This document shows, piece by piece, positions 1 to 64,000 of a DNA stretch of 64,000 nucleotides. The stretch is taken from positions 124,001 through 188,000 of the forward strand of contig NZ_AZVB01000001.1 of assembly GCF_000513995.1 (NCBI RefSeq), read 5' to 3'. Positions within the stretch are counted from its first letter, which is position 1; each line of letters starts with the position of its first letter. The translations under genes and the position numbers were made by a program. This DNA is from Pseudoxanthomonas sp. J35 (GTDB lineage: Bacteria > Pseudomonadota > Gammaproteobacteria > Xanthomonadales > Xanthomonadaceae). A model generated the notes under the pieces. That model saw only the letters and a program-made list of their open reading frames with translations, ran no database searches and had not been told where the DNA came from.

Positions 1-2
1 CG

Positions 3-29
3 CCGGCCGAGGAACCGCCGTCCAACTGA
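3..29 (+). CDS. C-terminal tail of an upstream gene (partial)
   Basis: The frame that begins at base 3 reads eight codons (PAEEPPSN) and ends at TGA 27-29. A strong hairpin follows directly, so this looks like the last codons of a plus-strand gene that begins before the window. Too little is present to name the product. The frame choice rests only on the stop-plus-hairpin arrangement. Confidence 0.4.
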   Translation, partial: PAEEPPSN

Positions 30-36
30 GCGCCGC

Positions 37-75
37 CGAAGGAACGGGCACGGTCCACCCGTGCCCGTTCCTTCG
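37..75 (+). terminator. Perfect 17-bp hairpin, terminator-like
   Basis: Arms 37-53 and 59-75 are perfect reverse complements around a 5-base loop (54-58). The hairpin sits 8 bases after a stop codon. No T-run follows, so classical Rho-independent termination is not certain. It could instead be an RNA 3'-end stabiliser or a bidirectional terminator. Confidence 0.6.
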
Positions 76-264
76 CCTGATGACGAAGATCGCCAGCCAC
101 GCGCCGCAAGGCGCGGGGAACGGCTTCGTCCGCGGCGTGGCGGGACGGATTCGGAGCTTTCCTACAGCAGCTTCCATGGAAGCCTGATTCCAGCAGCGGC
201 GCGGCGCGTTCAAGACTAGGCCGGTCCGGCATGCCACCGCGCGCCGGCAAGCCGGGGAACCGAC

Positions 265-477
265 ATGGACCAGCGACAGCTCGTCGTACGCAGGGACCTC
301 CGCGGCTGCACGCTGCTGGACGGCGGCAGGCCACTGGCGTGGTACCCCCAGCTCGGCCAGGCCCTGGCGATGGCAGGACTGCTGGCCGAGGCCAATGCCC
401 TGCGCTTCGGCGCGCCGGCGCGGGTGGAACTGTGCGAGCGCGGCCAGGCACCCCGGCACCTCTACTGGCGCGCATGA
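265..477 (+). CDS. Small hypothetical protein (70 aa)
   Basis: A 70-residue frame starts at ATG 265 (MDQRQLVVRRDLRG) and ends at TGA 475-477. It has no signal peptide and no obvious membrane segment. The RDLRGCTLL opening and the mix of charged and hydrophobic residues look protein-like rather than like an out-of-frame shadow. A longer overlapping frame from 231 is low-complexity Arg/Pro/Gly and was judged spurious. I do not recognise the family. The gene stands alone between the hairpin at 37-75 and the lipocalin gene. Confidence 0.5.
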   Translation: MDQRQLVVRRDLRGCTLLDGGRPLAWYPQLGQALAMAGLLAEANALRFGAPARVELCERGQAPRHLYWRA

Positions 478-515
478 GCAGCGGGGCGCGGTAGCGGCAA
501 CCCGTCCGGCCTCCC

Positions 516-549
516 GGCGGCCATCCTGGCGGCCATCCTGGCGGCCGAT
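516..549. repeat. 12-bp direct tandem repeat, about 2.8 copies
   Basis: The unit ggcggccatcct occurs at 516-527 and 528-539, followed by a partial third copy (ggcggccgat). It lies 34-67 bases upstream of the lipocalin start. Copy number could vary between strains. No function is visible. Confidence 0.6.
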
Positions 550-582
550 GCTAGGATCGCCCGGTCGATCCGTGGAGGCTCC

Positions 583-1134
583 ATGCGCGCCCCGACCACG
601 CTGCTCCTGGCCTGCGCCGCCGCGCTGGCCGCGCCCTTCGCGCTCACGGCCCGGGCCGCCGAACCGGTGGTGTCCGTGCCGGAGATGGACCTGACCCGCT
701 ACGCCGGGCACTGGTACGAGATCGCCCACCTGCCGGTCTCGTTCCAGCGCAAGTGCGCCGCCGACATCACCACCAGCTACGCCCTGCGCGCCGACGGCCG
801 CATCGAGGTGCGCAACGCCTGCCGCACGGCCGATGGCGAGCAGCTCCAGGTCCACGGCACCGCCCGCACCGTGCCCGGCCACCCCGGGCGGCTGCAGGTG
901 CGCTTCGCCCCGGCGTGGATGTCGTGGCTGCCATGGACCTGGGCGGACTACTGGGTGATCGAGCTGGATCCTGACTACCGGTGGGCGATGGTCGGCGACC
1001 CGGACCGCGAATACCTGTGGATCCTCGCGCGCGAACCGGCGATGGACGCGGCCCTGTTCGCCCGCCTGCAGGCCCGGGCCAGGGCCATGGGTTACGACCT
1101 GGCGCCGCTGGTGGTGGCCGCCCCGCTGCGCTGA
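583..1134 (+). CDS. Lipocalin family protein (Blc-like)
   Basis: 183 residues. An N-terminal signal peptide (about residues 1-25, ending ALTARA) is followed by the lipocalin signature GHWYEIA near residue 43, the GxW motif at the start of the first beta strand. The C-terminal part (YLWILAREP, then a helix) also fits bacterial lipocalins of the Blc type, which bind lipids at the cell envelope. E. coli Blc is an outer-membrane lipoprotein. Here the only early cysteine (LLAC, residue 11) comes too soon for a good lipobox, so periplasmic export by signal peptidase I is more likely. Ligand unknown. Confidence 0.85.
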   Translation: MRAPTTLLLACAAALAAPFALTARAAEPVVSVPEMDLTRYAGHWYEIAHLPVSFQRKCAADITTSYALRADGRIEVRNACRTADGEQLQVHGTARTVPGHPGRLQVRFAPAWMSWLPWTWADYWVIELDPDYRWAMVGDPDREYLWILAREPAMDAALFARLQARARAMGYDLAPLVVAAPLR

Positions 1135-1182
1135 ATGCCCCGCGCCGGCTAACATCGCCCGACCTGTGATTCCGGAGCCGGC

Positions 1183-1659
1183 ATGAAGTCGACCCTCAAG
1201 CTGTTCGTGGCCCTCTGCGCCCTGCTGGTCCTCGCCTCGTGCGGGGGCAACGTCCGTCGCGTCTCGCCGCCGGCGGCGGCGATCCAGCAGCTGACCGTGC
1301 AGGCCAACGGCGACTGGCGGGTCGACCTGCGCCTGCACAACTACAGCAGCATCTCCATGCGCTTCGACAGCGTGCGCCTGGAACTGAGCGTGGACGAACA
1401 CGCCGCCGGCACCGTGCATGCCACGCCGGCGATGTCGATCGGCCCGACCTCCGCCGACGTGGTCCAGGTGACGCTGAAGCCGTCGGCAATGGCGAAGATC
1501 GCGGTGGCCGACGCCCTGGCCACGCGCCGCTCGCTGTCGTACCGGCTGGAAGGCAAGGTCAGCGCCACGCCGGACGAGGCGAGCAAGCCGCGCGAGTTCG
1601 AGGTCGACGGCCGCAGCGCGCTCAATCCCGCTCCTGGCCTGGACGGCGTGCTGCGCTGA
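1183..1659 (+). CDS. LEA type 2 family lipoprotein
   Basis: 158 residues. The lipoprotein signal is clear: hydrophobic residues 5-18 followed by LASC with the acylated cysteine at 20. The mature part has the alternating beta pattern of LEA-2/WHy domains (LRLHNYSSISMRFDSVRLEL and then DVVQVTLKPS). LEA-2 domains are linked to desiccation and stress tolerance in plants; the bacterial lipoprotein versions lack a well-defined role. It lies 48 bp after the lipocalin gene in the same direction, possibly co-transcribed as an envelope-stress pair. Confidence 0.75.
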   Translation: MKSTLKLFVALCALLVLASCGGNVRRVSPPAAAIQQLTVQANGDWRVDLRLHNYSSISMRFDSVRLELSVDEHAAGTVHATPAMSIGPTSADVVQVTLKPSAMAKIAVADALATRRSLSYRLEGKVSATPDEASKPREFEVDGRSALNPAPGLDGVLR

Positions 1660-1712
1660 CCGGGCAGCCGCCTACCCAAGTCCGCGCCATTCGGGTATAA
1701 GCTGTGTCCCCG

Positions 1713-2360
1713 ATGGAGACGGACACAGCGCAAGCAGGTCTGGTCTGCACCGGGGCCCCGGCTCCGGTTGCCGCCCCTCCCCCGCGGGAGCATGCCCCGG
1801 CGGTGAGGGTACTGTCGCTGGACGCCCATGGCCGCGCCATGGACTGGATCGGATGGCAGGACGCCACCTGCCTCTATGCACGCGATGCCGTCGCCTGGAC
1901 ACTTGGCGATCCCTGCCTGCGCATCCGCGGCGGCGTGTGCCGGCTGACCGGCGCGCGCAGCATCATCGAGCTGCACCCGATCATCGCCACCCGCGGCCAG
2001 GCCCATGCGCGCGCCCTGGACCCGACCCCGAGCCTCACCAACACCGCGCTGTTCGCCCGCGACTCGCACCTGTGCCTGTACTGCGGCCAGCAGTTCCCGC
2101 GCCCGCACCTGACCCGCGACCACGTCGTGCCCCTGTCCAAGGGCGGCCGCGACGCCTGGGAGAACGTGGTCACCGCCTGCTTCCACTGCAACTCGCGCAA
2201 GGGCAACCGCACCCCGCAGCAGGCGCACATGCCGCTGCTGGCCGTGCCCTACCGGCCCAGCTGGATCGAGCATCTGATCCTGTCCAACCGCAACATCCTG
2301 GCCGACCAGATGGCCTTCCTGCGGGCCCAGCTGCCCAGGCGCTCCAAGCTCGCCGCCTGA
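1713..2360 (+). CDS. HNH endonuclease
   Basis: About 215 residues. The C-terminal half carries a standard HNH fold: a CLYC knuckle, then [10 protein letters not shown], then [16 protein letters not shown], giving two CxxC zinc pairs and the catalytic His in DHV. The N-terminal half ([11 protein letters not shown]...DAVAWTLG) is the conserved extension seen in many proteobacterial stand-alone HNH proteins. Biological role unknown; such proteins are chromosomal and not tied to a modification enzyme here. The start is uncertain: GTG 1704, ATG 1713 and GTG 1803 are in frame. A TATAAG box at 1695-1700 would favour 1713 or 1803. Confidence 0.85.
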
Positions 2361-2442
2361 CCCCTCCCCGGCCGCTGAACGGCCTTGCTTGCCCCGTCAC
2401 GCCCGCGGGGAGGAAAATGGGCACCCGTATGGTGCCTGCCCG

Positions 2443-4359
2443 ATGAGTATCGACGCCTCCCGTTACCCGCGCCTGTCGCGCATCGATTCGCCCGCCGACC
2501 TGCGCCGGTTCGACGAGGCCGAGCTGCCGGCGATCGCCGCGGAGCTGCGCGCCTACCTGATCGAATCGGTCGGCCGCAGCGGCGGCCACTTCGGCGCCGG
2601 CCTGGGCGTGGTCGAACTGACCGTCGCCCTGCACTGGCTCTACGAGACCCCGGTCGACCAGCTGGTGTGGGACGTGGGCCACCAGACCTACCCGCACAAG
2701 ATCCTCACCGGCCGCCGCGACCGCATCCACACGGTCAAGCAGAAGGACGGCGTGGCGCCGTTCCCGAAGCGCGAGGAAAGCGAGTACGACACCTTCGGCG
2801 TCGGCCATTCCTCGACCTCGATCTCCGCCGCGCTGGGCATGGCCATCGCCCTGCAGCAGGCCGGCGACGACCGCAAGGTGGTCGCGGTGATCGGCGACGG
2901 CGCGATGACGGCCGGCATGGCCTACGAGGCGCTCAACCATGCAGGCGGCATGGACGAGGAGCCGAACCTGCTGGTCATTCTCAACGACAACCGCATGTCG
3001 ATCTCCGAGGCGGTCGGCGGGCTGACCAAGATGCTCGGGCGCATGTCCGGCAGCGCGACGCTCAACAAGCTGCGCGAGGGCGGCAAGAAGCTGCTGGGCG
3101 ACAAGAACAAGCCGCCAGCGCGTTTCGTGCGCCGCTGGGAAGAACACTGGAAGGGCATGTTCGTGCCGTCCACGCTGTTCGAGGAAATGGGCTTCCACTA
3201 CACCGGCCCGATCGACGGCCACGACCTGCCCGCGCTGGTCGGCGCGCTGCGCACGCTCAAGACCCTCAAGGGGCCGCAGCTGCTGCACGTGATCACCACC
3301 AAGGGCAAGGGCTACGAGCTGGCCGAAGGCGACCAGATCGGCTACCACGCGGTGGGCCCGTTCGACCCGGCCAAGGGCCTGGTCGCCAAGCCCGGCGCGA
3401 AGAAGCCGACCTACACCGACGTCTTCAGCGACTGGCTGTGCGACGCCGCCGCGGCCGAGCCGAAGCTGCTGGCGATCACCCCGGCGATGCGCGAAGGCTC
3501 GGGCCTGGTGCGCTTCAGCAAGGAATACCCGCAGCGCTACTTCGACGTGGCCATCGCCGAGCAGCACGCGGTGACGCTGGCCGCAGGCATGGCCACCCAG
3601 GGCGCCAAGCCGGTCGTGGCGATCTACTCGACCTTCCTGCAGCGCGGCTACGACCAGCTGGTCCACGACGTGGCCACCCAGCATCTGGACGTGCTGTTCG
3701 CGATCGACCGCGGCGGCGTGGTCGGCCCGGACGGCGCCACCCACGCCGGCAACCTCGACCTGAGCTTCCTGCGCTGCGTGCCGGGCATGGTGGTGATGGC
3801 CCCGGCCGACGAGAACGAGTGCCGGCAGATGCTCAGCACCGGCCTGGCCCACGAAGGCCCGGCGGCGGTGCGCTATCCGCGCGGCACCGGCCCCGGCGTG
3901 GCCGTGCAGCCGACCCTGGACACCCTGCCGATCGGCAAGGCGCAGCTGCGCCGCAGCGGTTCGCGCGTGGCCCTGCTCGCATTCGGCGCGACCGTGCCGG
4001 CCGCCGAGGCGGTGGGCGACGAGCTGGGCCTGACCGTGGTCAACATGCGCTTCATCAAGCCGCTCGACCGCGCCTTGCTGCTGGAACTGGCACGCACCCA
4101 CGCAGGCTTCGTGACCATCGAGGACAACGTGGTCGCCGGCGGCGCCGGTTCGGCGGTATCCGAGCTGCTCAACGCCGAGGGCGTGACCATGCCGCTGCTG
4201 CAGCTGGGCCTGCCGGACGCGTTCCAGCACCACGCCAGCCGCGAGGAACTGCTGGCCGAGGCCGGCATCGACGCGGCCGGCATCCGTGCGTCCGTGATCA
4301 AGCGCTGGCCGCAGCTGGCCGCGGGCGAAGGCCACCTGCCGCTGGCCGCCGGCGCCTAA
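2443..4359 (+). CDS. dxs: 1-deoxy-D-xylulose-5-phosphate synthase
   Basis: 638 residues. The enzyme condenses pyruvate and glyceraldehyde-3-phosphate, using thiamine diphosphate, to give DXP. This is the entry step of the MEP isoprenoid pathway and also feeds thiamine and pyridoxal synthesis. Visible motifs are [16 protein letters not shown] near the N-terminus, the ThDP-binding [18 protein letters not shown]...NDN, and the transketolase-type [21 protein letters not shown] 2443 gives the usual DXS N-terminus ([14 protein letters not shown]...); the in-frame ATG at 2389 adds an unrelated tail. Length matches the family. A REP pair follows the stop codon. Confidence 0.97.
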
Positions 4360-4392
4360 ACCCACCACCGGCCCGCCGGCCGCCGACGCCCC

Positions 4393-4471
4393 GTAGAGCC
4401 GGGCTTGCCCGGCTCCCACGCCTGATGTGCCGGCGCCCCGCGAAAGAGCAGCGGGGCAAGCCCCGCTCTAC
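4393..4471. repeat. GTAG REP-like palindrome pair, head to head
   Basis: One copy (GTAG then agccgggcttgcccggct) runs from 4393 to about 4419. An inverted copy (agcggggcaagccccgct then CTAC) ends at 4471. Each copy is itself a stem-loop with a TTGC or CAAG loop, and the GTAG ends face outward. The form matches the SMAG (GTAG) repeats described in Stenotrophomonas, a REP family mobilised by RAYT transposases. It sits between the converging dxs and TraB/GumN genes. Related pairs occur at 21235-21415 and, with a different stem, at 11342-11450. Confidence 0.75.
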
Positions 4472-4504
4472 GGAGGCGATGAGGAGCCGCGGGGCAATGC
4501 GCTG

Positions 4505-5617
4505 TCAGAGAGCCGTCGCCGGCGCCACGTCTTCCACCTGCGTCGCCGGCGCCGGCGGCGCATCCGGCTCCCCATCGGCCTGACCTGCTTCGTCCGCCGC
4601 TTCCAGCTCGTCCGGCGCCTGGATCCGGTAGCCCTTGGCGGCCAGCGCGGCAAGGTAGCCTTCGCGGTCGTACAGCAACGTGTCGATGGACATCGTCGCG
4701 AACGAGACCCGGTGTTCGGCCAGCGCCTTCTCGGCGGCGGCCAGCCAGCGTTCGCGGATCCTGGCGTCGATGCCGGTGAAGCCGCGCTTGCGCGCCGCTT
4801 CGGTCTGCATCCATGCGTCCATGCAGTCGGCCAGCTGCTGGCGGTTCTGCGGCATCGCGCGCAGCGCGGCGACGTCGCCCACCGCCCAGGCATTGGCGCG
4901 CGCGGCGATCCGCGGCAGGTCCTGCTCGACCACGTCCAAGGTCCCGGCAAAGCACTCCAGGTCCTGCGGCTTGAGCCGCTCGCCCCGGAAGTCCGCGATC
5001 GCCTGCCGCGGGTCCTCGATCTTCAGCTCCAGCACGGTCGGAGTGGACTTGAGGCCACGCGCCTTCATCGCCTTCGCCAGCACCGGGCCGACAATGCCGC
5101 CCTGGCGCAGCCGGTTGCGCTCCAGCGCGGCCTTGTAGAGTTCGTAGACGGCGATCAGCGGACGCTTCTTCTCCACCCCGCGGTCGCGTCCCATGTAGTA
5201 GGCCTTGAGCGCCGACCAGCGCGCGTACAGCTCAGGCGGCAACACGTGCTCGAGGGTCGCGCCATCGGGATTGCGCATCGCCTTCAGCGCGGCCGGCGCC
5301 AGCGTCAGTCCGCGGAAGAAGCCGATGTCCGCGCCCACCGATATCCCGGGCGAACCGAGCACCGCGCCGGCCTCGGCCAGCACCTGCCGCACCTCGCGCG
5401 CATCCCAGTCCATGTCGCGCGGCAGCGGCGACTGGGTGCCGAGGATGTAGAGGACGTGGTCGCCCTTGCTCACCCGCCACAGGCCGGGACCGGGCTGCAC
5501 GCCACTGACCACGACCGCGTCCATGTCGACGACCGGCGGCCCGGCCTCCTGCGCCCCGAGCGGGGCGGCGACCGCCAATGCAAAACCGAAGACCAGCGCC
5601 AACGTCCGTGCCGACAT
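4505..5617 (-). CDS. TraB/GumN family protein
   Basis: 370 residues from ATG 5617, chosen because it starts a clean signal peptide (MSARTLALVFGFALAVAAPLGAQ); longer in-frame extensions are low-complexity. The body shows the family pattern GLWRVSKGDHVLYILGT near the N-terminus and a DTLLYDREGYLAALAAKGYRI ending. TraB/GumN proteins are putative metal-dependent proteases or erythromycin-esterase-like enzymes. The usual GTxH of the first motif reads GTQS here, so the metal-binding His is missing and activity is doubtful. Likely periplasmic. It converges with dxs. Confidence 0.75.
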   Translation of the reverse strand: MSARTLALVFGFALAVAAPLGAQEAGPPVVDMDAVVVSGVQPGPGLWRVSKGDHVLYILGTQSPLPRDMDWDAREVRQVLAEAGAVLGSPGISVGADIGFFRGLTLAPAALKAMRNPDGATLEHVLPPELYARWSALKAYYMGRDRGVEKKRPLIAVYELYKAALERNRLRQGGIVGPVLAKAMKARGLKSTPTVLELKIEDPRQAIADFRGERLKPQDLECFAGTLDVVEQDLPRIAARANAWAVGDVAALRAMPQNRQQLADCMDAWMQTEAARKRGFTGIDARIRERWLAAAEKALAEHRVSFATMSIDTLLYDREGYLAALAAKGYRIQAPDELEAADEAGQADGEPDAPPAPATQVEDVAPATAL

Positions 5618-5878
5618 CCCTGCCCTCGCCCCGACGGAAGATCGCCGGAGCATAAGCAGTGCGGGGCCGCGATTGGCAGACAGCTGGCGGGGGCGTTCAG
5701 CTTCCGCCGGCGCCCGCCCCTCGGCGCCCGCGCAGGCTACCGGGTCCGGCGCCGCCACGAGGGTGGACACTGGCGGGCTTCCGGGCGCGGATGACAAGTC
5801 TCGCCGCGCCGCCGGACGCGGCGATGCTCGCCGAAGCAGGCGCGGCATGCAACGCATGCGGCGGGAACACCGGGCAAC
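5618..5878. other. Intergenic region without recognisable features
   Basis: This stretch upstream of the TraB/GumN gene and beyond the tRNA-Pro terminator has only Ala/Arg-rich spurious frames. A promoter for the TraB/GumN gene must lie here, but no convincing -10/-35 pair was identified. Confidence 0.5.
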
Positions 5879-5902
5879 AAAAAAGCCCCGGTTCCCCGGG
5901 GC
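5879..5902 (-). terminator. Rho-independent terminator after tRNA-Pro
   Basis: On the minus strand, GCCCCGG, loop GGAA, CCGGGGC is followed by six T. The stem is 5885-5891 with 5896-5902 and the T-run is 5879-5884. It lies 37 bp downstream of the tRNA 3' end. Confidence 0.9.
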
Positions 5903-5939
5903 CTCTTCGGGATCCTTGGCGGATCCGTGTCGCTGGATT

Positions 5940-6016
5940 TGGTCGGGGTAGCCGGATTCGAACCGACGACCACTTGTCCCCCAGACAAGTGCGCTACCAG
6001 GCTGCGCTATACCCCG
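5940..6016 (-). tRNA. tRNA-Pro (anticodon GGG)
   Basis: 77 nt with an encoded CCA (5940-5942). The acceptor stem CGGGGTA pairs with TACCCCG. The anticodon stem CTTGT/ACAAG encloses the loop CTGGGGG, placing GGG at positions 34-36. The T arm GTCGG-TTCGAAT-CCGGC is intact. It reads CCC and CCU codons. A -10 box lies upstream at 6046-6051 and a terminator downstream at 5879-5902, so it can be expressed independently of the merR gene above it. Confidence 0.97.
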
Positions 6017-6045
6017 GGAAGCATTCCCGCCGAGGCGGGGCGGCG

Positions 6046-6051
6046 ATTATA
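6046..6051 (-). promoter_or_regulatory. TATAAT -10 box of tRNA-Pro
   Basis: A perfect TATAAT on the minus strand, 30 bases before the tRNA 5' end. It is followed by a GC-rich stretch (CGCCGCCCCGCC) typical of the discriminator of stable-RNA promoters under stringent control. No good -35 is visible at 16-18 bp. A small hairpin at 6066-6081 (GCCGGC stem) lies between it and the merR-like gene. Confidence 0.6.
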
Positions 6052-6096
6052 CCGGTTTGGCGCCCGCCGGCGCGAGCCGGCCGTTATAAATCGCGC

Positions 6097-6453
6097 TCAG
6101 CGCCGCAGCAGCTGCAGCACTTCCTCCAGCTCCATGCGCACCTGGCGCACGATCTGGCTGCTCAGCGCCGATTCCTGCTTCGCACCCTCGCCTTCCAGGC
6201 GCAGGCGCGCGCCGCCGATGGTGTAGCCCTGTTCGTACAGCAGGCCGCGGATCTGCCGGACCATCAGCACGTCGTGGCGCTGGTAGTAACGGCGGTTGCC
6301 GCGGCGCTTGACCGGGCTGAGGCTGGGGAACTCGGTTTCCCAGTAGCGCAGCACGTGCGGCTTCACGTCGCACAGCTCGCTGACCTCGCCGATGGTGAAG
6401 TAGCGCTTGGCCGGGATCGGCGGAAGCTCGCGGTTGCTGCCGGGATCAAGCAT
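6097..6453 (-). CDS. MerR family transcriptional regulator
   Basis: 118 residues. The N-terminal winged helix reads [40 protein letters not shown], followed by [19 protein letters not shown], the standard MerR DNA-binding region, then a short C-terminal helix. No metal- or drug-sensing cysteines are visible. This gene next to ihfA is a conserved arrangement in proteobacteria, but its regulon is unknown. Its start overlaps the end of ihfA by 8 bp, so the two are probably translationally coupled. Confidence 0.9.
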
Positions 6454-6751
6454 GCGGCTCGGCTCCCGAATAGGCTTCCACGCGTTCCTTCAGCTTCTGG
6501 CCGGGGCGGAAGGTGACCACGGTGCGGGCCGAGATCGGGATTTCCTCGCCGGTCTTGGGGTTGCGGCCGGGACGCTGGTTCTTGCGGCGCAGGTCGAAGT
6601 TGCCGAAGCCCGACAGCTTCACCTGGCGGCCGTCCTGCAGCGCTTCGCGCAGCACGTCGAAGAAGGCGTCGACGAATTCCTTCGCCTCGCGCTTGTTCAG
6701 GCCCACTTCGTCGAAGAGACGTTCGGCCATCTCAGCCTTGGTCAATGCCAT
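6446..6751 (-). CDS. ihfA: Integration host factor subunit alpha
   Basis: 101 residues, the normal IHF-alpha length. [31 protein letters not shown] is the dimerisation region, and the DNA-intercalating arm is [21 protein letters not shown]. The protein bends DNA as a heterodimer with IhfB. It lies 15 bp after pheT in the same direction; the pheST-ihfA order is conserved from E. coli onward. A purine-rich Shine-Dalgarno (AGGGGACAGGGA) immediately precedes the ATG. Confidence 0.97.
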
Positions 6752-6766
6752 TCCCTGTCCCCTGTA

Positions 6767-9172
6767 TCAGCCGCGGATCCGGGCGCCGTGGTCGCGGCCA
6801 AGGCCGGCCACTACCCGCTCCACGACCGCATCCGCGTCCTGGTCGGTCAGAGTGCGCGTGTTGTCCTGCAAAATCAAGCCCATAGCCAGACTCTTGCATC
6901 CGGATTCAACCCCGGGGCCCTGGTAGCGGTCGAACAGCAGCAGGTCGCGCAGGACCGGCCCGGCGGCCTCGCGCACGCTGGCGGCCAGCGCCGACCAGGC
7001 CACCTGCTCGGCGACCACGAAGGCCAGGTCGCGACGCACGGCCGGGAAGCGCGACAGCGCTTCGGCGCGCGGCAGGGCGCGCGGCTGCAGCGGCTCCAGG
7101 TCCAGCTCGAAGCCGACCACCTCCACGTCCAGGTCCAGCGCCCTGGCCAGGCGCGGGTGCAGCTGGCCGATCCAGCCCAGGCGGACCTCGCCGCCTTCCA
7201 GGTCGGTGCGGAACACGTCGGCGCTGCGGCCCGGGTGGCCGAACGGCTCGGCCGACGGGCGGAACTCCAGCTTCGCGCCGGCGACGGCGGCCAGCGATTC
7301 CAGGTCGCCCTTCAGGTCGTGGAAATCGACCTTGCGCGCGGCCAGGCCCCACTGCTCGGCGGCGGCATCGCCACAGGCGACGGCGGCGATGCGGCGGGTC
7401 TCCAGCGGCGCCGTCTCGCCCGCGGCGGGCGCGGCGAACACGCGGCCAAGCTCGAACAGGCGCACGCGGCCGGCCTGGCGCGCGGCATTGCGCGCCAGCG
7501 CGTCGACCAGGCCCGGCAGCAGGCGCGGGCGCATCACCGCCAGCTCGGCGCTGAGCGGGTTGGCCAGCGGCACGGTACCGGCGCTGCTGTGCCACTTCTC
7601 CAGCAGCGCGGCCTCGACGAAGGCGAAGCTCACCGCCTCCAGGTAGTCGCGGGCAACCATCTGCCGGCGCAGGTCGGACTCGGCCACGCGCGACTCGCTG
7701 GGCGCGGCGATGCGCGCCGGGCCGCCGGGGACGGTGGCCGGGATGCGGTCGTAGCCGTGGATGCGCGCCAGCTCCTCGATCAGGTCTTCCTCGATGGCGA
7801 TGTCGAAGCGACGGCTCGGCGCGGTGACCTGCCAGCCGTCGGCAGTGGCGACGACCTCCATGCCCAGCGCACGCAGGATGCGCTCGACCTCGGCGTCGGC
7901 GATCGCGACGCCCAGCACGCGAGCGATGCGCGCGCGCCGCAGCAGGATCGTCGCCGGCTGCGGCAGGTGCTCCGGCAGCACCGCCTCGGTGACCGGGCCC
8001 GGCGTGCCGCCGGCCAGCTGCATCACCAGGCGGGTGGCGTACTCGATGGCCACGCGCGGCAGCTCCGGGTCGACACCACGCTCGAAGCGGTGGCTGGCGT
8101 CGGTGTGCAGGCCCAGGCGGCGACTGCGGCCCATGATCGCGGCCGGGGCGAAATGCGCGGCCTCGAGGAAGACATTCCGGGTGGCGTCGCCGACCTTGGT
8201 GGACTCGCCCCCCATGATGCCGGCCAGGCCGATGGCGCGGTCGCCGCCCTGCCCGTCGCAGATCACCAGAAAAGCACCGTCGTCCAGTTTCGCTTCCTGG
8301 CCGTTGAGCAGGGGCAGCGTCTCGCCGGCGCGCGAATGGCGCACGCCGATCGCGCCGTCCAGCTTGTCCAGGTCGTAGGCGTGCATCGGCTGGCCCAGTT
8401 CCAGCATTACGTACTGGGTGATGTCGACCAGCAGCGACACCGGGCGCACGCCGGCGCGGCGCAGGCGCTCGGCCATCCACACCGGGGTCTTTGCCGTCGG
8501 ATCCACGCCCTCGACCACGCGGCCGACGAAGCGCGGCGCGTCGGCGCCGGCCTGCAACTTCACCTCCAGCGCGCGCGCGGTCGCGGCCGGCACCTCGGCC
8601 ACGTCCAGCGGCAGCACCTCGCTGGCCAGCGCGGCGGCCACGTCGTAGGCGATGCCGCGCACGCTGAAGCAGTCGGCGCGGTTCGGGGTCAGCTTGATCT
8701 CGATGCTGGCGTCCGGCAGGCCCAGGTACTCGACCAGCGGCGTGCCGACCGGCGCGTCGTCCGGCAGCTCCAGCAGGCCGGAAGCGTCGGCGTCCAGGCC
8801 CAGTTCCCTGGCCGAGCAGAGCATGCCGTTGGACTCGACGCCGCGCAGCTTGGCCGCTTTGATCGCGATGCCGCCGATGTTCGAACCCACGGTGGCCAGC
8901 GGTGCGACCAGGCCGGCGCGCGCGTTCGGCGCACCGCACACGATCTGCAGGGGTTCGCCCCGCCCGATGTCGACCTTGCACACCTGCAGTCGGTCGGCCT
9001 CGGGATGCTTCACCGCTTCCACGATGCGCGCCACCACCACGCCGGCCAGGCCGTCGCCCAGCGCGGTGACGTCCTCGACTTCCAGGCCGATCGCGGTCAG
9101 CGTCGCGGCCAGGTCGTCGCGGCTGGCGGAGGTGGGCACGTGGCTGCGCAGCCAGTTCTCGGAGAATTTCAT
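6767..9172 (-). CDS. pheT: Phenylalanine--tRNA ligase beta subunit
   Basis: 801 residues. The start ATG 9172 gives the family N-terminus MKFSENWLRSHV. Domain order fits PheT: a tRNA-binding (EMAP-like) domain at about 40-150, the B3/B4 editing domain and B5 domain in the middle, a catalytic-like core, and the FDX-ACB anticodon-binding domain in the last 90 residues (RFPAVRRDLAFVV). It forms the alpha2beta2 enzyme with PheS and hydrolyses mischarged Tyr-tRNA(Phe). It is separated from pheS by 130 bp containing an inverted repeat-array element, an unusually long gap for this pair. Confidence 0.97.
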   Translation of the reverse strand: MKFSENWLRSHVPTSASRDDLAATLTAIGLEVEDVTALGDGLAGVVVARIVEAVKHPEADRLQVCKVDIGRGEPLQIVCGAPNARAGLVAPLATVGSNIGGIAIKAAKLRGVESNGMLCSARELGLDADASGLLELPDDAPVGTPLVEYLGLPDASIEIKLTPNRADCFSVRGIAYDVAAALASEVLPLDVAEVPAATARALEVKLQAGADAPRFVGRVVEGVDPTAKTPVWMAERLRRAGVRPVSLLVDITQYVMLELGQPMHAYDLDKLDGAIGVRHSRAGETLPLLNGQEAKLDDGAFLVICDGQGGDRAIGLAGIMGGESTKVGDATRNVFLEAAHFAPAAIMGRSRRLGLHTDASHRFERGVDPELPRVAIEYATRLVMQLAGGTPGPVTEAVLPEHLPQPATILLRRARIARVLGVAIADAEVERILRALGMEVVATADGWQVTAPSRRFDIAIEEDLIEELARIHGYDRIPATVPGGPARIAAPSESRVAESDLRRQMVARDYLEAVSFAFVEAALLEKWHSSAGTVPLANPLSAELAVMRPRLLPGLVDALARNAARQAGRVRLFELGRVFAAPAAGETAPLETRRIAAVACGDAAAEQWGLAARKVDFHDLKGDLESLAAVAGAKLEFRPSAEPFGHPGRSADVFRTDLEGGEVRLGWIGQLHPRLARALDLDVEVVGFELDLEPLQPRALPRAEALSRFPAVRRDLAFVVAEQVAWSALAASVREAAGPVLRDLLLFDRYQGPGVESGCKSLAMGLILQDNTRTLTDQDADAVVERVVAGLGRDHGARIRG

Positions 9173-9182
9173 CGGGGGGCCG

Positions 9183-9296
9183 TGATTGGTGATTCGTGAT
9201 TGGAAATGCGGTAGCCGTGGAATGGTGCTGGTACTGGTCAGGCACGGGCGACTCGCCCGCACGATTCTCGAATCACCAATTACCAATCACCAATCA
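9183..9296. repeat. Inverted GATTGGT/GATTCGT heptamer arrays between pheS and pheT
   Basis: The left array 9183-9203 (tgattggtgattcgtgattgg) and the right array (about 9270-9296, aatcaccaattaccaatcac...) are near reverse complements around 66 bases. In the pheST mRNA they could pair to a long stem just before the pheT start. The same family, with GGGATT units, occurs at 14308-14406 and 34776-34804. Confidence 0.7.
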
Positions 9297-9302
9297 GGTT
9301 CC

Positions 9303-10791
<1,489 letters not shown>

Positions 10792-10804
10792 TGGTCAGTC
10801 CTCC

Positions 10805-11002
10805 TCAGAGATACGGCAGCATGCGGTCCAGACGGCCCGCGTCCTCGGCACGAACGTGGTTCGTCTGCCGCAGGTTGCGCTTCCGCTTGGTCGCCTTCTT
10901 GGTGAGGATGTGGCTACGGTTGGCGTGGCCGGCCTTGAACTTGCCGGAGGCGGTCTTGCGGAAACGCTTGGCCGCCGCCCGGTTGGTCTTGATCTTGGGC
11001 AT
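10805..11002 (-). CDS. rpmI: 50S ribosomal protein L35
   Basis: 65 residues ([23 protein letters not shown]...), the exact family length. It is the first gene of a transcript starting near 11153 from its own promoter (11160-11188). In most relatives rpmI follows infC closely; here about 810 bp with a terminator and repeats separate them, so L35/L20 synthesis should be less coupled to infC. Confidence 0.98.
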
Positions 11003-11137
11003 TGCTATGTCCTTGATGGGATCTGTCACTGGTGCGGGCGGCGGGTTTCCCCACGCTTTCCATCCTTGCCCATACCGGTCTGTAAGCCTTTGATTCCACT
11101 GGAGAATCTCGGCAGGTCCTGTGGCTGTTGCCAGCCC

Positions 11138-11153
11138 CTCCGGCGAACCGGAG
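11138..11153 (-). promoter_or_regulatory. UUCG-loop hairpin in the rpmI leader
   Basis: On the minus strand, CTCCGG, loop TTCG, CCGGAG forms at the very 5' end of the predicted rpmI transcript. The leader to the rpmI start is about 150 nt, long enough to hold an L20-responsive control element as in E. coli. That role is inferred from gene content only. Confidence 0.4.
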
Positions 11154-11159
11154 CCGCGC

Positions 11160-11188
11160 ATTATGGCAGCCGGTGGATTCCCATGCAA
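11160..11188 (-). promoter_or_regulatory. rpmI-rplT promoter
   Basis: On the minus strand, a -35 TTGCAT (11188-11183), a 17-bp spacer and a -10 CATAAT (11165-11160). The fit to sigma-70 is good. It lies about 160 bp before the rpmI ATG and downstream of the infC terminator, making rpmI-rplT an independent transcription unit. Confidence 0.6.
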
Positions 11189-11341
11189 ATCATGGGGTTC
11201 CGGGGGGGCCGGGACACCCGCATCGGGCGGCGACCTGAAACCCGCGCACCCAGAAGCAGGAGCGCGGGCTCCGGACGGGGCCGCCGCACCCTGGTGGCTC
11301 CAGGCCGCGGCTTCGTTCCAATTGGGTCGCGGCAAGCAGTC

Positions 11342-11450
11342 GTAGCCCGGATAAGGCCGCAGGCCGCATCCGGGAATGTCCGCCCGCCACCACCACCCGA
11401 TCACGGCGCACCCGCCCCTGCCCCGGATGCGCTTCGCTTATCCGGGCTAC
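11342..11450. repeat. GTAG...CTAC REP-like pair, cccggataa subfamily
   Basis: A copy starting gtagcccggataaggccg at 11342-11374 faces an inverted copy ending cgcttatccgggctac at 11421-11450. The GTAG ends are as in the pairs at 4393 and 21235, but the stem sequence differs. Just beyond lies a separate 10-bp hairpin of C/T-rich against G/A-rich arms (11462-11484). Confidence 0.7.
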
Positions 11451-11522
11451 GCGGTCGATAGCCCCTCTCCCGGAGGGAGAGGGGAGCAAAGAACGAAGCC
11501 ACGACCTGAAAGCGCCCGAAGA

Positions 11523-11632
11523 CGCGGTAGTGCGGGGGTATGGCGCAAGCAGGCCATGGATGGCCTGCGTTCGCGCTTCGGAGCCATGGATGGCGGAGGG
11601 CGCGATGCCATACCCCCCCCCGCACTGCCGCG
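11523..11632. repeat. Element with imperfect 22-26 bp terminal inverted repeats
   Basis: The left end (11523-11544, cgcggtagtgcgggggtatggc) is matched in inverse orientation by the right end (about 11607-11632, gccat then a C-run then cgcactgccgcg), with a longer homopolymer run on the right. Inside lies a perfect hairpin gcaggcca/tggcctgc (11549-11568) and a second ccatggatggc word (11584-11594). It has no coding capacity and could be a small MITE-like or REP-like element. Confidence 0.5.
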
Positions 11633-11663
11633 GCTCCGTCCGAAGCCGACCACGCCTTCCCGC

Positions 11664-11698
11664 TTTGGCCTTTGGCCTTTGGCCTTTGGCCTTTGGCT
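11664..11698. repeat. Heptamer tandem repeat TTTGGCC, about 4.9 copies
   Basis: Consecutive tttggcc units run at 11664, 11671, 11678, 11685 and 11692 (the last one degenerate), followed by a diverged continuation to about 11712. It lies in the non-coding infC-rpmI interval. Copy-number variation is expected. Confidence 0.85.
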
Positions 11699-11734
11699 TT
11701 CGGCTTTGGCTGGCCCCGCCAAGAGCCCCCGGCC

Positions 11735-11768
11735 TCAAAAGCAAAGGGCGCCCCCGAGGGACGCCCTT
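11735..11768 (-). terminator. Rho-independent terminator after infC
   Basis: On the minus strand, AAGGGCGTCCC, loop TCG, GGGGCGCCCTT makes an 11-bp stem with one G-T wobble, followed by TGCTTTTG. A second hairpin (GACCCGGC/GCCGGGTC) precedes it at about 11776-11796. It lies 45 bp after the infC stop and separates infC from rpmI. Confidence 0.8.
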
Positions 11769-11812
11769 CGCTCGCGACCCGGCACGAGGCCGGGTCTCCG
11801 CAGCGGGTGCCG

Positions 11813-12334
11813 TTACTTCTTCTTCGGCGCGATCATCATGACCATCTGCCGGCCTTCAAGGCGCGGACGCGACTCGATCACGATGTCCTCGCCCAGGTCG
11901 GCCTCGATCCGCGCCGCCATCTGCCGGCCGAGCTCCTGGTGGCTCATCTCGCGGCCACGGAAGCGGATGTTGACCTTGACCTTGTCGCCCTCTTCCAGGA
12001 AGCGGCGCATGTTGCGCAGCTTGATCTGGTAGTCGCCCTCGTCGGTGACCGGGCGGAACTTGAGTTCCTTGATCTCGACCTGCTTGGACTTCTTCTTGGC
12101 CTCGTTGGCCCGCTTCTGCTGCTCGAAGCGGAACTTGCCGAAATCCATGATCTTGCAGACCGGCGGGTCCGCATTCGGCTGGATCTCGACCAGGTCGAGG
12201 CCTTCGTCCTCGGCCATGCGCAGGGCTTCGTCGCGCGACAGGACGCCGATCATCTCGCCATCGGATCCGATCACGCGCACGCGCGGGACGCGGATCTCGT
12301 GGTTCTTTCGGTTTAGCTTCTCGGGGGTGCTGAT
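11813..12334 (-). CDS. infC: Translation initiation factor IF-3 (AUC start)
   Basis: 173 residues if translation starts at ATC 12334, reading (M)[26 protein letters not shown], which matches the conserved IF-3 N-terminus. The first ATG lies about 18 codons inside this conserved region and would truncate it. A GGAG Shine-Dalgarno sits 8 bases before the ATC. IF-3 discriminates against non-AUG starts, and E. coli infC uses AUU for autoregulation; AUC here should serve the same purpose. The N-domain, Lys-rich linker ([17 protein letters not shown]) and C-domain are complete. It is 61 bp downstream of thrS. Confidence 0.93.
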
Positions 12335-12395
12335 TGTTCAGTCTCCGGGGGTGGTCTGGACGGCGCGCCGGCCGGGCCGGCGGCGCCTCTGTGTC

Positions 12396-14300
12396 TTACG
12401 CCAACTGCTGCGAACGCAGCGTCTCGGCGAAGGCGGACACCGACATTGTGCCCAAATCTTCCCCGGAACGCGTACGCACCGCCACGGCGCCGTTCTCCTT
12501 CTCGCGGTCCCCGACCACCAGCAGGTACGGCACCCGCTGCAGCGTGTGCTCGCGGATCTTAAAGCCGATCTTCTCGTTGCGCAAATCGGCCTCGACCCTG
12601 AACCCTTGATTTGCAAGGGTTTTCCGGACCTCGTCCGCGTATTCAGCCTGGGCGTCGGTGATGTTCATGACCACCGCCTGGACCGGGGCCAGCCAGGCCG
12701 GGAAGGAGCCGGCGTGGTGCTCGATCAGGATGCCGATGAACCGCTCCATGGAGCCGACGATGGCCCGGTGCAGCATGACCGGGTGCCGGCGCTGGCTGTT
12801 CTCGTCCACGTACTCGGCACCCAGGCGGCCCGGCATCATGAAGTCGACCTGCATGGTGCCCAGCTGCCAGGTACGGCCGATCGCGTCCTTGAGGTGGTAC
12901 TCGATCTTCGGGCCGTAGAAGGCGCCCTCGCCCGGCAGCTCCTGCCACTCCACGCCGGAGGCGCGCAGGGCCGAACGCAGCGCGTCCTCGGCCTTGTCCC
13001 AGGTGGCATCGTCGCCCAGGCGCGAATCCGGGCGCAGCGCGATCTTGATCTGGATGTCCTCGAAGCCGAAGTCGGCGTAGACCTTCAGCGCCTGCTCGTG
13101 GAAGGCGCGGACCTCCGACTCGACCTGGTCCTCGGTGCAGAAGATGTGGCCGTCGTCCTGGGTGAAGCCGCGCACGCGCAGGATGCCGTGCAGCGCGCCG
13201 GAGGGCTCGTTGCGGTGGCAGGAGCCGAACTCGCCGTAGCGGATCGGCAGGTCGCGGTAGCTGTGCAGGCCCTGCTTGAAGATCTGCACGTGGCCGGGGC
13301 AGTTCATCGGCTTCACCGCGTAGGTCCGCTTCTCGGACTCGGTGAAGAACATGTTGTCCTTGTAGTTGTCCCAGTGGCCGGACTGCTTCCACAGGCTCAC
13401 GTCCAGGATCTGCGGGCAGCGCACCTCGCCGTAGCCGGTGCTGCGGTAGATCCGGCGCATGTACTGCTCCACGACCTGCCACACCGACCAGCCCTTCGGG
13501 TGCCAGAACACCAGGCCCGGGGCCTCTTCCTGCAGGTGGAACAGGTTCTGCTGCTTGCCGATGCGGCGGTGGTCGCGCTTCTCGGCTTCCTCGATGCGCT
13601 GGATGTAGGCCTTCAACTGCTTCTCGTCGGCCCAGGCGGTGCCGTAGATGCGCTGCAGCTGCTCGTTCCTGGCGTCGCCGCGCCAGTAGGCGCCGGAGAT
13701 GCGCAGCAGCTTGAACGCCTTGAGGAACCGGGTGTTGGGCACGTGCGGGCCGCGGCACATGTCCACGTATTCCTGGTGGTAGTACAGGCCCATCGCCGTG
13801 ACCTCCGGGCCCATGTCCTCGATCAGGCGCAGCTTGTAGTCCTCTCCGCGCTCCTTGAAGACCTTGATGACCTCCTCGCGCGGGGTCATCTTCTTGACCA
13901 CGTCGTAGTCCTGGGCGATCAGCTCGCGCATGCGCTGCTCGATCGCGGCCAGGTCCTCGGGGGTGAACGGGCGCTCGGAATAGATGTCGTAGTAGAAGCC
14001 CTCGGCGATCACCGGGCCGATGACCATCTTCACGTCCGGGTACAGCTGCTTGACCGCGTGTCCGACCAGGTGCGCGCAGGAGTGGCGGATGATCTCCACG
14101 CCCTCCTCGTCCTTGGGGGTGATGATGCGCAGGGTGGCGTCGTGGTCGATGACGTCGGAGGCGTCGACCAGGCGGCCATCGACCTCGCCGGCCACGGTGG
14201 CCTTGGCCAGGCCGGCGCCGATGGACTGGGCGACCTGCATGACGGTGACGGGGGCTTCGAACTCGCGGCGGCTGCCGTCGGGAAGGGTGATCGTGATCAT
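12396..14300 (-). CDS. thrS: Threonine--tRNA ligase
   Basis: 634 residues. ATG 14300 gives the TGS domain start ([28 protein letters not shown]). This is followed by the editing domain ([17 protein letters not shown], the HxxxH zinc/editing motif), the class II catalytic core ([45 protein letters not shown]) and a C-terminal anticodon domain. It charges tRNA(Thr) and clears Ser-tRNA(Thr). Its 5' region holds a Thr leader peptide, a terminator and an inverted heptamer array (14308-14504), so expression is probably attenuated by threonyl-tRNA level. Confidence 0.97.
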
Positions 14301-14307
14301 CTGGAGC

Positions 14308-14406
14308 CGGGATTCGGGATTCGGGATTGGGGATTGGGGATTCGAGTGGCGGGAGCCGGGCGGGCGGGACGGCCTGGCCGACCCCGGATCTCCAATCCCG
14401 AATCCC
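14308..14406. repeat. Inverted GGGATTC/GGGATTG heptamer arrays in the thrS leader
   Basis: A left array of about five units spans about 14308-14345 (gggattcgggattcgggatt, then gggg-attg units). A right array at 14392-14406 (ccaatcccgaatccc) is complementary to it. In the thrS mRNA the arrays could form a stem of at least 15 bp a few bases before the thrS start codon. It is the same family as 9183-9296 and 34776-34804. Confidence 0.75.
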
Positions 14407-14448
14407 GTTGGCCGCATCGCGGCCAACAAAAAAGCGCCTCGAGGGCGC
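14407..14448 (-). terminator. Attenuator terminator upstream of thrS
   Basis: On the minus strand, GCGCC (14448-14444), loop CTCGA and GGCGC (14438-14434) are followed directly by six T (14433-14428). A perfect 9-bp hairpin (GTTGGCCGC/GCGGCCAAC, 14427-14407) comes next. The terminator lies 30 bp after the stop of a leader peptide with three Thr codons. The GCCGAGG just after that stop could pair with CCTC and GGC of the terminator region, an arrangement that would exclude the terminator stem. Confidence 0.8.
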
Positions 14449-14477
14449 CAGCTGGAAGTCCGGGGCCTCGGCGGCGT

Positions 14478-14504
14478 TCAGCGGTGGGCGGTGGTAGTGC
14501 TCAT
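14478..14504 (-). CDS. thrS leader peptide MSTTTAHR
   Basis: Eight codons, ATG 14504 to TGA 14478: Met-Ser-Thr-Thr-Thr-Ala-His-Arg with consecutive ACT ACC ACC. It is followed 30 bases later by a Rho-independent terminator and then by thrS. This is the layout of a ribosome-mediated transcription attenuator: shortage of charged tRNA(Thr) would stall the ribosome on the Thr codons and favour read-through into thrS. The Shine-Dalgarno is weak. In E. coli, thrS is controlled by translational autorepression, whereas a Thr/Ile leader controls thrABC. Confidence 0.75.
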   Translation of the reverse strand: MSTTTAHR

Positions 14505-14677
14505 GTCGCACGCTCGGCCGGCGTTTCCGCGGGCCACCTTGTGACTGCCGCGCCGGCACCCTGCCGGCCGCGATGGCGCCGATTCTACCCCGCCCCCGGG
14601 ACGGCGCAAACCCGGCGCCGGCGGTGGCATCATGCCACCTGCACCACGGGATCCGGTCCGGAGGGGGGGCCGGGCGC

Positions 14678-15709
14678 ATGAGCATCAAGGGCAAGGCCAC
14701 ATCGCTGGACATCGCGCACCTGGCGGGGGTCTCCCAGCCGACGGTGTCGCGCGCCCTGCGCGGCAGCCCCTCGGTCAACCCGGAGACCCGCGAGCGGATC
14801 CTGGCCATCGCCCGGCAGCTCAACTACAAGGTCGACAAGAACGCCTCCAACCTGCGCTGCCAGCAGTCCGGCACCCTGGCCCTGCTGTTCTTCGAGGACC
14901 CGACCCCGGACGACTCGCTGATCAACCCGTTCTTCCACTCGATGCTCGGCTCGATCACCCGGGCCTGCGCCCTGCGCGGCTACGACCTGCTGGTCTCCTT
15001 CCAGCAGCTGTCGACCAACTGGCACGCCGACTTCGAGGACAGCCACAAGGCCGACGGCCTGATCCTGCTCGGCTACGGTGACTACCTGGAATCGGAGTCG
15101 AAGCTGCAACAGCTGGTGGCCCAGGGCACCCACTTCGTGCGCTGGGGGGCGGCCCTGCCCGGCGAGCCGGGCGTGTCGATCGGCTGCGACAACTTCCAGG
15201 GCGGCCACGACATCACCGCCCACCTGCTGGCCCGGGGCCGCCGCCGGATCGCCTTCCTCGGCCATGCCTCGAACCACTACCCGGAGTTCTTCGAGCGCTA
15301 CCGCGGCTATGCCGGGGCGCTGCGCGCGGCCGGGCTGGAGCCGGACCCGGCGCTGCAGGCCGACGCCATCACCACCGAGCAGGCCGGCCATGCCGCCGCG
15401 CGGGCGCTGCTCGACGCGGGGGCGCAGTTCGACGCCCTGTTCGCGGCCAGCGACCTGATCGCGCTGGGGGCGATGAAGGCCCTGCGCGAGCACGGCGCGC
15501 GGATCCCGGAGGACGTGGCGGTGGCCGGCTTCGACGACATCGCCATGGCCAGCTTCGTCCAGCCGGGCCTGTCCACCGTGCAGCAGGACACCAAGCAGGC
15601 CGGCGAGGTGCTGGTCGACAGCCTGATCCGGCTGATCCAGGGCGAGCGGGTGGAAAGCCGCACCCTGCCGGTGAAGGTGGTGCTGCGCGGCTCCAGCGGC
15701 GCGGGCTGA
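14678..15709 (+). CDS. LacI family transcriptional regulator (maltodextrin locus)
   Basis: 343 residues from ATG 14678 with a strong GGAGGGGG Shine-Dalgarno. The helix-turn-helix TSLDIAHLAGVSQPTVSRALRG (residues 7-28) and hinge helix (about 50-60) are standard for LacI. The periplasmic-binding-like domain includes DALFAASDLIALGAMKALREHG. Its position beside amylase, sugar porter, GH97 and TonB receptor genes suggests it senses maltose or maltodextrin. A LacI-type site with an ATACGTAT core appears at 18975-18982 and 21458-21465, a plausible target; none is seen before its own gene. It converges with the GH13 gene. Confidence 0.9.
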   Translation: MSIKGKATSLDIAHLAGVSQPTVSRALRGSPSVNPETRERILAIARQLNYKVDKNASNLRCQQSGTLALLFFEDPTPDDSLINPFFHSMLGSITRACALRGYDLLVSFQQLSTNWHADFEDSHKADGLILLGYGDYLESESKLQQLVAQGTHFVRWGAALPGEPGVSIGCDNFQGGHDITAHLLARGRRRIAFLGHASNHYPEFFERYRGYAGALRAAGLEPDPALQADAITTEQAGHAAARALLDAGAQFDALFAASDLIALGAMKALREHGARIPEDVAVAGFDDIAMASFVQPGLSTVQQDTKQAGEVLVDSLIRLIQGERVESRTLPVKVVLRGSSGAG

Positions 15710-15733
15710 GGCCGGCGCCGCCTCCCGGCCGGT

Positions 15734-17398
15734 TTACCGCCCGGCCATCAGCGCGGCCAGCCGCGCCTTGAGGTCGGCCCGGGTCACCGGTTCGTCGAGG
15801 AAGAACACCCGCACCCCGTGCGCCGGCACCTCGGCGCGCAGCTCCCGCCCGACCTCGAGCGTTTCGCCGCTGAAGCCGTCGCGCCAGCGCCCCGGCTGCA
15901 GGTACTCGCGCACGCTGATCGCCTGCGCGCGGCCGCCCTTGTTGAGCAGGACCAGCGCGGTCTGCGCCTGCCCGTCGTGCTGGTAGACGCGGTAGAACAC
16001 CGCCTGGTCGCCGCGCAGGCGAACCGGCACCTGCAGCCCGCGCTGCAGCGCCGGCGACTCGCGGCGCAGGCTGGCGATGCGCTTGAGGTTGGCGTGGATC
16101 GGGCTGGCCGGCGCGGCGGCGATCCGCTCCTGGCCGAAGTAGGCACGGTTGCCTCCGTGCTCGGCCTGGCCGCGCATGAACCCGGTCTCCGAGCCGTAGT
16201 AGACGACCGGGATCCCGCGCGCGGTGAACAGCCAGTTGTGCGCGTCGATGAAGCCGGCATCGTCGGCGTCGAGGCGGCGCATGTCGTGGTTGTCGTAGAA
16301 CGTGGCCAAGTCGTAGACGTTCGCGTACGGGCCGCCATCGAGGTGCAGCGCCTCTTCCAGGCGCTCGAAGCCGGCACCCTTGCGACCGAACACGTCCTCC
16401 ATGGCCTGGCGCATCGGGAAGTCGAGCACGCTGATCGAGCCGTTCTCCGGCAGGGTGAACTGGGCGATCTTCGCCGCGTCGTAATCGAAGGCCTCGCCGA
16501 ACATGTACATGCCCGGGTGCTTGGCGCGGATGCGTTCGGCGAACTCCTTCCAGAACGCCAGCGGCTGGTGACGGATGGTATCGATGCGCAGCGCGTCCAC
16601 GCCCTGCCCGATCCACTGCAGGTAGGCGCCGACCAGGTAGTCCATCACCGCCGGATTGCTGGCGTCCAGGTCGGACAGCTGCGCCAGGTCGGGCCTGGTG
16701 TTGTAGAACGCGTGCAGCGGATTACCCGTCGGGTCGAGCTCTTCCGGCGGCAGGTTCTGGTGGTCGGCCACCAGCTTCCCGTTCGCGTCGAACAGCTGGC
16801 CGTACTGCGGCTGCGCCACCGGCATGGTCCACGCCGGCGAGCCGTGGTTGCCGACGATGTCCAGCACCGTCTTCAGCCCCTGCGCGCGCAGGCCGGCGGT
16901 CAGCCCGGCGAAGTCCAGGTCCGTGCTCGGCAGGTGCTCGTCCAGCCGGTAGAAATTGACGCCCCAGTAGCCGTGGAAGCCGGTCTTGCCGCGGTCGGTG
17001 AGGAAGCCGTCGCAGCTGATCTCGTCGCCGCCGGTGAAGGCCTGGTCCGGGTTGTCCACGATCGGGGTGATCCACACCGCGGTGAAGCCCAGGTCGCGGA
17101 TGTAGCCGGCGTTCTCGAGCAGGCCGCGGAAGTCGCCGCCGAGGTAGCCGACATTGCCGACCTCGCCGTCGCAGGCCTCCTTCAGCGGGATGTCGAAGGT
17201 GCGCAGCTCCGGCCGCGCCGGGTCCACGCTCTGGTCGCGGTGGTCGTTGGCCGGATCTCCGTTGGCGAAGCGGTCGGTCATCACGAAGTAGATCGACTCG
17301 CTGGCGAACGGCTCCAACGTGCCGTAGTAGTCGTCGGCAAGCGCGCTGCCAGCCAGACCGAGCAGGGCGCACAGCGCGAGGATGCGACGGCGGCTCAT
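15734..17398 (-). CDS. Periplasmic GH13 alpha-amylase / cyclomaltodextrinase-like
   Basis: 554 residues. A signal peptide (MSRRRILALCALLGLAGSALA) is followed by a GH13 barrel: FVMTDRFANGDP, the region with DIVGNHGSP, the nucleophile D273 in DALRIDTIRH, the acid/base E302 in MFGEAFD, and the third carboxylate D372 in YDNHD. A beta-sandwich C domain closes the protein. It should cut maltodextrins that enter the periplasm through the TonB receptor. The ATG overlaps the stop codon of the MFS gene (ATGA, 17395-17398), so the two are translationally coupled. Confidence 0.92.
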   Translation of the reverse strand: MSRRRILALCALLGLAGSALADDYYGTLEPFASESIYFVMTDRFANGDPANDHRDQSVDPARPELRTFDIPLKEACDGEVGNVGYLGGDFRGLLENAGYIRDLGFTAVWITPIVDNPDQAFTGGDEISCDGFLTDRGKTGFHGYWGVNFYRLDEHLPSTDLDFAGLTAGLRAQGLKTVLDIVGNHGSPAWTMPVAQPQYGQLFDANGKLVADHQNLPPEELDPTGNPLHAFYNTRPDLAQLSDLDASNPAVMDYLVGAYLQWIGQGVDALRIDTIRHQPLAFWKEFAERIRAKHPGMYMFGEAFDYDAAKIAQFTLPENGSISVLDFPMRQAMEDVFGRKGAGFERLEEALHLDGGPYANVYDLATFYDNHDMRRLDADDAGFIDAHNWLFTARGIPVVYYGSETGFMRGQAEHGGNRAYFGQERIAAAPASPIHANLKRIASLRRESPALQRGLQVPVRLRGDQAVFYRVYQHDGQAQTALVLLNKGGRAQAISVREYLQPGRWRDGFSGETLEVGRELRAEVPAHGVRVFFLDEPVTRADLKARLAALMAGR

Positions 17399-18891
17399 GC
17401 CCCCGCCTCCACCGCACGCACTTCCACGGCGCGCGGCACCGCCAGCGTGCACAGGCCCGCCAGCAGCAGGCTGGCGCCGCCGATGGCCAGCGCCCACAGC
17501 GGCTGGTTGCCGAACAGCGACTTCAGCAGGAAGCCGAGCAGGCTGGCCGCGACCAGCTGCGGGATCACGATGAAGAAATTGAAGATGCCCATGTAGATGC
17601 CCATCTTGGCGGCCGGCACGCTGTCGGAGAGCATCGCGTACGGCAGGGAAAGGATCGACGCCCAGGCGAAACCGACCCCGACCATCGACAGCAGCAGCCA
17701 TTGCGGGTCGCGCACGGCCAGGAAGGAAAGCAGGCCGGCCGCACCCAGCAGCAGGTTGACCAGGTGGGTGGCGCGCAGGCCGAGCGCGCGCACCATCCAC
17801 GGGATGGCGATGGCGGCCAGCGCGGCGAAGCCGTTGTAGGCGGCGAACAGCACGCCGACCCAGTTGGCGCCCTCGTTGTAGACGGCCGACGTCGGATCGT
17901 TGCTGCCGAAGTGGGTCCCGGCCACGGCCGCGGTGGTGTAGATCCACATCGCGAACAGCGCGAACCAGGAGAAGAACTGGACCACGGCCAGGCGCCGCAT
18001 CGCGCCGGGCATGGCGTGCAGGTCGGCGACGATGGCCGGCAGCATGCCGCCCGGCCGCAGCAGGCGCGAGACCAGCACCAGCACGCCGTAGGCGGCGAGC
18101 ATGCCGGCCAGCACGTAGAGCATCCGGTCCCAGCCGTGCGCGGCCACGACAGCGGCGAAGGCGAGGCCTGCAGCCAGCCAGGCCAGCGCCGGGCCCACGG
18201 AGGCCTTCGCTGCGGGGGCCGCGGCATGCGCGGCGGCGTCACCGGGCTCCTCGAACGAGGCCAGCACTTCCGGCGGGTACTCGCGGCTGCGCAGCACGGT
18301 CCAGCCGATCGCCGCGAACAGCACCGCCCCGCCGAGGTAGAAGGCGTAGCGCACCGTCCCGGGTACCTCGCCGGGCCCGGCGGTATTGGCCACGCCGGCC
18401 TTGGCCAGCAGCCACGGCAGCATGCTCGCCACCACCGCGCCGACGCCGATGAAGAAACTCTGCATGGCATAGCCGCTGGCGCGTTGCGAGGTGGGCAGCT
18501 GGTCGCCGACGAAGGCGCGGAACGGTTCCATCGCCACGTTGATCGAGGCGTCGAGGATCCACAGCGTGCCGGCGGCGATCCACAGCGCAGGCGAGTTGGG
18601 CATCACGAACAGCGCCAGCGTCGCCAGCAGCGCGCCGGCGAGGAAGTACGGCCGGCGCCGGCCCAGGCGGGTCCAGGTGCGGTCGGACAGGTAGCCCACC
18701 ACCGGCTGCACCAGCAGGCCGGTCAGCGGCGCGGCGATCCACAACCCCGGCACCTGGTCCATGTCCGCGCCCAGGGTCTGGAAAATGCGGCTGGCATTGG
18801 CGTTCTGCAGGGCGAATCCGAACTGGATGCCCAGGAAGCCGAAGCACATGTTCCATATCTGCCAGAACGACAGACGCGGTTTGCGTTCCAT
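17395..18891 (-). CDS. MFS sugar transporter (maltose-type, GPH/SLC45-like)
   Basis: 498 residues from ATG 18891 (MERKPRLSFWQIWNMCFGFLGIQFGFALQNANASRIFQTLG). About 12 hydrophobic segments are visible. The VGYLSDRTWTRLGRRRPY loop between helices 2 and 3 is the family signature. Homologues next to alpha-glucosidase genes in Xanthomonads and Caulobacter carry maltose or related disaccharides across the inner membrane by proton symport. It is first gene of a two-gene unit with the amylase, expressed divergently from GH97. Confidence 0.9.
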   Translation of the reverse strand: MERKPRLSFWQIWNMCFGFLGIQFGFALQNANASRIFQTLGADMDQVPGLWIAAPLTGLLVQPVVGYLSDRTWTRLGRRRPYFLAGALLATLALFVMPNSPALWIAAGTLWILDASINVAMEPFRAFVGDQLPTSQRASGYAMQSFFIGVGAVVASMLPWLLAKAGVANTAGPGEVPGTVRYAFYLGGAVLFAAIGWTVLRSREYPPEVLASFEEPGDAAAHAAAPAAKASVGPALAWLAAGLAFAAVVAAHGWDRMLYVLAGMLAAYGVLVLVSRLLRPGGMLPAIVADLHAMPGAMRRLAVVQFFSWFALFAMWIYTTAAVAGTHFGSNDPTSAVYNEGANWVGVLFAAYNGFAALAAIAIPWMVRALGLRATHLVNLLLGAAGLLSFLAVRDPQWLLLSMVGVGFAWASILSLPYAMLSDSVPAAKMGIYMGIFNFFIVIPQLVAASLLGFLLKSLFGNQPLWALAIGGASLLLAGLCTLAVPRAVEVRAVEAGA

Positions 18892-18936
18892 CAGGCGGTT
18901 CCCCCCTCCGGGAATCACGGGATGCGATGTGGGGCC

Positions 18937-18991
18937 ATGGTAGGGGCGCGGTGCGCGCGGCGCACAGCCGGTGCATACGTATTCATTGCCC
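18937..18991 (-). promoter_or_regulatory. Promoter module of MFS-amylase operon with LacI-type operator
   Basis: tgcatacgtattcattgccc (18972-18991) contains the palindromic core ATACGTAT centred on CG (18975-18982), a form typical of LacI-family operators. On the minus strand a TACCAT -10-like box lies at 18942-18937, 32 bases from the core. The identical 20-bp word and a TACCAT box at nearly the same distance precede the TonB receptor gene at 21449-21502. Confidence 0.65.
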
Positions 18992-19081
18992 GGAGGCTGG
19001 AAACGCGCGGCCGTCTGCGGGAATAGTGGAAAGGCCACGCCTGCGCGGCGCTACCACGTACAGCGGATCCCGGGAGGGGAC

Positions 19082-21211
19082 ATGCACGATCCAACCTGCG
19101 GCGGCGACGTCCGCACGCTTCCTTGCGCGCCGGCCGCACCCGGCGTTTTCCCGCGCAGCGCCGCTGGACGCATGGGCCTGCGCGGCCTGTTCATCCTGCT
19201 CTTCGCCGCCAGCCTGCCGGCCCAGGCGGAAACGCTGGCGCGCGTCGCCTCGCCCGGCGGCACCCTGTCGGTGACCCTGGAATCGCAGCACGAAGGCCGC
19301 CTCGCCTACCGCGTCGACCGCGGCAGCCGCCCGGTGATCGCACCTTCGCGGCTGGGCTTCCTGCTTGGCGACGGCCGCCTCGAACGCAACCTGGAACTGG
19401 TCGGCCAGTCCAGCCGCAGCTTCGACGGGACCTGGGAACAGCCGTGGGGCGAACGCCGCCTGGTGCGCAACCACTACAACGAGCTGCGCGCCAGCTTCGC
19501 CGAGAAGCCGCACGGGGGCCGCGACCAGGGCCGCCGCTTCGACGTGGTGTTCCGCGTCTACGACGACGGCGTCGGCTTCCGCTACGAGTTCCCGCGCCAG
19601 CCGGCGATGGACGAGGTCCGCATCCGCCAGGAGCTGACCGAGTTCGCGGTCGCCCGCCCGGCCACCGCCTGGTGGATCCCGGCGTTCGAATGGAACCGCG
19701 AGGAATACCTGTACGCGCGCACCCCGCTGTCCGAGGTCGGCATCGCGCAGACCCCGATCACCCTGCGCAGCGACGACGGACTGCACATCTCGATCCACGA
19801 GGCCGCGCTGATCGACTACGCCGGCATGAACCTGGCCAGGGGCGGCGACGGCGTGCTGCGCGCGGCCCTGACCCCCGGCAACGACCACTCCCCGGCCGTG
19901 GTCCGGATGGCGCCGTTCACTACGCCGTGGCGCACGATCCTGGTCGGCGAACGCGCCGGCGACCTGGCCGAATCGAGCCTGATGCTCAACCTCAACGAGC
20001 CCAACCGGATCGGCGACGTGTCCTGGTTCAAGCCGGCCAAGTACGTCGGGGTGTGGTGGTCGCTGCACCTGGACGTGGAAACCTGGGGCACCGGCCCGCG
20101 CCACGGCGCCACCACCGCCAACACGAAGCGCTACATCGATTTCGCCGCCGCCAACGGCTTCCGCGGCGTACTGGTGGAAGGCTGGAATCCCGGCTGGGAC
20201 GGCGACTGGTTCGCCAACGGCTGGAACTTCGACTTCACCCGCCCCACTGCCGATTTCGACCTGGAAGGCCTGGCCGCCTACGGCGCCGCACGCGGCGTGC
20301 ACCTGATCGGCCATCACGAAACCGCCTGCGCGGTCAGCCACTACGAGCGCCAGCTGCCGGCCGCGCTGGACCTGTACGCGCGCAACGGCGTGGACGTGGT
20401 CAAGACCGGCTACGTCTGTGACGCCGGCGACATCCAGCGCCAGGACAAGGCCGGCGGCCCGGTGGTGCGCGAATGGCACGAAGGCCAGTGGATGAGCAAC
20501 CACCACGTGCGCGTGCTGGAAGCGGCGGCCACGCGCCGCATCGCGATCAACTCGCACGAACCGATCAAGGGCACCGGCCTGCACCGCACCTGGCCGAACT
20601 GGGTCTCGCGCGAGGGCGCGCGCGGCATGGAGTTCAACGCCTGGGGCCAGCCGCCCAACCCGCCGGAACACGAGGCCAACCTGGTGTTCACCCGCATGCT
20701 GGCCGGGCCGATGGACTTCACCCCGGGCATCGTCAGCCTCCGAGGGCGCGGCGGGCAGCAGATCGAAAGCACCCTGGCCAAGCAGCTGGCGCTGTACGTG
20801 GTGATCTACAGCCCGATCCAGATGGTCGCCGACCTGCCCGAGCACTACGCCGAGCATCCGGAAGCGTTCCAGTTCATCAAGGACGTGGCGGTGGACTGGG
20901 AAGAAAGCCGCGTGCTCGCCGGCGAGGTGGGCGACCATGTCACCTTCGCCCGCAAGGTGCGAGGCGGCGACGAGTGGTTCCTCGGCAGCGTCACCGACGA
21001 GGAGGCGCGCACGGTCGAGATCTCGCTGTCGTTCCTGGATCCGGGCCGCCGCTACCGCGCCGAGATCTACCGCGACGGCGACCGCGCGCACTGGAAGACC
21101 GCGCCGTTCGAGTTCGTGCGCGAGACGCGCGAGGTGCGCAGCAGCGACCGCTACACGCTGAAGCTGGCCGCGGGCGGTGGCCAAGCGGTGCGCTTCGTGC
21201 CGCTGGACTGA
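19082..21211 (+). CDS. GH97 family alpha-glucosidase (SusB-like)
   Basis: 709 residues from ATG 19082, picked for its GGGAGGGGAC Shine-Dalgarno. ATG 19172 is an alternative that begins directly with the signal peptide MGLRGLFILLFAASLPAQA. The N-terminal beta-sandwich, the central barrel (GVDVVKTGYVCDAGD, INSHEPIKGTGLHRTWPNW) and the C-terminal domain (SPIQMVADLPEHY, SSDRYTL) match GH97. The conserved Glu residues in HHET and SHEP fit the inverting SusB subgroup, though I cannot verify this by alignment. It probably releases glucose from maltodextrins in the periplasm. Confidence 0.92.
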   Translation: MHDPTCGGDVRTLPCAPAAPGVFPRSAAGRMGLRGLFILLFAASLPAQAETLARVASPGGTLSVTLESQHEGRLAYRVDRGSRPVIAPSRLGFLLGDGRLERNLELVGQSSRSFDGTWEQPWGERRLVRNHYNELRASFAEKPHGGRDQGRRFDVVFRVYDDGVGFRYEFPRQPAMDEVRIRQELTEFAVARPATAWWIPAFEWNREEYLYARTPLSEVGIAQTPITLRSDDGLHISIHEAALIDYAGMNLARGGDGVLRAALTPGNDHSPAVVRMAPFTTPWRTILVGERAGDLAESSLMLNLNEPNRIGDVSWFKPAKYVGVWWSLHLDVETWGTGPRHGATTANTKRYIDFAAANGFRGVLVEGWNPGWDGDWFANGWNFDFTRPTADFDLEGLAAYGAARGVHLIGHHETACAVSHYERQLPAALDLYARNGVDVVKTGYVCDAGDIQRQDKAGGPVVREWHEGQWMSNHHVRVLEAAATRRIAINSHEPIKGTGLHRTWPNWVSREGARGMEFNAWGQPPNPPEHEANLVFTRMLAGPMDFTPGIVSLRGRGGQQIESTLAKQLALYVVIYSPIQMVADLPEHYAEHPEAFQFIKDVAVDWEESRVLAGEVGDHVTFARKVRGGDEWFLGSVTDEEARTVEISLSFLDPGRRYRAEIYRDGDRAHWKTAPFEFVRETREVRSSDRYTLKLAAGGGQAVRFVPLD

Positions 21212-21234
21212 CCGCCACCCTCGCCGCCTCTGCT

Positions 21235-21415
21235 GTAGAGCGGGGCTTGCCCCGCTTTACCGCGCACCACAGGGGCAGCGGGGCAAGCCCCGCTCTACAG
21301 GAACCGATCACCAACGCACGAGGCATCGCCACGCCCCGTAGAGTCGGGCTTGCCCGACTCCCACGCCTGGCAGCGCAACGCCACCACAGGTGCAGTGTGG
21401 CAAGCCCCGCTCTAC
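21235..21415. repeat. Two consecutive GTAG REP-like head-to-head pairs
   Basis: Copies lie at 21235-21260 (gtagagcggggcttgccccg...), 21277-21298 (inverted), 21338-21363 (gtagagtcgggcttgcccga...) and about 21392-21415 (inverted). The first two and last two form outward-facing GTAG/CTAC pairs like 4393-4471. They fill most of the 383-bp gap between GH97 and the TonB receptor gene and may block read-through between the two. Confidence 0.8.
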
Positions 21416-21448
21416 AGGCGCGCATTCAGGGCGTGCGGCATGCGCGAA

Positions 21449-21502
21449 GGGCAATGAATACGTATGCAGCCATCTTCCCGCGCGGCAACGCATGCCTACC
21501 AT
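21449..21502 (+). promoter_or_regulatory. Promoter module of TonB receptor with LacI-type operator
   Basis: gggcaatgaatacgtatgca (21449-21468) is the exact reverse complement of 18972-18991. A TACCAT box follows at 21497-21502, 31 bases after the ATACGTAT core, with matching flanks (CTACCATAGCC here, CTACCATGGCC at the other site). Two divergent promoters share one architecture, consistent with control by the LacI-type regulator at 14678. Confidence 0.7.
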
Positions 21503-21594
21503 AGCCACGCACCGTCACGCCGCCATCCGCGCAACCGATACACGCGGCGACCCGGCACACCACAACCGAATCCGACATTACCTGGGAGGGGAAA

Positions 21595-24342
21595 ATGTTG
21601 AACCTTCAGCGCAACCTGCTGAGCGCGGCGCTTGCGTCCGCGATCCTGCTTACCGCCCAAGGCGCGCACGCGCAGGCCGCCACCGCCACTGCCGCCCAGG
21701 ACGAAACCACCCAGCTGGACACGGTGGTCGTCACCGGCATCCGCCGCGGCATCGAGGGCGCCATCTCCACCAAGCGCGATTCCAGCTCGATCGTCGAGGC
21801 GATCTCCGCCGAGGACATCGGCAAGCTGCCGGACGTGAGCATCGCCGAATCGATCGCGCGCCTGCCCGGCCTGGCCGCACAGCGCGTCGCCGGCCGCGCC
21901 CAGGTGATCAGCGTGCGCGGCCTGTCGCCCGACTTTTCGACCACGCTGCTCAATGGCCGCGAGATGGTCAGCACCGGCGACAACCGCAGCGTCGAGTTCG
22001 ACCAGTACCCGTCCGAGCTGGTCAATGGCGTCACCGTGTACAAGACCCCCGACGCCGGCCTGGTCGGCCAGGGCCTGTCGGGCACGGTCGACATGCGCAC
22101 CATCCGTCCGCTGGCCCATGACGGCAGCGCGGTGATGGTCGGCGGCCGCTACCAGCGCAACTCGCTGGGTTCGGCGGCCAACGCCGATGCCGACGGCCAC
22201 CGCCTCAACGCGACCTGGATCGGCAAGTTCGCCGACGACACCTTCGGCATCGCGCTGGGCTACTCGCATTCCAATACCCCGATCCAGGAGAACCAGGTCG
22301 GCCTGTACGAGCCCTGGCAGCAGCTGGGCGACGGCTGGCGCCCGGGCGTGCCCGCCGGCACCTGGTATTCGGACGGCGCCAAGGCGCTGCGCCGCACCGG
22401 CTACACCGACCGCGACGGCGTGATGGCGACCCTGCAGTTCCGCCCGTCCAATGCCTGGACCAGCACCCTGGACCTGTTCTACACCCGCGCCGAGCAGGAG
22501 GACACCGCCAACCAGTTCGAGGTCCACCTCGGCGGCTACAATGGCGGCTTCGATCCGGGCCTGGAGCTGACCGGCGTGACCGTCAACGGCAACGGCAGCT
22601 TCACCGGCGGCGTGGCGCACAACGTCTACCCGCTGGTCCGCGGCATGTACAACAAGCGCGACGACCGGATCAAGGCGTTCGGCTGGACCAACGAGTTCAA
22701 CGCCGGCAGCGTCGAGGTCGTGGCCGACATCGGCTGGTCCAAGTCCACCCGTGAAGAGCTGAACCTGGAGAACAACACCCAGCTGTACCCGATGCCGCAG
22801 CTGGATTCGGTCGCCATCGACTTCCGCAGCAACGGCTTCTCGCGGCTGGTCCCGGGCCTGGACTATTCCAACCCGGCCGCGCTGTTCCTCAACAACACCA
22901 TCTACGGCTCCGGCTACGGCAAGGTGCCGAGCGTGGACGACGAGCTGAAGACCTTCCGCCTGTCGGCCAGCATCCCCGCCGGCGGCTGGTTCGCCGACGT
23001 CGACGTCGGCCTGAACTACGCCGACCGCGAGAAGGACAAGGTCCAGCCGGAGGGCAACATCAACCTCGGCGCGCAGGGCCCGGTAGCGATCGGCCAGGAC
23101 CTGCAGTACGGCCTGGTCAAGCTCGGCTTCGCCGGCATCGGCTACATCCCGTCCTGGAACGTGCCGGCGGCGGTCGCCCGCTACATGAGCTTCGAGCCGG
23201 TCGACGACCTCGACTACCTGATCTCCAAGGCGTGGACGGTCAACGAGAAGATCACCACCGGCTACGCCCGCGCCAACCTCGACACCGAATGGGGCGGCTT
23301 GCCGGTCACCGGCAACATCGGCTTCCAGGTCCAGCACGTCGACCAGTCGTCCTCGTCCAACTACTGGGACGGCTCGCAGCCAGCCGGCAGCCAGGTGATC
23401 CCGATCGAGAAGGGCAAGACCTACACCGACGTGCTGCCCAGCCTGAACCTGGCGTTCTCCTTCGACCACGAGCAGATGCTGCGCGTGGCCCTGGCCCGCC
23501 AGGTCGCGCGCCCGCGCGTCGACCAGCTGCGCTCGTCGATGGAGTTCGGCGTGGACACCGCCAACCTCAAGCCCGGCGCCAGCGGCGGCAACCCGGAGCT
23601 GGATCCGTGGCGCGCCAACGCGTTCGACATTTCCTACGAGAAGTACTTCGGCACCAAGGCCTACGTGGCGGCGGCCTACTTCTACAAGGACCTGCGCAGC
23701 TACATCTACACCCAGACCCGCGACGACTACGACTTCACCCCGCAGGTCGCCGCGTGGATGGAGGCCAACGCCGGCACCCTGCCGCCCGGCACCGTCGTGC
23801 AGAACACCGGCAACTTCACCGCGCCGTTCAACGGCAGGGGCGGTTCGCTGCAGGGCCTGGAGCTGACCGCTTCGCTGCCGCTGGACCTGTTCAGCGACAC
23901 GCTGGCCGGCTTCGGCATCGTCGCCAGCGCCAGCTTCTTCGACAGCGACATCGAGATCCTGGATCCGGACAGCGCCTCGAGCGTCGGCAGCGACCCGATC
24001 ACCCTGCCGGGCCTGTCCGACCGCGTGTACAACTGGACCCTGTACTACGAGCGCAACGGCTTCGAGGCGCGCGTCAACCAGCGCCGCCGTTCGGACTTCA
24101 TCGGCGAGATCGGCAACTTCAACGGCAACCGCACGCTGCGCTACGTGGTCGGCGAGAACATCACCGACGCGCAGGTCAGCTACACCTTCAGCAGCGGCAG
24201 CCTGGCGGGGATGACCCTGCTCCTGCAGGGCAGCAACCTCACCAACGAGGCCTACCGCACCTACGCCGGCAGCAAGGACCGCCCGCTGGAGTACATCGAA
24301 TGGGGCCGCACGATCCTGTTCGGGGTGAACTACCGCTTCTGA
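21595..24342 (+). CDS. TonB-dependent receptor (maltodextrin type)
   Basis: 915 residues with signal peptide (about 1-26, ending AHAQ). TonB box region DTVVVTG near residue 42, plug domain (SIAESIARLPGLAAQRVAGRAQVISVRGLSP...LLNGREMVSTGDNRSVEFDQYPSELVNGVTVYKTPDA), then a beta-barrel ending in the aromatic NYRF. The plug wording is typical of the Caulobacter MalA group of carbohydrate receptors. It should import maltodextrins across the outer membrane using TonB energy. A GGGAGGGG Shine-Dalgarno precedes the ATG. It is followed by hairpins and the cytoplasmic alpha-glucosidase. Confidence 0.93.
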   Translation: MLNLQRNLLSAALASAILLTAQGAHAQAATATAAQDETTQLDTVVVTGIRRGIEGAISTKRDSSSIVEAISAEDIGKLPDVSIAESIARLPGLAAQRVAGRAQVISVRGLSPDFSTTLLNGREMVSTGDNRSVEFDQYPSELVNGVTVYKTPDAGLVGQGLSGTVDMRTIRPLAHDGSAVMVGGRYQRNSLGSAANADADGHRLNATWIGKFADDTFGIALGYSHSNTPIQENQVGLYEPWQQLGDGWRPGVPAGTWYSDGAKALRRTGYTDRDGVMATLQFRPSNAWTSTLDLFYTRAEQEDTANQFEVHLGGYNGGFDPGLELTGVTVNGNGSFTGGVAHNVYPLVRGMYNKRDDRIKAFGWTNEFNAGSVEVVADIGWSKSTREELNLENNTQLYPMPQLDSVAIDFRSNGFSRLVPGLDYSNPAALFLNNTIYGSGYGKVPSVDDELKTFRLSASIPAGGWFADVDVGLNYADREKDKVQPEGNINLGAQGPVAIGQDLQYGLVKLGFAGIGYIPSWNVPAAVARYMSFEPVDDLDYLISKAWTVNEKITTGYARANLDTEWGGLPVTGNIGFQVQHVDQSSSSNYWDGSQPAGSQVIPIEKGKTYTDVLPSLNLAFSFDHEQMLRVALARQVARPRVDQLRSSMEFGVDTANLKPGASGGNPELDPWRANAFDISYEKYFGTKAYVAAAYFYKDLRSYIYTQTRDDYDFTPQVAAWMEANAGTLPPGTVVQNTGNFTAPFNGRGGSLQGLELTASLPLDLFSDTLAGFGIVASASFFDSDIEILDPDSASSVGSDPITLPGLSDRVYNWTLYYERNGFEARVNQRRRSDFIGEIGNFNGNRTLRYVVGENITDAQVSYTFSSGSLAGMTLLLQGSNLTNEAYRTYAGSKDRPLEYIEWGRTILFGVNYRF

Positions 24343-24352
24343 CGTCCCTCCC

Positions 24353-24401
24353 CCCGCCGCGCCCTGCGCGGCGGGTTCCGTCGCGCCGCCCCCGCGGCGC
24401 G
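24353..24401 (+). terminator. Double GC hairpin between receptor and glucosidase genes
   Basis: A 10-bp stem (24353-24362 with 24366-24375) and an 8-bp stem (24382-24389 with 24394-24401) follow the receptor stop by 11 bp; only a short T-rich patch follows. They may act as partial terminators or 3'-end stabilisers that lower expression of the next gene relative to the receptor. Confidence 0.55.
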
Positions 24402-24471
24402 GCGGTCTTTCTCCACGACCGACCAGGGGAGCCGCCGGGACGGCGGTTCCCGCCGACCGGAACGGAACCCG

Positions 24472-26085
<1,614 letters not shown>

Positions 26086-26115
26086 CGCCGACCTTGCGCC
26101 TTCCAGCCACGCCGG

Positions 26116-26982
26116 TCACGTCCCGGTGCGGCTGCCACCATTGACGTGCAGCACCTGGCCGGTGACGAAGCTGCCGTCGTCGCTGGCCAGGTAGACGTAG
26201 GCCGGGGCCACCTCCGCCGGCTGGCCCGGCCGCTGCATCAGCGTGTCCGAACCGAACTCGGCGACCTCCTTGGGCTTGAACGAGGCCGGGATCAGCGGCG
26301 TCCAGATCGGCCCCGGCGCCACCGCGTTGACCCGGATCCCGCGCTCGGCCAGCGACTGCGCCAGCGAGAAGGTCATGGCGTGGATCGCGCCCTTGGTCGA
26401 GGCGTAGTCCAGCAAGGTGGCGTGGCCGCGCACGCCGGTGATCGAACCGGTGTTGATGATGCTGGCGCCGCGGCGCAGGTGCGGCAGCGCCGCGTCGACC
26501 AGGTAGAAGAACGAGAACAGGTTGTTGGCGAAGGTGTCGCGCACCCGTTCCGGGGTCAGCTCCGTGGCCTTCGCCACCGGGTACTGGCGGGCGTGGTTGT
26601 TGACCAGCACGTCGAGCCGGCCGAAGTGCTTCACCACCCGCTCCACCAGCGCACGGCAGCGCGCCGGCGTGCGCAGGTCCACGCGTACGGCCAGGCATTC
26701 GCCGCCGGCTTCCTCGACCATGCGCACGGTGCGGTCGGCATCGCCGGCCTCGCGCGGCGACAGGTAGGCGATGGCGACCCGCGCGCCTTCCCGCGCGAAG
26801 TGCACGGCGACCGCCTGGCCGATGCCGCTGTCGCCGCCGGTGACCAGGGCGACGCGGCCCTGCAGCTTGCCGCTGCCGAGGTAGCTGTCGCGAATCACCA
26901 GCGGCTCGGGGTCCATCTTCGACTGGACGCCCGGCTGGCGCTTCTGGCGCTGCGGCGGGTTGATCTTCTTCTTGCCGGGCAT
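26116..26982 (-). CDS. SDR family oxidoreductase (general-stress type)
   Basis: 288 residues. After a Lys/Pro-rich N-terminal extension (MPGKKKINPPQRQKRQPG) comes the Rossmann motif TGGDSGIG, the NNHA strand motif, catalytic Ser in NTGSITG and YASTKGA (YxxxK). The extension and the LIPASFKPKEVAEFGSDTLMQRPGQPAEVAPAYVYLASDD ending are typical of the B. subtilis YdaD/YhdF group of stress-induced dehydrogenases. Substrate unknown. It may belong with the adjacent divergent DUF3182/hydrolase genes in a stress-response island. Confidence 0.9.
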   Translation of the reverse strand: MPGKKKINPPQRQKRQPGVQSKMDPEPLVIRDSYLGSGKLQGRVALVTGGDSGIGQAVAVHFAREGARVAIAYLSPREAGDADRTVRMVEEAGGECLAVRVDLRTPARCRALVERVVKHFGRLDVLVNNHARQYPVAKATELTPERVRDTFANNLFSFFYLVDAALPHLRRGASIINTGSITGVRGHATLLDYASTKGAIHAMTFSLAQSLAERGIRVNAVAPGPIWTPLIPASFKPKEVAEFGSDTLMQRPGQPAEVAPAYVYLASDDGSFVTGQVLHVNGGSRTGT

Positions 26983-27123
26983 GCCGGTCTCCTTCGCACG
27001 GGTAACGCGCCAAGCCTAGGAATGGCGGCGTCGGCGTACCGTGTGCGCGGAGGCCGCCGCCTTCGCGATGGTTTCACCGCCGGCGCGGCAGCGTGCGCGT
27101 TCACCACGCGGGAAGCCGCCGCC

Positions 27124-28239
27124 ATGCCCAGCCGCACGCGACGCACCGTATTCACCCTGGGCACGCGCAACGGGCGCTGCGCGCACGAAGCGACCACGCA
27201 AGCCTGGATCGCGCGCCGGCTGGCCACGCTGTTCGACTGGGAGTACGGCGGCGAGTACCGCCATGGCGAGGCACCGCCCGACGCGTTCTTCGTCCCCGAC
27301 GACACCCTGACCACGGCGCAGGCCATGGCGCTGGGCATCGCCGGCGAAGGCGACCTGTTCGGCGGCGTCGTGCCGCACGGCTTCGTCGCCAGCAAGGTCA
27401 TCACCCACCCGCTGCCCAGCGCCGGCGCCCCGGCCCCGCACGGCTGGGACCACGGCCTGGCCACGCGGCTCGGCGACGCAGTGCTGCCCGGCTTCAGCGT
27501 GTTCGAACCGGCCGACATCAATCCGGCCGGCTTGCGCCTGCTCAGCGCTGGCGGCATCCGCCTGAAGGAGGCGGCAGCACGGGGCGGCCACGGCCAGTAC
27601 CGGGTCGCCGACGCGACGGCGCTGCGCATGACCGTGGCCGAGCTGGACCCGGAGCGGGTTCGCCACGACGGCGTGGTGCTGGAACTGGACCTGGGCGACG
27701 CCACCACCTGCAGCGTGGGCGAGGTCCGCATCGGCGGCCTGCGCCTGGCCTACCTGGGCACCCAGCATCACGTGCGCGACCGCGAGGGCGACGAGGTCTA
27801 CGGCGGCTCCGCGCTCAGCGTGGTCGAAGGCGGGCTGGAAGCGCTGGAGAAACTGCCGCTGGCTCCCGAGGCGCACGCGGCACTGCGGCAGGCGCGCCGC
27901 TACGACGCCGCGGTGGCGGCGACCTGGCCCGGCTTCTTCGCCTCGCGCCGCAACTACGACGTGGTCTGCGGCCACGACGGCGGCGGGCGCTGGCGCTGCG
28001 GCGTGCTGGAACAGTCCTGGCGCGTCGGCGGCGCCTCGCCGGCGGAGATGGTGGCGCTGGCGGCCTTCCTCGGCGCCGACCCGCCGCTGGTGGTGGAGGT
28101 GTCCTGCCACGAATCCCACGATCCAGCCGAACACTTGCCCGCCGGCGCCGAGGTGCACTTCAGCGACCCGGCCGCCGCGAGCGGGCCGGCGCTGAAATAC
28201 GCCCTGGTCGCGAGGAGGTTGCATGCAGATCCGGCTTGA
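27124..28239 (+). CDS. DUF3182 family protein
   Basis: 371 residues from ATG 27124. FFVPDDTLTTAQAMALGI, LPGFSVFEPADINPAGLRLLSAGGIRLKEAAARGGHGQYRV and FASRRNYDVVCG are characteristic of DUF3182, a family distantly like ATP-grasp enzymes. The KEAAARGGHGQY segment looks like a nucleotide-binding loop. Function unknown. It overlaps the downstream hydrolase gene by 17 bp, so the two products probably work together. It is divergent from the SDR gene with 141 bp between them. Confidence 0.8.
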   Translation: MPSRTRRTVFTLGTRNGRCAHEATTQAWIARRLATLFDWEYGGEYRHGEAPPDAFFVPDDTLTTAQAMALGIAGEGDLFGGVVPHGFVASKVITHPLPSAGAPAPHGWDHGLATRLGDAVLPGFSVFEPADINPAGLRLLSAGGIRLKEAAARGGHGQYRVADATALRMTVAELDPERVRHDGVVLELDLGDATTCSVGEVRIGGLRLAYLGTQHHVRDREGDEVYGGSALSVVEGGLEALEKLPLAPEAHAALRQARRYDAAVAATWPGFFASRRNYDVVCGHDGGGRWRCGVLEQSWRVGGASPAEMVALAAFLGADPPLVVEVSCHESHDPAEHLPAGAEVHFSDPAAASGPALKYALVARRLHADPA

Positions 28240-29032
28240 TCCGGTAGAGATCGGCACCAACGGCGACCGCGTCGGCGGCACCGTGCTGTACCCGGCGCTG
28301 GCCTTCCCCGGCGTGCTGTTCGTGCACGGCTGGGGCGGCAGCCAGGAACACGACCTCGGCCGCGCCCGCCAGGTCGCCGGCATCGGCGCGGTCTGCCTGA
28401 CCTTCGACCTGCGCGGCCACGAGCGCACCGCCTCGCAATGGGAAACCGTCAGCCGACCGCAGAACCTGCAGGACCTGCTGTCGGCCTACGACTGGTTCGC
28501 CGCGCAGCCCGGCGTCGATCCCGGTTCGATGGCCGTGGTCGGGATCAGCTACGGCGGCTACCTCGCCGCACTGCTGACCGAGCTGCGCCCGGTGCGCTGG
28601 CTGGCCCTGCGTTCGCCGGCGCTCTACAAGGACGAAGGCTGGGAACTGCCGAAGCGGCGCCTGCACGACGACCCGGACCTGGCCGCGTTCCGCCGCCGCA
28701 AGGTGGCGTGGGAGGAGAACCGGGCGCTGCGTGCCGCGCGCGCCTTCCAGGGCGACGTGCTGCTGGTGGAAGCCGAGCACGACCCGGTCGTGCCGCATGC
28801 GGTGATCGAGAACTACGCCAACGCGTTTTCCGCCGCGTCCTCGCTCACCCGGCGCCGCATCGCCGGCGCCGACCACGCGTTCTCCGGCAAGCCGCAGCAG
28901 AAGGAATACACCGGCGTCCTGGTCGGCTGGCTGCGGGAAATGGTCACCGGTGCACGCGAGCGGGAGGCCAGCGAACGGGTCGCCGAACGCAAGCGGATGC
29001 GCCAGTCCGGCGAGTCCGGCGGCAGGGGCTAG
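28223..29032 (+). CDS. Alpha/beta hydrolase
   Basis: 269 residues. The oxyanion region is VLFVHGWGGSQEHD and the nucleophile elbow is VVGISYGGYLAA (GxSxG). Candidate acid VEAEHDPVVP and catalytic His in ADHAFSG complete a standard triad. No signal peptide, so cytoplasmic. The substrate is not predictable; the fold resembles dienelactone-hydrolase/peptidase-like members. It starts inside the end of the DUF3182 gene, implying tight co-expression. Confidence 0.88.
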   Translation: MQIRLDPVEIGTNGDRVGGTVLYPALAFPGVLFVHGWGGSQEHDLGRARQVAGIGAVCLTFDLRGHERTASQWETVSRPQNLQDLLSAYDWFAAQPGVDPGSMAVVGISYGGYLAALLTELRPVRWLALRSPALYKDEGWELPKRRLHDDPDLAAFRRRKVAWEENRALRAARAFQGDVLLVEAEHDPVVPHAVIENYANAFSAASSLTRRRIAGADHAFSGKPQQKEYTGVLVGWLREMVTGAREREASERVAERKRMRQSGESGGRG

Positions 29033-29098
29033 CCGGCCGGCCGGTGCGACGCGCGGCGTCCCGGAGCGCGTTTGCTGCGTTTTCTCCGCATTTTCCCC

Positions 29099-29127
29099 TT
29101 GGCGGACGGCCGCGCATGGCCTACATT
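29099..29127 (+). promoter_or_regulatory. Promoter of the HU-like gene
   Basis: -35 TTGGCG (29099-29104), a 17-bp spacer and -10 TACATT (29122-29127). The predicted start lies about 50 bp before the ATG. T-rich DNA just upstream (29070-29097) may act as an UP-like element. Confidence 0.6.
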
Positions 29128-29184
29128 CGCGTTGCCGACGCCGTCGGTCAACAAAACCATCCAATCCAACGGAACAGGAAAGTT

Positions 29185-29589
29185 ATGGCGAAGACCACCA
29201 AGAAGCCGGCCGCCAAGAAGGCTGCGCCGAAAGCGGCGAAGGCCGCCCCGAAGAAGGCGGCTCCGGCTGCCGCCAAGCCGCTGAAGGAAGTCCTGGGCAA
29301 GTCCGCCCTGGTCAAGCACCTGGCCGAGGCCAGCGGCGTCGCCGCCAAGGACGTCAAGTCCGTGCTGGCTTCGCTCGAGGGCGCCATCTCCGGCGCGATC
29401 AGCAAGAAGGGCGCTGGCGCCTTCACCCTGCCGGGCCTGTTCAAGGTCACCGCGGTCAAGGTTCCGGCCAAGCCGAAGCGCAAGGGCATCAACCCGTTCA
29501 CCAAGGAAGAGCAGTGGTTCGCCGCCAAGCCGGCTTCGGTGAAGGTCAAAGTGCGTCCGCTGAAGAAGCTCAAGGACGCCGCGGCGTAA
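29185..29589 (+). CDS. HU-like DNA-binding protein with basic N-terminal tail
   Basis: 134 residues. Residues 1-31 are a Lys/Ala/Pro repeat tail (AKKAAPKAAKAAPKKAAP). Residues about 36-134 resemble HU (KSALVKHLAEASGVAAKDVKSVLASLEGAISGAI... GAFTLPGLFKVTAVKVPAKPKRKGINPFTKEEQWFAAKPASVKVKVRPLKKLK). The tail is like eukaryotic H1 or mycobacterial HupB tails, but placed at the N-terminus. Likely an abundant nucleoid protein: it has its own good promoter and a strong terminator. Confidence 0.9.
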   Translation: MAKTTKKPAAKKAAPKAAKAAPKKAAPAAAKPLKEVLGKSALVKHLAEASGVAAKDVKSVLASLEGAISGAISKKGAGAFTLPGLFKVTAVKVPAKPKRKGINPFTKEEQWFAAKPASVKVKVRPLKKLKDAAA

Positions 29590-29613
29590 GTCGCGCGACA
29601 CCCAGCTTTCCCG

Positions 29614-29645
29614 CGGGGCGGCAGCGATGCCGCCCCGTTTTTTTT
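29614..29645 (+). terminator. Strong Rho-independent terminator after the HU-like gene
   Basis: A perfect 10-bp stem (29614-29623 with 29628-29637) with GCGA tetraloop is followed by eight T (29638-29645). It lies 24 bp after the stop codon. Confidence 0.95.
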
Positions 29646-29877
29646 CCAGCGCCCTGGCCGCCCGCGCCCGATCACGCGGCCGGCGCGGGGCGGTCGCCAC
29701 ACTGCTGGCATAGCCACTCCGAGTCCCCGGCGCACGCGCCCGGCCATCCGCCTGCTTCGATCGCTCGGCCGCCTGCTGCTCGCCGTCGCCCTGCCCTGCC
29801 TGCTGGCGCTGACCGCGCTGTGGGCGTGGCAGCAGCCGCTGTTCGACACCCCGCGCACGCTGTGGGAACTGTCGCGG

Positions 29878-30294
29878 ATGCCGCCGCCGGAGACCCTCGC
29901 GGTGCCGGTGCACGGCGTGCAGGCCGGGCGCATCGCCGCGACCTTCGGCGCACCACGCGATGGCGGACGCAGCCATGCCGGCGTCGACATCTTCGCCGCA
30001 CGCGGCACGCCGGTGACCAGCACCACCCGCGGCGTGGTCCGCACCATCGCCGACCGCGGGCTCGGCGGCCGCCAGGTCTGTGGGCTCGGGCCCGGCGGCG
30101 AACGGCACTATTACGCACACCTGGACGACTGGGCCCCGGGCCTGGCCGAAGGCGACATCATCCAGCCCGGCACCCCGCTGGGCACGGTGGGCAATACCGG
30201 CAACGCCCGTACCACCCCGCCACACCTGCACTACGGCATCTACGGCAGCGAGGGCGCCATCGCCCCCCTGCCACGGATGCGTGCCGGCCACTGA
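29878..30294 (+). CDS. M23 family metallopeptidase (start uncertain)
   Basis: From ATG 29878 the product is 138 residues and holds a complete LytM domain: SHAGVDIFA (HxxxD zinc ligands) and HLHYGIY (HxH). Such enzymes cut peptidoglycan peptides or, when degenerate, activate amidases. The frame stays open upstream and encodes an Arg-rich segment and a hydrophobic helix (LLLAVALPCLLALTALWAW) from about 29710, as expected for a membrane-anchored enzyme. No ATG, GTG or TTG starts it: position 29710 reads ATA. Either a rare start (ATA, CTG) is used or the anchor has been lost by mutation. Confidence 0.8.
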   Translation: MPPPETLAVPVHGVQAGRIAATFGAPRDGGRSHAGVDIFAARGTPVTSTTRGVVRTIADRGLGGRQVCGLGPGGERHYYAHLDDWAPGLAEGDIIQPGTPLGTVGNTGNARTTPPHLHYGIYGSEGAIAPLPRMRAGH

Positions 30295-30398
30295 ACGGCT
30301 TTCCGCCGACGTGGAACGGTCCATCGTGACCATGGCCCTCGTTCCTGCGGGGGGGCGGGCCTATGGTGTGGTCATCCCATCCGCCAGACCGTTCCACC

Positions 30399-30701
30399 AT
30401 GGTTTCCACTCCCAAACGCTACCGGGTCACCGTCACCCCGGTCGAACGCGACGGCCTGCCCTGCAGCGGCCGCTGCAGCATCGAATTCGAACAGGCCTGC
30501 GGCGAAGACTGGATGCGCATGATCGAGAACACCCAGCGCCTGCCCGGCTACAGCGGCGACGAGCGCATCGCCCTGGTGGTCGGCGCGCGCCTGCTCGATG
30601 CCCTGGCCCGCAGCCGCCGCGAGGTCCCGGACGACCCGCTGGCCGAACTGCGCGCGCCGCTGGAAAGACTGCTGGCCCGGATCGGCCCGCGCACGGCCTG
30701 A
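30399..30701 (+). CDS. DUF3861 family protein
   Basis: 100 residues from ATG 30399 (MVSTPKRYRVTVTPVERDG). The KRYRVTVTP opening, IEFEQACGEDW and DERIALVVGARLLDAL match DUF3861, a small cytoplasmic family of unknown function. No signal or membrane segment. It stands alone 105 bp after the M23 gene. Confidence 0.75.
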   Translation: MVSTPKRYRVTVTPVERDGLPCSGRCSIEFEQACGEDWMRMIENTQRLPGYSGDERIALVVGARLLDALARSRREVPDDPLAELRAPLERLLARIGPRTA

Positions 30702-30827
30702 TCCGGCGCGGCGCCGCGCATCATCGCGCCCGCGCACGCGGCGCCCCCGTCCCCCGCCAACCGCGCTTTCATCCTGCGTCCAGCCGGGCCGCGGCCATCA
30801 TGCCCCGTCCCCCGATGGAGCCTGCCC

Positions 30828-31412
30828 ATGCGATCGCGCCTTTCCCTGCCCTGGTTCCTGTGTGCCTGCCTCGCCCTGGCTGGCGCCCTGCCTGCCGTGG
30901 CCGCACCGCAGGTGGACGGCCAGCGGGTCAGCGTCGGCGCCGAGGACGCGCGGCTGTTCCTGGAGAGGCGCTTCCCGGTCACCCAGGACGCACTGGGTGG
31001 ACTGGTCGCCGTCACCGCCAGCCGGCCGCAGCTGGAGATCCCGCCCGGCTCGCGGGTCCGGCTCTCGCTGGACCTGGCCCTGACCACGATGGGCGGCGCG
31101 CCGGTACCGATGGGGCGCGCCGAGCTGAGCAGCGCGCTTCGCTACGACGCCGCGCGGCAGGCGTTCTTCCTGGACCAGCCGCGGGTCGAGGCCTTCCACC
31201 CGGCCAATGGCGGCGAAGGCTTGGACGCGAAGACCCAGGCCCTGCTCAACGCCTGGCTGGCCGACTACGCCGCGTCCGAGCCGGTCTACCGGATCGACCC
31301 GGCCATCGCCGCGCTGCTGGGCGGGATGCAGGTCGAATCGGCCGGCATCGAGGACGGGCACCTGGTGGTCACCTTCGACCGCGAGGTCGGGATGGCCGCG
31401 CCGGCGCCCTGA
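30828..31412 (+). CDS. DUF1439 domain-containing periplasmic protein
   Basis: 194 residues. Signal peptide to about residue 26 (ALPAVAA), then a beta-rich domain (RVSVGAEDARLFLERRFPVTQDALGG...RVRLSLDLALTT...GRAELSSALRYDAARQAFFLDQPRVEAF) as in E. coli YceB (DUF1439). YceB is a lipoprotein; here no lipobox is seen. These proteins resemble lipid-binding tubular folds. Function unknown. Confidence 0.75.
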   Translation: MRSRLSLPWFLCACLALAGALPAVAAPQVDGQRVSVGAEDARLFLERRFPVTQDALGGLVAVTASRPQLEIPPGSRVRLSLDLALTTMGGAPVPMGRAELSSALRYDAARQAFFLDQPRVEAFHPANGGEGLDAKTQALLNAWLADYAASEPVYRIDPAIAALLGGMQVESAGIEDGHLVVTFDREVGMAAPAP

Positions 31413-31416
31413 GCGC

Positions 31417-31884
31417 TCAGCGCTTGGGCTGCAGCATCGTGCCGGTGCACTTGGGCGAGCCGCAGCGGCAGGCCCAGATCTTCTTCAGCCGCGGCGTGTG
31501 CCGCTCGGCCAGGGTGATGCCGTAGTTGTAGGTCAGCTCCTCGCCCGGGGCGATGTCGCGGATCGCCTCGATGAAGACCCGGTCCTTGCGGCTGTCGCCG
31601 TCCTCGTTCTCGTCGATCAGCGCCTCGCAGTTCGGGTCGCAGCTGTGGTTGATCCAGCGCGCGTCGTTGCCCTCGTAGCTGGCGTCGATCACCCAGTCGT
31701 CGTTGAGGGTGAACAGGAAGGTGTGGCCGCTTTCCACGTCGCCGCCGCTGTCCTGGTCGACCTCCTCGTGGGTGCGGCGGCGCCCCTTGTACTCGATGAT
31801 GCGCTCGCCCTTGCGGATCGGCATCGCGGCGAACACGCCGTTGCCGTGGATGGGCGACTTGCGGGCGACGATCTTGCGGGGCAT
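31417..31884 (-). CDS. SET domain protein-lysine methyltransferase
   Basis: 155 residues from ATG 31884 (MPRKIVARKSPIHGNGVFAA). All SET signatures are present: GNGVFAA (I), NHSCDPN (79-85), ELTYNYG (116-122) and a post-SET cysteine set CRCGSPKC (C139, C141, C146) that would bind zinc with the NHSC cysteine. SAM-dependent lysine methylation is expected; the bacterial target is unknown. The family is eukaryotic in flavour but occurs in several Xanthomonads. It converges with the DUF1439 gene, 4 bp apart. The HU-like Lys-rich tail 2 kb away is a conceivable substrate (inference only). Confidence 0.92.
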   Translation of the reverse strand: MPRKIVARKSPIHGNGVFAAMPIRKGERIIEYKGRRRTHEEVDQDSGGDVESGHTFLFTLNDDWVIDASYEGNDARWINHSCDPNCEALIDENEDGDSRKDRVFIEAIRDIAPGEELTYNYGITLAERHTPRLKKIWACRCGSPKCTGTMLQPKR

Positions 31885-32081
31885 CGGGTTTCCAGTGGCT
31901 GGCGGGGGAAAGGCCGATTCTCGCCCATGCACCTCCACAACCCAAGCCCGGCGCCGGACGCTGGCACGGCCGTCGTGCCGGAAGTCAGGGTGACCCTCGC
32001 CACGGCATGGCTTCCGGCTGCCCTGGCGCCGCCGTGGCCCGCGTTCAATCGCGCAACGTCCACCGCCCGCAAGGTCCCACC

Positions 32082-32657
32082 ATGCCGTTCGCTCTGCCCC
32101 GGCACGCGCTGCGCGTGCTCCTGCTGCTCCTGCCCGTCCTGCCCCTGCTCGCCGCCTGCGGCGGCGGCGCCCCGGAAGCCACCGCGGCCACGTCGCCGAA
32201 GGCCTCCGCCGACGTCGACCTGGTCGCGCGCGGCGAGTACCTGGTCCGGATCGCCGGCTGCAACGACTGCCACACCCCCGGCTATGGCCCGGCCCAGGGC
32301 GAGGTGCCGAAGGAGCAGTGGCTCATTGGCTCCGCCCCGCTGGGCTACACCGGCCCCTGGGGCACCACCTATGCGACCAACCTGCGCCTGCGCATGCAGG
32401 AGCTGAGCGAGGAGCAGTGGCTGGAGTACAGCGCCCACCTGCGCGCGCGCCCGCTGATGCCGGACTTCAACCTGCGCGCGATGACCGAGGACGACCGCCG
32501 CGCCCTGTACCGGTTCATCCGCGGCCTCGGCCCGGCCGGCGAGAAGGCCCCGCCGGCGCTGGCGCCGGGCCAGACCGCGAAGCCGCCGGTGCTGGCCCTG
32601 GTCCTGCCGGAGGCCCCCGCCGGCGTGGCCCCGCCCACCGGCGCAGAGGCCGACTGA
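32082..32657 (+). CDS. Cytochrome c family lipoprotein
   Basis: 191 residues from ATG 32082. Lipoprotein signal with LLAAC (Cys 26), a Ser/Ala linker, then a single haem motif CNDCH (60-64) in YLVRIAGCNDCHTPG. A likely methionine ligand lies in RARPLMPDF. The class is similar to the cytochrome subunits associated with periplasmic dehydrogenases, but no dehydrogenase gene is adjacent. C-terminal 40 residues are Pro/Ala-rich. Anchored in the outer or inner membrane facing the periplasm. It lies just upstream of the suf regulator promoter. Confidence 0.85.
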   Translation: MPFALPRHALRVLLLLLPVLPLLAACGGGAPEATAATSPKASADVDLVARGEYLVRIAGCNDCHTPGYGPAQGEVPKEQWLIGSAPLGYTGPWGTTYATNLRLRMQELSEEQWLEYSAHLRARPLMPDFNLRAMTEDDRRALYRFIRGLGPAGEKAPPALAPGQTAKPPVLALVLPEAPAGVAPPTGAEAD

Positions 32658-32677
32658 AGCCCGCCTGACCCCTGCAG

Positions 32678-32720
32678 TTGGCCGGGCGGCGTCGAAAGCG
32701 TACAATTTCGGTACGCTTTC
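32678..32720 (+). promoter_or_regulatory. suf promoter overlapped by a perfect inverted repeat
   Basis: -35 TTGGCC (32678-32683), 17-bp spacer, -10 TACAAT (32701-32706). The arms gaaagcgtac (32694-32703) and gtacgctttc (32711-32720) form a perfect 10-bp inverted repeat with a 7-bp spacer that covers the -10 and the start site. A dimeric regulator bound here would block transcription. The Rrf2 protein encoded 16 bp downstream is the obvious candidate. Confidence 0.75.
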
Positions 32721-32735
32721 AAGCCCCGCCCCGCC

Positions 32736-33200
32736 ATGCTCCGCGTCACCAAACTGACCGACTACGCCACCGTGGTCCTGACCGTGCTCGCCGCACGGCC
32801 GGGCCAGGTGCTGAGCGCGGCCGACCTGGCCGAGCACTCCGGGCTGGAACAGCCCACCGTCAGCAAGCTGCTCAAGCCGCTGGCCCAGGCCGGCCTGGTC
32901 GAGGGTCTGCGCGGGGTCCACGGCGGCTACCGCCTGAGCCGCGCCGCCGACCGGATCAGCCTGATCGAGATCGTCGAGGCCATGGAAGGGCCGCTGGCGA
33001 TGACCGAGTGCAGCCAGCACGAGAGCAACTGCGGCATCGCCCACCAGTGCGGCGTGCGCAGCAACTGGCGGCTGATCAACGACGTGGTCGCCGACGCCCT
33101 GCGCGGCGTCACCCTGGCGCAGATGCTGCGCCCGCTCCCCCCCGTTTCCCCTCCCCCCAGCGCACGCCGGCGCGAGATCGCCGTGCGCGTCGACAGCTGA
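32736..33200 (+). CDS. SUF system Fe-S assembly regulator (Rrf2 family)
   Basis: 154 residues. Winged helix [17 protein letters not shown]...[41 protein letters not shown], then three cysteines C92, C99 and C105 spaced like the [2Fe-2S] ligands of IscR. It is the first gene of the suf operon, 16 bp before sufB. It probably represses its own operon at the inverted repeat 32694-32720 when Fe-S cluster supply is adequate. The C-terminal tail ([13 protein letters not shown]) is basic. Confidence 0.92.
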
Positions 33201-33216
33201 AACCCGTAGGCAGCCC

Positions 33217-34695
<1,479 letters not shown>

Positions 34696-34775
34696 GCCGC
34701 CACCGCCCCGGGTTCGACCTGGAGACCGGGATCGGGGCGAGCGCCCCTCCCGGCCCCGGCGCTTCCGGACCCCAC

Positions 34776-34804
34776 CCAATCCCGAATCCCGAATCCCCAA
34801 TCCC
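34776..34804. repeat. GGGATTC-type heptamer array abutting the sufC start
   Basis: Units of ccaatccc/gaatccc/gaatcccc/aatccc run without gap into ATG 34805. They take the place where a Shine-Dalgarno would be. A weak complementary copy (gggatcgggg) lies at about 34728-34738. Same family as 9183-9296 and 14308-14406. Confidence 0.7.
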
Positions 34805-35568
<764 letters not shown>

Positions 35569-35569
<1 letters not shown>

Positions 35570-36876
35570 TGTCGGCACTGCTGGATTCGTTCCGCGACGC
35601 GTTCGCGGGCCTGCGCGACGCCGAGGCCCAGCAGCTGGGCCCCGGCCGCCGCGAGGCGCTGGAGGCGCTGCTCGCCGACGGCATCCCCGGCCCGCGCGAG
35701 GAGGCCTGGAAGTACACCCCGCTGCGCGCCCTGGAGCGGCGCAGCTTCGCCGCGCCCGACCCGGCGCCGGCGGCGATCGACCCGGCCCTGCTGGCCGGCA
35801 TCCCCGCGCCACGCCTGGTCTTCGTCAACGGCCGCCACGACGCCGCGCTGAGCGACCTGTCCGGCCTGCCCGCCGGCATCGAGGTGCAGGCGCTGTCACA
35901 GGTGCTGGTCCATGGCCAGCCGCGCGACGCCAACTTCCTGTTGCGCCGCTACGAGCAGCGCGCCGACCTGTTCGCCCGCGCCAACGCCGCCCTCGCCGAG
36001 GACGGCGCGGTGGTGCGGCTGGAAACCGGCGTGGCGGCCGGCGCGCCGCTGCACCTGGTCAGCGTCGGCACCGCGCAGCCGGGCGACCGCGCCTGGCACC
36101 TGCGCCACTTCATCGAACTGCACAACGACGCCCGCCTGGACATCGTCGAGCACCAGCTGGCCGCCGGCGACCACGCCAACCTGGGCACGGCGGTGCTGCA
36201 CCTGCACCTGGGCCAGCGCGCGATCGTGCGCCACGCCCGGGTCCAGGACGAGGCCGCGCGCGCCAGCCTGTTCGCCCGCACCGACGCGGTGCTGGCCCGC
36301 GACGCCCGCTACCAGCGCATCGACCTGGAACTGGGCGCGGCCCTCAGCCGCCACGAGCTCAACGTGCGCCTGGAAGGCAACGGCGCGCGGCTGGTCGCCA
36401 ACGGCGTGCTGCTCGGCGACGGCCGCCGCCACGTCGACACCCGCCTGGGCATCGAGCACATCGCCCGCGACACCGGCTGCGAGCTGGTCTGGCGCGGGAT
36501 CGGCGAAGGCCGCAGCCGGGTGGTGTTCCACGGCGGCATCCACATCCGCCCCGGCGCCGACGGCACCGACGCGGCGCTGTCGACCAAGAACCTGCTGCTG
36601 TCGGCCGACGCCGAGGTGGACGCGCAGCCGGTGCTGGTGATCGACACCGACGAGGTCAAGGCCGCGCACGGCGCCACCGTCGGCCAGCTCGATGCCAACG
36701 CGCTGTTCTACCTGCGCTCGCGCGGCCTGCCCGAGGCGCAGGCGCGACGCCTGCTGACCGTGGCGTTCTGCCGCGAGCCGCTGATGGCGCTGGAGGACGA
36801 CGGCCTGCGCCAGTTCCTGCTGGCCCGCCTCGACGCCGCCCTGGCCAAGGCCCTGACCCCGGGAGAAACCGCATGA
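35569..36876 (+). CDS. sufD: Fe-S cluster assembly protein SufD
   Basis: 435 residues. Structural partner of SufB with the same beta-helix fold. PREEAWKYTPLRALERRSF near the N-terminus and VFHGGIHIRPGADGTDAALSTKNLLLSADAEVDAQPVLVIDTDEVKAAHGATVGQLDANALFYLRSRGL at the C-terminus are diagnostic, with the conserved His in KAAHGAT. It overlaps sufC by one base and sufS by four, so the three are co-translated. Confidence 0.96.
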
Positions 36877-38141
36877 GCACGCTGCCGGCAGCCGTCCACG
36901 ACGCAGCGCTGGGCAACCACGACAACGGGGTCGACTGGGCCCGCGTCCGCGCCGACTTCCCGCTGCTGATGCGCGAGGTCCACGGCAAGCCGCTCATCTA
37001 CCTGGACAACGCCAATACCGGGCAGAAGCCGCTGCAGGTGATCGCCTCGCAGGACGAGTTCTACCGGCGCCACAACGCCAACGTCAGCCGCGCGGTGCAC
37101 GCGCTGGGCACCGAGGCGACCGAGGCCTACGAGGCCGCGCGCGGCAAGCTGGCGCGCTTCCTCAACGTCCGCGCCGACGAGCTGGTGCTGTGCAGCGGCA
37201 CCACCTTCGCGATCAACCTGGTGGCCTATTCCTGGGCGCTGCCGCGGCTGAAGGCCGGCGACGTGATCCTGGTCTCGCGGATGGAGCACCACGCCAACAT
37301 CGTGCCCTGGCAGCTGGTGGCCCAGCGCACCGGCGCCACGATCCGCGTCGCCGAGATCCTGCCCGACGGCCAGCTGGACCTGGACGCGCTGTACCGGGCG
37401 ATGACCCCGGAAGTGAAGCTGCTGGCCGTGGCCCACGTGTCCAACGTGCTGGGCACGGTCAACCCGGTACGCGAGATCTGCCGCGAGGCGCGCCGCCGCG
37501 GCATCATCACCGTGGTCGACGGTTCCCAGGCCGCGCCGCACCTGAAGCTGGACGTGGCCGCGATCGGCTGCGACTTCTACGCCATCACCGGCCACAAGAT
37601 GTGCGGCCCCACCGGTACCGGCGCGCTGTGGGCGCGCCGCGAGTACCTGGAATCGATGCCGCCGTTCATCGGTGGTGGCGAGATGATCAAGGAAGTGAGC
37701 TTCGACGGCACCGTATTCAACGACCCGCCGCACCGCTTCGAGGCCGGCACGCCGAACATCGCCGGCTTCGTCGGCCTGGGCGCCGCGGTCGACTACCTCG
37801 AATCGGTCGGCATGGACGCCATCGCGGCGCGCGAGGCCGAGCTGCTGGCCCACGCCACCGGGGCGCTGCAGGCGATCCCGGGGCTGCGCATCCTCGGCAC
37901 CGCGCCGGGCAAGGCGGCGGTGATCTCGTTCCTGGTCGAAGGCGCGCACGCGCACGACCTGGCCACCCTGCTCGACCTGGAAGGCGTGGCCGTGCGTTCG
38001 GGCCAGCACTGCGCCCACCCGCTGTTGCAGTTCTTCGGCGTAGCGGCCACGCTGCGTGCCTCGCTGGCCTTCTACAACACCCACGACGAGATCGACCGCT
38101 TCGCCGCCGCCCTGGTCAAGGTGCGCCGGCTGCTCGGGTGA
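36873..38141 (+). CDS. sufS: Cysteine desulfurase SufS
   Basis: 422 residues. Group II cysteine desulfurase: PLP-binding Lys in YAITGHKMCGPTGTGALW and the persulfide-forming Cys in RSGQHCAHPL. It supplies sulfur to SufBC2D. No sufE is seen in the window, so the sulfur acceptor is encoded elsewhere or bypassed. An N-terminal extension of about 20 residues precedes VRADFPLLMREVHGKPLIYLDNA. It overlaps sufD by 4 bp. Confidence 0.97.
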   Translation: MSTLPAAVHDAALGNHDNGVDWARVRADFPLLMREVHGKPLIYLDNANTGQKPLQVIASQDEFYRRHNANVSRAVHALGTEATEAYEAARGKLARFLNVRADELVLCSGTTFAINLVAYSWALPRLKAGDVILVSRMEHHANIVPWQLVAQRTGATIRVAEILPDGQLDLDALYRAMTPEVKLLAVAHVSNVLGTVNPVREICREARRRGIITVVDGSQAAPHLKLDVAAIGCDFYAITGHKMCGPTGTGALWARREYLESMPPFIGGGEMIKEVSFDGTVFNDPPHRFEAGTPNIAGFVGLGAAVDYLESVGMDAIAAREAELLAHATGALQAIPGLRILGTAPGKAAVISFLVEGAHAHDLATLLDLEGVAVRSGQHCAHPLLQFFGVAATLRASLAFYNTHDEIDRFAAALVKVRRLLG

Positions 38142-38178
38142 CCGGCCAGCCTTGTCGATCCAGCCGCACAAGCCGTCC

Positions 38179-38721
38179 ATGACTCCACTGACGTTCCGCC
38201 ACGCCACCCACGCCGACATCCCCGCCATCGTCGCCCTGGTCACTTCGGCCTACCGGGGCGAGACCAGCCGCCGCGGCTGGACCACCGAGGCCGACCTGCT
38301 CGACGGCCAGCGCATCGATCCGGACGTCCTGGCCGCGGACCTGGCGCGGCCGCGCAGCGTGGTCCTGCTGGCCGAGCGCGAAGGCGGGCTGCTGGCCTGC
38401 GCGCACGTGGCCGAGGAGGACGGCGCCGGCTATTTCGGCATGTTCGCCGTGCGCCCCGACCTGCAGGGCGGTGGCGTCGGCAAGGCGGTGATCGCCGAGG
38501 CCGAGCGCATCGCCGCGGCGGACTGGGGCCTGCCGGTCATGCGCATGACCGTGATCGACGTGCGCGAGAGCCTGATCGCCTTCTACCAGCGTCGCGGCTA
38601 CGTCCGCACCGGCATCCTCAAGCCCTTCCCCTACGGCGACGAGCGCTTCGGCATCCCGCTGCGCGACGACCTGCGCTTCGAGGTGCTGGAGAAGCCGCTG
38701 CGCCAGGAGGCGGTGGCATGA
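38179..38721 (+). CDS. GNAT family N-acetyltransferase
   Basis: 180 residues from ATG 38179. FRHATHADIPAIVALVTSAYRGE is a typical GNAT opening; the acetyl-CoA loop is VRPDLQGGGVGKAVIAEAE and the last strand region is YQRRGYVRTG. Substrate unknown. It follows sufS by 37 bp and overlaps the Rieske gene by 4 bp, so it is probably co-transcribed with suf; such GNAT genes appear in Xanthomonad suf operons without a known Fe-S role. Confidence 0.88.
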   Translation: MTPLTFRHATHADIPAIVALVTSAYRGETSRRGWTTEADLLDGQRIDPDVLAADLARPRSVVLLAEREGGLLACAHVAEEDGAGYFGMFAVRPDLQGGGVGKAVIAEAERIAAADWGLPVMRMTVIDVRESLIAFYQRRGYVRTGILKPFPYGDERFGIPLRDDLRFEVLEKPLRQEAVA

Positions 38722-39050
38722 GCGAGACCTGGACCTTCGTCTGCGCCACCAGCGAGCTGCTGCCCGGCGAGATGCGCCCGGTCTTCGACGAAGTCACCGG
38801 TACCCCGATCCTGGTGGTCAACCTGGACGGCGAGTTCTACGCGCTGGAGGACCGCTGCAGCCACGAGGACTTCGAACTGTCCTCCGGCACGGTCGACCCG
38901 GCCGAGGGCAGCATCGAATGCGTGCTGCACGGCGCCCGCTTCGACCTGCGCGACGGGCGCGCGCTCTGCGCCCCCGCCTATTCGCCGGTGCCCACGTTCC
39001 CGGTGAAGCTCGAGCACGGTGGCGTCTGGACCCGCGACGACCGCGGCTGA
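38718..39050 (+). CDS. Rieske [2Fe-2S] ferredoxin
   Basis: 110 residues. The two Rieske boxes are present: CSH (C47, H49) in DRCSHEDF and CVLHG (C68, H71) in ECVLHGARFDLRDG. It is the size of the stand-alone ferredoxins that accompany ring-hydroxylating oxygenases, but here it ends the suf operon. It could serve as electron donor or as a cluster client. ATG overlaps the GNAT stop. Confidence 0.92.
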   Translation: MSETWTFVCATSELLPGEMRPVFDEVTGTPILVVNLDGEFYALEDRCSHEDFELSSGTVDPAEGSIECVLHGARFDLRDGRALCAPAYSPVPTFPVKLEHGGVWTRDDRG

Positions 39051-39189
39051 GCCGCCGGGTCTGGCGCCAACCCCCGCAAGCTCCTGGTTCCTGGCGCCGT
39101 ACCCGGTGCCGGGGCGGGCATGCCTGCCCGCTTCCGGGCCCTCGCCGCCCCGCGGCTGCGAAAGCCAAAGGAACAGGATTCATCCTCGA

Positions 39190-39217
39190 TTGCATTTGAT
39201 AACTATTCCTGTTTAAG
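39190..39217 (+). promoter_or_regulatory. Promoter with Fur-like site upstream of iron-uptake genes
   Basis: TTGCAT (39190-39195) and TTTAAG (39212-39217) make a weak -35/-10 pair with a 16-bp spacer. TGATAACTATTC (39197-39208) in the spacer resembles half of the Fur 7-1-7 palindrome. It precedes a small TTG-start gene and the siderophore-type receptor gene. The DNA here is strikingly AT-rich compared with its surroundings. Confidence 0.45.
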
Positions 39218-39264
39218 CTATTCACGATCGGCCCGACTGGCGTGGCCGAACCCGTGGGGAACGC

Positions 39265-39705
39265 TTGAACCAGCACTGCCCAACCGATTCCTGCGCCGCC
39301 CGGGCCGCGGCGCTCCGCGCCCGCGCGGTGCTCGCAGGCATGGCGATGGTGCTGCTCTTCTCGGCCGTGGTCCTGCTTCCCCGCCCGACCACGACCGCCA
39401 CGGGCACGGCCACCCGGCCGGCTCCGCAGGTCCAGGCACTTGCCGCCGATGATCCGGGCCCGGCCAGCCCCGGCCCCCACGGTGGCGTCGTTTCTCTCCC
39501 GAAGCCGGAAGGCAAGCCGCGCTCGGGCAGCGCGCCGCAGCCGCCCGCCTTCCCGGAGTTCGCAGCTGCCGCGCCCACCCCACCTGCGGCCACCGCGGTG
39601 GTCTCCCCCCGCCCGCAGCTGGCGACCGCCCTCCCCCCCGCCGAAGCGCTGCAGCCGGATCCCGCGCTGTACCTGCATCCAGGCCAGGCGCCGCCTGCGA
39701 CCTGA
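39265..39705 (+). CDS. Hypothetical proline-rich membrane-anchored protein
   Basis: 146 residues from TTG 39265, with a GGGGA Shine-Dalgarno 6 bases before it. A membrane segment (VLAGMAMVLLFSAVVLL, residues about 22-38) is followed by about 105 residues rich in Pro, Ala and Thr that look unstructured. The layout (short cytoplasmic end, one helix, extended periplasmic Pro-rich region) recalls TonB-like or energy-coupling linkers, but no TonB C-terminal domain is present. The position under a Fur-like promoter and before a siderophore receptor suggests iron regulation. It may be a spurious frame; codon use in the C-terminal part is low-complexity. Confidence 0.4.
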   Translation: MNQHCPTDSCAARAAALRARAVLAGMAMVLLFSAVVLLPRPTTTATGTATRPAPQVQALAADDPGPASPGPHGGVVSLPKPEGKPRSGSAPQPPAFPEFAAAAPTPPAATAVVSPRPQLATALPPAEALQPDPALYLHPGQAPPAT

Positions 39706-39824
39706 GCCATCCCGCCCGCGTACGCCAGGGCCATCCCGGCTTTCCCAGCAACGCACCCCCGCGCCGCCGACCCAGCAGGTCGCCAGGCTGCCGTGCGCGC
39801 CCCACCTTCGGAGCACCCACAACC

Positions 39825-42287
39825 ATGCAGCAGCATCCTTTCCGCCCCGCCGTCCTCGCCATCGCGCTGGGCAGCATCCTCGCCCCCCCGCACGCGAAGG
39901 CCGATCCAGACCCGGCCGGTGAGCCGGTCGACCTGGCCACCGTCGTGGTCACCGCCGCCGGCTTCGAGCAGAAGATCACCGACGCCCCGGCCAGCATCAG
40001 CGTGATAACCCCCGAAGACCTGGCCAGGCGTCCGTACATCACCCTGCTGGACGCGGTCCGCGACCTGGAAGGCGTGGACATCGGCGAAACCCGCGACAAG
40101 ACCGGCCAGGGCACGATCTCGATCCGTGGCATGGGCGCGGACTACACGCTCATCCTGATCAACGGCAAGCGCCAGAACAACCACGGCGACATCTACCCGA
40201 ACTCCTTCGGCGGCAACCAGTTCAACCACATCCCGCCGCTGGACGCGATCGAGCGCATCGAGGTGATCCGCGGCCCGATGTCGACCCTGTACGGCGCCGA
40301 CGCGATGGGCGGCGTGGTCAACATCATCACGAAGAAGGGCCTGGACAGCTGGTCCGGCTCGGTGACCGTCGGCCGCACCTTCGAGAGCAACAGCGACTAC
40401 GGCGACGACACCACGGCCGACTTCTTCGTCACCGGCCCGCTGGTGCGCGGCGTGCTCGACCTGGCCGTGCGCGGCAGCTGGTACCGGCGTGATGCCTCCA
40501 ACCCGACCTATGGCGACGTGGTCGACCCGGCCGGCGAAGTGCACAGCCGCGCCCTTGGCTTCGGCGGCGGCGGCAAGACCGTGGACAACACCAACAAGGC
40601 CGGTGGCATCAGCCTGGCCTGGACCCCGTCCGACACCCAGACCGTCACCTTCGACTACGACGTCTCGCGCCAGGAATACGACAACGCGATCAAGATCAAC
40701 GACGCCGGCGTCGAGGAATACCCGGTCGGCACCGTCGACAACCACGGCGCGATGCTGCGCATCGGCAACAACGGCCGCATCGAACCGCGCGCCGGGTACG
40801 CGCCGACCCAGGAATTCACCCGCGACAGCTGGTCGCTGACCCACGAGGGCCAGTGGAGCTTCGGCAACAGCTTCGTCTCGCTGTCGCACGTGGAGACCAA
40901 CAACAAGGGCCGCACCCTGCCGTTCACCGTGGACGAGCGCAAGCAGCTGCAGCAGCTGTGGAACGCGGCCTGCACCAGCCTCGGCGGCAACGTCGGTTCC
41001 AGCGGCTACTGCGCGCCGTCGGCCGCGATCGGCTTCCGCAACGCCAACGCCTGGAACAACCAGTCCGAGGCGCAGAAGCTGGCGATCATGCAGGCCAACC
41101 TGTCCCCGGAGCAGTACGGGCAACTGCTGGCCTACCTCCCGCGCCCCCGCCGCACCCTGGAAAGCGCGCAGTACACCCTCGACGCCAAGCTGGAGATCCC
41201 GTTCAATGCCGCCGGCGAGCACGTGGCCGTGGTCGGCACCCAGGTGATCCGCGGCGAGCTGACCGACGGCGTGTTCGGCATGGAGGCCGGCCAGCCTGGC
41301 GGCGTGCAGGAGCACAACATGTACTCGCTGTTCGCCGAGGACACCTGGAAGGTGCTCGAGCCGCTGTCGCTCACCGCCGGCCTGCGCTACGACGACCACC
41401 AGGTGTTCGGCAGCCGCGTCAGCCCGCGCCTGTACGCGGTGTACACGCTGAACGACCAGTGGACCATCAAGGGCGGCGCCAGCACCGGCTTCAAGACGCC
41501 CAAGACCACCCAGCTGTACGACGGCGTGGTCGGCTTCGGCGGTCAGGGCACCTCGCCGATGTTCGGCAACCCGGACCTGAAGCCGGAAACCAGCGTGAGC
41601 TACGAGCTGGCCGTGTACTGGCAGCATCCGGACGGCCACAACTTCAACGCCACCGTGTTCCGCAACACCTTCGACGACAAGATCTCCTCGCAGCCGTGCG
41701 GCGCCGGCCTGGCCCAGCCGTGCTCGGACACCGGCGAGTACGCCGAGCTGGGTTACGCCACCAGCACCCGCACGGTGAACATCGACAAGGTGGTGATCCA
41801 GGGCGCCGAAGTGTCCGGCCGCTGGCAGGTCGCCGATGCGGTCGGCCTGCGCGCCAACTACACCTACACCGACAGCGAGCAGCGCAGCGGCGCCGAGATC
41901 GGCCTGCCGCTGGGCGACAGCGCCCGGCACATGGCCAACGCCACTTTCGAATGGCAGGCCTCGGACCGGCTGGGCCTGTTCCTGACCGCCGAGTCGCGGG
42001 CCAAGCGCTACCGCGGCGTGCATGCGATCACCGGCGAGCCGCTGTACTACAAGGACTACACCGTCCTGCACCTGGGCGGTTCGTTCGAGGTCACCGACAC
42101 GCTGACGATGAACGCGCGGATCAACAACCTGCTCGACCGCGATTTCACCACCTACGCCACCGAGTTCCGCGACCTGGACGGCGACGGCGCCTATCTGGAC
42201 GGCAGCAACGAAGTCCTCTACTTCGACGACTACAACAACAAGGACAAGGCGCGCAGCTTCTGGCTGAGCCTCAACGTCCGCTTCTGA
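39825..42287 (+). CDS. TonB-dependent siderophore-type receptor
   Basis: 820 residues with signal peptide to about residue 26. TonB box DLATVVVTA (about 36-44). The plug is of the FepA/ferric-catecholate class ([59 protein letters not shown]..., [25 protein letters not shown]). The barrel ends in a C-terminal Phe (LSLNVRF). It should import ferric siderophore across the outer membrane. A 14-bp hairpin follows and then a Fur-like site before the reductase operon. Confidence 0.92.
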
Positions 42288-42294
42288 CGTCGTA

Positions 42295-42326
42295 CGCGGC
42301 CCGGGCGGTCAACCGCCCGGGCCGCG
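42295..42326 (+). terminator. 14-bp GC hairpin after the receptor gene
   Basis: Stem 42295-42308 with 42313-42326 is perfect, with TCAA loop, 7 bp after the receptor stop; no T-run. It probably ends or stabilises the receptor transcript before the next promoter. Confidence 0.65.
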
Positions 42327-42343
42327 GCGCGTCATGGGGAACA

Positions 42344-42374
42344 ATGAGAACAGTTCTCATCGATCCCCTATACT
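42344..42374 (+). promoter_or_regulatory. Fur-box-like palindrome and promoter of the PepSY-ApbE operon
   Basis: ATGAGAACAGTTCTCAT (42344-42360) is a perfect 8-1-8 palindrome close to the Fur consensus TGAGAATNATTCTCA. The -10 TATACT lies at 42369-42374, so a bound repressor would cover the -35 region. It precedes five genes for iron reduction. An in-frame ATG inside the palindrome (42344) is upstream of the predicted transcript start and so not the start codon of the PepSY gene. Confidence 0.75.
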
Positions 42375-42400
42375 GGGCGACCCCTGACGACCGCGTGCCC

Positions 42401-43045
42401 ATGCCTGCCACTCCCCGCCACGATCCCGTTTCCACCCAGCAGCGCCGCGGCTTCTGGCTGCGCACCCTGCACCAGTGGCACTGGATCAGCTCGGCGGTCT
42501 GCCTGGTCGGCATGCTGCTGTTCACCGTCACCGGCATCACCCTCAACCACGCCGCGCGGATCGAGGCCAGGCCCGCGGTCGACAACCGCGTGCTGGAGCT
42601 GCCGGCGCCGCTGCTCGAAGCGCTGGCCGCGGCGCCGGAGGAAGGCAACGCCCCGCTGCCGGAACCGGTAGCGCGCTGGCTCGACGACGCGCTGGACGCG
42701 CCGGTGGGCCGTCGTCCGGCCGAGTGGTCGGCGGAGGAAGCCTACGTTTCCATGCCCGCGCCGGGCGCCGACGCCTGGCTGAGCATCGACCGCGAAACCG
42801 GCACGGTGGAATTCGAGCGCACCGACCGCGGCTGGGTCTCCTACTTCAACGACCTGCACAAGGGGCGCAACGCCGGACCGGCCTGGGGCTGGTTCATCGA
42901 CGTGTTCGCCATCGCCTGCCTGGTGTTCTGCATCACCGGGCTGTTCCTGCTGCACCTGCACGCGCGGCAACGCCGCCTGACCTGGCCGCTGGTCGGCCTG
43001 GGCCTGGTGGTGCCGGTGCTGCTGGCCCTGCTTTTCATCCATTGA
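42401..43045 (+). CDS. PepSY-associated TM helix protein (iron reductase type)
   Basis: 214 residues from ATG 42401 (GTG 42395 is also possible). Helix 1 lies in [33 protein letters not shown] (about 19-50) with His residues on both sides. A periplasmic loop contains a PepSY-like segment ([46 protein letters not shown]). Two more helices follow near the C-terminus. Such proteins pass electrons across the inner membrane to periplasmic acceptors. It heads a Fur-controlled operon. Confidence 0.85.
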
Positions 43046-43058
43046 CGAGGTTCCATCG

Positions 43059-43568
43059 ATGCGCGCCAAGCTGTTCTTCGCGGTCAGTGGCCTGCTGACG
43101 CTCCCGGCCTACGCGGCCGAGCTGCAGGTCGACGTCGAGATCCCCAAGCTCAACGTCGCCGAGTACCACCGCCCCTACGTGGCGGTCTGGCTGGAAGGCA
43201 CCGACCAGAAGGTCGCGGCCAACCTGGCCGTCTGGTACCAGCAGAAGGACACCGCCGAGGGCCACGGCACCAAGTGGCTGCCCGACCTGCGCCAGTGGTG
43301 GCGCAAGTCCGGCCGCAACCTGGACCTGCCGGTGGACGGCGTGACCGGCCCGACCCGTCCGGTCGGCAGGCACGTGCTGAAGTTCGACGGGCGCAGCCCG
43401 CAGCTGGGCAAGCTCGCGCCCGGCCAGTACACCCTGGTGGTGGAAGCGGTGCGCGAGGTCGGCGGCCGCGAACTGCTGAAGATCCCCTTCGAATGGAACG
43501 GCAAGCCGCAGTCCGGCAAGGCGCAGGGCGCCAGCGAGCTTGGCGCGGTCGGCCTGTCGATCAAGTAA
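43059..43568 (+). CDS. DUF2271 domain periplasmic protein (putative flavin carrier)
   Basis: 169 residues, signal peptide 1-20 (LTLPAYAA). IPKLNVAEYHRPYVAVWLE and NLAVWYQQKD are diagnostic for DUF2271. Residues 93-99 read DGVTGPT. In DUF2271 proteins this is the ApbE flavinylation motif DxxTGAT, in which the last Thr (here T99) would receive FMN. The Ala is replaced by Pro here. The gene is 13 bp after PepSY and two genes before apbE, supporting a role as a covalently flavinylated electron carrier. Confidence 0.88.
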   Translation: MRAKLFFAVSGLLTLPAYAAELQVDVEIPKLNVAEYHRPYVAVWLEGTDQKVAANLAVWYQQKDTAEGHGTKWLPDLRQWWRKSGRNLDLPVDGVTGPTRPVGRHVLKFDGRSPQLGKLAPGQYTLVVEAVREVGGRELLKIPFEWNGKPQSGKAQGASELGAVGLSIK

Positions 43569-43590
43569 CCCTCTTTCCCGGAGCACCCGC

Positions 43591-44454
43591 ATGAAGAAGC
43601 AAGCCTTCGTCGTCGCCCTCGCGCTGGCGCTGTCCTTCCCCGCCGCCGCGCACAAGCAGTGGCTGCTGCCCTCGCAGGCCACGGTCAACGGCAAGGAGGT
43701 CTGGGTGACCTTCGACGGTGCCGTCTCCAACCAGCTGTTCTTCCCCGACCACGTGCCGATGCGCCTGGACAACGTGGTCGCCATTGCCCCCGACGGCAGC
43801 CCGGTCGAGCTGCAGAACGCCAGCACCGGCAAGTACCGCAGCACCTTCGACCTGCGCCTGGAGCAGGAAGGCACCTACCGCGTGGCCAACGTCAACCGCG
43901 GCGTGTCGGCCAGCTGGGATACCGCCTCGAGCCTGGCGGCGAAGGAGAAGGCCAAGGCCGAAGGCAAGCCGGTGAGCGGGCCGGGGGCGCCGCGCGGCGG
44001 CTTCCTGCGCAACGCCACGGCCGAGGAGCTGGCGACGAAGATCCCGGCCGACGCCAGGAACCTGCAGGTCACCGAGGTCATCGGCCGCGTGGAGACCTTC
44101 GTCACCAACGGCCGCACCACCGACCTCAAGGCGGTCGGCGAAGGGCTGGAACTGGTCCCGGTCACCCACCCGAACGACCTGTTCGAGGGCGAGGAGGCGA
44201 AGTTCGTCCTGCATGTCGACGGCAAACCGGCCGCCGGCCTGGAAGTCGAAGTGGTCCGCGGCGACACCCGCTTCCGCAACGCCCAGGAAGAGATCAGGGC
44301 GACCAGCGGCGCCGACGGCAGCTTCGCCGTCACGTTCCCGCAGCCGGGCCGCTACTGGCTGGAAGTGTCCAGCGAGGACGCCCGCTCCCGCGTGCCGCAG
44401 GCCACGAAGCGTCGCCTGATGTACGTGGCGACCCTGGAAGTGCTGCCGCAGTAA
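43591..44454 (+). CDS. DUF4198 domain periplasmic protein
   Basis: 287 residues from ATG 43591. Signal peptide (MKKQAFVVALALALSFPAAA) then AHKQWLLPSQATVNGKEVWVTFDGAVSNQLFFPDH, the N-terminal hallmark of DUF4198 with its conserved His. A C-terminal Ig-like region (GKPAAGLEVEVVRGDTRFRN...ATSGADGSFAVTFPQPGRYWLEV) ends the protein. The family is linked to metal uptake loci. It may bind the ferric complex or metal during reduction. Co-transcribed with DUF2271 (22 bp gap). Confidence 0.85.
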   Translation: MKKQAFVVALALALSFPAAAHKQWLLPSQATVNGKEVWVTFDGAVSNQLFFPDHVPMRLDNVVAIAPDGSPVELQNASTGKYRSTFDLRLEQEGTYRVANVNRGVSASWDTASSLAAKEKAKAEGKPVSGPGAPRGGFLRNATAEELATKIPADARNLQVTEVIGRVETFVTNGRTTDLKAVGEGLELVPVTHPNDLFEGEEAKFVLHVDGKPAAGLEVEVVRGDTRFRNAQEEIRATSGADGSFAVTFPQPGRYWLEVSSEDARSRVPQATKRRLMYVATLEVLPQ

Positions 44455-44468
44455 GCGGACGCGACGCG

Positions 44469-45449
44469 ATGCAACCGACGGCGGCCGCCGCGGATCTGGC
44501 GACCCTCGGCGGCCAGACCATGGGGACGACCTGGAGCGTGCGCCTGCTGGCGCCTGCCCGGGCCGACCTGCACGCGCTGCACGCCGGCATCCAGGCAAGG
44601 CTCGACCGGGTGGTGGCGCAGATGAGCACCTGGGAAGCGCGTTCGGATATCCGCCGCTACCGCGATGCGGTCGCCGGCAGCTGGATCGCGTTGCCGGAGG
44701 AATTCGCCACGGTGCTCGACTGCGCGCTGGAAGTAGCCACCGCCAGCGACGGCGCCTTCGATCCCACCCTCGGCCCGCTGGTCGACCTGTGGGGCTTCGG
44801 CAGCGCCGGCGCGCGACGACGCGTGCCCGCGGACAGCGAGATCGGGCAGGCGCGCGAACGCTGCGGCTGGCAGCGGCTGCAACGCCGCGCCGGTGGCCGC
44901 GAACTGCTGCAGCCGGGCGGACTGCACCTGGACCTGTCGGCGATCGCCAAGGGCTACGGCGCCGACCTGGTCGCCGCGCACCTGCGCGCCGGCGGCATTA
45001 CCGCCGCGCTGGTGGAAGTGGGCGGCGAGATCCACGCCTTCGGCCGCAAGCCGGATGGCACGCCGTGGCGCGTGCTGGTCGAGTCGGCAGCCGACGAACA
45101 GGCCGATGTCGAGGCGATGCCGCCACGCGTGCTGCAGCTCGATGACGCGGCGGTAGCCACCTCCGGCGACCGCTGGCACCGCTTCGAACAGGACGGGCGC
45201 CGCTACGCGCACACCATCGATCCGCGCACCGGCGTCCCGGTCGCCGATGCCGCCGCCGCGGTCACCGTGGTCGCGGCCGATGCCATGCATGCGGACGCGT
45301 GGGCCACCGCGCTGACGGTGATGGGCGCGCAGGCCGGGCTGGAGTTCGCCCGCAGCCACGGCCTGGCCGCGCGCTTCGTCATCCGCGAAGCCGGCGGACT
45401 TCGCGAAGCGATGACCGACGCCTTCAACGCACGGCTGGTGCAGCCATGA
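44469..45449 (+). CDS. apbE: FAD:protein FMN transferase (ApbE)
   Basis: 326 residues. GGQTMGTTWSVRL is the family start, followed by DGAFDPTLGPLVDLWGFG, LDLSAIAKGYGADLVAAHLRAGG, VEVGGEIHAFG and HTIDPRTGVPV with the catalytic region VTVVAADAMHADAWATALTVMG. It transfers FMN from FAD to Thr of the target protein, using Mg2+. Most ApbE proteins carry a signal peptide or lipobox; none is visible here or upstream in frame. If cytoplasmic, it would have to act before export of DUF2271, or on a different target. The stop overlaps the reductase ATG (ATGA). Confidence 0.93.
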   Translation: MQPTAAAADLATLGGQTMGTTWSVRLLAPARADLHALHAGIQARLDRVVAQMSTWEARSDIRRYRDAVAGSWIALPEEFATVLDCALEVATASDGAFDPTLGPLVDLWGFGSAGARRRVPADSEIGQARERCGWQRLQRRAGGRELLQPGGLHLDLSAIAKGYGADLVAAHLRAGGITAALVEVGGEIHAFGRKPDGTPWRVLVESAADEQADVEAMPPRVLQLDDAAVATSGDRWHRFEQDGRRYAHTIDPRTGVPVADAAAAVTVVAADAMHADAWATALTVMGAQAGLEFARSHGLAARFVIREAGGLREAMTDAFNARLVQP

Positions 45450-47074
45450 GCGCAGATTCCGGCAAGGTGGCCCGTGCCATCCCCAGGTCGCTGGCCGGCA
45501 ACCTGCTGGTCGCCGGCGTGCTGGTGCTGGCGGCGTTGCTGTTGCTGCCGCTGCACGGCGATGTCTGGTGGCTGGCGGCGCCGCGTCCGCGCCGCTGGTG
45601 GCTGGCCGGCTTCACGCTGCTGGCGTGGCTGGCCGCGTCCGCGCTGTTCCTGCGCAGGCGTCGCGTCGCCGAAGCCGCGCCGGCGCAGGGCGAAGCGCCG
45701 CTGCTGGTCTGCTGGGCGAGCCAGACCGGCTTCGCCCGGGAGCTGGCCGAACGCAGCGCCTCGCTGCTGCGCGAATCCGGCACCGCGGTACGGGTGGTCG
45801 CGCTGGAGGCGGTGGATGCGGACCTGCTCGCAGGCACGCGCCGCGCCCTGTTCGTGGCCAGCACCACCGGCGAAGGCGACCCGCCGGACCACGCCCTCGC
45901 CTTCCTGCGCGGCACGATGGCACAGCACCCCACGCTGGACCTGGAGTACGCCCTGCTGGCGCTCGGCGACCGCAGCTACAACGACTTCTGCGCCTTCGGC
46001 CGCCAGCTCGACGAATGGCTGCGCGCCTGTGGCGCGCGGCCGCTGTACGACCGCGTGGAGGTCGACAACGCCGACGAGGCCGCGCTGCGCCACTGGCAGT
46101 ACGAACTGGGCCGGATCGGCGGGGTGGACGAACTGCCGGACTGGGCGCCGCCGGCCTACGAACCGTGGATCCTGCGCGAGCGCCGCTGCCTCAATCCCGG
46201 CAGCCCCGGCGCGCCCGTGTTCGACCTCGCCTTGCAGCCCGCCGATGGCAGGCTGCCGGAATGGCAGGCCGGCGACGTGGTCGAAGTCGGACCACGCCAC
46301 CTGCCCGCGCAGGTGCAGGCGCTGGTCGATCGTCTCGGCCTGGACGGCACGCAACCGGTTGAACGCGCCGGCGTGCGCGAACCGCTGGCGCAGGCGCTCT
46401 CGTGCCTGCAGCTACCCGCGGCGGAGAGCCTCGCCGGGCTGGCGCCGCAAGCCCTGGTCGATGCACTCGCGCCACTGCCGCACCGCGAGTACTCGATCGC
46501 CTCGATTCCCGGCGAAGGCAGCCTGCGCCTGCTCGTGCGGCGCATGGCCCACACCGATGACCGTCCCGGTCTTGGCAGCGGCTGGCTGTGCGAAGGCATC
46601 GCTCCGGGCCATACCGTCGACCTGCGCCTGCGCGCCAACCCCGGCTTCCAGCCGCCACCGTTCGACCGGCCGCTGATCCTGGTCGGCAACGGCACCGGCA
46701 TCGCCGGCCTGCGCGCGCACCTGCAGGCGCGCGTGGCCGCTGGCGCGCGCGGCAACTGGTTGCTGTTCGGCGAACGCAGCCCGGAACACGACCGCTACTA
46801 CGACGCCGACCTGCAGCAGTGGCAGGCGCAGGGCTGGCTGGACCGCGTGGACCTGGCCTTCTCCCGCGGCCCCGAACCTGCCTACGTGCAGCACCGCCTG
46901 CGCACCGCCGCCGACCTGCTGCGCGATTGGGTGGACCGCGGCGCCACCATCCTGGTCTGCGGCAATGCCACCGGCATGGCCCCGGCGGTCGATGCGGTGC
47001 TGGCGGAAGTGCTTGGCGGGGAGCGACGCGACGCCTTGCGCGCCGAAGGCCGCTACCGCCGCGACGTCTACTGA
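45446..47074 (+). CDS. Membrane-anchored flavodoxin/FAD reductase (CysJ-like)
   Basis: 542 residues. Two helices (about 17-36 and 51-69) anchor a cytoplasmic diflavin reductase: flavodoxin domain from residue 86 (CWASQTGFARELAERSA, ASTTGEGDPPDHA, LGDRSYNDFCAFG), FAD domain (REYSIASIPGEG), NADPH domain (LVGNGTGIAGLRAHLQ, FGERSPEHDRYYDADL, CGNATGMAPAVDAVLAEV) and C-terminal YRRDVY aromatic. It takes electrons from NADPH via FAD and FMN, presumably to the PepSY membrane protein. It is the last gene of the iron operon and overlaps the opposite hutD gene by 7 bp. Confidence 0.92.
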   Translation: MSADSGKVARAIPRSLAGNLLVAGVLVLAALLLLPLHGDVWWLAAPRPRRWWLAGFTLLAWLAASALFLRRRRVAEAAPAQGEAPLLVCWASQTGFARELAERSASLLRESGTAVRVVALEAVDADLLAGTRRALFVASTTGEGDPPDHALAFLRGTMAQHPTLDLEYALLALGDRSYNDFCAFGRQLDEWLRACGARPLYDRVEVDNADEAALRHWQYELGRIGGVDELPDWAPPAYEPWILRERRCLNPGSPGAPVFDLALQPADGRLPEWQAGDVVEVGPRHLPAQVQALVDRLGLDGTQPVERAGVREPLAQALSCLQLPAAESLAGLAPQALVDALAPLPHREYSIASIPGEGSLRLLVRRMAHTDDRPGLGSGWLCEGIAPGHTVDLRLRANPGFQPPPFDRPLILVGNGTGIAGLRAHLQARVAAGARGNWLLFGERSPEHDRYYDADLQQWQAQGWLDRVDLAFSRGPEPAYVQHRLRTAADLLRDWVDRGATILVCGNATGMAPAVDAVLAEVLGGERRDALRAEGRYRRDVY

Positions 47075-47703
47075 TCGCGGCCGGCGGGATCCAGCGCGGG
47101 CGGCTCAACGCCCGCAGGCCATTCCACCTGGACCAGCAGCAGCGCGCCGGCGCCGTCGATCGCATGGCGCCGGCGTCCGTCCGCGCTGGCCGGCAGCCAT
47201 GCGCTGTCGCCCTGGGCCAGGGCGAGCTCGCGACCACCGTCGCCGATACGCGCCGAGCCGGCGAGCACATGCACCGCCCAGGCCGTGCGCGGATCGCAGA
47301 AGCACAGCATCGTGCCCACCAGCGGACGGTGGAACAGCGCCGCGGCCAGCGCCGGGGGACGCCACATCAGATTGAACACCTGCACCGGGCCATCCACCGG
47401 GATGCCGGTCACCGGGCGCGCACCGTCGAAATGGGCGCGCTGGTGCGGCGGCAGCAGCTCGCACGTCTCGCCGTCGTCGAAGTGCAGGCACACGCCGTTG
47501 CCGGACAGCAGCAGCTGTTCGCGGCGCAGCCCCGGGAACGGCGAGAAATCCGCCACCGCGTCGAGCTCGGCGATGGACAGCCGCAGGTTCCAGTCCGGAT
47601 CGCCCGGCAGGGCGAGGATCTCGCGGGTCCAGCCGCGGCCGTTGCGCCAGCGCGCGCGCCGGTATTCGGTGGCCGGGATGGGCAGGATGCCGTGCTCGCT
47701 CAT
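47068..47703 (-). CDS. HutD/Ves family protein
   Basis: 211 residues. ILPIPATEYRRARWRNGRGWTREILALPGDPDWNLRLSIAELDAVADFSPFPGLRREQLLLSGNG is the HutD signature, followed by two cupin-like halves (VQVFNLMWRPP, AVHVLAGSARI). HutD is found with histidine-utilisation genes, but none is adjacent here; E. coli Ves is a cold-related relative. Function unproven. It converges with, and overlaps by 7 bp, the flavin reductase gene. Confidence 0.88.
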   Translation of the reverse strand: MSEHGILPIPATEYRRARWRNGRGWTREILALPGDPDWNLRLSIAELDAVADFSPFPGLRREQLLLSGNGVCLHFDDGETCELLPPHQRAHFDGARPVTGIPVDGPVQVFNLMWRPPALAAALFHRPLVGTMLCFCDPRTAWAVHVLAGSARIGDGGRELALAQGDSAWLPASADGRRRHAIDGAGALLLVQVEWPAGVEPPALDPAGRDQ

Positions 47704-47805
47704 GCACGCATTGTGCCCCAGGCAGCGAAGATGCCGCGTGCCTCGACGCGGCGGCGCGGACCTGCCTGGCGCGGGGGGCCATGGAAGGCGCGAACCCGGC
47801 AGACC

Positions 47806-47840
47806 GGCACCGGACGCGCGTCCATGCGCGATCCGGTGCC
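47806..47840 (-). terminator. Long hairpin downstream of comEA
   Basis: Arms ggcaccgga (47806-47814) and tccggtgcc (47832-47840) are perfect complements, with an inner 4-bp GC stem. It lies about 100 bp beyond the comEA stop on the same strand, in an otherwise empty gap (47704-47943). No T-run, so a termination role is tentative. Confidence 0.45.
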
Positions 47841-47943
47841 GTGGCTCCCTGCCTGCCCCTCCGCCCGATGGGCGCTGCGGGTCCCTGCATCCTTTGCAGG
47901 CCTGCGGCCCGGAAGACGCAGGCGGCGCGGGAAACCGGCCAGC

Positions 47944-48315
47944 TCAGCGTCGCGCCACCGGGGCCGGGGCAGCGCCCTCGGCCGCAGTGCCCTTGGCCGC
48001 GGACGCGGCCGGCTGCGCCGGCTTCGGCGCCGGCCCCGCCTCGCCGACCTTGATCAGGTCGCGGTTGCGCTCGACCGTCTTCAGGCCGATGCCCTTGACG
48101 TTGGCCAGCTCGTCGACGCTCTTGAACGGGCCATGTTCTTCGCGGTACTGGACGATGGCCTCGGCCTTGGACGGGCCGACCCCGACCAGGACCTTTTCCA
48201 GCGTGGCCGCATCGGCGGTGTTGATGTCGACCTGTTCGCCGGCCAGGGCGCCGCCGGCCACGGCCAGCAGCAGCGTCAGCAGCAGCGACTTGAGCAGGAG
48301 GGAAACGGACTTCAT
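47944..48315 (-). CDS. ComEA family helix-hairpin-helix protein
   Basis: 123 residues from ATG 48315 (MKSVSLLLKSLLLTLLLAVAGGALAG signal peptide). The HhH2 domain is VDINTADAATLEKVLVGVGPSKAEAIVQYREEHGPFKSVDELANVKGIGLKTVERNRDLI. Pro/Ala-rich tail. ComEA-type proteins bind incoming DNA in the periplasm during natural transformation; single-domain secreted forms are common in gammaproteobacteria. Confidence 0.92.
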   Translation of the reverse strand: MKSVSLLLKSLLLTLLLAVAGGALAGEQVDINTADAATLEKVLVGVGPSKAEAIVQYREEHGPFKSVDELANVKGIGLKTVERNRDLIKVGEAGPAPKPAQPAASAAKGTAAEGAAPAPVARR

Positions 48316-48488
48316 GGCAACGCTCCTTGTCTGGTGATGGGTGGTGGACCGGCCGGGCCTCATGCCCCGCGCGCCGGTGCCGTCAGCTTCCCGCACGCGC
48401 CGGCGCCGGGCCATCGGCCTGCTGCGCGCCCTGGCGCGGGAAGCCGCCCCGTTCACCTGTAGGAAATTTCCCGTCCCGGGGCGGGGCG

Positions 48489-48494
48489 TAGAAT
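48489..48494 (+). promoter_or_regulatory. TAGAAT -10 box before the M20 peptidase gene
   Basis: TAGAAT ends 31 bp before the ATG. The same hexamer precedes purM (58167) and both sides of the bolA/kdsD gap. No good -35 at 17 bp. Confidence 0.4.
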
Positions 48495-48525
48495 GTCCGT
48501 CTCTCCGTTACACGCTGGGAACACC

Positions 48526-50031
48526 ATGGAAGCCAACCGGCTCGATCCGCAGGCTGCGGCCGAATACCTCTCCTCCAAGTGGGACGACGACATCGTCCCG
48601 CAGCTGGTCGAATACATCCGCATCCCCAACAAGTCGCCGATGTTCGACAAGGACTGGCAGGCCGCCGGGCACATGGACGCCGCCGTCCGCCTGATGGAGG
48701 ACTGGGCCAGGGCGCAGGACATCCCCGGCCTGCAGGTCGAGGTCGTGCGCCTGGAAGGCCGCACCCCGCTGATCTACGTGGAAGTGCCGGCCAGCGGCAA
48801 GGATTCGGGCGAGGACACCGTGCTGCTGTACGGCCACCTCGACAAGCAGCCGGAAATGACCGGCTGGGATCCGGACCTGGGCCCGTGGAAGCCGGTGCTG
48901 AAGGGCGACCGCCTCTACGGCCGCGGCGGCGCCGACGACGGTTACGCGATCTTCGGTTCGCTGGCCGCGATCCAGGCGTTGCAGAAGCAGGGCGTGCCGC
49001 ACGCCCGCTGTGTGCTGCTGATCGAGGCCTGCGAGGAATCCGGCAGCTACGACCTGCCCGCCTACGTCGACCACCTCGCCCCGCGCATCGGCAAGCCCTC
49101 GCTGGTGGTGTGCCTGGATTCGGGCTGCGGCAACTACGAGCAGCTGTGGTGCACCACTTCGCTGCGCGGCCTGGCCGGCGGCAACCTGACGGTCAAGGTG
49201 CTCAGCGAGGGCGTGCACTCCGGCGACGCCTCCGGCATCGTGCCGTCGAGCTTCCGCCTGCTGCGCCAGCTGCTGTCGCGGCTGGAGGACGAGAACACCG
49301 GCAGGATCAAGGTCGAGGGCCTGTACGTGGAAATCCCGGCCGAGCGCCTGGAGCAGGCCGGCAAGGTCGCCGCGGTGCTGGGCGACGAGGTGTACAGCAA
49401 GTTCCCGTTCCTCGAGGGCATGAAGCCCATGTCCGACGACCTCACCGAGCTGGTGCTCAACCGCACCTGGCGCCCGGCGCTGTCGGTGACCGGCGTGGAC
49501 GGCATGCCGGCGCTGTCCTCGGCCGGCAACGTGCTGCGCCCGCACACCGCGGTGAAGCTGTCGCTGCGCCTGCCGCCGACGCTGGACGGCAAGCGCGCCG
49601 GCGAGCTGCTGCAGGAGGTGCTGCTGAAGGATCCGCCGAACGGCGCCAAGGTCGAGCTGGAGCTGGAGAAGGCCTCCTCGGGCTGGAACGCCCCGGCGCA
49701 GTCGCCGTGGCTGACCGGGGCGATCGAGGCGGCCTCGCAGGCGGCCTTCGGCAAGCCGGCGATGTACATGGGCGAAGGCGGCTCGATCCCGTTCATGGGC
49801 ATGCTCGGCGAGAAGTTCCCGGGCGCGCAGTTCATGATCACCGGCGTGCTGGGCCCGCACTCCAACGCGCACGGCCCCAACGAGTTCCTGCACATCCCGA
49901 TGGGCAAGAAGGTCACCCAGTGCGTGTCGCACGTGATCGCCGAGCACTACCGGGCCAGCGTCCGCGGCGAGACCACCGGCGTGGGCGCGGTGGCCGGCGG
50001 CGAACAGCACGGCGGCCACGGCTGCTGCTGA
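48526..50031 (+). CDS. M20 family dipeptidase/metallopeptidase
   Basis: 501 residues from ATG 48526. Zinc ligands are visible: YGHLDKQPE (His, Asp), GRGGADDGY (bridging Asp), IEACEESGS (Glu pair), CLDSG and the final HNAHGPNE-type segment NAHGPNEFLHIPM. It is close to cytosolic non-specific dipeptidases. An unusual C-terminal end rich in Gly, His and Cys (EQHGGHGCC) could bind metal and is not needed for the fold. No signal peptide. Confidence 0.92.
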   Translation: MEANRLDPQAAAEYLSSKWDDDIVPQLVEYIRIPNKSPMFDKDWQAAGHMDAAVRLMEDWARAQDIPGLQVEVVRLEGRTPLIYVEVPASGKDSGEDTVLLYGHLDKQPEMTGWDPDLGPWKPVLKGDRLYGRGGADDGYAIFGSLAAIQALQKQGVPHARCVLLIEACEESGSYDLPAYVDHLAPRIGKPSLVVCLDSGCGNYEQLWCTTSLRGLAGGNLTVKVLSEGVHSGDASGIVPSSFRLLRQLLSRLEDENTGRIKVEGLYVEIPAERLEQAGKVAAVLGDEVYSKFPFLEGMKPMSDDLTELVLNRTWRPALSVTGVDGMPALSSAGNVLRPHTAVKLSLRLPPTLDGKRAGELLQEVLLKDPPNGAKVELELEKASSGWNAPAQSPWLTGAIEAASQAAFGKPAMYMGEGGSIPFMGMLGEKFPGAQFMITGVLGPHSNAHGPNEFLHIPMGKKVTQCVSHVIAEHYRASVRGETTGVGAVAGGEQHGGHGCC

Positions 50032-50171
50032 ACCCCACATCGGCGAACCGGAGGAAAGGCGTCGGCTGGCCCGGCGCCTTTTCCTTCTGGCCGGCCGCCG
50101 CCGCATTCGCCCCCGGCCGCCGTCCGCGTTACGCTGGCCCCGCCCCCACATCCCCAAACCGGAGTCTGCGA

Positions 50172-50441
50172 ATGGAACAGATCTTTGGTGGCGGCATCAT
50201 CTGGACGATCTTCATCGGGCTCATCGCCGGACTGCTGGCCCGGGCGATCAAGCCGGGCAACGACAAGCTCAACCTGTTCTGGACCATCATCCTGGGCATC
50301 GGCGGTGCGCTGCTGGCCTGGTACATCGGCGGTCTGGTGGGCTGGTACGAACCGGGCGAGCCGGCCGGGTTCATCGCCTCGGTGGTCGGCGCGATCGTGC
50401 TGCTGGTCCTGTACGGAATGCTCCGCAGGAAAAAGGCCTGA
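50172..50441 (+). CDS. GlsB/YeaQ/YmgE family small membrane protein
   Basis: 89 residues with three hydrophobic segments (IIWTIFIGLIAGLLARAI, LFWTIILGIGGALLAWYIGGLVG, FIASVVGAIVLLVLYGML) and conserved Gly residues. This transglycosylase-associated-protein family is often stress-induced; the mechanism is unknown. Shine-Dalgarno GGAG at 50161-50164. A hairpin terminator follows. Confidence 0.92.
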   Translation: MEQIFGGGIIWTIFIGLIAGLLARAIKPGNDKLNLFWTIILGIGGALLAWYIGGLVGWYEPGEPAGFIASVVGAIVLLVLYGMLRRKKA

Positions 50442-52316
<1,875 letters not shown>

Positions 52317-52354
52317 CTGCGACGGTCCGGCCGCCGGCTACGTATGGCAGGACG

Positions 52355-52894
52355 ATGGGCGAACCGCCAGGGAACCAGGCAAGCGAAACGGAACGACTGC
52401 GCCGGGCACGGCGCGGCGACGACGCCGCGTTCGAGGCCATCTACCGCGAGCACGCCCGCGCCATCCATGCCCTGGCCCTGCGCCTGACCGGCAACAACGC
52501 CGCGGCCGAGGACATCGTCCAGGAGACCTTCCTGCGCATGTTCGGCTTCCTCTCCGGCCTGCGCGACGACACCCCGCTGCGTCCGTGGCTCAAGCGCGTG
52601 GCCGCCAACCTGGCGATCGACCGCCTGCGCCGCGAACACCGCCTGTCCGACGACCAGGCCTTGGCTGAAGCGGTCGACGCGGCCGCGCCGCCGGCCACCC
52701 TCGCCGAAGCCGATGCCCTGCTGCGACGGCTGCCGCCGCTGGTCCGTACCCTGGTATGGCTGCACGAAATGGAAGGCTGGTCGCACGAGGAACTGGCGCA
52801 GCGCTTCAGGCGCAGCCCGAGCTGGTCCAAGTCGATCCTGTCCCGCGCGCTGGCCCGCCTGCGCGCCGGCCTGGATCCGGAGAACGAAGCATGA
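52355..52894 (+). CDS. ECF-type RNA polymerase sigma factor
   Basis: 179 residues. Region 2 (AFEAIYREHARAIHALALRLTGNNAAAEDIVQETFLRMF...LRPWLKRVAANLAIDRLRRE) and region 4 (LVRTLVWLHEMEGWSHEELAQRFRRSPSWSKSILSRALARLR) are both clear; no region 1.1 or 3, as in ECF sigmas. The overlapping next gene encodes its probable membrane anti-sigma factor. Three secreted proteins follow in the same operon and are likely its main targets or signal partners. Confidence 0.94.
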   Translation: MGEPPGNQASETERLRRARRGDDAAFEAIYREHARAIHALALRLTGNNAAAEDIVQETFLRMFGFLSGLRDDTPLRPWLKRVAANLAIDRLRREHRLSDDQALAEAVDAAAPPATLAEADALLRRLPPLVRTLVWLHEMEGWSHEELAQRFRRSPSWSKSILSRALARLRAGLDPENEA

Positions 52895-53274
52895 CCCCCC
52901 CCGACCGCCTCCACGAACTGCTGCAGTCGCTGCCGGAACCACCGGAGCCGGACCTGTGGCCGCGCGTGCTCGCCGCGCGCCGGCGCCAGCGCCGGCAACG
53001 GCGCGTCGTCGCCGGCGCCGCGTCGTTCGGACTGGCCGCGCTGCTGGTCGTGGCGCTGTGGCCGCGCCTGCAACCGCCGCAGCCGGCGGTGGACGCACCG
53101 GCGATCGTGCAGGCCACGCCGGACGTCGACGCGCAGCTGCGCGCGCTCGACCGCGCCCTGCAGGTCGCCTACGACCGCGGTGCCAGCGACGACGAACTGG
53201 CGCCGCTGTGGGAAGTGCGCCAGGCCCTGGCCGCGCAGCTGGACGGCGGCGGTCGTCCCGGCAGCAGCATCTGA
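52891..53274 (+). CDS. Putative anti-sigma factor (single-pass membrane protein)
   Basis: 127 residues. A cytoplasmic N-terminal part (DRLHELLQSLPEPPEPDLWPRVLAARRRQRRQRR) is followed by one membrane helix (VVAGAASFGLAALLVVALWP) and a periplasmic C-terminal part of about 75 residues. The layout and 4-bp overlap with the sigma gene indicate an anti-sigma factor, but the ZAS zinc motif (HxxxCxxC) is absent. No sequence family recognised. Confidence 0.75.
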   Translation: MTPPDRLHELLQSLPEPPEPDLWPRVLAARRRQRRQRRVVAGAASFGLAALLVVALWPRLQPPQPAVDAPAIVQATPDVDAQLRALDRALQVAYDRGASDDELAPLWEVRQALAAQLDGGGRPGSSI

Positions 53275-53285
53275 CCGGAGGTTCC

Positions 53286-53786
53286 ATGTCGAAGATCCCG
53301 CTCCGTGCCCTGCTCCTGCTGCTGGCCACCGCCATGCCGGGCGCCGCGTACGCGCAGGCCTATCCGGCGATCCCCGTCGACGGCGTGCCTGTCGACACGC
53401 CCGGATGCGGCCTGGTCAGCAGCGCCGCGCGGCCGGTCCCGGAGAGCATGGACCTGTTTCCCGGCGTGATCATGCGCATCGACAACGACGGCATCAACGC
53501 GGTGCGCGAGACCTACCGCCTGCAGCCGGGCAAGCACGTGCTGGTGGTCGCCGAGAACATCCCGTCCTATCGCCTGGGCAGCGCCAAGCAGGTGCAGATC
53601 CAGAAGATGAAGCGCCGACGCAGCTTCGGCGAGATCTACAAGCCGCTGATCCTCGACGTGCGCGCCGACCGGCTCTACCGCATCGGCGTGCACCTGCGCC
53701 GCGACCGCCTCGACCCGGAAAGCATCCGCGACAACGAGTACTGGCACCCGGTGGTGTGGGAGGAGATCCCGCAGGCATGCCGCTGA
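53286..53786 (+). CDS. Secreted protein with CG...C-end domain (paralogue A)
   Basis: 166 residues with signal peptide (about 1-23). The mature protein begins a shared domain at GCGLVSS and ends QACR. In between: FPGVIMRIDNDG, LQPGKHVLVVAENI, and RIGVHLRRDRLDPESIRDNEYWHPVVWEE. Nearly the same block closes the third gene (54580). I do not recognise the family. The first and last cysteines are conserved in all three neighbours and could form a disulfide closing the domain. It lies 11 bp after the anti-sigma gene. Confidence 0.8.
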   Translation: MSKIPLRALLLLLATAMPGAAYAQAYPAIPVDGVPVDTPGCGLVSSAARPVPESMDLFPGVIMRIDNDGINAVRETYRLQPGKHVLVVAENIPSYRLGSAKQVQIQKMKRRRSFGEIYKPLILDVRADRLYRIGVHLRRDRLDPESIRDNEYWHPVVWEEIPQACR

Positions 53787-54550
53787 ACCCTTCCCCTTCC
53801 AGGCACACCGCGCCGCCCGGCCGCCATCGCGGCCGCGCGCTGCTGCTGGCTGCGCTGTGCCTGTCCTGGGCACCGGGCGTACTGGCCCAGCCTGCGCCGG
53901 TTGCGACGCAGGCCCCGCGCGACGCCTTCGAGCTGGGCGCGGTGGTCGACGTGCGGCGTCCCCAGGCCGAAGGCCTGCGGGTGATGGCGGTGACACCGGG
54001 CGGCGCCGCCGACCGGCTCGGCCTGCGCGCCGGCGACCGCCTGCTGTCGCTCAACGGCCAGGCCCTGGCTGGCGTGGACGCGCCGCGCGAGGCGCTGGCG
54101 CGTGCGCTGCAGGCTGGCGACGGCCGCCTGCAGGTACGCGTGCGGCGCGACGGCGAAGAACTCGACCTGGCGGGCACCGCCGACCTGCAACGCGCGACCG
54201 GCTCGGCGCAGTGCGGCCTGGTCGCCACGTACCCGCCCGGCGGCACGCTGCCGACGGGCCTGCTGGCGGTGGACATCGTCCAGGTCGAAGGTCGCGGCGT
54301 CCCGGCCGATGGAAGCGAGCCGTACCGGCTTCCGCCCGGCCCACGCGTGGTGATCGTGCGCGAGCACGTCCCGCCTGCCGCGCAGCGCTCCCGCGCCCTG
54401 AACAGCTACGCGTCGCGCGCCGTCGTCATCGACGTCGCCGCCGATACCCGCTACGTGCTGGCCGGCCGCATCCACGGCCCGACCGCGCCGGGCAACGCGC
54501 CGGTGTGGCAGCCGGTCGTGGTGCAGGCACGCAGCGAACCCTGCCGCTGA
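53777..54550 (+). CDS. Secreted PDZ-domain protein with CG...C-end domain (paralogue B)
   Basis: 257 residues. A long-n-region signal peptide (hydrophobic 20-37) is followed by a PDZ domain (about 45-125: LRVMAVTPGGAADRLGLRAGDRLLSLNGQAL, LQVRVRRDGEELDL). The C-terminal domain starts QCGLVATYPPGG and ends SEPCR, with LPPGPRVVIVREHV and VAADTRYVLAGRI matching the paralogues. No protease domain is present. It overlaps the preceding gene by 10 bp. A PDZ fused to the shared domain suggests binding of a C-terminal peptide as a signal to the sigma/anti-sigma pair. Confidence 0.8.
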   Translation: MPLNPSPSRHTAPPGRHRGRALLLAALCLSWAPGVLAQPAPVATQAPRDAFELGAVVDVRRPQAEGLRVMAVTPGGAADRLGLRAGDRLLSLNGQALAGVDAPREALARALQAGDGRLQVRVRRDGEELDLAGTADLQRATGSAQCGLVATYPPGGTLPTGLLAVDIVQVEGRGVPADGSEPYRLPPGPRVVIVREHVPPAAQRSRALNSYASRAVVIDVAADTRYVLAGRIHGPTAPGNAPVWQPVVVQARSEPCR

Positions 54551-54579
54551 GGCAGTCCCCCAGGTCCAGGAGAACGACC

Positions 54580-55065
54580 ATGAACCGACCGATCCTGCTG
54601 CTCGCCGTGATGCTGGCCGCCACGCAGCCGGCCGCCCTCGCCCGCGCCGACACCCCGCCGCTGCCCGGCGACGCCACCAGCACCTGCGGCTGGGTGACCG
54701 GCGAACGCCCGGCCGTGCCGCGCAGCCAGGACATCTTCCGTGTGGAGATCACCCGCATCGACGGCGACAGCACGCCGCTGCACCCGGTGCCGCGGCATCG
54801 CGTCCAGCCCGGCCAGCGCGTGCTCACCGTCGCCGACCGGATCGAGGCGAACTGGCTGCCAAGCGCCGCCATCGCCCAGATCGAGCGGATGAAGAAGCTG
54901 GAGATGCAGCGCGCGTACAAGACCTTCACCGTCGAGGTGAAGCCGGGCGTCAGCTACGCCATCGGCGCACGCCTGCTGCGCGACCGCCTGGACGCGCAGA
55001 GCATCCGCGACAACGCCTACTGGGAACCGGTGGTGTGGGACGAGCGCGCCGAGCGCTGCCCGTGA
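54580..55065 (+). CDS. Secreted protein with CG...C-end domain (paralogue C)
   Basis: 161 residues with signal peptide ending ALARA. The mature part begins STCGWVTGE and ends AERCP. FRVEITRIDGDS, VQPGQRVLTVADRI, FTVEVKPGVSYAIGARLLRDRLDAQSIRDNAYWEPVVWDE align with paralogue A over the whole length. Function unknown. It ends the ECF operon and converges with hda. Confidence 0.8.
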   Translation: MNRPILLLAVMLAATQPAALARADTPPLPGDATSTCGWVTGERPAVPRSQDIFRVEITRIDGDSTPLHPVPRHRVQPGQRVLTVADRIEANWLPSAAIAQIERMKKLEMQRAYKTFTVEVKPGVSYAIGARLLRDRLDAQSIRDNAYWEPVVWDERAERCP

Positions 55066-55077
55066 GCCCGCGCGCGC

Positions 55078-55788
55078 TCAGTCCAGGCCGAGCGCGCGAC
55101 GCAGGAACGGCACGGTGACCCGGCGCTGCGCCGCCAGCGATTCGCGGTCGATCCGCTCCAGCAGCGCCAGCAGCTGCGCCAGGTCGCGGCCGGTGCGGGT
55201 CAGCAGCCAGTCGATCGCCGCTTCCTCCAGCACCAGGCCGCGGCGGCGGGCGCGGTCGCGCAGCACCTCGCGGCGCCCCTCGTCGTCCAGCGTGGCCAGG
55301 GCGATGCGCGTGCACTGGCCCAGCCGGGACCGCAGGTCCGGCAGCACCAGCGACAGCAGCGCGGGGCTGGCGCAGGCCAGGTAGAGCATGCCGCGGCCGG
55401 AGGCGCGGGCGCGGTTGTGGAAGTCGAACAGCGCGACCTCGTCGTCGCGGTTGCCGGCCACCGCCTCCAGCCCGTCCAGGGCGACGACGTCGGCCGCCTC
55501 CAGCGCTTCCAGCGCCTCGTGCAGGCGGCCGGCGGCCGCGCGCAGCGGCAGGTAGGCCGGGCGGCGCCCGGTCTGCTCGGCCTCGGCGCACAGCGCCAGG
55601 CCCAGGTGGGTCTTGCCGGTGCCGCTGGCGCCTTCCACGTACAGCCAGTCGGCGCCGGCCTCGCGCGCCAGCGCGCGCAGCTGCGCGATCGCGCCTTCGG
55701 GCGCGCGCACGAAACCCTCCAGGCGCTGGTCCGGCGGATACCTCAGCGACAGCGGCAGCTGGGGCGTGGCCCCGGGAGCACCACTCAC
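55078..55788 (-). CDS. hda: DnaA regulatory inactivator Hda
   Basis: 236 residues. AAA+ protein close to DnaA domain III without the DNA-binding domain: Walker A EGASGTGKTHL, Walker B VVALDGLEAVAG, sensor 2 region LERIDRESL. The N-terminal QLPLSLRYPP is the beta-clamp-binding motif. It promotes ATP hydrolysis by DnaA after replication starts. The ATG overlaps the stop of the permease gene (ATGA, 55785-55788), an arrangement usual in Xanthomonads. Confidence 0.93.
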   Translation of the reverse strand: MSGAPGATPQLPLSLRYPPDQRLEGFVRAPEGAIAQLRALAREAGADWLYVEGASGTGKTHLGLALCAEAEQTGRRPAYLPLRAAAGRLHEALEALEAADVVALDGLEAVAGNRDDEVALFDFHNRARASGRGMLYLACASPALLSLVLPDLRSRLGQCTRIALATLDDEGRREVLRDRARRRGLVLEEAAIDWLLTRTGRDLAQLLALLERIDRESLAAQRRVTVPFLRRALGLD

Positions 55789-56966
55789 GGTTCGCTCCGC
55801 TCCCGCACCGCCGCTTCCTCGACCGCGCCGGTGTCCACGTACGGATCCAGCAGGATCGCCGGATGGTCGCCGGTATACAGCCCGCTCTGGCGGTAGCGCT
55901 CGTTGGCGAAGCGCAGCAGCACGTTGGCCACCGCCGCCACCGGCAGCGCCAGCAGCATGCCGAGGAAGCCGAACAGCTGGCCGCCGGCCAGGATCGCGAA
56001 GATCACCGCCATCGGGTGCAGGCCGATCTTGTCGCCGACGATGCGCGGGGTCAGCACGTAGCTCTCCAGCAGCTGGCCGACCGTGAACACCACGCCGACC
56101 AGCGCCAGCAGCTTCAGGTCGAAGCCCTGCGCCTGGACCAGCGCCGCCACCAGCGCCAGGACCACGCCGGTGGTCGCACCCAGGTAGGGAATGAAGCTGA
56201 TCAGGCCGGCGATGAGGCCGATCAGCACGCCGAGCTTGAGCCCCACCAGCTGCAGGCCGATCGCGTAGATCGCGCCCAGCGCCAGCATCACCAGGAACTG
56301 GCCGCGCAGGAACGCGCCGAGCACCTCGTTGGATTCACGCGCCAGCCGCGACACCGTGCCGACGTGGTCGCGCGGCACCAGCGAGGCGACGCGCTCCACC
56401 AGCAGGTCCCAGTCGCGCAGGAAGTAGAAGGTCAGGATCGGCACCAGCACCACGTTGGCGACCCAGGCGATCATCGCCACGCCCGAGCGCGACAGGTAGC
56501 CGAACAGGGTCGCGGCGAAGCCGCCGGCCTGGCTCCAGTGCTCGCGGACCCAGCCGTACAGGCGTTCGGTATCGAACCAGCCCAGCAGGTCCATCCCGGT
56601 CTTCGCCTCCAGCCACGGCAGCGCGACCTGCATGAACCAGTCGCGGTAGCCCGGCGCGGCCTCGACCAGGGTGCGCACCTGCCGTTCCAGCAACGGCACC
56701 AGGATCAGCAGCGCCAGCAGCAGGACCAGGGTCATCAGGAAGAACACCAGGCCCACGGCGACGTTGCGCGAATAGCCCCGCCGCTGCAGGCGGTCGGCCA
56801 GCGGGTCGCCCAGCCAGCCCAGCAGCGCGCCGAGCACGAACGGGGTCAGGATCGGCGCCAGCATCCACAGCAGCCACAGCGCGCCCAGGCCCACGGCCAG
56901 CCAGCGCAGCTGGCGCAGGAAGCGGGCGATCTCGTATTCGGGGGTGTTGTCGGGCGTGGCGCTCAT
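55785..56966 (-). CDS. AI-2E family transporter (PerM-like)
   Basis: 393 residues with about eight membrane segments. FLRQLRWLAVGLGALWLLWMLAPILTPFVLGALLGWLGDPLADRLQRRG at the N-terminus and GLIAGLISFIPYLGATTGVVLAL with LESYVLTPRIVGDKIGLHPMAVIFAILAGGQLFGFLGMLLALPVAAV are family-diagnostic. The role (permease or ion antiport) is unsettled. Overlaps both hda and the DUF2066 gene by 4 bp, forming one operon. Confidence 0.93.
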   Translation of the reverse strand: MSATPDNTPEYEIARFLRQLRWLAVGLGALWLLWMLAPILTPFVLGALLGWLGDPLADRLQRRGYSRNVAVGLVFFLMTLVLLLALLILVPLLERQVRTLVEAAPGYRDWFMQVALPWLEAKTGMDLLGWFDTERLYGWVREHWSQAGGFAATLFGYLSRSGVAMIAWVANVVLVPILTFYFLRDWDLLVERVASLVPRDHVGTVSRLARESNEVLGAFLRGQFLVMLALGAIYAIGLQLVGLKLGVLIGLIAGLISFIPYLGATTGVVLALVAALVQAQGFDLKLLALVGVVFTVGQLLESYVLTPRIVGDKIGLHPMAVIFAILAGGQLFGFLGMLLALPVAAVANVLLRFANERYRQSGLYTGDHPAILLDPYVDTGAVEEAAVRERSEP

Positions 56967-58054
56967 CGGATGCGGTACTCCGCGGTCGCGCCTTCCACCG
57001 CCACCACCGGCGCGTCGGGGCCGAGCATGCGGTTGAAGCCGGACACCCCGGTCAGCAGTTCCAGGTCGAACTCGACGCGGTCGCCCTCGGCGCGCGCCGG
57101 CACGATCCCGCGGACCACCGGCATGCGCTGCAGCGCCGCCGACAGGCGCAGGTAGTCCTCGGCGCTGTGCAGGCCGGTGAACACCAGGCGGTAGGTGCCA
57201 GCCGGCTCGGACGGCGGCGCCTTGGCGTAGCGCTGGACCAGCGCGTCGGCAGCCACGTCGGCGCCGGAGGCGATCGCGCGGCGCGCATCGGCCTCGTTCA
57301 CCGTGCGCGTGGCCAGCACGCGGCCGGCGTCGACGAAGGTCCAGTCGGCGGTCCAGCCGGGGCCGTTGCGGTACAGCTTGCCGATCAGTTGCATCGGCGG
57401 GCTGTAGCGCGCCGAGGCGCGGGCCACCGCCGCCGGATCGTTGCGCCAGATCGCGCCGACCGCCGCCTGCTCGGCGGCCGCCCCGGCCGGCAGGCCGAGG
57501 CGGAAGCCGCGCTCCTGTGCACGGTCGAGCACGCTGCGCGCGGCGTTGACCTGGGCGGTGGTCAGCAGGCGCGGGCCGCTGCCGTCGTCGATCGCCAGCC
57601 ACAGCACCGGCTTGGGCCGCGGCTGCGGCCACACCGGCAGGCCCAGCGCGGCGACCATCCCGTCCACCGCCTCGGGCCTGAAGCGCACCACCAGCATGGT
57701 GCGGAAGGTGGTCGCGCCGGTCGCGCCCACTCCCTGGTCCTGGCGGAAGTCGTAGGAATCGACGTAGTTGCGGGCGTTGCGCAGTTCCTGGGCCACGCCC
57801 GGGCGGTTCACCACCCCCGCATCGCCGGACAGCTTCTCCAGCACCCGCGCCAGCGCGCGCGCATAGCCGGCCTCGCGGGCCTCGGCGGTCTGGCTGTTGA
57901 CCGGGACCTCGGCCGCGTACAGGCCCTCGGCGCGGGCCACGTCGCCCTCGGTGCGCAGGCCGTCCTGGGCGCGGGCGGGCACGGCGGCCGCGCCCAGCGC
58001 CAGGCACAGCCACAGCAGCGGGGTCAGGCCAGCGGTAGCGCGGTGGGCTCGCAT
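56963..58054 (-). CDS. DUF2066 domain-containing protein
   Basis: 363 residues with signal peptide (ending VPARAQ). [35 protein letters not shown] and the FRQDQ...FRTMLVVRF segment match DUF2066, a periplasmic family of unknown function usually found beside purM and perM/hda in gammaproteobacteria. First gene of the minus-strand unit DUF2066-AI-2E-hda, divergent from purM over 155 bp. Confidence 0.88.
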
Positions 58055-58209
58055 GCGGTGTCCTTGCCGGGGGCGGATGCGGTGAATTGTTGCCCGAATG
58101 CCCGTATCGCGCCAATCAAGACGCGAAGGCGCCGCTGCTGCCCGGCCGCCGGGCGGACGCGGCTGGTAGAATGCGCGCCTTCCCGCTAGCGCTGCCGCAG
58201 GCCCTGAAC

Positions 58210-59265
58210 GTGAGCCAGACCCCGACGCCCGCCCCTCTCACCTACCGCGACGCGGGCGTGGACATCGACGCCGGCAACGAGGTCGTCGAACGGATCAAGC
58301 CGCTGGTGCGGCGCAGTTTCCGCCCCGAGGTGATGGGCGGCCTGGGTGGCTTCGGCGCCCTGTTCGACCTGTCCAACAAGTACCGCGAGCCGGTGCTGGT
58401 CTCCGGCACCGACGGCGTCGGCACCAAGCTGAAGCTGGCCCAGCAGCTGGGCCGCCACGACACCATCGGCATCGACCTGGTGGCCATGTGCGTCAACGAC
58501 ATCCTGGTCCAGGGCGCCGAACCGCTGTTCTTCCTCGACTACTTCGCCACCGGCAAGCTCGACGTGGACACCACCGTCGCGGTGGTCGGCGGCATCGCCC
58601 GCGGCTGCGAGGAGTCCGGCTGCGCCCTGATCGGCGGCGAGACCGCCGAGATGCCCGACATGTACCCGCCGGGCGAGTACGACCTGGCCGGCTTCGCGGT
58701 CGGCGCGGTGGAGAAGTCGCAGCTGCTGGACGGCGCCCGGGTGCGCGAGGGCGACGTGCTGCTGGGCATCGCCTCCTCCGGCCCGCATTCCAACGGCTAT
58801 TCGCTGATCCGCAGGATCTACGACCGCGCCGGCCGCCCGGCCGGGGCGGTCCTGGCGGACGGGACGAAACTGGTCGACGCGCTGATGGCGCCGACCCGGC
58901 TGTACGTGAAGCCGGTGCTGGCGCTGCTGCGCGAACACGGCGAGGCGATCCATGCGATGGCCCACATCACCGGCGGCGGCCTGACCGAGAACATCATCCG
59001 GGTCATCCCCGAAGGCCTGGGCCTGGACATCGAGGCCTCGGCGATCGTGCTTCCGCCGGTGTTCGACTGGCTGCAGCGCGAGGGCGCGGTGGCCGACGTG
59101 GAGATGTGGCGCACCTTCAACTGTGGCGTCGGCTTCGTGCTGGTGCTGCCGCAGGACGCGGTCGCCGCGGTGTCCACCAGCCTGGACGCGCAGGGCCTGG
59201 CCCACCGTGCGATCGGCCAGGTGGTGCGCGCCAGCGGCGACGGCGAACGCGTCCGCATCGGCTGA
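58210..59265 (+). CDS. purM: Phosphoribosylformylglycinamidine cyclo-ligase
   Basis: 351 residues from GTG 58210 ([33 protein letters not shown]). An in-frame ATG at 58171 would add 13 residues but lies on a TAGAAT -10 box (58167-58172), so GTG is preferred. [57 protein letters not shown] and [16 protein letters not shown] are the ATP-binding and catalytic blocks of AIR synthetase. It catalyses the fifth step of purine synthesis. Confidence 0.96.
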
Positions 59266-59272
59266 TCCGGCC

Positions 59273-59707
59273 GTGGACACCGCGCCGCCCCCCTTGGAAG
59301 CGACGGCCGACGACCTGCGCCACCTGCAGCTGCTGTCGGTATTCCACTACGTGGTCGGCGGCATCACCGGCCTGTTCGCGCTGTTCCCGGTGATCCACCT
59401 GGTCATGGGCCTGGCCATCGTCAGCGGCCGCCTGCCGATGGAGGACGCCGGCGCGGCCCCGTTCGACCCGCGGATGGTCGGCTGGATCTTCGTGGCGATC
59501 GCCTCGCTGATGATCGGGTTCGGCCTGACCCTTGCCGGCCTGATGGTCTACGCCGGCCGCTGCATCGCCCGCCGCCGCCGGCACCTGCTGTGCCTGGTGG
59601 TCGCCGCCCTGTCCTGCATGATGATGCCGCTGGGCACGGTGCTGGGCGTGTTCACCCTGGTGGTGCTGACCCGGCCGCGGGTCCGCGCACTGTTCCCGGA
59701 ATCGTGA
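59273..59707 (+). CDS. Hypothetical membrane protein between purM and purN
   Basis: 144 residues from GTG 59273, 7 bp after purM. Three or four hydrophobic segments (LLSVFHYVVGGITGLFALFPVIHLVMGLAIVSG, MVGWIFVAIASLMIGFGLTLAGLMVYAG, LLCLVVAALSCMMMPLGTVLGVFTLVVLT). The arrangement is common in Xanthomonads at this locus. Function unknown; co-transcribed with purine genes. Confidence 0.8.
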   Translation: MDTAPPPLEATADDLRHLQLLSVFHYVVGGITGLFALFPVIHLVMGLAIVSGRLPMEDAGAAPFDPRMVGWIFVAIASLMIGFGLTLAGLMVYAGRCIARRRRHLLCLVVAALSCMMMPLGTVLGVFTLVVLTRPRVRALFPES

Positions 59708-59750
59708 TGCCGCCGGTGTCCGCCCGCCTCCCGGCCGCGGGAGCCGCCGC

Positions 59751-60416
59751 ATGAGCGCGCGCATCGCCGTGCTCGTATCCGGCCGCGGCAGCAACCTGCA
59801 GGCCCTGCTCGATGCGATCGCCGATGGCCGCCTTGGCGCCGAGGTGGTGGGCGTGCTCTCCGACCGCCCCGGCGCGCCGGCGCTGGCCAAGGTGCCCGAG
59901 CCGCTGCGCTGGAGCGCCAACGCGCGCGCCTTCCCCGACCGCGCCGCGTTCGACGCCGCGCTTGGCGACGCGGTGGCGGCCCTGCGGCCGGACTGGATCT
60001 TCTGCGCCGGCTACATGCGCATCCTCGGCGACGCCTTCGTGCGCCGCTTCGAGGGCCGCCTGCTGAACGTGCATCCTTCGCTGCTGCCGCTGTACAAGGG
60101 CCTGCATACCCACGCGAGGGCGCTGGAAGCCGGCGACGCCGAGCATGGCGCCAGCGTGCACTTCGTGGTGCCGGAGCTGGATGCCGGCGCGGTGGTGGCG
60201 CAGGTGCGCATCCCGGTCGAGGCCGGCGATACGCCCGAAACGCTGGCCGCACGCCTGCTCCCGCATGAACACCGGCTGGTGGTCGCAGTCATGGCCCTCG
60301 CCGCATCCGGCCGCCTGGCTGAACAGGACGGCCAGGTCCGGGTCGATGGTCAGACCCTGTTTAGACCGCTGCAACTAGATTCCGCTGGCATCCTGCATCC
60401 GGAATCACGCGGCTGA
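59751..60416 (+). CDS. purN: Phosphoribosylglycinamide formyltransferase
   Basis: 221 residues. MSARIAVLVSGRGSNLQALLDAIADG, then GYMRILGDAFVRRFEGRLLNVHPSLLPLYKGLHTHARALE and VHFVVPELDAGAVVAQ; Asn, His and Asp of the catalytic triad are present. It uses 10-formyl-THF in the third step of purine synthesis. Pairing with purM is conserved. Confidence 0.95.
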   Translation: MSARIAVLVSGRGSNLQALLDAIADGRLGAEVVGVLSDRPGAPALAKVPEPLRWSANARAFPDRAAFDAALGDAVAALRPDWIFCAGYMRILGDAFVRRFEGRLLNVHPSLLPLYKGLHTHARALEAGDAEHGASVHFVVPELDAGAVVAQVRIPVEAGDTPETLAARLLPHEHRLVVAVMALAASGRLAEQDGQVRVDGQTLFRPLQLDSAGILHPESRG

Positions 60417-60462
60417 GCCGCTGATCCGGGCATGCTGCAGCCTTTCCTGCCGATCCGCCTGC

Positions 60463-61257
60463 ATGCCCATTCCCGCGAACCTCTTCCGCCTCCCGATCCT
60501 CGGCCTGTGCCTGCTTGGCGCCGGCTGGCATGCGGCTGCCCTCGCCGGTGCCGGCGCGCAGCCGGACGGACCGGCCGTCGAGGCGCCCGCAGCCGCGGAG
60601 CCGCCGCGGGCGCTGGAGCCGTTCTCCGCGACCTATGAGGCGCACTACCAGGGCAAGCCGGCCGGCAACGCCAGCATGCAGCTGGTGCACACGGGCGACG
60701 GACGCTGGCGGCTGGACCTGTCGATCCTGGGCGACCGCGGCATCGCCGGCGCCACCCGCCTGCGCATCGAGCAGAGCACGGTCTTCGACGAGGCCGGCGG
60801 GTATTACCGGCCGCTGAGCCAGAGCACGGTGCGCAAGGCACTGCTGTTCGACCAGCGCGCCACCGGCACCTACGACTGGTCGCGCATGCAGGCGCAGTGG
60901 CAGGGCAAGCTGAAGAAGGACCGCCGCCAGCCGCTGGCCCTGAAGCCCGGCGACATGAGCGCGCTGCTGCTCAACCTGGCGATCATGCGCGACGCCGATC
61001 CCGGCGATACCCTGCACTACCGCCTCGTGGACGTGGGCCGCGCCCGCGACCACACCTACGTGGTCTCCGCCGAACCCGAGATCATGGCCGTCGGCGACAT
61101 GAGCTACGACGCCCTGCGCGTGGCCCGCACCGACAAGCCCGGCGACGAGACCGTCCTGTGGGTCGCCCGTGGCGTGCCCACCCCCGTCCGCATCCTGCAG
61201 CGCAAGGATGGCGAGGACGAGATCGACCTGCGCCTGGTCGAATACCGAGGAGCCTGA
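60463..61257 (+). CDS. DUF3108 domain-containing protein (first copy)
   Basis: 264 residues, signal peptide to about residue 30. LEPFSATYEAHYQGKPAGNASMQLVHTGDGRWRLDLSILG, then YRPLSQSTV, ATGTYDWSRMQAQW and LALKPGDMSALLLNLAIMRD fit DUF3108 (periplasmic, beta-rich, unknown function). The next gene is a clear paralogue 2 bp downstream, so a tandem duplication is likely. Confidence 0.85.
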   Translation: MPIPANLFRLPILGLCLLGAGWHAAALAGAGAQPDGPAVEAPAAAEPPRALEPFSATYEAHYQGKPAGNASMQLVHTGDGRWRLDLSILGDRGIAGATRLRIEQSTVFDEAGGYYRPLSQSTVRKALLFDQRATGTYDWSRMQAQWQGKLKKDRRQPLALKPGDMSALLLNLAIMRDADPGDTLHYRLVDVGRARDHTYVVSAEPEIMAVGDMSYDALRVARTDKPGDETVLWVARGVPTPVRILQRKDGEDEIDLRLVEYRGA

Positions 61258-61259
61258 AA

Positions 61260-61952
61260 ATGTTGCGACGCATCCGCTTCCGTTACGCCCCCTGGCTGGC
61301 CGTGCTGCTGGCGCTGGCCGCCACCACCGCGCAGGCCGCGTCGCTGGAGCCGTTCACCGCCGACTACCAGGCCAGCTACCTGGGCATGCAGGCCACCGGC
61401 ACCATGAGCCTGGCGCAGGAAGGCGGCAACCGCTGGAAGTACAGCCTGTCCATCCGCAACCAGGTCGCCGACCTGAGCCAGAACACGGTATTCGAGGAAC
61501 ACCAGGGCCGGCTGCGTCCGCTCAGCAGCAGCGACCGCTCGGCGGCGGTGTTCAAGAAGAAGAACGTCGACGCGACCTACGACTGGAAGGCCGGCACCGC
61601 CACCTGGAGCGGCGACGTCAAGCCGGAGCGCCGGGGCCCGGTGAAACTGCAGCCCGGCGACATGGACGCGCTGCTGATCAACCTGGCCGTGGTCCGTGAC
61701 CTGGCCGCCGGGCGCCCGCTCAGGTACCGCATGGTCGACGAGGGCCGCGTGCGCGAAATGGAGTGGGAAGTGGCCGGCAAGGAAGCGGTCACCATCGGCG
61801 GCGCCAGCAAGCAGGCGACCAAGCTGGTGCGGCGCACCGACAAGCGCGAGATGCTGGTGTGGATCGTGCCGGAGCTGCCGGTGCCGGCACGGGTCCTGCA
61901 GCGCGAGAACGGCATGGACACGATCAACCTGGTCCTGCGCTCGGTGCGCTGA
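61260..61952 (+). CDS. DUF3108 domain-containing protein (second copy)
   Basis: 230 residues, signal peptide [99 protein letters not shown] and [20 protein letters not shown] parallel the first copy throughout. Starts 2 bp after the first copy's stop. Confidence 0.85.
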
Positions 61953-61985
61953 ACCCGCCGGGGCCGGCCACGGCGCCCGCTCCGC

Positions 61986-62284
61986 CTACTCCTCGCGGAA
62001 CACCGTGCGGCAATCCACCCGGATCGCCTCGCCGCCGGAGAACCGGCGGAACGTGGTGCATTCGCGGTTGCCTTCGCGCGAACGCTCCGCGGTCACCGCG
62101 TAGAACGACTGCAGGATCTCGGCGCGGGTCACCGTGCCGTCGCCGTCCCAGTCCATGTCGCGGGTCTCGACGCCACGGGTCACCGCCATCCCGACCCAGC
62201 CCATCCACCCGACCAGCAGCAGCAGCGCCGCCAGCAGGGCCAGCAGCAGCTTGCGGCGCGGCGTCAGCTTGCCCCGCAGCAGCA

Positions 62285-62285
<1 letters not shown>
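61986..62285 (-). CDS. Membrane-anchored EF-hand protein
   Basis: 99 residues. A single N-terminal helix ([23 protein letters not shown], about 13-35) precedes one EF-hand calcium loop at residues 45-56 ([12 protein letters not shown], with Asp at 45, 47, 49 and Glu at 56). The C-terminal part has two cysteines. One EF hand is unusual since they normally pair, so dimerisation is possible. Start overlaps the murA stop by one base (TGATG). Function unknown. Confidence 0.75.
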
Positions 62286-63607
<1,322 letters not shown>

Positions 63608-63838
63608 TCAGGCCGCCTCGTCGGGGGTGACGGTCTTCAGGGCCAGGGCGTGGATCGCCCCGCCCATCAGTTCGCCCAGGGTGGCGTAGACCATGCGGTG
63701 GCGGACCAGCGGCAGCTTGCCGCGGAAAGCCTCGCAGACCACGGTGGCCTCGAAGTGCACGCCGTCGTCGCCATGCACCTGCGCACGCGCGCCAGGCAGG
63801 CCGTCTTCGATCATGCGGCGGATGGTGTCGGCGTCCAT
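63608..63838 (-). CDS. BolA family protein (IbaG-like)
   Basis: 76 residues (MDADTIRRMIEDGLPGARAQVHGDDGVHFEATVVCEAFRGKLPLVRHRMVYATLGELMGGAIHALALKTVTPDE). Position just before murA matches E. coli ibaG (yrbA). BolA proteins bind [2Fe-2S] glutaredoxins; the conserved His in VRHRMVY and Cys in VVCEAF are candidate ligands. Confidence 0.92.
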   Translation of the reverse strand: MDADTIRRMIEDGLPGARAQVHGDDGVHFEATVVCEAFRGKLPLVRHRMVYATLGELMGGAIHALALKTVTPDEAA

Positions 63839-63850
63839 GTAGCGCTTGGC

Positions 63851-63874
63851 CTAGAATGAAGCCCCGCATTCTAG
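63851..63874. promoter_or_regulatory. Overlapping divergent bolA-like/kdsD promoters in an inverted repeat
   Basis: CTAGAATG (63851-63858) and CATTCTAG (63867-63874) are perfect complements with an 8-bp spacer. Each arm contains a TAGAAT -10 box, one facing kdsD and one facing the bolA-like gene. The two RNA polymerase sites would overlap, so the promoters should compete. Confidence 0.6.
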
Positions 63875-63904
63875 CGAATCCGGCCGTTCCGGACCGAGCC
63901 CTGC

Positions 63905-64000
63905 ATGAGCCAGTCCCCACTCCCGGCAGCCCCACGCCCCGTCTCCGCCGACCCCGCCGGACTGGTGGCCAGCGGCCGTCGCGTGCTGGAAATCGAAGGC
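63905..64000 (+). CDS. kdsD: Arabinose-5-phosphate isomerase KdsD (5' part only)
   Basis: 32 codons before the window ends (MSQSPLPAAPRPVSADPAGL...SGRRVLEIEG). The GRRVLEIE segment and the position opposite bolA-murA match the KdsD/KpsF family, which makes arabinose-5-phosphate for Kdo and lipopolysaccharide. The identification relies on context and a short segment. Confidence 0.75.
   Translation, partial: MSQSPLPAAPRPVSADPAGLVASGRRVLEIEG

Follow-up and report, generated by a model that had tools for sequence, protein, structure and literature searches.

A predicted threonine leader-peptide attenuator before thrS in Pseudoxanthomonas sp. J35 and its relatives

The threonyl-tRNA synthetase gene thrS of Pseudoxanthomonas sp. 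J35 is preceded by an eight-codon uORF with adjacent Thr codons and by an intrinsic terminator, and the occurrence of this pair in relatives is far beyond chance: the core of the leader is found in 78 of 80 upstream regions, and codon 3 of the uORF encodes Thr at 119 of 119 loci among the matches listed. Comparison of the leaders and modelling of their folds make it highly probable that thrS is controlled by ribosome-mediated transcription attenuation that responds to the supply of charged tRNA-Thr. The sequence-only reading of this DNA had proposed such control, and the proposal is supported by the kept Thr codons, the terminators, the coevolution of linker and terminator, and a mean switch in masked folding. 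What goes beyond that reading is a conserved hairpin 5' of the uORF, a second leader type, a near-fixed rare ACT at codon 3 and the loss of the terminator in one genus, g17.

Layout of the leader and its operon

We use "the window" for the whole stretch of 64,000 nucleotides that was analysed; all features described here lie on its minus strand. The uORF MSTTTAHR (14478-14504; ATG AGC ACT ACC ACC GCC CAC CGC TGA) has its Thr codons, ACT ACC ACC, at codons 3-5, and the earlier coordinates of this eight-codon frame, 14504-14478, hold. Abutting its ATG is the conserved GAGCGTGCGAC (14505-14515), in which GTG and GAC are invariant in 71 rows of the alignment. Upstream of it, the comparative alignment places hairpin P1, GGCC-C-GCG-GAAA-CGC-C-GGCC (14516-14535), and 5' of P1 is AAGGTGG (14534-14540), the best anti-Shine-Dalgarno match of the leader. 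A possible -10 box, TAGAAT (14582-14587), and, 16 nt before it, a possible -35 box, TTGCGC (14604-14609), were picked out by eye, and TAGAAT was also seen by eye 5' of the element in several relatives; a consensus promoter scan of 14200-14800 listed no promoter, so TTGCGC-16-TAGAAT (14609-14582) is an assignment by eye only.

A linker of 28 nt, which contains CGAGG, separates the uORF stop from the intrinsic terminator GGCGCC-CTCGA-GGCGCT-TTTTT (14428-14449), a 6-bp stem followed by a T-run. A terminator before thrS had been claimed from the letters, and a scanner finds the stem and T-run at 14449-14428 as the sole terminator-like site in 14200-14800 (mean of 0.2 in shuffles). In the predicted antiterminator (14435-14476), which has comparative support, GCCGCCGAGGCCCC of the linker is paired with the terminator segment; its core would be formed by CGAGG (14470-14466) and CCTCG (14444-14440). 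The idea that GCCGAGG after the uORF stop pairs across the terminator is thus retained as CGAGG/CCTCG, inside a longer predicted antiterminator. Rfam at gathering score reported no known leader, its sole match in the window being a tRNA elsewhere.

thrS (12396-14300; Pfam TGS, tRNA_SAD, tRNA-synt_2b and HGTP_anticodon) begins with an ATG at 14300, 127 nt past the terminator T-run. It is the first gene in the order thrS-infC-rpmI-rplT-pheS-pheT, in which thrS and infC were assigned by Pfam and the others are genes of the ORF list that we take to be rpmI, rplT, pheS and pheT. Right after the T-run stands a hairpin, GTTGGCCGC-GAT-GCGGCCAAC (14407-14427), which some relatives also have by eye. The interval from the terminator to thrS holds a dispersed repeat (GGGATTCGGGATTGG / CCAATCCCGAATCCC; 14300-14407), which forms an inverted repeat immediately 5' of the thrS ATG; when 14290-14700 was searched against the own genome, 28 additional partial matches came up, almost all of them to the repeat. 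The rplT-pheS gap holds a terminator-like hairpin, GGGGAAGGGCGCGAGTCCTTCCCCATTTGTTTTT, 5' of pheS (10316-10400), and no Phe-rich uORF was obvious by eye in those positions.

Conservation of the leader and its threonine codons

thrS was detected in 194 of the 198 genomes of the window's family. The 80 upstream regions were hand-picked among the matches listed to span close and distant ThrS, and the core found in 78 of them consists of the hairpin region-GTGYGAC-ATG and the uORF; in the other two, one locus (L059) has the terminator only and one (L084, genome G089) has no leader in front of thrS. A DNA motif scan, the pattern of which stops at the uORF ATG and is therefore blind to Thr codons, yielded at least 119 loci. 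Among the matches listed, the Thr at codon 3 is written ACT 113 times, ACG 3, ACA 2 and ACC once; codon 4 is Thr in 104 of 119 (ACC 79, ACG 18, ACT 4, ACA 3) and codon 5 in 42 of 119. Codons 3-5 hold three Thr at 35 of these loci, two at 76 and one at 8, so that 111 of the 119 have two or more. Six of the 119 read Thr-Arg(CGA)-Thr, with a codon-3 wobble base that varies too. These loci and the wobble changes at codon 4 argue that conservation extends beyond the bases to the amino acid. Strict conservation is confined to the first Thr codon; the remaining uORF positions drift, giving 90 distinct peptides among the matches listed. Alignment of the relatives' leaders had been set beforehand as a check, and the earlier claim came through it, with Thr at codon 3 in all 119 matches listed and a terminator called by the finder in 69 of 78 leaders (L047 doubtful, L083 mis-assigned) and in 114 of 119 among the matches listed.

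thrS follows the element by 93-296 nt at 116 of the 119 loci among the matches listed; at the other three (L128, L165 and L190) the stored DNA runs out before thrS, so at all 116 loci that could be tested the element stands in front of thrS.

The same counts bear on the alternative that the uORF is a sensor of translation as a whole, such as of initiation at a hairpin-separated site, and that its Thr codons serve as an early slow step. Such a device would fit the strict retention of the first Thr alone, as ACT in 113 of 119 among the matches listed, and the choice of codons: ACT makes up 2 of the 69 Thr codons in the window's thrS, infC, rplT, pheS and pheT, so the leader's first Thr uses a rare codon, and CGA, used by the Thr-Arg-Thr leaders, makes up 2 of the 184 Arg codons in these five genes. 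However, other slow codons could replace Thr, and instead Thr persists with changed wobble bases; every testable locus among the matches listed precedes thrS; and the second leader type described below has retained Thr at codon 2 and, in most cases, at codon 4. We therefore consider general sensing improbable.

A covariance model, R1, which comprises P1 and the uORF, has one strong match in the own genome (94.1 bits; the next has 18.5). At E<=1e-5 its matches cover 180 of the 198 genomes in the window's family and 105 of the 117 in a second family, f12. At 49 bits or more it matches 36 of 121 genomes of the order, 19 from the window's family, 16 from f12 and 1 from f3. At E<=1e-6, four of 274 class genomes match, three in the window's family and one, L245, outside the order and without thrS nearby, which was taken as chance. 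All 12 of the f12 loci read lie before thrS. The genera with the motif, among the matches listed, include Pseudoxanthomonas, Luteimonas, Lysobacter, Stenotrophomonas, Xanthomonas, Thermomonas and others, and also Rhodanobacter, Dyella, Luteibacter, Frateuria, Fulvimonas and Dokdonella, the last six of which probably represent f12.

Linker-terminator pairing and the modelled switch

In the attenuation that we favour, transcription would start 5' of P1, to judge from the -10-like box, and a ribosome would load on the eight-codon uORF through AGGUGG, which the sequence places across P1 from the AUG. When Thr-tRNA is short, the ribosome would stall at codons 3-5, the free linker would pair with the terminator segment and RNA polymerase would read into thrS. 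When Thr-tRNA is plentiful, the ribosome at the stop would cover the linker, the terminator would form and thrS would be off.

The linker is complementary to the 5' arm and loop of the terminator, and changes in the loop are accompanied by changes in the linker, as in the matching linker:loop pairs CGAGG:CCTCG, CAAGG:CCTTG, CCAGGC:GCCTGG and CCCAAG:CTTGGG. Across 64 type 1 leaders, the linker-terminator duplex scores -18.69 kcal/mol with the leader's own partner and -16.95 kcal/mol with swapped partners, and 0 of 100 swaps were as good. For the 47 leaders with ThrS less than 71% identical, which are mostly of the second family but include L146 (Thermomonas, with a cut thrS), the values are -15.04 and -14.71 and 12 of 100 swaps were as good; shuffled linkers reach -13.57 at best.

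With codon 4 in the A-site, 13 of 14 hand-picked leaders fold an antiterminator that absorbs both terminator arms. In equilibrium folding of 62 leaders (linkers of 15-34 nt, L083 left out), with a model ribosome that bars P-site -12 to +15 from pairing, the mean probability of the terminator is 0.32, 0.30 and 0.28 with codons 3, 4 and 5 in the A-site and 0.745 with the ribosome at the stop (medians 0.16, 0.09, 0.02 and 0.90). Linkers swapped between species (12 draws) give 0.48 at codon 5 (0.39-0.54) and 0.76 at the stop, and shuffled linkers (12 draws) give 0.65 and 0.74, which nearly removes the difference. The linker therefore appears to lower termination with an early stall and not with the ribosome at the stop. 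Taken singly, 37 of the 62 leaders show a rise above 0.3, 1 a fall above 0.3 and 24 neither. The 47 leaders with the more distant ThrS have values of 0.55, 0.56 and 0.64 when stalled at codons 3, 4 and 5, and 0.79 at the stop, versus 0.69 (0.64-0.75), 0.69 (0.64-0.74), 0.68 (0.61-0.71) and 0.74 (0.70-0.78) when shuffled; at codon 5, their own linkers do no better than shuffled ones (0.64 against 0.61-0.71).

Averaged over relatives, coevolution and masked folding support the predicted steps from stall to readthrough and from stop to termination. The mutually exclusive stems anticipated in the sequence-only reading are borne out in part: a competing antiterminator is predicted and coevolves, but the window's own leader hardly switches at equilibrium (0.00 without a ribosome, 0.07 and 0.00 at codons 3 and 4, and 0.17 at the stop), and the stability of a single-sequence fold of 14583-14420 is not above that of its own shuffles (z +1.16). 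Leaders with uORFs of six codons (L017, L022, L023 and four more among the matches listed) keep the linker in position, so a ribosome at their stop should not cover it; masked folding of L017, L022 and L023 gave no switch.

By the finder, the terminator is lacking in 9 of 78 leaders, among them all three of genus g17. In this genus it is gone in 8 of 8 genomes, the last five judged by eye, and the uORF start and Thr codons are kept; one of the five further genomes (L297) has also lost the uORF stop. The genus is Xanthomonas-like: its leader L035 shares uORF and linker with that of Xanthomonas codiaei (L169), which is itself without a terminator, and a terminator is present in X. massiliensis (L127) and X. 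maliensis (L144). Decay of the device or a change to Rho-dependent control may account for g17. The retention of uORF start and Thr codons without a terminator would also suit the view that uORF and terminator yield a short terminated RNA of an ordinary kind and do not control thrS, as would genome G089, where leader and thrS are on different contigs. That view is hard to reconcile with an antiterminator pairing that coevolves and with a place before thrS kept in every one of the testable loci among the matches listed, and we regard it as very improbable.

The front half of the leader, a second leader type and known systems

The core alignment holds 71 of the 78 leaders (L010, L014, L016, L023, L027, L037 and L051 were left out). 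P1 is paired in 96.1% of cells and has two-sided changes at 5 of its 7 pairs (70 distinct rows). For P1 and a second helix together, there are 19 two-sided cells versus 3.4 in shuffles (0 of 500), a figure inflated by relatedness, and 5 pairs with two-sided change versus 2.5 (13 of 500), the second helix contributing none. This second hairpin, GUGC-GACAUGA-GCAC, which would hide the uORF AUG, was rejected: two of its four pairs are invariant, the other two fail to form in 9 and 15 of 70 rows, and no pair has a two-sided change. AGGTGG was also considered, by eye only, as a partner of CTACC within the uORF; this was dropped because uORFs of the sister family have ACG in place of ACC with no compensating change. 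Type 1 leaders give weak indications of an outer stem that joins the linker to the segment 5' of P1 (own -17.09, swapped -16.49, equalled by 0 of 40 swaps; for two other choices of segment, by 2 of 40 each), and in type 2 such a stem is suggested (own -15.36, swapped -13.65, best of 60 swaps -15.4).

The second type came from 20 genomes without an R1 match (10 of 18 such genomes in the sample of the window's family and 10 of 12 in that of f12), 15 of which have it before thrS. It consists of a GAG-containing stretch, CGTAGTTC-nAAn-GAAC-ACGATCACC-ATG-ACG-CGA/C, and then a linker and terminator; the peptides begin MTRT, MTRN, MTRV or MTRI, with Thr at codon 2 and mostly also at codon 4. The other five of the 20 are G102, with MGTTTYHL and no P1, G049, with a degenerate type 1 leader (MVTSR), and G003, G073 and G275, in which no uORF was seen by eye before thrS. 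A type 2 model has matches in 13 of 200 genomes of the order, of which 12 belong to families f2 and f3 and the thirteenth is again G291; thrS lies 100-141 nt downstream by measured distance in 8 of the 13 matches, and the uORF was seen in the other 5. It found nothing in 274 class genomes, which says little, as none of these is a known positive. The type 2 linker-terminator duplex scores -16.98 with its own partner and -14.60 when swapped, with 0 of 100 swaps as good (21 distinct leaders), and masked equilibrium folding of type 2 gave no switch (0.93, 0.90 and 0.93). Since the type 1 leaders with Thr-Arg(CGA)-Thr resemble a bridge between the types, the two uORFs may be related despite their different-looking hairpins.

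The stronger match to the 16S tail is the one 5' of P1 in 76 of 78 type 1 leaders, with a mean of -8.1 kcal/mol versus -5.3 kcal/mol between P1 and the AUG (18 versus 13 positions scanned). The exceptions, L075 and L078, have no P1 5' of the ATG, and in them AGGTG abuts CGACATG; G102 is a third hairpin-less variant with a Shine-Dalgarno match adjoining the AUG. In type 2, the upstream site is the better one in all 23 rows, L283 being a repeat of L256. The sequence suggests a ribosome site with its spacing set by the intervening hairpin. By comparison with its leader, the own start of thrS has a weak 16S-tail match (mean -2.2 kcal/mol, 78 leaders). Because the Shine-Dalgarno site lies 5' of a conserved hairpin in both types (GGCC/GGCC in type 1, GUUC/GAAC in type 2), initiation might need the hairpin looped out on the 30S subunit. 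The uORF could then be a two-input sensor in which 30S loading, perhaps its IF3 state, and Thr-tRNA supply jointly decide readthrough into thrS-infC. Two hairpins in the same layout, Thr at codons 2-5 and the presence downstream of infC, which we take to encode IF3, prompt this speculation, which we think unlikely to be correct.

The textbook example of translational self-repression by a synthetase through RNA mimicry is E. coli thrS, whose operator lies at the thrS ribosome site and is bound by ThrRS. The excerpted text of PMC2965389 names this autoregulation and mentions ThrRS for E. coli only. Were ThrRS to bind and repress its own leader here too, P1 and the bases before the AUG would be the operator and the uORF incidental, and P1 and GAGYGUGYGACAUG do look more conserved than a plain ribosome site requires. 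The target gene and the use of leader RNA are the same as in E. coli, but here uORF, antiterminator and terminator lie upstream, the element being 93-296 nt before thrS (116 loci, among the matches listed) and not at its ribosome site. By eye, the loops of P1 are variable and contain no anticodon-like bases; type 2 has another hairpin and keeps Thr codons and antiterminator, and an operator would leave the kept Thr codons and the coevolving antiterminator without explanation. We judge such an operator to be improbable. As the Thr uORF and its switchable stop are widely kept in the Pseudoxanthomonas-Lysobacter-Rhodanobacter group, sensing of charged tRNA by the uORF ribosome, and not the E. coli thrS mechanism, is probable.

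Attenuation by charged tRNA-Thr would place this leader beside thrL, pheL/pheM, hisL and trpL, the enterobacterial attenuators, with which it shares a short uORF with codons for the sensed amino acid, a terminator and a competing antiterminator. Unlike them, it controls thrS, mostly has eight codons, with Thr at codon 3 (type 1) or 2 (type 2) and no long runs, and has a conserved hairpin 5' of the uORF and no separate pause hairpin that we could identify. T-box leaders of Gram-positive synthetase genes likewise sense tRNA charging by antitermination. A T-box identity was rejected: neither the Rfam gathering score nor a cutoff as loose as E 10 gave a covariance-model match, and the GG of GTGGCC sits in the covarying stem P1. 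Leader-peptide attenuators also stand before the synthetase genes trpS and leuS of Streptomyces, for other amino acids and in another phylum (PMC1262725, in the excerpted text). For Streptomyces lividans thrS, the excerpt of PMC8079986 proposes a Thr leader peptide of 18 aa with two Thr, transcribed leaderless, and its authors call termination unclear; that peptide is likewise before thrS, in another phylum, and by eye shares only the Thr-Thr pair with ours. A Thr leader before thrS as such has therefore already been proposed elsewhere. We found no report of a thrS leader-peptide attenuator for the present bacterial group in open-licence PMC full text, and the leader is thus a known kind of mechanism at a target without such a report, with an unusual front half. 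If the attenuation is real, a large gammaproteobacterial group regulates thrS through the charging of tRNA, using an attenuator whose leader peptide is very short, and has replaced the front end of this device by another while retaining Thr codons and switch. The hairpin-less natural variants would show what a hairpin between Shine-Dalgarno and AUG does, and g17 what remains after terminator loss; both leader types are candidate new RNA families.

A tRNA-Val(GAC) gene lies 5' of the thrS leader in 7 of 11 loci scanned (L072, L075, L078, L080, L082, L085 and L087). In G089, an intact type 1 leader and terminator are followed by a phage-type integrase gene on one contig (L278, about 850-2401), and thrS is on a separate contig behind a CTTTTTTGTT stretch that resembles the tail of the terminator; an integrating element may have inserted at the attenuator terminator, using the terminator as its site.
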